A stretch of DNA of 33,653 nt from Nitrospiria bacterium (GTDB taxonomy: Bacteria > Nitrospirota > Nitrospiria > JACQBZ01): NCBI GenBank assembly GCA_035498035.1, contig DATKAN010000041.1, forward strand, positions 1 through 33,653. The letters run 5' to 3'. A program made the translations under genes and the position numbers. Shown here in pieces: positions 1 to 33,653 of this stretch; within the stretch, counting starts at the first letter, position 1; each line of letters begins with the position of its first letter. The notes below the pieces were generated by a model, which did no database searches, was not told the DNA's origin, and saw nothing but the letters and a program-made list of their open reading frames with translations.

Positions 1-147
1 GCGCAGGCGGGCTGGCCCGATATCGTTCAAACGCTCCTCGACGCGGGGGCGAATCCCAAGGCCAAGAACGCATTCGGCCGGACCGCCTTGATGCTCGCCG
101 CGGAAGAAGAAAATAACGATATTGTGAGGATGCTGGCCGGGCGTTGA
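1..147 (+). CDS. Ankyrin-repeat protein, C-terminal fragment (5' end outside window)
   Basis: The reading frame is open from base 1 to a TGA at 145-147 and gives 48 residues. They fit the ankyrin consensus: a helix ending in LLDAGANPKAKNAFG, followed by RTALMLAAEEENNDIVRMLAG. That is the end of one repeat and most of another. Ankyrin repeats are protein-binding scaffolds, and the partner cannot be told from this piece. The gene ends with a short tail, so the repeats probably run to the C-terminus. No signal peptide can be judged because the start is missing. Confidence 0.8.
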   Translation, partial: AQAGWPDIVQTLLDAGANPKAKNAFGRTALMLAAEEENNDIVRMLAGR

Positions 148-220
148 ACGCCTAGAAGTTCCTGAGGGAGTAATCGATCATACTTCAAGGAGCCGACACC
201 CGCGGAGGGGGTTCGAATTC

Positions 221-709
221 ATGGGCCGATTTCGTTACGTTGTCCACGAACATCATGCCACCCGGGTTCACTATGACCTGCGCCTGGAAGTGGAGGGGGT
301 TTTAAAATCCTGGGCCGTTCCAAAAGGACCCTCGATGAATCCGGCCGAGAAACGGCTGGCCGTTCAGGTGGAGGATCATCCGCTGGAGTACGGAAGCTTC
401 GAGGGAATCATTCCAGAGGGCAGTTATGGGGCGGGGCCTGTCCTGATATGGGATGAGGGACAATTTGTGCCGCTTGAAGATGCGGAAGCTGGATTGTCTA
501 AAGGCAGTCTCTCGTTCCGCCTGGAAGGCAAAAAGTTGCAAGGAGAGTTCTCGCTGGTTCTGATGAAGGGGAGAGGTTCCGGAAAGGACTGGTTGTTGAT
601 CAAGAAGAAGGATCGACATGCCAATGCCTCATGGAAATTGAGGCCGGCCCTCACGCCGGTCCGGCTCAGGTCGTTGAAAATTAGGGTTCCCCCGTGTGAG
701 ACCGCATAA
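221..709 (+). CDS. Stand-alone LigD-type DNA 3'-phosphoesterase
   Basis: This 162-residue protein corresponds to the phosphoesterase (PE) module of bacterial DNA ligase D, which trims 3'-phosphate and 3'-ribonucleotide ends during end-joining repair. The catalytic set known from Pseudomonas LigD is present with matching spacing: H11, H17, D19 and R21 in the HYDLRLE motif, and H53 and Y57 in EDHPLEY. The phrases LKSWAVPKGPS and EGIIPEGSYGAG are also typical. There is no ligase or primase/polymerase domain, so this is the stand-alone form. The ATG is preceded by a strong GGAGGGGG at a normal distance. A decayed copy of its 3' end lies at about 1876-2024, behind the next gene. No Ku gene is visible nearby, so a role in Ku-dependent joining is inference. 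Confidence 0.9.
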   Translation: MGRFRYVVHEHHATRVHYDLRLEVEGVLKSWAVPKGPSMNPAEKRLAVQVEDHPLEYGSFEGIIPEGSYGAGPVLIWDEGQFVPLEDAEAGLSKGSLSFRLEGKKLQGEFSLVLMKGRGSGKDWLLIKKKDRHANASWKLRPALTPVRLRSLKIRVPPCETA

Positions 710-885
710 ATGGGAGGACTTGGATGATCAAGGACCCTCTTATGTAATGGGTGATGCGTCCCGTGGATCCCAGATAATCGCGAGGGTGGTCTGCAGATGC
801 CTTCGTTGCTACGTCGATTCTATTGAGGAAAACCTTCGGAATTGCGCTCAAGGTCCGGGTTTTTCTTAATGTGGAGTCAGGACTC

Positions 886-1869
886 GTGCGACTTCTTTTT
901 GTCGGCGACATCATGCTAGGGCGGCTGGTCAATGAAATGCTGAGAGGTCGATCAGCCCAATATCCATGGGGGGATACCCTGCCTGTGTTTAGGGACGCCG
1001 ACTTTCGCATGGGGAATCTTGAGTGCGTGCTCTCTGATTACGGGGCGCCATGGTCAGCGACGCCGAAGGTGTTTCGCTTTCGTTCCGATTCCAAGAATGC
1101 CGCAGTGTTGAAGGCGGCGGGTTTGGACGCCGTCTCGCTGGCGAATAATCACACCCTGGACTTCGGGTATGAGGCCCTGTTCGAGATGCTGAAAATATTA
1201 GATCAATACGGTATAGCGCATGCCGGGGCGGGCGAAAATGATGAGAAGGCATCCCGGTCATCCGTCATTGATCAAAAGGCAACGAAGGTGGGCATCATCG
1301 CCTTTACCGATAATGAACCGGAATGGGAAGCCACGGATGAAAAACCCGGGATCTTCTATGTGCCGGTGGATGGCCAGGATCGTCGGGCTCAAAGGCTTTT
1401 TCAGATTGTAGGCCGGGCACGAGGGAAGGCGGATCTGCTCATCGTCTCCGCGCACTGGGGTCCCAACTGGGGTTATCGGCCGCAGCCGAAGCATATCCCA
1501 TTTGCCCATGCGCTGATCGACGCGGGCGCTGATATCGTCTATGGCCATTCCTGCCATGTCTTTCAAGGGGTCGAAATTTACAAGGGCCGCCCCATTTTTT
1601 ATTCTACAGGAAACTTTGTGGACGATTATGCGGTTGACGAGATTGAGCGCAACGACGAGTCATTTATTTTTATCGTTGAAATTAAGGATGGGACCTTGAA
1701 GAAGTTGTGGCTGTATCCGACCGTGATCGAGAGTTTCCAGGCACGGCTGGCCGCCAGCGATCGGGCCCGTGCCATTGCTGAGAAGATGAAAAGGGTTTCT
1801 GAGGGATTCGGAACGATATTTGTTTGGGATAAAACAAAAGGATGCCTGTCATGGGTCATGAGGGATTGA
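886..1869 (+). CDS. CapA/PgsA-family metallophosphoesterase-like protein
   Basis: The 327-residue product matches the CapA (poly-gamma-glutamate synthesis) family, which has a calcineurin-like fold. Motifs in order are FVGDIMLGR at the N-terminus, GNLECVLSD, LANNHTLDFG, SAHWGPNW and then GADIVYGHSCHVFQG with STGNFVDDY. These carry the Asp, Asn and His residues expected to bind metal. GTG at 886 is chosen because GGAG lies 9 bases upstream and the family usually starts right before the LLFVGDIM strand. The frame stays open back to a TTG at 823 and also has a GTG at 871. There is no signal peptide with this start, so a cytoplasmic or unconventional location is possible. No capBC genes are near, so capsule synthesis cannot be assumed. 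The gene sits between an intact LigD-PE gene and a fragment of the same gene. Confidence 0.8.
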   Translation: MRLLFVGDIMLGRLVNEMLRGRSAQYPWGDTLPVFRDADFRMGNLECVLSDYGAPWSATPKVFRFRSDSKNAAVLKAAGLDAVSLANNHTLDFGYEALFEMLKILDQYGIAHAGAGENDEKASRSSVIDQKATKVGIIAFTDNEPEWEATDEKPGIFYVPVDGQDRRAQRLFQIVGRARGKADLLIVSAHWGPNWGYRPQPKHIPFAHALIDAGADIVYGHSCHVFQGVEIYKGRPIFYSTGNFVDDYAVDEIERNDESFIFIVEIKDGTLKKLWLYPTVIESFQARLAASDRARAIAEKMKRVSEGFGTIFVWDKTKGCLSWVMRD

Positions 1870-1872
1870 CCG

Positions 1873-2024
1873 CCTTCATGAAGGGGAGGGGATCGGGGAA
1901 GGATTGGCTTCCGATAAAGAACAATGACGCCGACGCCGATCCCGCCTGGCACCTGGAATCGGCTTTGACGCCCGAGAAGCGTCGGTCGTTGAAAGTGCGG
2001 ACCCCGCCGTGCGAGCCGTCGTAG
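1873..2024 (+). pseudogene. Relic of a second LigD-type phosphoesterase gene (3' end only)
   Basis: The frame ending at the TAG 2022-2024 encodes a C-terminal segment starting MKGRGSGKDW, which aligns without gaps to the last 48 residues of the 221-709 protein. Thirty of the 48 positions are identical, including ALTP, RSLK and PPCE. Only the last 30% of the gene is present, and all catalytic residues lie in the missing part. It has no credible start: the frame is open back to an ATG at 1842 inside the capA 3' end, but that part has no similarity. The parsimonious reading is an old tandem duplication whose second copy lost its 5' part when capA arrived. Confidence 0.75.
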
Positions 2025-2081
2025 GAGGGTCGCGCGGATGTACAAAACAACCGGGAATGAATATCAACGAGGAGGGATCGA

Positions 2082-2384
2082 ATGGGAACCTACATTTTGT
2101 TGACGAAGGTCTCGCCGGAGAGCATGACCTCGCCGGACCGGCTTAAAAAGCTTGAAGGAGAGGTGAAGGAGAAAATCAAGAAGCATTGTCCCAGGGTGAA
2201 ATGGGTCTCCAATTATGCCGTTTTGGGACCCTATGATTATCTGGACGTGTTTGAGGCGCCGGATGAAATCACGGCCGGACAAGTCGCGACCATTGTTCGG
2301 TCTTTCGGCCATGCAACGACCGAGACCTGGCCGGCCATACCGTGGGAACAGTTTAGGGGGATGTTGGGGGAACTCGCCACATGA
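2082..2384 (+). CDS. GYD-domain protein
   Basis: This 100-residue protein begins MGTYILLTKVSPES and contains VLGPYDYLDVFEAPD, the GYD-family hallmark strand with the Y-D pair, followed by the ATIVRSFGHATTETWPAIPW segment. GYD proteins are small ferredoxin-like alpha/beta folds of unknown function, often oligomeric. A clean AGGAGG lies 8-12 bases before the ATG. It has no signal peptide or membrane segment. It stands alone between the LigD-PE relic and pfkA, with more than 100 bases to the next gene, so its neighbours do not inform its role. Confidence 0.85.
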   Translation: MGTYILLTKVSPESMTSPDRLKKLEGEVKEKIKKHCPRVKWVSNYAVLGPYDYLDVFEAPDEITAGQVATIVRSFGHATTETWPAIPWEQFRGMLGELAT

Positions 2385-2510
2385 AGGATTTTGTCGAAGG
2401 GGCGTCGATCCGGATGTCATGGGACGTTGAATAAGAAATTCCGCTTGATTTTTTTTTCTGTGGGTGTGAGGATAACATGAAGAAGGGCGTGATCCGGTAA
2501 CGGGAGACCG

Positions 2511-3482
2511 ATGAGAAGAATCGGGGTATTGACCAGCGGGGGCGATGCCCCCGGAATGAATGCCGCGATCCGGGCCGTGACCCGGGCGGCGATTGCCGCG
2601 GGGATGGAGGTCTTCGGCATTCGACACGGGTATGCGGGGCTGATCGCCGGCGATGCCGTTCCGTTGACGGCGCGCGGGGTGGGCGGAATTCTTGAGCGGG
2701 GCGGAACCATGCTCGGGAGCACGCGCAGCCCGGAGTTTAAGACCGAACCGGCGCGACGCCGGGCCGTCTCGGCGCTCCAGGCTCAAGGGATCGAGGCCGT
2801 GGTGATCATCGGCGGGGACGGCTCCCAGGCCGGGGCATACGATCTTTCCCAGATGGGGGTGCCGGTGGTGGGGGTCGCCTCGACCATCGATAACGACCTG
2901 GCTGGCAGCGAGATCACCATCGGGGTTGATACCGCTCTCAATATCGCGCTGGAAGCGATCGACCGGCTCAAGACGACCGCCTCCTCTCACCAACGGGCCT
3001 TCCTGGTCGAAATGATGGGACGGGATTGCGGATACCTTGCGCTAATGGCCGGAATCGCGGGCGGCGCCGAGGTGATCGCCATTCCCGAAGCGCCCTGTGA
3101 TCCGGAGATCATCGCTCAGGAACTTAGGGCCGCCTATGATCGGGGAAAATCCCACGCGATCGCCGTGATCGCCGAGGGGGCGAAATATAAGGCGGCCGAG
3201 ATTGCGGCTTACTTTCATGAACACCATCAACGCATCGGGTTCGACCTTCGCGTGACGCTTCTTGGGCACGTGCAGCGGGGCGGCGCGCCGGGTGCGTTTG
3301 ACCGAATCCTGGCCACGCGGCTGGGCGCCGGCGCGGTGGAAGCGCTGGTTCGGGGTCAGTCCGGCGTCCTGGTGGGACTATTGGAAGGTCGGGTTTCGAC
3401 AACGCCGCTGGCCGAGGTGGCCCACGTCAGGAAGCCGCTGGATCTCAGTCTTCTGGAGTTGGCGCGCGTCTTAGCGCGATAA
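2511..3482 (+). CDS. pfkA: 6-phosphofructokinase
   Basis: Phosphorylates fructose 6-phosphate to fructose 1,6-bisphosphate in glycolysis. The 323 residues match the length of short bacterial PFKs, and the numbering coincides with E. coli PfkA. G11 lies in TSGGDAPGMN, the phosphoryl-donor loop is GGDGS at 101-105, the catalytic TIDND is at 125-129, and VEMMGRDCG binds fructose phosphate. G104 favours ATP over pyrophosphate, since PPi enzymes carry Asp here. Position 124 is Ser, neither the Gly of typical ATP enzymes nor the Lys of PPi enzymes, so the donor is probably but not certainly ATP. GGGAG precedes the ATG. It is followed after 42 bases by gpmA and begins a run of central-carbon genes. 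Confidence 0.93.
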   Translation: MRRIGVLTSGGDAPGMNAAIRAVTRAAIAAGMEVFGIRHGYAGLIAGDAVPLTARGVGGILERGGTMLGSTRSPEFKTEPARRRAVSALQAQGIEAVVIIGGDGSQAGAYDLSQMGVPVVGVASTIDNDLAGSEITIGVDTALNIALEAIDRLKTTASSHQRAFLVEMMGRDCGYLALMAGIAGGAEVIAIPEAPCDPEIIAQELRAAYDRGKSHAIAVIAEGAKYKAAEIAAYFHEHHQRIGFDLRVTLLGHVQRGGAPGAFDRILATRLGAGAVEALVRGQSGVLVGLLEGRVSTTPLAEVAHVRKPLDLSLLELARVLAR

Positions 3483-3524
3483 TCCTTTATACCAAAAAAG
3501 TGACAATGGGGGGAATTCCGGAAT

Positions 3525-4277
3525 ATGAGAAAATTGGTGCTAGTCCGTCATGGCGAGAGCCTCTGGAACAAGGAAAACCGGTTTACCGGCTGGATCGATG
3601 TCGGACTGAGCGAAAAAGGGGCCCGCGAGGCGCTCGATGCCGCGCGTCTTCTGAAGCAGGAGGGATACACCTTCGATATCGCCTACACCTCGGTGCTCAA
3701 ACGCGCGATCAAGACTCTCTGGATCATCTTGGAAGAGATGGATCTTATGTGGATCCCGGTCCATCGAAGCTGGCGGCTGAATGAACGGCACTACGGCGCG
3801 TTACAGGGGCTCGACAAAGCCGAGACGACCCGGCTCCACGGTGAAGAGCAGGTGCTGCGATGGCGCCGTGGCTACGATGTACGCCCCCCGTCGCTCACCC
3901 CGGATGACGAACGCTTCCCGGGCCGCGATCCCCGCTACACCGGACTCCGGCCGGATGAGCTGCCGTTGACCGAAAGTCTCAAGGACACGGTGGCGCGATT
4001 TCTTCCCTACTGGAATGAGACCATCGCCCCCGCGATCCAACGCGGCGGGCGGGTCCTGATCGCGGCGCACGGCAACAGCCTGAGGGCGTTGGTCAAGCAT
4101 CTGGATCGGGTGTCGGACGAGGAGATCGTCGGGCTCAACATCCCCACCGGTATCCCTTTGGTCTATGAGCTCGAGGAGGATCTGAAGCCGGTTCGGAGTT
4201 TCTATCTGGGCGATCCCGCTCGTGCAAAGCGAGCGGCTCAGGCGGTCGCGAATCAGGCGAAGGGAAAAGCGAAGTGA
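3525..4277 (+). CDS. gpmA: 2,3-bisphosphoglycerate-dependent phosphoglycerate mutase
   Basis: Interconverts 3- and 2-phosphoglycerate. The N-terminus has [12 protein letters not shown] with the phospho-acceptor H9, followed by [15 protein letters not shown], the classic dPGM signature. The second catalytic histidine is in [11 protein letters not shown]. The 250-residue length matches E. coli GpmA, and [14 protein letters not shown], which carries the catalytic Glu, is conserved. The ATG follows a GGGGGG stretch 13-18 bases upstream, slightly long for a Shine-Dalgarno site. The C-terminal tail is rich in Lys and Ala. It lies directly after pfkA and before ppsA in the same direction and is probably co-transcribed with them. 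Confidence 0.95.
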
Positions 4278-4329
4278 TACCGCGCGGCCTCCGTAAATCG
4301 GAATCCATTACAGGATGTGAGGCGATATT

Positions 4330-6750
4330 GTGAATCCTAAATCGGACGCTACTTCATCTATCCTTTGGTTTGAAGAGATCGGCATTAACGATGTCCCGAA
4401 TGTCGGCGGAAAAAACGCATCACTGGGAGAAATGGTCCGGGAATTGACCTCCAAAGGAGTCAAGGTACCGAACGGGTTCGCGGTCACGGCGGCGGCCTAT
4501 CGCGGTTTTCTCCGGGAAGCCCGTCTGGATCAAACCATCCGCGAAGCGTTGAAGGGATTGGATACGCGCGATCTGGAGAATCTTCGCCAACGGGGGCTTA
4601 AGATCCGCCAAGCGATTGTTTCGGCCAATCTCCCCAAGGAATTGGAGCACGCGATTACCGACGCCTATGATCGGTTGAGCGATCAAACCCACGGCCCGCT
4701 CGATGTGGCCGTTCGAAGCAGCGCGACGGCCGAGGACCTGCCGGATGCGAGCTTCGCCGGACAACAGGAAACCTATCTTAATGTTCAGGGCCGCCGAGCG
4801 CTTTTGGACGCTTGCAAGCGCTGTTTCGCCTCGCTTTTTACCGATCGGGCGCTTTCTTACCGCACGGACAAAGGATTTGATCACCTCAAGGTCGCACTTT
4901 CGATCGGCGTGCAGCGGATGGTGCGATCGGATCTGGCGGCGTCGGGGGTCATGTTTTCCATTGATACCGAGACCGGTTTTTCCGACGCCGTACTGATCAA
5001 CGCCTCGTACGGTTTGGGCGAGAACGTCGTTCAGGGATCGGTGAATCCTGACGAGGTTTACGTCTTCAAGCCGACGCTCAAGGCGGGATATAGGCCGATT
5101 TTGCAAAAGATGCTGGGCACCAAAGAATTCAAACTGGTCTATGATGTGGGAGGCGGCCGAATGGTGAAGAACATTCCGGTTCCCCCCGACGATCGCGCCC
5201 GATTCGCCATCACCGACGACGAGATCCTGACCCTGGCCCGGTGGGCCTGTGTCATCGAAGAGCACTACAGCGCCAAAAAAGGCCGGCGGACGCCGATGGA
5301 TATGGAATGGGCCAAGGACGGATTGACGGGCGAGCTCTTTATTGTTCAGGCGCGCCCCGAGACGGTCCAGTCCCAAAAGGACCGGAATGAAGTCGAGATC
5401 TACCACCTCGCGCAACGCGGGAAGGCGTTGGTCACAGGGAGAAGCGTCGGGGAGAAGATCGGCCAGGGCCCGGTGCGGGTGATTAAGAGCGTTCAGCATA
5501 TCGACCGTTTCAAGCCGGGCGAAGTGCTGGTCACCGACAAGACGGACCCCGATTGGGAGCCGATCATGAAAAAGGCGGCCGCCATCGTGACCAATCGGGG
5601 CGGCCGGACCTGCCATGCGGCGATCGTCAGCCGCGAGCTCGGCCTTCCCGCGGTGGTGGGGGCCGAACAGGCGACCGAACGACTCAAAGACGGTCAGTCG
5701 GTGACCGTCTCGTGCGCCGAGGGGGAGACCGGTGTCGTTTATGAGGGAGTCCTGTCCTTCGCGGTCGAGAAAATCAACCTCCAATCCCTGGCGCGCCCCA
5801 AAACCCGGGTCATGATGAATCTGGGCAATCCCCAGGAGGCTTTCGGCCTTTCATTCATTCCCAACGACGGAGTCGGACTGGCCCGCGAGGAATTCATCAT
5901 CAGCACATGGATTAAGATTCACCCGTTGGCGTTGGTGAACTATCATAAGCTGGAAGACCCGGCGGTCAAGGCCGAAATCGATCGGCTGACGGCGGGATAC
6001 GGTGACAAAGTGGAATATTTCGTCGACCGACTGGCCCAAGGGGTCGGAACGATTGCGGCGGCGTTTTATCCGAAGGACGTCATCGTCCGGCTGAGCGATT
6101 TCAAGACCAACGAATACGCCAACCTGATCGGCGGGGGGCCGTATGAGCCCGTCGAGGAGAACCCGATGCTGGGGTTCCGCGGCGCCTCGCGTTACTATAA
6201 CCCGCGTTACCGCGACGGGTTCGCGTTGGAATGCCGGGCGATGAAACAGGTGCGGGATGAGATGGGATTGACCAACGTCAAATTAATGGTCCCGTTTTGC
6301 CGCACCGTCGAGGAGGGGCGGCTCGTCCAGGCCGAAATGGAAAAGAACGGCCTCAAACGGGGCCAAAACGGATTGGAACTTTATGTGATGTGCGAAATTC
6401 CAAGCAATGTAATTCTGGCCGATGCCTTCGCGGAATTATTTGACGGTTTCTCGATCGGCTCCAATGATCTCACCCAGCTTGTCCTGGGGGTGGACCGGGA
6501 CTCCGAGATTGTGGCCCCGCTGTTCGATGAACGAAACTCGGCGGTTAAATCGATGGTGGCAACCGTCATCAAAGCCGCCAAAGCCAAAGGCCGAAAGATC
6601 GGCATCTGCGGCCAGGCGCCGAGCGACTATCCGGAGTTTGCGCGATTCCTGGTCGAACAGGGAATCGACAGCATTTCGCTCAATCCGGACGCCATAATGA
6701 AAACCACGGTCATGATTGTGGAGACCGAAAAAGCGACGGGGCGGAAATAG
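4330..6750 (+). CDS. ppsA: Phosphoenolpyruvate synthase (pyruvate, water dikinase)
   Basis: Converts pyruvate and ATP to PEP, AMP and phosphate, the gluconeogenic entry from pyruvate. The 806 residues contain the three expected modules. An N-terminal ATP-grasp domain includes VGGKNASLGEM and AVRSSATAEDLPDASFAGQQ. The phosphohistidine swivel has GGRTCHAAIVSRELG with H429. The C-terminal PEP-binding barrel has GSNDLTQLVLGVDRDS and the catalytic C760 in GICGQAPSD. The start is GTG at 4330 with GTGAGG upstream. Its presence next to pfkA and gpmA means glycolytic and gluconeogenic enzymes are encoded together. The sequence agrees with PpsA rather than pyruvate phosphate dikinase. Confidence 0.96.
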   Translation: MNPKSDATSSILWFEEIGINDVPNVGGKNASLGEMVRELTSKGVKVPNGFAVTAAAYRGFLREARLDQTIREALKGLDTRDLENLRQRGLKIRQAIVSANLPKELEHAITDAYDRLSDQTHGPLDVAVRSSATAEDLPDASFAGQQETYLNVQGRRALLDACKRCFASLFTDRALSYRTDKGFDHLKVALSIGVQRMVRSDLAASGVMFSIDTETGFSDAVLINASYGLGENVVQGSVNPDEVYVFKPTLKAGYRPILQKMLGTKEFKLVYDVGGGRMVKNIPVPPDDRARFAITDDEILTLARWACVIEEHYSAKKGRRTPMDMEWAKDGLTGELFIVQARPETVQSQKDRNEVEIYHLAQRGKALVTGRSVGEKIGQGPVRVIKSVQHIDRFKPGEVLVTDKTDPDWEPIMKKAAAIVTNRGGRTCHAAIVSRELGLPAVVGAEQATERLKDGQSVTVSCAEGETGVVYEGVLSFAVEKINLQSLARPKTRVMMNLGNPQEAFGLSFIPNDGVGLAREEFIISTWIKIHPLALVNYHKLEDPAVKAEIDRLTAGYGDKVEYFVDRLAQGVGTIAAAFYPKDVIVRLSDFKTNEYANLIGGGPYEPVEENPMLGFRGASRYYNPRYRDGFALECRAMKQVRDEMGLTNVKLMVPFCRTVEEGRLVQAEMEKNGLKRGQNGLELYVMCEIPSNVILADAFAELFDGFSIGSNDLTQLVLGVDRDSEIVAPLFDERNSAVKSMVATVIKAAKAKGRKIGICGQAPSDYPEFARFLVEQGIDSISLNPDAIMKTTVMIVETEKATGRK

Positions 6751-6785
6751 TCTGCCGTACTGTCTCCCTTGAAAAAGGAGCGCTG

Positions 6786-9347
6786 ATGAAACCGGTTCGC
6801 ATATTTACCGTCGTGCCATCCCTCCCGGCGCGTCTGGAGCGGCTAAGAGATCTGGCTTATAACCTGTACTGGTCGTGGGATCCCGACACGCGAGAGCTTT
6901 TTCGCCGTTTGGATCGGGAGGTCTGGGAACAAACACGGCACAATCCCGTTCTGATGCTGGGCCGGATCAATCAGGAACAATTGAACGCGGCTTCGGAGGA
7001 CACCGGTTTCCTCGCTCACTTTGATCGGGTCTGTCGGAATTTTGATAACTATCTTTCCAATCCCACGACGTGGTATCGCGCGACACGGGGCACCGAGGAT
7101 CGAGACCGCATCGCCTACTTCTCGGCCGAATTCGGGCTGACCGACTGCCTTCCGATCTACTCCGGCGGGTTGGGGATACTGGCCGGCGACTTTCTCAAAT
7201 CGGCGAGCGACTTGGGCCTGCCGCTGGTAGGCGTGGGGCTCCTCTATCAGCAGGGCTATTTTAACCAGTATCTCAACGCGGACGGCTGGCAACAAGAATC
7301 CTACGCCGACAACGACTTTTATAATCTGCCGATCCAACCGGTCCTTGATGCAACCGGAAAGCGGGTGACGGTCGAGGTGGCCTTCCCGGAGCGTACCGTC
7401 ACGGCCCAGGTCTGGCGCGTTGAGGTGGGGCGAGTTCCGCTTTATCTGCTGGATACTAACGTCGATACCAATCGTCGAGAGGACCGTGAAATCACGGATC
7501 AACTCTACGGCGGAGACATCGAAATGCGGATTAAACAGGAGATGATTCTTGGAATCGGCGGTTTTCGGTTGATCTCGGCTCTGGGATTACGACCCACGGT
7601 CTGTCACATGAACGAGGGGCACTCGGCCTTTCTGGCCATCGAGCGTGTCCGCTGTTTAATGAAGGACCACAAACTCTCGTTTGCCGAAGCCCGGAAGGTG
7701 GCCGCCGCCGGTCAGGTATTTACGACCCACACTCCGGTCCCGGCCGGGAATGACTATTTCCACCCCGACCTCGTCGAAAAATATTTCGGGAATTTCTATC
7801 GCCAGGTGGGCCTTTCTCGAAAAGAGTTCCTCGCCCTCGGTCGCCAGAATCCCGAAGATGACCGTGAACCGTTCTGCATGACGGTCTTGGCCCTCCGGCT
7901 ATCGGCCCATCTGAATGCGGTCAGCCGGTTGCACGAAACGGTTTCACGAAAAATGTGGGCCGGCGTCTGGCCGGGCGTCCCGCTCGAGGAATCGCCGCTG
8001 TCGCATGTGAACAACGCTGTTCATGTGCGTTCGTGGATTTCAAAGGACATGGCCGATCTCTTTGACCGTTATTTTGGAACCCGATGGCTGGAAGAACCCG
8101 CGGATCCGACGAACTGGAAAGGGATTGAAGAAATCCCGCCCTTGGAACTGTGGCGGACGTATGAGCGGCGGCGTGAGCGATTGGTGGCTTTTGCTCGCCG
8201 GCGCCTGCGGACGCAGCTTCACCTCAGAGGGGCCCCGGAGGCCGATCTGGAACGGGCCGACGAAGTGTTGGACCCGGGAGCCCTGACGATCGGCTTTGCC
8301 CGGCGGTTTGCAGTCTACAAACGGGCGACGCTGCTTCTGCACAATCCGGATCGGCTTGCGAATATTCTCAATCATCCCGAGCGCCCCGTCCAGATCATCT
8401 ATGCGGGTCTCGCCCACCCCCGAGACGATCAGGGCAAGGAACTGATTCGTCGGATCATCCACCTCTCCCGGCTGGATCGATTCCGGTCCCGGATCGTTTT
8501 CCTCGAAAACTACGACATGGAGGTGGCCCGGTATATGGTGCAGGGCGTGGATGTCTGGCTTAACACGCCCCGACGAGGGCTGGAGGCCAGCGGGACCAGC
8601 GGAATGAAAGCCACGGCCAACGGCGTCCTCAACGTCAGTATTCTGGACGGCTGGTGGGACGAGGCCTATCAATCCGAAATCGGCTGGGCCATCGGTCGAG
8701 GAGAGCTGTACGGCGACGAGGCCGCACAGGACGAAGTGGAGTCCAGCGCGCTGTACGACATTTTGGAGAAGGAAATCATCCCGATGTTTTATGAGCGGGG
8801 AACGAACCATCTCCCCCGACGATGGATCACCCGGATGAAAAAAGCGATGGCGGTGCTCTGTCCGGAGTTCAACACCAACCGGATGGTGTGTGAATATTCC
8901 GAGCGGTTTTATTTCCCGGCCGCCGATGTTTCTGAGCGGCTGTATGCGACCGATTTTTCGAGGGCGAAGAGTCTTGCAAGCTGGGAGGCGAGGCTTCGGA
9001 CCCATTGGGGAGAAATCCGGATCGAAAGAGTCGAGGCTCCTCCCGCGCCTCAATTAAGGGTCGGGGACAAGATCGATGTGAAGACCTGGGTTCAGTTGGG
9101 GACACTTACGCCAGAGGATGTTACCGTGGAACTGCTCATGGGTCGAACGAATGCACAGGGGGAAATCGTGGAGGCCCAGCCGACCCGGATGGAGTTTAAG
9201 GAACGGTCAAAAGAGGGGCTTTCCCTCTTCGAAGTCTGGGCCGTGCCCTGCAGCAAAAGCGGACTTCACGGCTTCACCATTCGTGTGATTCCGAAACACG
9301 AGGACCTTTCGAGTCCGTGGGAACTCGGATTAATCCTGTGGGCATGA
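6786..9347 (+). CDS. glgP: Alpha-glucan (glycogen) phosphorylase, GT35, with DUF3417 N-terminus
   Basis: Releases glucose 1-phosphate from glycogen or maltodextrin. Residues 1 to about 105 form the DUF3417 domain seen in the short bacterial/archaeal phosphorylase branch (RDLAYNLYWSWDPDTREL). The GT35 core follows, with FSAEFGLTDCLPIYSGGLGILAGD, the His-containing HTPVPAGNDYF, and the pyridoxal-phosphate site EASGTSGMKATANG with Lys608. The C-terminal 100 residues form a separate beta-rich extension (VGDKIDVKTWVQLGTLTPED), also common in this branch. The length of 853 is usual. AAGGAG lies 7 bases before the ATG, and the gap to ppsA is only 35 bases. With pfkA, gpmA and ppsA this links storage glucan to the lower glycolytic pathway. 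Confidence 0.95.
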   Translation: MKPVRIFTVVPSLPARLERLRDLAYNLYWSWDPDTRELFRRLDREVWEQTRHNPVLMLGRINQEQLNAASEDTGFLAHFDRVCRNFDNYLSNPTTWYRATRGTEDRDRIAYFSAEFGLTDCLPIYSGGLGILAGDFLKSASDLGLPLVGVGLLYQQGYFNQYLNADGWQQESYADNDFYNLPIQPVLDATGKRVTVEVAFPERTVTAQVWRVEVGRVPLYLLDTNVDTNRREDREITDQLYGGDIEMRIKQEMILGIGGFRLISALGLRPTVCHMNEGHSAFLAIERVRCLMKDHKLSFAEARKVAAAGQVFTTHTPVPAGNDYFHPDLVEKYFGNFYRQVGLSRKEFLALGRQNPEDDREPFCMTVLALRLSAHLNAVSRLHETVSRKMWAGVWPGVPLEESPLSHVNNAVHVRSWISKDMADLFDRYFGTRWLEEPADPTNWKGIEEIPPLELWRTYERRRERLVAFARRRLRTQLHLRGAPEADLERADEVLDPGALTIGFARRFAVYKRATLLLHNPDRLANILNHPERPVQIIYAGLAHPRDDQGKELIRRIIHLSRLDRFRSRIVFLENYDMEVARYMVQGVDVWLNTPRRGLEASGTSGMKATANGVLNVSILDGWWDEAYQSEIGWAIGRGELYGDEAAQDEVESSALYDILEKEIIPMFYERGTNHLPRRWITRMKKAMAVLCPEFNTNRMVCEYSERFYFPAADVSERLYATDFSRAKSLASWEARLRTHWGEIRIERVEAPPAPQLRVGDKIDVKTWVQLGTLTPEDVTVELLMGRTNAQGEIVEAQPTRMEFKERSKEGLSLFEVWAVPCSKSGLHGFTIRVIPKHEDLSSPWELGLILWA

Positions 9348-9429
9348 ACGATCTTCCACTCGTCCCGGGGCGACCGGAAAGTGGGAAAACGGTTTGCATT
9401 CGACGATCCGCTCACGTAAACGAAATCAA

Positions 9430-9783
9430 ATGAAGCGTCGAATCCTGATCCGACTGCTCGGTCTTCTAATCCTCTTCGCCCCAAACCCGGCTCGGGCTGA
9501 ATCGCAGGTTTATGTGAGTTTTTCGGTAGGCGGAGCGGTTGTGATCGGCGCAGGAGTCATTTACTGGGGGGTCTCTTCCGGTTCACGGGTGAGTGAATCC
9601 GCACCGTCGGAAGATAATCCGAACCGTTTGAAAAGCGCCCCATTCATTCCGCATCTCCCCCCGCAATTCGTCCAGCCCCTTTTCTCCGTCGAAGAACGGC
9701 CGCGCCAGGATTTCGGTTTGGTCCCCGATGATTCCCGTCCGGCGTCTCTCGTGGAGCTGCCGTTGTTCGTTTTTCGTTGGTGA
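9430..9783 (+). CDS. Small exported protein of unknown function
   Basis: The 117-residue product starts MKRRILIRLLGLLILF and has a signal peptide ending NPARA, with cleavage expected before ESQVYVSF. A glycine/valine-rich stretch around residues 30-48 (FSVGGAVVIGAGVIYWGVSS) could be a second hydrophobic segment or beta-hairpin. The rest is proline-rich and polar, ending in LVELPLFVFRW. I do not recognise the family. ATG 9430 is chosen over an upstream TTG at 9394 because it places the basic residues directly before the hydrophobic core, although no clear Shine-Dalgarno site precedes it. It is probably the last gene of the glgP run. Confidence 0.6.
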   Translation: MKRRILIRLLGLLILFAPNPARAESQVYVSFSVGGAVVIGAGVIYWGVSSGSRVSESAPSEDNPNRLKSAPFIPHLPPQFVQPLFSVEERPRQDFGLVPDDSRPASLVELPLFVFRW

Positions 9784-9842
9784 TCTCCAACACGCCACCG
9801 ATCGCCGTCGCCGCTTTTCCAAACCGGATTTTTCAATATCTC

Positions 9843-9871
9843 TTGACGCCGTCGTGCGAATATGCTAATTA
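9843..9871 (+). promoter_or_regulatory. Sigma70-type promoter candidate for guaBA
   Basis: TTGACG at 9843-9848 and TAATTA at 9866-9871 are separated by 17 bases, 56 bases before the guaB ATG. The -35 is close to consensus and the -10 is weaker. The local sequence is AT-rich against its surroundings. No purine-riboswitch-like fold was seen in the leader. Confidence 0.5.
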
Positions 9872-9905
9872 TGATCCACCCTTTTCGACGGGGAAGTCGC
9901 GATAA

Positions 9906-11396
<1,491 letters not shown>

Positions 11397-11428
11397 ACAG
11401 GTTCCGGGTGAAACCCGTTGAGGTAATC

Positions 11429-13024
11429 ATGCGCGCCGCCGAAGGGCATCCCGACCCGATCCACGCCGAGAAGATTCTCGTCTTGGATTTCGGTTCCCAG
11501 TACACGCAGCTCATCGCACGACGGATTCGCGAAAGCCAGGTCTACTCCGAGATCCATCCCTGTGATACCCCGATCTCATTCATCCGAGACTTCAAGCCCA
11601 AAGGGATCGTTCTCTCCGGCAGCCCGGCGAGCGTTTACGATAACAAACCGCCTTATTGTCCTCCGGAAATCCTGGATCTGGGCGTCCCGGTATTGGGCAT
11701 CTGCTACGGGATGCAATGGATCACCCACCGGTTGGACGGGAAGGTCTCCAAGTCGGCGCGACGGGAATACGGGCGGGCCGATCTGGTGATTGATGATGCC
11801 ACGGATCTGTTGAACGGCGTCGGCGCCGCCTCGGGCGCCCAGGGCTCACGACCCGAAACGGTGGTCTGGATGAGCCACGGCGACCGGATCGATCGGATGC
11901 CCCCGGGGTTTGATGTCCTGGCGCACACGGCCAATTCGCCTATCGCGGCCATGCGGAATGAAAAGCGGCGTCTTTATGCGATTCAGTTTCATCCCGAAGT
12001 CGCCCACACCCCCCAGGGGCTTGCCATTCTGAAAAATTTTCTTTACCGCATTTGCGGCTGCGCCCCGACCTGGACGATGAAGGCCTATCTGGAACGCGCC
12101 GTCGACCAGATTCGTGAACGGGTCGGGGACGTCGGTGTGATCTGCGCCATGAGCGGAGGCGTCGACTCGGCCGTGGCCGCCATCCTCACCCATCGCGCCA
12201 TCGGGGATCAGCTGACCTGCGTTTTCGTGGACAACGGGCTGCTTCGCCATAAGGAAGCCGAACGCGTGACGGAGACGTTTCGAAAATCGTTTAAACTGAA
12301 TCTCCGGTACGTGGACGCCTCCAAAAGTTTTTTGAAGAAACTAAAAGGGGTTACCGACCCCGAACGGAAACGCCGGATCATCGGCCGTCAGTTCATCCAT
12401 GTTTTCGAGGATCAGGCGAAGAATTTGGGACGTCCGGATTTCCTGGTCCAGGGCACCCTGTATCCGGACGTGATCGAGAGCGTTTCGTTTAAAGGGCCTT
12501 CCGCAACCATCAAGACGCATCATAATGTCGGCGGCCTGCCGACGCGGATGCGGTTCAAGCTGGTGGAACCCCTTCGCGAATTGTTCAAGGATGAAGTGCG
12601 CAGATTGGGCGAGGAGATGGGCCTCCCGGAGGAAATCCTTTGGCGGCATCCGTTTCCGGGACCGGGTTTGGCGGTCCGAATCATCGGGGAGGTGACGCGA
12701 AAGCGTCTGGATCTGTTGCGCGAAGCGGACGATATTGTCGAACAGGAAATCCGGAAGGCCGGCCTGTACCGTTCAATCTGGCAGGCCTTTGCGGTCCTGC
12801 TCCCGATCAAGACCGTCGGCGTGATGGGGGACGAGCGCACGTACGAGCCTGTCGTGGCGATACGGGCCGTTCACAGCCAGGACGGGATGACGGCCGATTG
12901 GGTCAAGCTGCCGCACGAGGTGCTGGAGCGGATCTCGAACCGGATCGTGAATGAGGTCCGGGGGGTCAACCGGGTGGTTTACGACGTATCGTCCAAGCCG
13001 CCGAGCACGATCGAGTGGGAGTAG
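11429..13024 (+). CDS. guaA: GMP synthase (glutamine-hydrolysing)
   Basis: Aminates XMP to GMP using glutamine and ATP. An N-terminal class I glutamine amidotransferase carries GICYGMQ with nucleophile C92 and FHPEV with its His. The ATP-pyrophosphatase domain has the P-loop SGGVDS at 242-247. The dimerisation domain ends in the invariant [18 protein letters not shown] 11429 gives 531 residues and has GAGG five bases upstream. A GTG at 11408 in the same frame would add seven residues but has a poorer ribosome site. It is co-transcribed with guaB. Confidence 0.96.
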
Positions 13025-13271
13025 GAGGCGGCTGAATAAGTCCATCGGCTTCGTTGCCGAAGACGGCGAACCGAGAAGAGGCGCCTTCGGCCCCGATTAT
13101 ATTCCGCGTCGCTGACTCAACGCGGTGCGGTTTCTCGGGCCCTCGGAGATCCTCAGGTACCTGCTTTGTACGCTGCGGTCTCCTCGGTCCCTGCGGCATT
13201 GCGACCCACTTCCAGTAATAAAAATACTGGAAGTCCCCGGAGGGGGCATCTGGAGCTTTTTGAGCCGCCTC
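13025..13271. repeat. MITE-like intergenic repeat with terminal inverted repeats
   Basis: The element starts GAGGCGGCTGAATAAG (13025-13040) directly after the guaA stop codon. It ends with the imperfect reverse complement CTTTTTGAGCCGCCTC (13256-13271), matching at 14 of 16 positions. Inside is a perfect hairpin at 13208-13234 (ACTTCCAGTA, loop of 7, TACTGGAAGT) and blocks rich in CCTCGG/GGTCTCC that can also pair. There is no coding frame with protein-like content. Similar ends (GGCTGCTGAAAAAGTCC type) recall dispersed intergenic repeats of many environmental bacteria, from memory only. No second full copy lies in this window. Confidence 0.55.
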
Positions 13272-13310
13272 AAGAGAATGAGGGTTTCTCAGCAACCGAT
13301 ACGGGTGTAA

Positions 13311-14084
13311 ATGATGCTCGAACGAATACAGAAAATCATCTCGATGGCCGGGATCGCCTCGCGCCGAAAGGCCGAGGAAATGATGCGGGCGGGCGCCGTG
13401 ACGGTCAACGGACGCGTGGTCCGCGAGCTGGGCCGCAAGGCCGATCCGGAACGGGATCATATCAAGGTCTCGGGGAAACTCATCAATCCCAAGCAGGTCA
13501 AGGTGTACCTTATGCTGAACAAACCCCGCGAGGTGGTCACGACGCTGTCCGATCCGATGGGACGCGTGACGGTCAAGGCGTTGCTCCGGGGGGTACGGGC
13601 CCGCGTCTATCCGGTCGGGAGGCTCGATTATGACAGTGAAGGTCTGCTGCTTCTGACCAATGACGGCGACCTGGTGCAAAGAATGCTGCACCCCAGCTTT
13701 GAGGTTCCAAAAACGTACGAGGTCAAGGTCAAGGGGATTTTGACGGACCCGGAGATCCTGGAGGTTTCAAGGGGAGTGGTTTTATCGGAGGGTCGGACGC
13801 TGCCCTGCCGGATCCGAAAAATCAAGAAAACGGAAAAGAATTCCTGGCTGGAAATGACCATCCATGAAGGGCGAAACCGTCAGATCCGCCGCATGCTGGA
13901 GAAGATCGATCATCCGGTCTTAAAGCTGAAACGGATCCGGATGGCGACGCTGGAACTGGGCGCGTTGCCCATCGGACGGTATCGCTATCTGACAGCGGGG
14001 GAAATCCGATCCCTTAAGGCTCTCGGGTCGAAATCCAGACTACCGACGGTTGCACCCAAGAGTCGAAAGGCCGTGGGCGAATAG
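13311..14084 (+). CDS. RluB/RsuA-type ribosomal RNA pseudouridine synthase
   Basis: The 257-residue enzyme isomerises uridine to pseudouridine in rRNA. An S4 RNA-binding domain occupies residues 1-60 (ERIQKIISMAGIASRRKAEEMM). The catalytic domain follows, with VGRLDYDSEGLLLLTNDG containing the active-site Asp, and HEGRNRQIRRML near the end. The layout and the KPREVVTTLSDPMGR segment fit RluB (23S rRNA U2605) better than RsuA, but the target is inference. The ATG at 13311 lies 40 bases after the repeat element. The C-terminal 20 residues are basic and low in complexity. It is followed after 49 bases by aspS. Confidence 0.9.
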   Translation: MMLERIQKIISMAGIASRRKAEEMMRAGAVTVNGRVVRELGRKADPERDHIKVSGKLINPKQVKVYLMLNKPREVVTTLSDPMGRVTVKALLRGVRARVYPVGRLDYDSEGLLLLTNDGDLVQRMLHPSFEVPKTYEVKVKGILTDPEILEVSRGVVLSEGRTLPCRIRKIKKTEKNSWLEMTIHEGRNRQIRRMLEKIDHPVLKLKRIRMATLELGALPIGRYRYLTAGEIRSLKALGSKSRLPTVAPKSRKAVGE

Positions 14085-14133
14085 ACACCCGGCGAGCGTG
14101 AGATCGATCCGAAACGAATAAAGGGATACGGTT

Positions 14134-15897
14134 TTGAAGCGGACACACGATTGCGGAAGGTTAAGAAAAAGCGACATCGGCCAGACGGCCGCGTTGATGG
14201 GCTGGGTCCAGTCCCGGCGGGATCACGGGGGGCTGACCTTCGTCGATCTTCGGGATCGGGAGGGGATCACGCAGGTGGTTTTTAATCCCACGCTCTCCCC
14301 GCATACGCACAAGGAGGCCAAGGAGCTCCGGAGCGAGGACGTCATCGCCGTTCGCGGACGGGTCGAGTCCAGGCCGCCCGGGACCGTCAACGCGCAGTTG
14401 GGGACGGGGGAGATTGAACTGGTCGCGGATGAGCTTGAAATTCTCAATGCGGCCAAGACGCCGCCTTTTCCGATCGAGGATAACGTTCTGGTTTCGGAGA
14501 ACCTGCGATTGAAGTACCGTTACCTGGATCTCCGCCGACCCCGCATGCTGGCCAATTTAAAACGGCGGCACCGGATCCTGAAGTCCGTCCGGAATTATCT
14601 CGATGGACACGGTTTCATCGAGGTGGAGACGCCGCATCTCACGAAGAGCACGCCCGAAGGCGCCCGGGACTATCTGGTCCCCAGTCGGGTGAATCCCGGT
14701 CAATTTTATGCGCTGCCCCAATCCCCGCAATTATTCAAGCAGATATTGATGGTGGCCGGGATCGAACGGTATTACCAGATCGCCCGCTGTTTCCGGGATG
14801 AAGACCTCCGGGCGGACCGGCAGCCGGAATTCACCCAGATCGATCTTGAGCTATCGTTCATGGATCAGGAGGAGATCCGGTCGTTGATGGAAGGGATGAT
14901 GGTCGAGGTCTTTCGGACGGTCAAGGATATCCGTTTAGAAACCCCCTTTCCGCGATTGTCCTATTCCGAGTCGATGGACCGGTACGGAACCGATAAACCG
15001 GATCTTCGGTTCGGTCTCGAAATACACGATGTTTCTCCGCTTGTGGCGGGTTCCTCCTTCCAGGTTTTTCAGGAGACCTTGAACCGAAACGGGGTGGTCA
15101 AGGCGATGGTATTGGAAGGCCAGGCGACGCTTTCGCGCAAGGAACTGGATGAACTGACGGAGAGCGCGAAGTCCCTGGGGGCAAAGGGATTGGCCTGGAT
15201 CAAGGTGTCGCCGGAAGGTTTTGAGTCGCCCATTGTAAAATTTCTCGGCGAGCCCCTGCTCCGCTCGCTGTCAGCCGCCTTGTCGGCGAAAGCGGGGGAT
15301 CTGCTGTTGTTTGTGGCCGATCAGCTTAAAACAGCCCGGGAAGTGATGGGAGGCCTCCGAACACGGCTGGCGGAGCGATTCCAACGGATTCCGCCGGATC
15401 AGTTCCGTTTCGTCTGGATCACGGATTTTCCGCTGCTGGACTTTGACGACACCGAACAACGGTATGTCGCCATGCACCATCCATTTACCTCGCCGTTGGA
15501 TGAAGACCTGCCTTTTCTGGATACGGAGCCCCGACGGGTCCGGGCCAAGGCGTACGACCTGGTCCTGAACGGCTCCGAGATCGGCGGCGGGAGCATCCGA
15601 ATCCATCGACGCGATGTTCAGTCCCGGCTGTTCAAGCTGCTCGGAATTGATCCGGCATCGGCGCAGGAAAAATTTGGGTTCTTACTGGACGCCCTTGAAT
15701 ACGGGGCTCCGCCCCATGGGGGCATGGCTTTCGGTCTGGATCGTTTGTCGATGATCTTGTCCGGAGCGGAATCGATTCGTGACGTGATTGCTTTTCCTAA
15801 GACCCAGAAGGCGATCTGCCTTCTCAGCGATGCGCCGTCGCATGTGGCGGAACAGCAGCTCAAGGAATTGCATATCAAACTGGATATTGTGGAATAA
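14134..15897 (+). CDS. aspS: Aspartyl-tRNA synthetase, bacterial type (probably non-discriminating)
   Basis: Charges tRNA-Asp. The 587 residues contain the N-terminal OB-fold anticodon domain, class II motif 2 (CFRDEDLRADRQPEFTQID), the bacterial GAD insertion (about 290-420), and motif 3 (GMAFGLDRLSMIL). The start is TTG 14134 with AAAGGGA upstream, giving the usual MKRTHDCGRL beginning. In the anticodon domain it has His31 (RRDHGG) and RPPGTVN. In Pseudomonas aeruginosa a His at position 31 and a Gly at the second site (residue 82) mark non-discriminating AspRS, which also charges tRNA-Asn and then needs GatCAB. That specificity is inference, and no gat genes lie in the window. Confidence 0.95.
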   Translation: MKRTHDCGRLRKSDIGQTAALMGWVQSRRDHGGLTFVDLRDREGITQVVFNPTLSPHTHKEAKELRSEDVIAVRGRVESRPPGTVNAQLGTGEIELVADELEILNAAKTPPFPIEDNVLVSENLRLKYRYLDLRRPRMLANLKRRHRILKSVRNYLDGHGFIEVETPHLTKSTPEGARDYLVPSRVNPGQFYALPQSPQLFKQILMVAGIERYYQIARCFRDEDLRADRQPEFTQIDLELSFMDQEEIRSLMEGMMVEVFRTVKDIRLETPFPRLSYSESMDRYGTDKPDLRFGLEIHDVSPLVAGSSFQVFQETLNRNGVVKAMVLEGQATLSRKELDELTESAKSLGAKGLAWIKVSPEGFESPIVKFLGEPLLRSLSAALSAKAGDLLLFVADQLKTAREVMGGLRTRLAERFQRIPPDQFRFVWITDFPLLDFDDTEQRYVAMHHPFTSPLDEDLPFLDTEPRRVRAKAYDLVLNGSEIGGGSIRIHRRDVQSRLFKLLGIDPASAQEKFGFLLDALEYGAPPHGGMAFGLDRLSMILSGAESIRDVIAFPKTQKAICLLSDAPSHVAEQQLKELHIKLDIVE

Positions 15898-15942
15898 CGT
15901 ACGTGGTTATTCCGTTCAATTTTGAGAGGAGGTGAGGACCGA

Positions 15943-16182
15943 ATGGCCCAAAAGGTAGCCAAGGCGGGAGTAAGGCGAGAAAAGGGATGGCTCTACTATC
16001 TTGATAAGCAGGGCGATGTCTCACGGACCAAGATGGCGCGGGGAGGGGGCAAGCATAATCCGGGCAAGCCCCAGAAGATCGCCAAAGTGGGTGTCAAGAG
16101 AGAGGAAGGTTATCTCTATTTCATCGACAAGCAGGGCGATGTCTCCAGGGCGAAGATGGCTCGGAGAGGAAAGAGGCGGTAA
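15943..16182 (+). CDS. 79-residue basic protein made of two copies of one module; function unknown
   Basis: Two modules of about 31 residues follow each other, VAKAGVRREKGWLYYLDKQG and IAKVGVKREEGYLYFIDKQG, each continuing DVSRxKMARxG. The linker is about nine residues (GKHNPGKPQ). The protein is Lys/Arg-rich with no signal or membrane segment, and the aromatic-hydrophobic strand LYxxDKxGDVSR suggests a small beta-structured, perhaps nucleic-acid-binding unit. I do not know a characterised family. ATG 15943 is chosen because AGGAGGTGAGG lies directly upstream. The frame also has a TTG at 15922, but that would start before the ribosome site. It lies 45 bases after aspS and is closed by a strong terminator. 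Confidence 0.8.
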   Translation: MAQKVAKAGVRREKGWLYYLDKQGDVSRTKMARGGGKHNPGKPQKIAKVGVKREEGYLYFIDKQGDVSRAKMARRGKRR

Positions 16183-16200
16183 CCGTTTATCTCACACACG

Positions 16201-16241
16201 AGGCGGCTTTTCCGGGTCATCCGGGAAAGCCGCCTTTTTTT
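16201..16241 (+). terminator. Intrinsic terminator after the two-module small protein gene
   Basis: A 15-bp stem pairs AGGCGGCTTTTCCGG (16201-16215) with CCGGGAAAGCCGCCT (16221-16235), with one G-T wobble and a five-base loop. It is followed by seven Ts at 16235-16241. It lies 18 bases after the stop codon and separates this unit from the convergent minus-strand gene. Confidence 0.9.
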
Positions 16242-16390
16242 AGGGGCTAGCGTCGCCGCCATTATCTGTGGGGGGCCGTGCGGCAATACATGAGGCCAGT
16301 CCTCCGATACCCCACCCCCGCGCTCGGACAGGCGAAGCCTGACCCTCGTTTTCTCCACCGGCCAAGCGGCTCGACTGAGCTCGCCGATGT

Positions 16391-16420
16391 CCTCCCCCCT
16401 CTCGCTCGCGTTGCTCGCTG
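16391..16420 (-). repeat. Dispersed G-rich intergenic motif, copy 1
   Basis: Read on the minus strand this begins CAGCGAGC, then three variable bases, then GCGAGCGAGAGGGGGGAGG. Almost the same sequence occurs on the plus strand at 26451-26479, and a shortened version on the minus strand at 17453-17479. It lies in the gap downstream of the molybdoenzyme gene. A small perfect hairpin (CAGGC, loop GAA, GCCTG) lies at 16329-16341 in the same gap. Confidence 0.5.
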
Positions 16421-16453
16421 ACGGAAAATAATCTCCAGATTAGAGGTGAGTAC

Positions 16454-17452
16454 CTACGACACCAGAGCGACGACGGTGTGATAGCCGCTGGCACCGGCCG
16501 GATAGGCCTGTTCCAGTTTGGCGGGCTGCACTTGGCCCCGTTTATCCCAGGCACGGACCACCAGCGTGTAGGCCCCCGGTGCGGAGGGCCGCCAGCGGTA
16601 ATTCCAGATGACCCAACTGTACGGTGAAAGGGGCGGTTCCAGATCGGTCGGGTTCCACGTTTGGCCTCCGTCTGTGCTGAGCTCCACCCGGCCGATCCCA
16701 TTGTAACCCCCGAAGGCCAGCCCTCGAACGGGATGCTCTCGTCCTTGAATCTCCTGATAGTGTCCGGGGCTGTCGATTCTGGAAATTATCCGGATCTCGC
16801 CTTGATCGGTCCAGCCCCTTTGCTGCCAGTATCCCTTATAATCGTAATCCACCACCTCGATTTCGGTGATCCACTTGACGTTCTTGATCCCGTAAAGACC
16901 GGGGACGACAACGCGAAGGGGGTAGCCGTGAGCCCGGGGCAAGGCTTCCCCGTTCATCATATACGCCAGCAGGACATCGCCGTTTATGGCCCTGTCAAAC
17001 GGAATACTGTCGCTGTACCCGTCCGCCGCATGAAAGACCACGTCAAAGGCCGAAGGGTCCGGTCCGGCCTCTTCCAGGAGCGCTTTAAGCGAAATGCCCC
17101 GCCACACGGCATTGCTAATCGTGTCCCCTCCGGGCAGCGTATCGATGCAAATCAGGGTTGCAGCCATCTCGATGGAAGGCCGGCCGTAGAAATCGGCAAA
17201 GGTTAATCGGGCCGGTTTCTTGACAAGCCCGCCGATGTATAGAGACCAGTCGGCCAGGTTGATCTCGGGAAACCCATCATAACTTACGATATAGAATTTA
17301 TCGTTGGGTGTGATCAGGACGGTGTCGCGCGGCGGGAGCGAAAAAAGACGCTTCCAGAAAAACGTCCCGGCGCCGGCCGTTTTGGACCAGCCGGAGCCCA
17401 AAGCGGTCAGGCCCGCGGTCCGCAGAAACATGCGTCGATTGAGCTTGATCAT
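16454..17452 (-). CDS. Tat-exported molybdopterin oxidoreductase, sulfite oxidase family
   Basis: The 332-residue protein has an N-terminal twin-arginine signal (NRRMFLRTAG), so it is predicted to be folded with cofactor and exported. The sulfite-oxidase-type molybdopterin domain follows, with the molybdenum-ligand Cys102 in LICIDTLPGGDTISNAVWRGISL and the substrate/cofactor stretch HGYPLRVVVPGLYGIKNVKWI. The C-terminal 100 residues match the Ig-like Mo-oxidoreductase dimerisation domain (GIGRVELSTDGGQTW and YTLVVRAWDKRG). Having that domain sets it apart from MsrP/YedY. The substrate is not deducible; sulfite is one option. The start is set by GGGGGGG four bases before the ATG. No haem partner gene is adjacent. 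A longer minus-strand frame continues upstream but is only the antisense of plsC. Confidence 0.9.
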   Translation of the reverse strand: MIKLNRRMFLRTAGLTALGSGWSKTAGAGTFFWKRLFSLPPRDTVLITPNDKFYIVSYDGFPEINLADWSLYIGGLVKKPARLTFADFYGRPSIEMAATLICIDTLPGGDTISNAVWRGISLKALLEEAGPDPSAFDVVFHAADGYSDSIPFDRAINGDVLLAYMMNGEALPRAHGYPLRVVVPGLYGIKNVKWITEIEVVDYDYKGYWQQRGWTDQGEIRIISRIDSPGHYQEIQGREHPVRGLAFGGYNGIGRVELSTDGGQTWNPTDLEPPLSPYSWVIWNYRWRPSAPGAYTLVVRAWDKRGQVQPAKLEQAYPAGASGYHTVVALVS

Positions 17453-17479
17453 CGTTCCCCCCCGCTCGCCTTGCTCGAT
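17453..17479 (-). repeat. Dispersed G-rich intergenic motif, copy 2 (shortened), serving as ribosome site
   Basis: On the minus strand it reads ATCGAGCAAGGCGAGC followed by seven Gs and AACG, immediately before the molybdoenzyme ATG. It matches the 16391-16420 and 26451-26479 motifs but lacks the AGA inside. The G-run is the likely Shine-Dalgarno site. Confidence 0.4.
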
Positions 17480-17486
17480 GGAATCT

Positions 17487-17515
17487 ATTATACTTGTCCT
17501 CATGTCGACTCGCAA
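17487..17515 (-). promoter_or_regulatory. Sigma70-type promoter for the molybdoenzyme gene
   Basis: On the minus strand, TTGCGA (17515-17510) and a perfect TATAAT (17492-17487) are separated by 17 bases, giving a transcript start near 17480 and a leader of about 28 bases. The promoter overlaps the start codon region of the divergent plsC gene. Confidence 0.6.
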
Positions 17516-18185
17516 TCCCCGTTTGACCCAAGCGGCCGGCCCCGGATTTTTTATCAATCTGTGGCATGCCGTCGGTTTGTCAATCTGGGTGCTTGTTTTA
17601 AGGGTTTTGAACCGCGTCCGGGTTCGGAATCCGGAAAACATTCCCAAACGGGATGAACACGCCGTTTTGATCTGCAGCAACCATATTTCCGCTCTGGATC
17701 CCTTTGTGATTGCGGTGACGGCCATGCCGTTTTTCTCGCCGGTCTGGTGGCGGGCTCCGGCGAAGGAGGAGCTCTTCCGGTGGCCGGTGGTCCGGACGAT
17801 GATCCGGACCTGGGGGGGCTTTCCGGTCCGCCGCGGAAAGCGCGATTTCGAATCGATCGAAGCCATGACCCGACTGCTCCCGACGAGCGTGATCGTCATC
17901 TTTCCGGAAGGAAAACGCTCGACGGACGGATTTCTTCTGCCCGGAAAACCGGGGGTCGGAAAAATCATCCATGATGCGAAGCCCCGGAAGGTCATTCCGG
18001 TCTTCATCGAGGGAAGCGACCGGCTGTTGCCCAAAGGTAAAATATTCCCCCGGTGTTTCAGGACCATCACCATTGCCTATGGTTCCCCGGTGGATTTTTC
18101 CCGATTCTTTGCCTTGGAAGGTTCCGTGGAGCTTTCCCAAAAGATCGTGGACATCGTCATGAGGGCCATTGAGCAACTTCGGTGA
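17502..18185 (+). CDS. 1-acyl-sn-glycerol-3-phosphate acyltransferase-like protein (PlsC family)
   Basis: The acyltransferase family that makes phosphatidic acid is shown by NHISALD (the HX4D catalytic motif), then FPVRRGKRD and FPEGKRSTDG, equivalent to the EGTRS motif, and later VIPVFIEGSDRLLPKG. A hydrophobic stretch near residues 12-38 (FFINLWHAVGLSIWVLVLRVL) anchors it to the membrane. ATG 17502 gives 227 residues; ATG 17478 would add eight. Neither has a Shine-Dalgarno site. TATACT ends seven bases before 17502, so a leaderless transcript is possible. The frame is open further upstream, but that part is antisense to the molybdoenzyme gene. The exact acyl acceptor is uncertain. Confidence 0.85.
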   Translation: MSTRNPRLTQAAGPGFFINLWHAVGLSIWVLVLRVLNRVRVRNPENIPKRDEHAVLICSNHISALDPFVIAVTAMPFFSPVWWRAPAKEELFRWPVVRTMIRTWGGFPVRRGKRDFESIEAMTRLLPTSVIVIFPEGKRSTDGFLLPGKPGVGKIIHDAKPRKVIPVFIEGSDRLLPKGKIFPRCFRTITIAYGSPVDFSRFFALEGSVELSQKIVDIVMRAIEQLR

Positions 18186-18238
18186 GACCGCCTTGTGTGG
18201 ATTTCGCGGCCGGTTGCAAAAAACCCCATTTTGTGTTA

Positions 18239-18267
18239 TTGACAAGCCGGGGTTGAGATAGTAGGAT
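18239..18267 (+). promoter_or_regulatory. Distal promoter candidate upstream of the exported Fn3-like gene
   Basis: A perfect -35 TTGACA at 18239-18244 is followed after 17 bases by TAGGAT at 18262-18267 (four of six matches). It would give a long, hairpin-rich leader for the gene at 18542. Confidence 0.45.
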
Positions 18268-18459
18268 GGACCGATCTTATCCGGATTTCTTCCAATATCT
18301 CAGATCTTCCCGGGTTTAAAAAATTCGGCTTCTTTGTGCGGGAAATACCGGCTTTCGAATGGGGCCGATTCGCCATGGTACAACCATGTGGATTGACCGC
18401 CCGGATAATAATAGGAGGTTCCGTGTTCGGACCTCCCGGGGTTGTGCGACCGTTCCTGT

Positions 18460-18488
18460 TTGTCAGAGACCAGGCCGCTTGGTATAGT
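18460..18488 (+). promoter_or_regulatory. Proximal promoter for the exported Fn3-like gene
   Basis: TTGTCA (18460-18465) and TATAGT (18483-18488) are spaced by 17 bases, both five of six matches to consensus. The surroundings are AT-rich, and the start codon follows about 50 bases after the -10. Confidence 0.6.
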
Positions 18489-18541
18489 TAAATATATTTC
18501 AGATCGGCGGCCGGTGAACGAAAAACAACGAAGGGAGTGCC

Positions 18542-19423
18542 ATGTCCCTGCGCTCGAACACCCTCTTGACAACCTTAGGGTTCCTCCTCATTCCATCGAT
18601 GCTGGGTTCATCCCCGGCATGGTCGGGCGACTGGACGATGGCGTTTACGATTTCGGTTCCGGATTCCAATGCGGATGGGGGCCAGTTGGTCAACCGGCTG
18701 GAAGCCGGTGGTCTATCCACCGCAACGGATCTTTTTGACAACAATTCGGATGTGCTGGCCTTGTTGGCGGGGCCGGTTCAGGCCGCCTTTACACACGAGG
18801 ACGAGACCACCTACCCGCTTGGTCTCCAATTGCTGTGGCGGGATATTCGGGCGGATGGACTTCCGAAGAGCTGGACGATCAAGGTGGTCTCTCAACAAAA
18901 CGTGTCCCCGGTTTCCGTGGCTTGGACCCCTCCGCCGTCGATTGCATCGGACACCTGCCAAACGGGTTCGGTGAGATTTCAGGATCAGACGACCGGTCAG
19001 TCGATTGATTTGATGTCAGCCCCCGGTTATACCTATAGCAGTAACGGAACGGTCGGCAGTCCGGAAATCCGGTTCTTTACATTGACGGTCAGCCGCGTTC
19101 CGCAAAATTCACCCTCCGTGCCGACCGGTCTCGTGAGCAGCGGCGGCATTTCCAAGCTCCCCCGTTTTCATTATGTTCGATTGGCATGGAGGGCCGATAG
19201 CCCGACCGACCTGGCGGGCTACAATATCTGGCGCAGCAGGAGCAACGGAAGCGGGTATGTACGCTTGAATGCGGTCCCGTTCCTGAATAATTGGTATCTG
19301 GATAAACAGGTGAAGACGGGCACGACCTACTACTACGTGGTGACGGCGGTGGGGACGAATGGATGTGAAAGCGGCTTTTCAAAGCAGACGACGGCAACGG
19401 CTGGACAACCAGCCCTGCGGTAG
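18542..19423 (+). CDS. Exported protein with C-terminal fibronectin type III-like domain
   Basis: The 293-residue product has a signal peptide (LLTTLGFLLIPSMLGSSPAWS, cleavage near residues 28-29). Residues about 30-190 form a domain I do not recognise, opening DWTMAFTISVPDSNADGG and containing a DLFDNNSDVLALLAG segment. Residues about 200-285 are Fn3-like: FHYVRLAWRADSPTDLAGYNIWRS, then GTTYYYVVTAVGTNGCESG. GGGAG lies six bases before the ATG. Its last 65 bases overlap the possible start of the giant repeat protein gene, which implies translational coupling and a shared cell-surface role. That role is inference. Confidence 0.8.
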   Translation: MSLRSNTLLTTLGFLLIPSMLGSSPAWSGDWTMAFTISVPDSNADGGQLVNRLEAGGLSTATDLFDNNSDVLALLAGPVQAAFTHEDETTYPLGLQLLWRDIRADGLPKSWTIKVVSQQNVSPVSVAWTPPPSIASDTCQTGSVRFQDQTTGQSIDLMSAPGYTYSSNGTVGSPEIRFFTLTVSRVPQNSPSVPTGLVSSGGISKLPRFHYVRLAWRADSPTDLAGYNIWRSRSNGSGYVRLNAVPFLNNWYLDKQVKTGTTYYYVVTAVGTNGCESGFSKQTTATAGQPALR

Positions 19424-22400
19424 CTTCGGGGGCTTGATTCAGAAGATATCGCTTGTCGGATATCCCGGTTCATCTATTTTCAAAAAAGGCTTGTGTCCCG
19501 CAAACAGCACCGGTTTTTTATCGGCCCCTTCCTCGGTATTCTTCCGACATGTCACGCTGGCCCTCGCGGTGATGTTTTTTCCCGCCGCCTTGCTCGTTCC
19601 CGATAATGAAGCCGAGGCGGCGAACCGGTACTGGGTGGCGGCATCGCCAAGCAATTGGAACAGTACCGCTAATTGGTCCACGACCTCGGGCGGGGCCGGC
19701 GGTGCCAGTATTCCGGGTTCGGCCGATATCGCCATCTTTGATGCGAGCCGGATCGGGGATTGCGCACTAGATGCGATTGTGAACGTGGCGGGGATCAGTA
19801 TCGTGGCGGGCTACACGGGCACGATTACGCAGGGTGCGGTTACCGTAACGGTTGGTTCTACCGCGTACACACAAGCGGACGGCACCTTTGCCGGGAGTGC
19901 TGCCTCCATCACCGTCAACGGCGCGTTTTCTCTGAGCGGCGGGACCTTTACGTCTACTACCGGCACCCTGACTCTCTCCGGGAACGGCGGGTTTACCCAG
20001 ACCGGGGGGACCTTTGCCCCCAATAACGGCACCGTCACCTTTACCACCACCTCCGCCACCGTTGATGTTCCGGGCAGCATCACCTTTTATAATCTGACGA
20101 TCAATAAGAACTCAGGGGCGATTCTGACCATCGCCGCCGGGGATACCCTCGTTACGACCGGTGTTTTGAGCCTGTCGAATGGGAGGGCCGCAACCGGTAC
20201 GTTGGAGGCCCAGGGTGATGTGACCATAGGACCCGGGTGGGATACGTCCGGGCAGACGGCGCCCTTGCGGTTTACCGGGTCGGCCAATCAATCCCTCACG
20301 GTGAACGTTCTTAATTTATTACATCCCATTACAATCGATAAGACCGGAGGCAGCGTGAATGCCGGGACGACCTCGTTCACCATCCCCGGAACCTTTGATC
20401 TGGTCAACGGCGAATTCATATCGACCACCGGCACCCTGACCTTCTCCGGCGGCAGCGTTTTTACCCAGACCGGGGGTACCTTTACCGCCAATAACGGGAC
20501 CGTGGCCTTCACAACCACCGCCTCCACCATCGATGTTCCGGGCAGCATCACTTTTTATAACCTGACGATCAATAAGAATTCGGGCGCCGCCTTGACGATT
20601 GGCGCCGGGGATACCCTCATTACGACCGGCCTTTTGAGCCTGACCAATGGGGCGGCAGCCACCGGGACCTTAGAGGCCCGGGGTGATGTGACGGTAGGGG
20701 TCGGGTGGGATCCTATCGGGCAGACGGCGCCGCTGCAATTCACCGGGTCCGTCAATCAGGCCTTCGCGGTGAGCGCTCCAACCTTTGCCAATCCCATCAC
20801 GATCAACAAAACCGGGAACGGTGTGAATGCCGGGACGACCTCGTTCACCATTTCCAGCGCCTTTAATCTCGTCAGCGGCGATTTCACCTCAACCACGGGC
20901 ACACTGACGTTTTCCGGCGGCAGCGTATTTACCCAGACCGGGGGGACCTTTACCGCCAATAACGGGACCGTGGCCTTTACCACCACGGCGTCCACCATTG
21001 ATGTACCGGGCAGCATCACTTTTAATAACCTGACGATCAACAAGAATTCGGGTGCGGCTCTGACCATAGCCGCCGGGGATACCCTCATCACGACCGGCCT
21101 ACTGACCCTGACGAACGGGGCGGCGGCCACCGGGACCTTGGAGGCCCGGGGTGACGTGACGGTAGGGGCCGGGTGGGATGCCGCCGGACAGACAGCGCCG
21201 CTGCAATTCACCGGGTCCGTCAATCAGGCCTTCGCGGTGAGCGCTCCAACCTTTGCCAATCCCCTCATCACGATCGATAAAACCGGGGGCAGCGTCAATG
21301 CCGGGGCGACCTCATTTACAATCTCGGGCCCCTTTAATCTCGTCAACGGAACATTCACCTCCACCACGGGAAGCCTGACATTGAGCGGAGCCTTTACCCA
21401 GAGCGGCGGGGTATTCAACGGCGCTTCGGGCACGATCACGGTGAACGGAGCCTTTTCCTTGAACGGCGGGACCTTTACCTCCACCACCGGCCTATTGACG
21501 TTTTCCGGTACCGGCACTCCGTTCGCGATCGGCGGCGGCGCCTTTGCCCCTTCCACCGGGACCGTTCGGTATACCGGGAACGGACCGACCAATATCACCG
21601 CCGCCACCTATAACAACCTTCAGGTCATGCCAAGCGGAAACAACAGGACCCACACCTTCGCCGCCGGAACCCTGACCATCGGCGGCGACTTCACGGCGGG
21701 GAATGGGACCAATTCCAACATCGTCGTTACCGCCGCCGCAAATCCGACGATCCTGACAGTGAACGGTAACGTCGCGATCTCCGCCTTAACCACGCTCATA
21801 GCAAACGGCACAAACCCGTTGACCGTCGGAGGGTCTTGGTCCAATACCGGCACCTTTACTCATAGCAGCGGCACGGTAATTCTGAACGGCACGGCTCAAC
21901 AGACCCTGTCGGGGACGATGACCGGCACGTCGGCCTTTGGCACGTTGACCATTACGAACAATTCCGGCTCGGATCCGGTGACCGCCCCCTCGGTGGCCTT
22001 CTCGGCCGGTGCGACGGCCGCCACCGCCAATTTCACGACCGCGGCCACGAAGGTCCGGCTTAACGCCGGTTCGACCTTCACCTTTACCAATATTAACTTC
22101 GGCCCCGGTTCGGGCGCCCGCGTCCAGCTTTGGTCCTCCGTGCCCGGGTCCCACTGGAACCTGAACGTAACGGGCGCCCAAACCGTCCTCAACACCGATG
22201 CGAGGGATTCCGACGCCACCGGGAATATCATTAATGCGACCGATCCCTCCAACCTCGATTCCGGGAATAACCTGAACTGGAATTTCGGGGCGCAATCATG
22301 CAGCACCGCCCAAACCGGGCCCTGGAATGCGGCCAGCACCTGGAATGCACCCTGCAATGTCGCGGGCGGGCCCACGGGCGCGAACGCGGTTTACATCAAC

Positions 22401-25400
22401 AGCGGACATATCGTTTCGGTGACGGCCAATGCCGCCGCGTCCAATATCACGATGTATCCAAACGCGGCCGGTTCCGGAAACGGTCTTGCGATCAATTCCG
22501 GAATCAGCCTGGCCGTGGCCGGTTCAATAACTCTGAACGAGCCGACCTCGGCCACATCGGACTTGAGCGTCAATGGCGGCAATCTTTCGGCCGGGAACCT
22601 TTTTATCCGCGGGAGTTCGACGGCCGGTCTGTTCGCCACCGTGTCGATCGATACCGGAACGGTAACGATTTCCGGATCGGTTGCGTTCCTTGGGACACCC
22701 GCACAGGCCCGGCTGAACTTTACGGGTGCGGGAACCCTTGCACTCGGCGGCCATCTGGCCGATGGGGGAACGGTTACGGCCGCGGCAGGAAGCACGATCA
22801 ACTTTAACGGGGCATCGCCCCAATCGGGGGGAGGGTATAGCTACGCGATCCTCAAGGCGAACAATCCGGCGGGGGTGACCTTGACCGGCGCCGCCGCCGT
22901 CTCCACGCTGACCATCGGCGACGTGACGGCCAACAGCCTCTTCGACGACGGTGGATTCCAGGTTACGTCCAGCGGAACATTTAATCTCATCTCCGGAAAG
23001 TTCAGACTCGGAAGCGCCACGGTGGGGACGTCCTTCCCGGCCTTTACGACCATGAATCTTTCCCCGGGAACCACCGTTGAATACGCGGCCGGGGTGGGCC
23101 AGCCCGTGTCGGAGCTTCCTCCCTATCGCAATCTGACGATCAGCGGTAGCGGCGAGAAGACCCTTTCCGCTTCTCTCACCGTCAACGAGGATCTAACGGT
23201 GAATGATACCGGCGGCGCCTCGACCTTTACACTTTCCGGGGATAATACGTTGACGGTCAACGGGACACTCCGGGTCACGGGCACGGGGTCCGCACTTGTC
23301 GCGGCCCCCGCCAATACGCTTGTTCAAATTGTCGCCGGCAACGTGGCCGTCGATATCGGGGCCCGGATAGACGCAACCGGCCGGGGCTGCGGGGCCTCGG
23401 AGAGTTACGACTATGACACGACCGACGGGACGCCGGTCTTGCAGTGCCGGAACATCGGCGGCGGGGTGACGGCGAATTTCGGGGAAGGCGGGGACAGCAC
23501 GACGGACGGAGGAGGCGGGGCCGGCTACGGCGGGGCCGGAGGCTTGAGCGGGGGCGGAATCACGGGAGGATCCACTTACGGGATCGATCTGCTTCCGTTC
23601 GAAATGGGCAGCGGCGGCGGAAATGGATCCGCTCCGGGAGGAGCGGGAGGGGGTTCTCTTCGGTTACAGGTGACCGGCACCCTGACCCTGAACGGCATAA
23701 TTTCGGCGAACGGGAGCGACGGCAATCCCGACGTGCTTGGAACGGGCGGCGGCGGAGGAGGAGGAAGCGGCGGAGCCATCCGTATCAATGCGGGGACGGT
23801 CACCGGCGCCGGCAGTTTTCAGTCCAACGGGGGCCGGGGCGGAAATGGGACTTCCTTTGGAGGCGGCGGCGGGGGGGGTGGCCGCATTGCGGTCTTTATC
23901 GCTGCATCCAATACCTATACGGGTACCACCTCCTGCCTTGGCGGCGGTGGAGGGGCCGGACCCGGACCCGGGCACCCGGGTGCGAACAATCCGACCTGCA
24001 AGATCCTATTGGCCTTCCCCGCGTCAAGTCCCGATGGGATTATCGACGGGAATGGCGACAATGTTTACGGTGGAGTCGGGACCGGCGCCGGGGGGACCTC
24101 CACCCAGCTGACCACGAATGGATCCGCTTCTTATTCCATTCAAGTTCAAAATGACGGCGGCGTCGCCGGGTCGTATGGAGTAACCTGGACCCTTCCCGGG
24201 GCAGGCTGGAATGTAACGCTTGTGGATAATGTCACCAGTGCTGTGTATACGAAAAATTTTGTAACGCCCTCGATTAATCCCGGTGCCTCGAGGGCCTATA
24301 CCCTTATAGTCAAGCAGGGCTCGCCGAGTCCTCCCGATGGAACCTATAATGTGATTATGGATTTCCTCGTATTGAACGGAAGCGGCGGCGACTCCATCAA
24401 AGCCCTTATCGTGAAGTCCAATCAACGCCCGGATGGGATTATCGACGGCAGCGGGGGCAATGTGTTCGGACTGGCCGGCAGCGGCGCGGGCGGCCAGTCC
24501 AGCCGGACCGTGACGGGCGGTGTGGCGACGTCGTACAGCCTTTTCCTGCTCAATAATGAGACAAGCCCGGATACCTTCACCCTGAGTTGGAACACCCCTT
24601 CGGGATGGACCGTGGTCGTCAATGACGGATCGGCCGATCGGTCGTCCGGCTTTACCACCGCCCTTATCCCGGCGGGTGGAACGGCCCTGTATACCCTGGT
24701 GGTGACCCCGACGGTCACATCGACCCTGAATATCATCGTCGACATCGCCTCGACCACCACCGCTTATCTGGAAGACTCGGTGACGGCGATCGCCGTCCAG
24801 TACTCTATCCCGGCAGCCCCCCAAGCCTGCCTCGGGCCGGACAATCCTCCGGGGTCGGGCTGCCTGCTGTCTCCGTCGGCGATCAGTCCGACCCAGATCA
24901 AGCTTTACTGGGTGGACACCTCCAATAATGAGGACGGTTTCCGGATTGAACGCGCAATAAGGGTGGGCGGGGCCTGCGACACGGACGAGGTGTACGGGGT
25001 GATTTTCACATTGTTGCGGGATACGGTGGGGTCTCCCGGCACCGGCCAGGTCCTCGGTTACACGGACGGGGGACTGGCGCCGTTGACGGCGTACTGTTAC
25101 CGATTCCAAGCCTATAATCCGGCCGGCAACTCGGTCTATTCCGGGGCCGTATCCATATCGACGCTGCCGCCGGCCGAATTCCATGTTCCCGCGGCCGTTT
25201 CGGACCTGACGGTGAAGCCCGGAGACCAGACGCAGAACTCGATCACCCTGAGTTGGACAGCGCCGTCGGATGATAATGCGGTTCCGGGAGTTGGGCAGGC
25301 GGGCAGTTATGACCTGCGTTACGCCACCAGCCCCATCGTCGACGGCGGGGCAGGGGCCGGCCAGGTAGATTTCTCGGCGGCGACGTCGGTCCCCATTCCG

Positions 25401-26234
25401 GCCCCGAAGCTTGCCGGTAGCTTTGAAGAGGCCACCGTTTCGGGTCTGACGCCCAACACGATCTATTACTTTGCCTTGAAATCAGGCAACACGATCGGGC
25501 CCTCGGCCATGTCAAACAATGCGTATTGTTCCGGGACGACCACCCCCTGCGGCGACAACCCGACCGATGGAAGCTTGGCGGGTCGGACGGCGCTCCGAAC
25601 GAACCTCAATATGGTTTCGATTCCGTTGAATCCGAATCCTGCGGATCCAGACGGTGTATTCCATGACGATATAGGGGGAGTTCCGCAGATGTGGAATTGG
25701 AACTCATCCGGTCTGGGGATGGTCGAAGGGGTTGACGGCTGTTACGATCAGTATCCGGATTCTTCTATCGCGCCCTGCCTGGACATTACGGCCCTCGTTC
25801 CGGGAAAAGGCTATTTTATCCAAGGGGGCGGCAACCGGCCTGTGATTGATGTGCCGAGTCTTTCAACGGCGGTAGCTACCGCGAATTTTTGCACAGGTAG
25901 CAGTGTGGGAACCATTAACGGTTATTTGATTCCGTTGCAGCTCGGCTGGAACATGATCGGAGATCCCTTCACGAGCCTGCTGGATTTCAGCACTGTCTAT
26001 GTTCGACAGAACGGCAACGATGCGACGTGCGTAACCTATGGTACGGCGGTGTCTCCGAACAATTGGCTCGGAAACACCATTTATCAATTTGACGGTGTGG
26101 GATATAGCAATGGCCAAATGTTTTACACGGATCCCCCGGTCCTGGAACCTTGGAAGGGTTATTGGTTGTGGGTGATGAACAATAACGTCATCAACGGCAA
26201 CACCTATGAATTGATCCTTCCGACGCCTCCATAA
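19359..26234 (+). CDS. Giant secreted repeat protein (about 2290 aa), probable surface or matrix protein
   Basis: A hydrophobic segment at residues 65-80 with EAEA/A cleavage near 87-88 indicates export. The mature protein opens NRYWVAASPSNWNSTANWST, a known start of beta-helical surface proteins. Three tandem 155-156-residue repeats occupy about residues 212-678, and a second GPWNAASTWNAP-type module lies near 980. A very glycine-rich stretch (about 1365-1545) carries runs of up to nine Gly. Two domains of about 130 residues each begin DGIIDGxGxNV (near 1559 and 1692), two Fn3-like domains follow (about 1815-2060), and the C-terminal domain (about 2075-2291) has LNMVSIPL, GWNMIGDPF and paired KGYF/KGYW motifs. 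The start is uncertain: ATG 19359 lies inside the previous gene, and TTG 19434 or TTG 19491 give more normal signal peptides. The function is not known; adhesion or matrix building is inferred. Confidence 0.85.
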   Translation: MDVKAAFQSRRRQRLDNQPCGSFGGLIQKISLVGYPGSSIFKKGLCPANSTGFLSAPSSVFFRHVTLALAVMFFPAALLVPDNEAEAANRYWVAASPSNWNSTANWSTTSGGAGGASIPGSADIAIFDASRIGDCALDAIVNVAGISIVAGYTGTITQGAVTVTVGSTAYTQADGTFAGSAASITVNGAFSLSGGTFTSTTGTLTLSGNGGFTQTGGTFAPNNGTVTFTTTSATVDVPGSITFYNLTINKNSGAILTIAAGDTLVTTGVLSLSNGRAATGTLEAQGDVTIGPGWDTSGQTAPLRFTGSANQSLTVNVLNLLHPITIDKTGGSVNAGTTSFTIPGTFDLVNGEFISTTGTLTFSGGSVFTQTGGTFTANNGTVAFTTTASTIDVPGSITFYNLTINKNSGAALTIGAGDTLITTGLLSLTNGAAATGTLEARGDVTVGVGWDPIGQTAPLQFTGSVNQAFAVSAPTFANPITINKTGNGVNAGTTSFTISSAFNLVSGDFTSTTGTLTFSGGSVFTQTGGTFTANNGTVAFTTTASTIDVPGSITFNNLTINKNSGAALTIAAGDTLITTGLLTLTNGAAATGTLEARGDVTVGAGWDAAGQTAPLQFTGSVNQAFAVSAPTFANPLITIDKTGGSVNAGATSFTISGPFNLVNGTFTSTTGSLTLSGAFTQSGGVFNGASGTITVNGAFSLNGGTFTSTTGLLTFSGTGTPFAIGGGAFAPSTGTVRYTGNGPTNITAATYNNLQVMPSGNNRTHTFAAGTLTIGGDFTAGNGTNSNIVVTAAANPTILTVNGNVAISALTTLIANGTNPLTVGGSWSNTGTFTHSSGTVILNGTAQQTLSGTMTGTSAFGTLTITNNSGSDPVTAPSVAFSAGATAATANFTTAATKVRLNAGSTFTFTNINFGPGSGARVQLWSSVPGSHWNLNVTGAQTVLNTDARDSDATGNIINATDPSNLDSGNNLNWNFGAQSCSTAQTGPWNAASTWNAPCNVAGGPTGANAVYINSGHIVSVTANAAASNITMYPNAAGSGNGLAINSGISLAVAGSITLNEPTSATSDLSVNGGNLSAGNLFIRGSSTAGLFATVSIDTGTVTISGSVAFLGTPAQARLNFTGAGTLALGGHLADGGTVTAAAGSTINFNGASPQSGGGYSYAILKANNPAGVTLTGAAAVSTLTIGDVTANSLFDDGGFQVTSSGTFNLISGKFRLGSATVGTSFPAFTTMNLSPGTTVEYAAGVGQPVSELPPYRNLTISGSGEKTLSASLTVNEDLTVNDTGGASTFTLSGDNTLTVNGTLRVTGTGSALVAAPANTLVQIVAGNVAVDIGARIDATGRGCGASESYDYDTTDGTPVLQCRNIGGGVTANFGEGGDSTTDGGGGAGYGGAGGLSGGGITGGSTYGIDLLPFEMGSGGGNGSAPGGAGGGSLRLQVTGTLTLNGIISANGSDGNPDVLGTGGGGGGGSGGAIRINAGTVTGAGSFQSNGGRGGNGTSFGGGGGGGGRIAVFIAASNTYTGTTSCLGGGGGAGPGPGHPGANNPTCKILLAFPASSPDGIIDGNGDNVYGGVGTGAGGTSTQLTTNGSASYSIQVQNDGGVAGSYGVTWTLPGAGWNVTLVDNVTSAVYTKNFVTPSINPGASRAYTLIVKQGSPSPPDGTYNVIMDFLVLNGSGGDSIKALIVKSNQRPDGIIDGSGGNVFGLAGSGAGGQSSRTVTGGVATSYSLFLLNNETSPDTFTLSWNTPSGWTVVVNDGSADRSSGFTTALIPAGGTALYTLVVTPTVTSTLNIIVDIASTTTAYLEDSVTAIAVQYSIPAAPQACLGPDNPPGSGCLLSPSAISPTQIKLYWVDTSNNEDGFRIERAIRVGGACDTDEVYGVIFTLLRDTVGSPGTGQVLGYTDGGLAPLTAYCYRFQAYNPAGNSVYSGAVSISTLPPAEFHVPAAVSDLTVKPGDQTQNSITLSWTAPSDDNAVPGVGQAGSYDLRYATSPIVDGGAGAGQVDFSAATSVPIPAPKLAGSFEEATVSGLTPNTIYYFALKSGNTIGPSAMSNNAYCSGTTTPCGDNPTDGSLAGRTALRTNLNMVSIPLNPNPADPDGVFHDDIGGVPQMWNWNSSGLGMVEGVDGCYDQYPDSSIAPCLDITALVPGKGYFIQGGGNRPVIDVPSLSTAVATANFCTGSSVGTINGYLIPLQLGWNMIGDPFTSLLDFSTVYVRQNGNDATCVTYGTAVSPNNWLGNTIYQFDGVGYSNGQMFYTDPPVLEPWKGYWLWVMNNNVINGNTYELILPTPP
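19992..21392 (+). repeat. Three tandem in-frame repeats of 468, 468 and 465 bases
   Basis: Units begin at 19992, 20460 and 20928, each with codons for FTQTGG, and the third ends at 21392. A partial unit (FTQSGG) starts at 21393. Each unit encodes NNGTVxFTTT, DVPGSITF, NLTINKNSGA, GDTLxTTG, ATGTLEAxGDVT and NAGxTSFTI in the same order. Units 2 and 3 are closer to each other than to unit 1, pointing to recent duplication or gene conversion. Nearly identical DNA within one gene makes the unit number prone to change. Confidence 0.9.
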
Positions 26235-26266
26235 AAAGAAAAAGGGAAGCAGCCGTATTACGTTCC

Positions 26267-26296
26267 TTGACAAGGCCCTTTGATCTAACGTATATT
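26267..26296 (+). promoter_or_regulatory. Sigma70-type promoter of the pyr operon
   Basis: A perfect TTGACA at 26267-26272 and TATATT at 26291-26296 are separated by 18 bases. The expected transcript start, near 26303, is just before the PyrR-binding hairpin, so the RNA begins with the regulatory fold. Confidence 0.75.
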
Positions 26297-26304
26297 AAAA
26301 CTCG

Positions 26305-26336
26305 CCTTTAAATCGAACCCGGTGAGGTTCGAAAGG
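26305..26336 (+). promoter_or_regulatory. PyrR RNA-binding hairpin (anti-antiterminator) in the pyr leader
   Basis: The lower stem CCTTT/AAAGG (26305-26309 with 26332-26336) carries the one-sided bulge AAAT. The upper stem CGAACC/GGTTCG (26314-26319 with 26326-26331) closes the hexaloop CGGTGA. This matches the Bacillus PyrR-site plan: TTTAA on the 5' side, a purine bulge, and a CNGNGA loop flanked by CC and GG. PyrR bound to UMP is known to stabilise this hairpin. The pyrR gene itself lies 193 bases downstream. Confidence 0.85.
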
Positions 26337-26412
26337 GAGTGGAAATGAAACCGATCGGCTCGACAATCGAACCTTTCTTGTGCCCGGACGGGGCGTCAAG
26401 AGAGGTTTTTTT
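26325..26412 (+). terminator. pyr attenuator: antiterminator pairing and intrinsic terminator
   Basis: The terminator stem pairs AACCTTTCTTG (26370-26380) with CAAGAGAGGTT (26397-26407). Above an internal loop it adds GCCC/GGGC with loop GGACG, and seven Ts follow at 26406-26412. The alternative antiterminator pairs AGGTTCGA (26325-26332) with TCGAACCT (26367-26374), eight perfect base pairs. It uses the 3' half of the PyrR hairpin and the 5' half of the terminator, so the structures are mutually exclusive. The expected logic is that high UMP lets PyrR hold the hairpin and transcription stops. Confidence 0.85.
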
Positions 26413-26450
26413 GTGCCTAAAGGGCATTCATGAAAGCCGAAATGAAAATT

Positions 26451-26479
26451 CAGCGAGCTCGGCGAGCGAGAGGGGGAGG
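26451..26479 (+). repeat. Dispersed G-rich intergenic motif, copy 3
   Basis: CAGCGAGC, three variable bases, then GCGAGCGAGAGGGGGAGG, as on the minus strand at 16391-16420. It lies between the pyr terminator and pyrR and is followed by two hairpins. One is CTCCGTCCG paired to CGGGCGGAG (26480-26503, one wobble); the other is GGGGC paired to GCCCC (26504-26520). The second ends ten bases before the pyrR ATG and could affect its translation. Confidence 0.5.
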
Positions 26480-26529
26480 CTCCGTCCGGCCCTGCGGGCG
26501 GAGGGGGCGACGCAAGCCCCAATAAGAGG

Positions 26530-27075
26530 ATGACCGAACCGCGCGAAAGGATGGTTCTGGATGCGTTGGGAATGAACCGGGCGCTAAGCCGCGTGGCCCA
26601 TGAGGTGATCGAGCGGAACCGCGGCCTGAGCGATTTGACCCTCGTCGGAATTCGGACCGGCGGTGTCCATTTGGCCCACCGTCTGGCCGCGGGACTCAAG
26701 GAGATCGAAGGGGTCGTTCTGCCCGTCGGCGCCTTGGATATCACGCTCTACCGGGATGATCTTAACAAAAAACGGGAGCAGCCCACGGTTCGTAAGACCG
26801 AAATCGGCTTCGACATCACGGACAAAATCGTGATCCTGGTGGATGACGTCCTCTTCACCGGCCGGACGATTCGCGCCGCCATGGATCAGCTGATCGACTT
26901 CGGGAGGCCGCGCGCGATTCAGCTGGCGGTCCTGATCGATCGTGGTCATCGGGAGCTGCCCATTCGCGCCAACTACGTCGGCAAGAGTTTGCCGACGGCC
27001 GTGGATGAAAAGGTAAAGGTTTTGTTGAAGGAAGAAGGGGAAGAAGACAGGGTGATTATAGAAAATGGGACTTAA
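26530..27075 (+). CDS. pyrR: PyrR: pyrimidine operon attenuation regulator / uracil phosphoribosyltransferase
   Basis: This 181-residue protein matches PyrR along its length: [36 protein letters not shown], the PRPP-binding [10 protein letters not shown] at 104-113, and [20 protein letters not shown]. PyrR binds pyr leader RNA when UMP is high and also has uracil phosphoribosyltransferase activity. Basic residues needed for RNA binding are plausible here, since a matching RNA site precedes the gene. ATG 26530 fits the family N-terminus although AAGAGG directly abuts it. ATG 26551 is an alternative. It overlaps pyrB by 11 bases. Confidence 0.95.
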
Positions 27076-28084
27076 GACGAAGGACATGATCAGCATCAAG
27101 GACCTCGACCGTGACGAATTGCGGCTGGTCCTCGATACCGCCGAATCCTTTAAAGAGGTCGGCACTCGGGATATCAAAAAGGTTCCGACCCTTCGTGGAA
27201 AGACCGTGGTCAATCTGTTCTTCGAGCCCAGCACTCGAACCCGCACCTCCTTCGAGTTGGCGGCCAAGCGCCTCTCGGCGGATGTCGTGAATATTTCCGC
27301 CTCCACCAGCAGCGTGGTCAAGGGCGAAACGCTTCTCGACACGGCCCGGAATATCGAGGCGATGCAGGTCGATCTGATCGTCGTTCGTCATCCCTGTGCC
27401 GGGGCCCCGGCCCTTTTGGCCAGGAAGGTGACCAGTGCCGTGATCAACGCCGGGGATGGGATGCATGAGCATCCCACGCAGGCCCTTTTGGATCTGTTCA
27501 CCATCCGTGAGCGCAAGAAGACGCTGGAAGGTCTCACGGTCGTGATCGTCGGGGACATTCTCCACAGCCGGGTCGCCCGATCGGCGATCCAGGCCCTTAA
27601 CACGGTCGGGGCGATCGTCCGAATCGTGGGTCCGCCCACAATCATCCCGCGCGAGATCACGCACTGGGGCGTCGAGGTTTTTTATCAATACGAGGAGGCC
27701 CTCAAAGGCGCGGACGTGATCATGATCTTGAGGCTTCAGTTGGAACGTCAGGAACAATCCCTCATCCCGACGCTCCGGGAATACTCGACCTTGTACGGAC
27801 TGACGGCGCGCCGGCTCGCGATGGCCAAGGATGATGTGCTGGTGATGCATCCGGGACCGATCAACCGGGGCGTCGAGATCAGCCCGGAGGTGGCGGATGG
27901 TCTATCCTCCGCGATCCTGTCCCAGACCACCAACGGCGTGGCGGTCCGGATGGCCGTGCTCTACCTGTTATCCATGGGAGTCCGTGCGGACGGACAAGCC
28001 GCCGAGACTCCGATCTCCCCTTCCCCATCCTCCGGCCAAGACAAGCCCGATCCCCGCCCATTAAACCAGGGGCGCGAGACATGA
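27065..28084 (+). CDS. pyrB: Aspartate carbamoyltransferase catalytic subunit
   Basis: Forms N-carbamoyl-aspartate from carbamoyl phosphate and aspartate, the first committed step of UMP synthesis. The carbamoyl-phosphate loop [13 protein letters not shown], the [12 protein letters not shown] loop, HPTQALLD, and [12 protein letters not shown] near the C-terminus are all present. The 339 residues exceed the usual 305-315 because of a low-complexity tail of about 30 residues, rich in Ser, Pro and Gln (from about residue 308). No pyrI regulatory subunit or inactive pyrC partner is visible. It overlaps pyrR at the start and shares ATGA with pyrC at the end. Confidence 0.96.
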
Positions 28085-29382
28085 ATCTGCTGATCCGAAA
28101 CGGCCGGATCGTCGATCCGGCCCATCGACGGGATGAGGTGACGGATCTCCTCATCGAAAACGGAAAGATCAGCCGCATCGGCAAGGCCTTGAAGTCCGAC
28201 GGCCCGAAGTCCGAGACCCAGACCATCGACGGAACGGATAAATGGGTCGTGCCGGGCCTCGTGGATGTCCATGTTCATCTGCGGGAGCCCGGTTTTGAAT
28301 ACAAGGAAACCATCAAAAGCGGGACCGAGGCGGCCGCGGCCGGAGGGTTTACCTCGGTGTGTTGCATGCCCAATACCATACCGGTCAACGACAATCAGGC
28401 CGTGACTCGTTTGATCCGGGAAAAGGCCCGGCTGGAAGGGCGGGTCCATGTTTTCCCCATCGGGGCGATCACAAAAGGATCAAAGGGGGAAGAGCTGTCC
28501 GAGATCGGAGATTTGGTCGGGGCCGGCTGCGTGGCGATTACGGACGACGGGAAACCGGTGATGAACAGCGGGGTGATGCGCCGGGCGATGGAATATTCCC
28601 TGGCCTTTGATCTGCCGGTGATCGATCATTGCGAGGACGAGCACCTGATGGACGGCGGCGTGATGAATGAAGGGGTCGTTTCGATGGAGCTGGGCCTCCG
28701 GGGCATCCCCGCCGCCGCCGAGGAAGTGATGGTCGCCCGCAACCTGATCCTGGCCGAGTTGACCGGGGCGAGGCTTCATCTCGCTCACGTCAGCACCGCG
28801 GGGTCGGTTCGTCTGGTCCGCGAAGCGAAGAGCCGCGGAGTCCGGGTTACGGCCGAGACCTGTCCGCATTATTTCAGCCTGACGGAGGAGGCGGTGCGAG
28901 GGTACAACACGTGCGCCAAGATGAACCCCCCGCTTCGGACCCATCGGGACCGCGATGCGATCCGACAGGGTTTGAAGGACGGGACGCTGGAGGTGATCGC
29001 GACGGACCACGCGCCGCATTCGGAGGATGAAAAGAATCGCGAGTTCGATCTGGCGCCCTTCGGTATCGTCGGGCTGGAAACGGCTCTCCCCTTGACCCTT
29101 CGCTTGGTGGAGGAGGGCGTATTGTCGCTGGACGAGGCCGTGGCGAAGCTGACGGTTCAACCCGCGCGGGTCATGCGGCTGAACAAAGGCCACCTTGGAA
29201 TCGGGGCGGATGCGGATCTCTGTCTGATCGATCCGGAGGCGACGTGGACCGTCGATCCAAGCCGCCTCCGTTCGAAAAGCAATAATACCCCTTTTGCCGG
29301 GTGGCGGATGAAGGGGCTGGTCGTGATGACGATCGTGGACGGCCGGGTCGTCTATTCCACCGAGGAGGTCCGGGCGACATGA
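28081..29382 (+). CDS. pyrC: Dihydroorotase, type I
   Basis: Cyclises carbamoyl-aspartate to dihydroorotate. The 433-residue length and [15 protein letters not shown] (zinc ligands H64 and H66) put it in the long type I class. [33 protein letters not shown] and the catalytic Asp in [14 protein letters not shown] are intact, so it is likely an active enzyme and not a non-catalytic pyrB partner. The start overlaps the pyrB stop (ATGA), and the end overlaps the next ATG in the same way. Confidence 0.96.
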
Positions 29383-29882
29383 AGATCCTGACCTCTCTGT
29401 TTGTCTGGCTGGAATTGCTCGGCCTGGGCGTCTGGGTCGGCGGGATGGTGATTTTGGGGGCCGTGGTCGCGCCCACCGTGTTCAATACCGTAAAGCCGGT
29501 TGAAATGGCGGGGGAGGCGATGAGCCTCGTATTCCACCGGTTTAACGGCGAATGGGTGTTTGTGTGCATCGGCCTCGTGGTCCTGGGTTTCATCGGGAAA
29601 TGGCTGACGGCCCCGCCGCAGGGAATCCGGATGAGAATCGAGGCGACCCTCGTCATCCTGTTGGTTGGGTCCGGGCTTTACATCGGAGCGATTCTGGGGC
29701 CGAGAATGCAGGAGCTCCGCCAGATCACCCTGACCGATCGTTCCAACGGTGCGGCGGTCGCGGAATTTGATCTCGACCACAGGCGGTCGGTGCAGTTGTT
29801 CTCGGTCAACATCCTCCTGGGGCTGGCCGTGTTATGGATGAATTCCAGGATCTCCGGGGCTTCAAATCGTAAGGAGGGGTGA
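29379..29882 (+). CDS. DUF4149/TMEM205-like four-helix membrane protein
   Basis: The 167 residues hold four hydrophobic helices: about 3-32 ([20 protein letters not shown]), 56-73 ([15 protein letters not shown]), 87-104 ([18 protein letters not shown]) and 139-152 ([14 protein letters not shown]). Between helices 3 and 4 is a conserved-looking hydrophilic part with DLDHRRS. The GVWVGGMV...APTVF start and the FNGEW segment resemble the DUF4149/TMEM205 family, whose biochemical role is unknown. ATG 29379 overlaps the pyrC stop (ATGA), and its TGA overlaps the carA ATG, so it is translated as part of the pyr operon. Confidence 0.75.
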
Positions 29883-31012
29883 TGGAAGGCCACGGACATC
29901 GTTCGTCGCGTCGAAAGGCGATCCTGGCCCTGGCTGACGGACGGGTATTCAAAGGATACGGCTTCGGCGCCCAGGGGGAAGGCGCGGGAGAGGTGGTTTT
30001 CAACACCTCGATGACGGGTTATCAGGAAATCCTGAGCGATCCGTCGTACCGCGGTCAGCTGGTCACGATGACCTATCCGCTGATCGGGAATACCGGCGTC
30101 AACGATGAAGACGTCGAGTCGTCCAAACCCTTTCTGTCCGGTTTCATCGTCCGGGAATATACCGACGATCCGAGCAACTGGCGCGCGACCGGCGGCCTGG
30201 ACGACTATCTCGCCCGGAACGGGATTGTCGGAATCCAGGGGATCGATACGCGTGCCCTGACCAAACATATTCGGGACGTGGGGGCTCAACAAGGGATCAT
30301 CTCCACCGTCGAATCGGATGAGAAACGGTTGGTGAAGCGGGCGGCCGAAGCGCCCGGCCTGGTCGGACGCGATCTGGTCAAGGAAGTCAGTTGCGAAAAA
30401 CCCTACGAATGGACGGAAGGCAGCTGGGGATCTCCAATCGCAAATTTCAAATCCCTCAAGGTGGTCGTGTACGACTTGGGCGTAAAACGGAATATCCTCC
30501 GTCGTCTGATCGACGTCGGCTGCGCGGTCACGGTCGTTCCGGCCCGGACGAAGGCGTCGGAAGTCCTGTCCATGAATCCGGACGGCGTCGTCTTATCGAA
30601 CGGTCCGGGCGATCCGGAAGGCGTGCCCTACGCCATCGAAGCCGCCCGATCGTTGATCGGGAAAAAGCCGGTTTTCGGGATCTGCCTGGGGCACCAGATC
30701 CTCGGTTTGGCGATGAACGGCAAGACTTATAAATTAAAATTCGGTCATCACGGCGGGAATCAACCCGTCATGGACCTGACGACAAACAAGGTCGAGATTA
30801 CCGCCCAGAATCATGGATTCGCCGTGGATGTGGACTCGATCGGGTCCGAAATCGAGCTGACCCATCTCAATCTCAACGACCGCACCGTGGAGGGAATGCG
30901 CCATCGAACGCTGCCGATCTTCTCGATTCAGTATCATCCGGAGGCCTCCCCGGGGCCGCACGACGCCGGGTATTTGTTCAACCGATTTGTGGAGATGATG
31001 AAAAATGGATAA
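29882..31012 (+). CDS. carA: Carbamoyl-phosphate synthase small (glutaminase) subunit
   Basis: Supplies ammonia from glutamine to CarB for carbamoyl phosphate. The N-terminal CPSase small-chain domain ([20 protein letters not shown] and [15 protein letters not shown]) is followed by a class I amidotransferase with GICLGHQ (nucleophile C268) and [13 protein letters not shown]. The length of 376 is standard. ATG 29882 has AAGGAGGGG two bases upstream and overlaps the preceding TGA. GTG 29879 is an alternative start that adds one residue. It overlaps sppA by eight bases. Confidence 0.96.
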
Positions 31013-32000
31013 GAGAAATTTTTTGAGGGCGTACGGCCGTATGCCCCTACGGTTCATTGTTCTCGCGTTCCTCACCGTATGGTTGTCCGGCTGTATTTTT
31101 AACATTCGTATTCCACAGCCGGCCGAACCCTTGCAGGAAACACGGGTGGCCGGTGCGGGAGCCGATAAGATCGTCCTGATGGATCTGTCCGGAACGATCT
31201 CGGAGGAGGAGAAAGGATCAACGCTTGCGCCTGAGCCGAATATGGTGGCTCAATTCAAAGAAGAGTTGAAAAAAGCCGCGGACGATTCGGCCGTGAAGGC
31301 CGTGGTGCTTCGGATCAACAGTCCCGGCGGGACGGTCACGGCCTCGGACATCCTCCATCACGAGGTGGAAGTTTTTAAGAAACAGACCGGCAAGAAGGTC
31401 ATTGTGAGCATCATGGATCTGGGTGCTTCGGGCGGGTATTATGTCGCGGTCGCGGGCGACAAGATCGTGGTCCATCCCACGACGGTGACCGGAAGCATCG
31501 GCGTGATCATGCTGACCGTAAATGTCCAGGGGCTGCTGGAGAAGATCGGCGTGACCGGGGCGGCCATCAAGTCGGGTGATAAAAAAGATATGGGTTCACC
31601 GCTGCGCCCGATGACGGAGGAAGAGCGGCGGCTTTTCCAGGGGATCATCGACCAGATGTATGATCGGTTTGTGTCGGTTGTCGCGGCCGGGCGGAAGGGG
31701 ATGACGGTGGACCAGGTCCGGAAGGCTGCGGACGGACGCGTCTATACGGCACAACAGGCGCTCGACCTGGGGCTGGTGGACGGAATCGGATACCTCGATG
31801 ACGCGATCCAACTGGCCAAGACCGAGGCCGGACTGAGCAAGGCCCGCATCGTGACCTATGTCCGGCCGGGCAGTTATAAGGACAATATTTATTCCCAAAT
31901 ACCCTCGGGCTCGCCCCAGACCGTGAATCTCGTCAATCTGGATCTGCGCTCCTTCGTCCAGGGCGGCACGCCGCGGTTCATGTACCTATGGGCCCCGTGA
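31005..32000 (+). CDS. sppA: Signal peptide peptidase SppA-like serine protease, predicted lipoprotein
   Basis: This 331-residue S49-family protease has the Ser/Lys dyad S142 ([11 protein letters not shown]) and K194 ([10 protein letters not shown]). Their spacing of 52 residues equals that of the Bacillus enzyme. [14 protein letters not shown] and the TVTGSIGVI region are typical. The N-terminus is a lipoprotein signal: a basic start, a hydrophobic stretch and a lipobox LSGC with C30. The family normally has a transmembrane anchor instead. SppA degrades cleaved signal peptides in the membrane. The short form acts as an oligomer. It starts within the last eight bases of carA, so it is translationally coupled to the pyr operon. 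Confidence 0.92.
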
Positions 32001-32002
32001 CT

Positions 32003-32045
32003 GGAACGGGCTTTAGCGGATGGCCAGAGTAGTCCGCAGGGTTCC
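32003..32045 (+). other. Two-part stem-loop after sppA
   Basis: GGAAC (32003-32007) pairs with GTTCC (32041-32045), and inside it GCGGA (32016-32020) pairs with TCCGC (32033-32037). No T-run follows, so it is not a standard terminator. It may stabilise the upstream mRNA. Confidence 0.35.
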
Positions 32046-32080
32046 GGGCATACTGTATTGAAGGTTGGGGGAGATGAAAT

Positions 32081-32275
32081 ATGTTAAATTATATCCGTCG
32101 TCTCTTGAAATGGGACGTTCAAATTCAAAAAGGATTGACTGCGGAGTTTGCTTTGCAGAAGCAAGCTGAAGCTATTATAGAAGAAAGTGGCCGTCAGAAT
32201 ATGATCATGTTCTTGGCGATTATCTTTGGGCTCATCCTCAGTTTGGTTATGCTAATAGAAACTTTGGTCGCATAG
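32081..32275 (+). CDS. 64-residue single-span membrane peptide, unknown function
   Basis: The protein has an N-terminal amphipathic, basic part (MLNYIRRLLKWDVQIQKGL), a charged middle (AEFALQKQAEAIIEESGRQ) and one C-terminal membrane helix (MIMFLAIIFGLILSLVMLIE), suggesting an N-in anchor. GGGGGAGATGAA precedes the ATG at good distance. Its codons are AT-richer than those of sppA and carB around it, which could indicate later insertion into the operon. I do not recognise the family. Confidence 0.6.
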   Translation: MLNYIRRLLKWDVQIQKGLTAEFALQKQAEAIIEESGRQNMIMFLAIIFGLILSLVMLIETLVA

Positions 32276-32286
32276 TTAAAGTAGTT

Positions 32287-32307
32287 CCTCCCCTTTGTAA
32301 GGGGAGG
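32287..32307. repeat. Perfect 9-bp hairpin upstream of carB
   Basis: CCTCCCCTT, loop TGT, AAGGGGAGG, followed by GCAGGGAAGGGG. The shape resembles dispersed intergenic palindromes known from many bacteria. It lies 23 bases before the carB ATG, where GGAAGGGG may also serve as the ribosome site. Confidence 0.5.
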
Positions 32308-32329
32308 CAGGGAAGGGGTAGAGCATTAA

Positions 32330-33653
32330 ATGCCGAAGCGAACCGATATAAAGAAAATCCTCCTCATCGGCTCCGGGCCGATCGTGATCGGGCAGGCTTG
32401 CGAGTTCGATTACTCCGGAACCCAGGCCTGCAAGGCCCTCAAGGAAGAGGGCTATCAGGTCGTGCTCGTCAATTCCAACCCGGCCACGATCATGACCGAT
32501 CCTGAACTGGCGGACCGTACCTACATCGAGCCGATCATCCCCGAGATCATCGAGAAGATCATCGAGCAGGAACGGCCGGACGCCCTCTTGCCGACGATGG
32601 GCGGCCAGACGGCTTTGAACATCGCCATGGTGTTGGCCCGGGACGGCATTCTGGAGAAATACGGCCTGAAACTCATCGGGGCCAATTACGATGCCATCAA
32701 TAAGGCCGAGAACCGGGATATTTTCAGACAGTTGATGTGGAAAATCAATCTCAAGGTGCCGAACAGCGCCTATGCCAGAACCCGGGACGAGGCGATGCAC
32801 GTCATCGAACAAATCGGTTATCCGGCGATTATCCGGCCGTCCTTTACCCTCGGAGGCACGGGGGGGAACATCGCCTATAACCGAGAGGAGCTGGTTGAGC
32901 ATGTGGACTGGGGGCTTCAGGCCAGTCCGACCGGGGAAATCCTGGTCGAGCAGTCCGTCATTGGCTGGAAGGAGTTTGAACTCGAGGTGATGCGGGATCG
33001 GAAGGACAACGTCGTGATCGTCTGCCCGATCGAAAATCTCGATCCGATGGGGATCCATACCGGCGACAGCATCACGGTGGCTCCGGCGCAGACGCTGACC
33101 GACAAAGAGTATCAGATTATGCGGAACGCCTCCATCGCCATCATGCGGGAGATCGGCGTGGACACGGGCGGATCCAACATCCAGTTTGCCGTCAATCCGG
33201 AGAACGGTGAAATGGTCGTGATCGAGATGAACCCGCGGGTTTCCCGCAGCTCGGCGCTGGCCTCGAAGGCGACCGGGTATCCGATCGCCAAGATCGCGGC
33301 GAAGCTGGCGATCGGATATACCTTGGATGAGATTCCGAACGACATCACCAAAGTGACCCCGGCCAGCTTCGAGCCGACGATCGATTATGTCGTGGTCAAA
33401 TTCCCGCGGTTTGCCTTCGAGAAATTCCCGCAGGCGGACGCGACCCTCACGACGCAGATGAAGTCGGTGGGGGAAGCGATGGCGATCGGCCGGACGTTCA
33501 AGGAGGCCCTGCAAAAGGCGATCCGGTCCCTGGAGATCGACAGCTTCGGTTTGGAGCAGCGCCTACACCGCCTGAAACCGAGGGGGGACAACGGCGAGAA
33601 CGACAAAGATCTGATCCGCTCCAGGATCGAAACGCCCGGATGGGACCGTCTTT
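32330..33653 (+). CDS. carB: Carbamoyl-phosphate synthase large subunit, N-terminal 441 residues (cut by window end)
   Basis: The first half of CarB makes carboxyphosphate and phosphorylates carbamate with ammonia from Car[21 protein letters not shown] is the opening phosphate-binding loop. [10 protein letters not shown], the ATP-grasp stretch [35 protein letters not shown] and [20 protein letters not shown] are all canonical. The frame is still open at base 33653; the family has about 1070 residues, so about 630 are missing. ATG 32330 gives the usual [17 protein letters not shown] start. The gene closes the visible part of the pyr operon. Confidence 0.97.

Follow-up and report, generated by a model that had tools for sequence, protein, structure and literature searches.

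The closest known counterparts of the element considered here are the attenuators AR1-AR3 of the Bacillus subtilis pyr operon (Rfam family RF00515, the PyrR binding site), and for that species both the PyrR mechanism and the binding consensus ARUCCAGAGAGGYU are available (PMC7430163). A survey of RNA motifs in 255 genomes counted 211 PyrR sites (RF00515) with a moderate lineage spread (PMC3766115), and the word Nitrospir- does not occur in the text of that survey. Elements from Thermus, from Chloroflexota and from further phyla besides Firmicutes, seen here as model matches, are likewise recognized by RF00515. PyrR attenuators in Nitrospirota were not found reported in a literature search of partial coverage, and an earlier notice is possible.

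The window analyzed in this work is a stretch of 33,653 nucleotides from a Nitrospiria bacterium (contig DATKAN010000041.1 of assembly GCA_035498035.1), and all the features named below lie on its forward (+) strand. Its pyrimidine operon is preceded by a leader which shares with AR1-AR3 a hairpin with a purine bulge and a CCTT/AAGG foot, a terminator, and the location of the site before pyrR, while the top of the hairpin, AACCCGGUGAGGUU, resembles the ARUCCAGAGAGGYU-type top from B. subtilis (PMC7430163). There are several differences compared to AR1-AR3: the Nitrospirota genome has one attenuator instead of three, its score is below the gathering threshold, the hairpin begins at the presumed start of transcription, and the antiterminator is shorter and lineage-specific. 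The loop differs as well, being mostly CTGTGA or CGGTGA here as against CAGAGA in B. subtilis.

It is highly probable, judging from the sequence, that this leader is a PyrR-dependent transcription attenuator controlling the genes pyrR-pyrB-pyrC-(DUF4149)-carA-sppA-carB. What is observed comprises the parts of the attenuator and their conservation, a covarying hairpin, and the joint presence of the element with pyrR and with PyrR's basic residues.

The pyrimidine operon and its leader

The first gene of the operon, pyrR (26530-27075), codes for a PyrR regulator/uracil phosphoribosyltransferase (NF003549, 237.6 bits with a cut-off of 138; matches to PDB PyrR chains with E-values down to 4.5e-62), in agreement with the expectation that pyrR follows the attenuator. 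The closest named relatives are groundwater 'Nitrospirae' MAGs, whose PyrR proteins are 86-94% identical. The next genes are pyrB, coding for aspartate carbamoyltransferase (27065-28084), pyrC, coding for dihydroorotase (28081-29382), a DUF4149 gene (29376-29882), carA, coding for the small subunit of carbamoyl-phosphate synthase (29879-31012), an sppA-like signal peptide peptidase gene (31005-32000), and carB (32330-33652), which runs off the window. Inside the pyrimidine operon carA is flanked by the DUF4149 gene and the sppA-like gene. The region upstream of the operon (19359-26234) is occupied by a gene for a highly repetitive, probably secreted protein with the length of 2291 residues.

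The pyrR start codon is located 118 bases beyond the terminator, with a copy of a 70-bp dispersed repeat (26451-26520) in between. The repeat has 42 matches in the genome with 74-100% identity, and it is also found between the attenuator and pyrR in one sister species, being absent in three other aligned relatives. Its copies carry a hairpin with co-changing arms, e.g. CTCCGTCCGGC/GCCGGCGGAG and CTCCATCCGCC/GGCGGATGGAG, and by its sequence it appears to be REP-like; no Rfam family matched it when the window was scanned at gathering thresholds.

The covariance search with the PyrR-element model, suggested along with the original prediction, resulted in a full-length match to RF00515 at 26301-26414 with a score of 41.2 bits (E-value 1.4e-4, 281 bases searched), which is under the gathering score of 54 bits. 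The next best Rfam family had an E-value of 2.3, and no family reached its gathering threshold anywhere in the window. The 2.67-Mb genome contains a single RF00515 match, located directly before pyrR-pyrB-pyrC. As this is the only good Rfam match and the only one in the genome, the element is more than a chance resemblance; with a score below the threshold, though 56 out of 396 Nitrospirota genomes do pass it, it should be regarded as homologous to the members of RF00515 and not as a formal member of the family.

Promoter and predicted PyrR binding hairpin

The promoter predicted ahead of the hairpin is present as a sigma-70-type sequence (26267-26296) which, read directly, consists of the −35 hexamer TTGACA (26267-26272), an 18-bp spacer and the −10 hexamer TATATT (26291-26296). 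It agrees with the consensus at 11 out of 12 positions, and there is no other promoter-like site within 26150-26560. The same layout, TTGACA-N17/18-TAnnnT at an equal distance from the hairpin, is found in most Nitrospirota leaders. In 61 leaders the −10 hexamer is separated from the CCTTTAA hairpin foot by 6-8 bases, with TTTAA retained across the leaders listed for this spacing, so that the RNA should begin with the hairpin itself. The promoter spacing and the fold energies suggest a start of transcription at 26303-26305, that is 7-9 bases past the −10 hexamer and at the hairpin foot, and the spacing in the 61 leaders thus favors the earlier proposal that transcription starts within a few bases of the hairpin.

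The predicted PyrR binding hairpin (anti-antiterminator, 26305-26336), indicated by the RF00515 match and by covariation, lies where it was originally proposed and has the CGGTGA loop, fitting CNGNGA, noticed there. The foot is formed by CCTT (26305-26308) and AAGG (26333-26336), and is followed by an internal bulge (26309-26312) made purine-rich by AAA at 26310-26312. The 7-bp upper stem, TCGAACC (26313-26319) with GGTTCGA (26326-26332), ends in the conserved CC...GG top which carries the hexaloop (26320-26325). Tentatively, the hairpin could be lengthened by pairing of ACTC (26300-26303) with GAGT (26337-26340), provided that transcription starts at or before 26300; as read from the sequences, this extension is seen in the same family with two double changes.

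For the comparison with relatives, 92 leaders were anchored on the motif. The CNGNGA loop occurs in 92 of the 92, as the anchor itself demands, and its C, G and GA positions are invariant; leaders L068 and L120, which are outside this set, have a changed loop. Pairing is not required by the anchor, and 88.5% of the cells at the seven stem positions are paired, compared to 20-47% when the arms are slid by one to three positions. Double-change cells number 121 as against 45.8 in shuffles. Within the family of the organism, the stem TCGAACC/GGTTCGA is replaced by TCGGACC/GGTCCGA, the loop being unchanged. The conservation anticipated for related genomes is found in the hexaloop, which is kept, and in the stem, which covaries, but it does not extend to the exact alternative pairing.

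Terminator and candidate antiterminator

The intrinsic terminator, which had been predicted to end in seven Ts, is indeed present at about 26369 to 26412 and consists of a stem and a T7 tail (26406-26412). Its fold has an energy of −26.1 kcal/mol (z = −5.6 compared to shuffles), and a terminator is located before the first gene in 92 out of 93 related leaders.

The candidate antiterminator can be drawn in two registers, and the one drawn first is, by sequence, one of these two possibilities. In register A, suggested by complementarity and fold energies, AGGTTCGA (26325-26332) pairs with TCGAACCT (26367-26374). These 8 bp are complementary in the window, as was originally noticed, but the pairing is not conserved, being whole in two of the seven family members, preserved at seven of its eight pairs in a third one (L062), and broken in the others. 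In register B, suggested by the family comparison, GAAAGG (26331-26336) pairs with CCTTTC (26373-26378), which overlaps the 5′ arm of the terminator; its core, AAGG with CCTT, is kept in all seven family members and the full pairing in six of them.

Leaders with the CTCATC/GGTGAG stem form a group in which the hairpin's 5′ arm is repeated in the terminator arm (CCTTCTCACC), and this makes the antiterminator longer. This GGT-stem group is the only one to gain support from a within-group permutation, with 15 out of 500 permutations reaching the observed value. When antiterminator partners were swapped between relatives, the pairing fell only slightly. A Fisher test of GAGGC/T versus G/A before CCTT (p = 3e-5) was set aside, as it takes no account of relatedness and the corresponding permutation within groups gave no signal.

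Fold energies were computed on the RNA before completion of the terminator. For an RNA beginning at 26300 the hairpin has −23.9 kcal/mol versus −20.3 kcal/mol for the antiterminator, and for one beginning at 26303-26305 the values are −19.8 and −20.6 kcal/mol, respectively. Because the two folds come within about 1 kcal/mol of each other, a closeness that a switch requires, only with a start at about 26303-26305, the start site would decide the balance of the switch. Among 86 leaders the hairpin is favored by a median of 3.5 kcal/mol; it is more stable than the antiterminator in 74 of them, and in the remaining 12 the antiterminator equals or exceeds it. These computed energies make the alternative fold in the window plausible. 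By analogy, kinetics or pausing may contribute to the switch, NusA pausing having been reported to matter in B. subtilis (PMC7430163).

We infer from the sequence where transcription starts, which antiterminator is used, that PyrR binds and that termination depends on UMP, and together these points suggest the following mechanism. RNA polymerase would start at about 26303-26305, and the 5′ end of the transcript would immediately fold into the PyrR hairpin. With plentiful UMP, the PyrR-UMP complex would bind the CNGNGA loop and the upper stem and hold the hairpin, allowing the terminator to fold and transcription to end. With low UMP, PyrR would release the RNA, and the hairpin's 3′ arm would then pair with the terminator's 5′ arm in register A or register B, so that the terminator would be blocked and the operon read.

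The hairpin might also be a PyrR site acting mainly on translation or RNA stability, the terminator being constitutive or serving the upstream gene. This would suit the poor conservation of the antiterminator and its computed stability, which falls short of that of the hairpin in the majority of relatives, and the upstream open reading frame, ending at 26234, has no terminator-like site listed on its strand. However, the promoter falls between that gene and the hairpin, the strong terminator in nearly all the leaders has a 5′ arm whose CCTT complements the hairpin foot, and the distant pyrR start codon, with the repeat in front of it, is beyond the hairpin's reach. We therefore find control at the level of translation or stability quite improbable, and prefer PyrR-dependent attenuation of transcription.

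PyrR residues

The basic residues of B. subtilis PyrR that bind RNA are reportedly those of Savacool and Switzer (2002). The chain of PDB 4p82 was used as the reference row for residue positions, with first residues and numbering which we take to be those of that protein. In the Nitrospirota PyrR proteins accompanied by the element, the positions expected to bind RNA are almost invariably occupied as expected in that case: R15 in 92 out of 94, R19, H22 and H140 in all 94, R141 in 88 (K in the rest), K152 in 90, and R or K at position R146 in 93. Nine PyrR relatives without a detected element possess R15 in three cases, R19 in four, H22 in one and K152 in three, with R141 kept in all nine. The PyrR of the window, going by its sequence, retains the basic residues of the presumed RNA-binding face. 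Several of the expected RNA-binding basic residues are lost in the PyrR proteins of loci L013, L015, L022, L023, L025 and L026, in which no element was detected; the records of L022 and L023 are labelled Nitrospirae.

There is only a slim chance that the element is a relic, inherited but having lost its function in this lineage. Its RF00515 score, the lowest in the family and low for the phylum, and the dispersed repeat in the leader would fit such a view, but the stem changes by compensation within the family while the loop, the promoter and the terminator stay, and the basic residues of PyrR are kept. Regulator-free control sensitive to UTP, by leader-peptide pausing or reiterative transcription as in the enteric pyrBI, the hairpin then serving to pause the polymerase, is hardly credible even for a pyrimidine operon with a terminator ahead of its genes, since the transcript does not begin with a run of Ts, the CNGNGA loop and the covarying stem would have no role, and PyrR is encoded immediately downstream.

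On the whole, conservation, covariation and the PyrR residues lend good support to the core of the original prediction, a PyrR attenuator ahead of pyrR with transcription starting at the hairpin, whereas the exact antiterminator is not conserved and the transfer claim discussed below fails.

Distribution and ancestry

The element was detected in all seven genomes of the family and in 294 out of 396 Nitrospirota genomes (E ≤ 0.01), with the 56 mentioned earlier exceeding the Rfam cut-off; the PyrR protein scores above its own cut-off in 365 of the 396. In the Nitrospirota loci checked, the hairpin lies upstream of pyrR in the same direction, and the fragment includes pyrR in every case except L027, which is truncated (1652 bases versus about 3100). 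Second RF00515 matches occur in eight genomes, and seven of these loci were examined, L128, located at a contig end, being left out. One of the seven, L127, is the second locus of genome G161 and contains the promoter, hairpin, terminator, pyrR and pyrB, so in this Nitrospirota genome pyrR occurs at two loci, and a PyrR hairpin accompanies both. The possibility of several targets per genome was rejected, as L127 is a second pyrR-pyrB copy and the other six are weak matches without a nearby PyrR hairpin.

Outside the phylum, RF00515 matches were obtained in 56 out of 78 Omnitrophota-type, 31 out of 101 Chloroflexota-type and 20 out of 148 Desulfobacterota-type genomes, these labels being taken from the titles of central loci (Omnitrophota, Chloroflexi and Desulfobacteraceae), and the Thermus composti control matches too. 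Eight loci from two of these phyla have pyrR on the same fragment. In the PyrR tree, the sequences cluster by family, the deep forks are not resolved and Nitrospirota need two label changes; PyrR may have had a single origin in Nitrospirota.

It was initially suggested that the find either extends the system beyond Bacillus-type bacteria or dates its transfer. Neither part can be maintained, the element being phylum-wide in the Gram-negative Nitrospirota and present in several other non-Firmicute phyla. A recent transfer from Firmicutes was rejected as unsupported, given the number of Nitrospirota genomes with the element and a PyrR tree showing no sign of such an event. We lean slightly towards the view that PyrR attenuation is ancient in many phyla (Nitrospirota, Omnitrophota, part of Chloroflexota and Desulfobacterota) and has been under-counted because the Rfam cut-off passes a minority of the elements; the Nitrospirota form would be a compact one, whose hairpin starts at +1 and in which the start site governs how the switch is balanced.

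The PyrR switch is widespread outside Firmicutes, and the about 300 leaders make up a ready set to refine the RNA model. The PyrR residues, kept with the element and lost without it, allow co-evolution of protein and RNA to be tested cleanly. Very probably, Nitrospirota control their pyrimidine synthesis by the RNA-protein switch that Bacillus uses.
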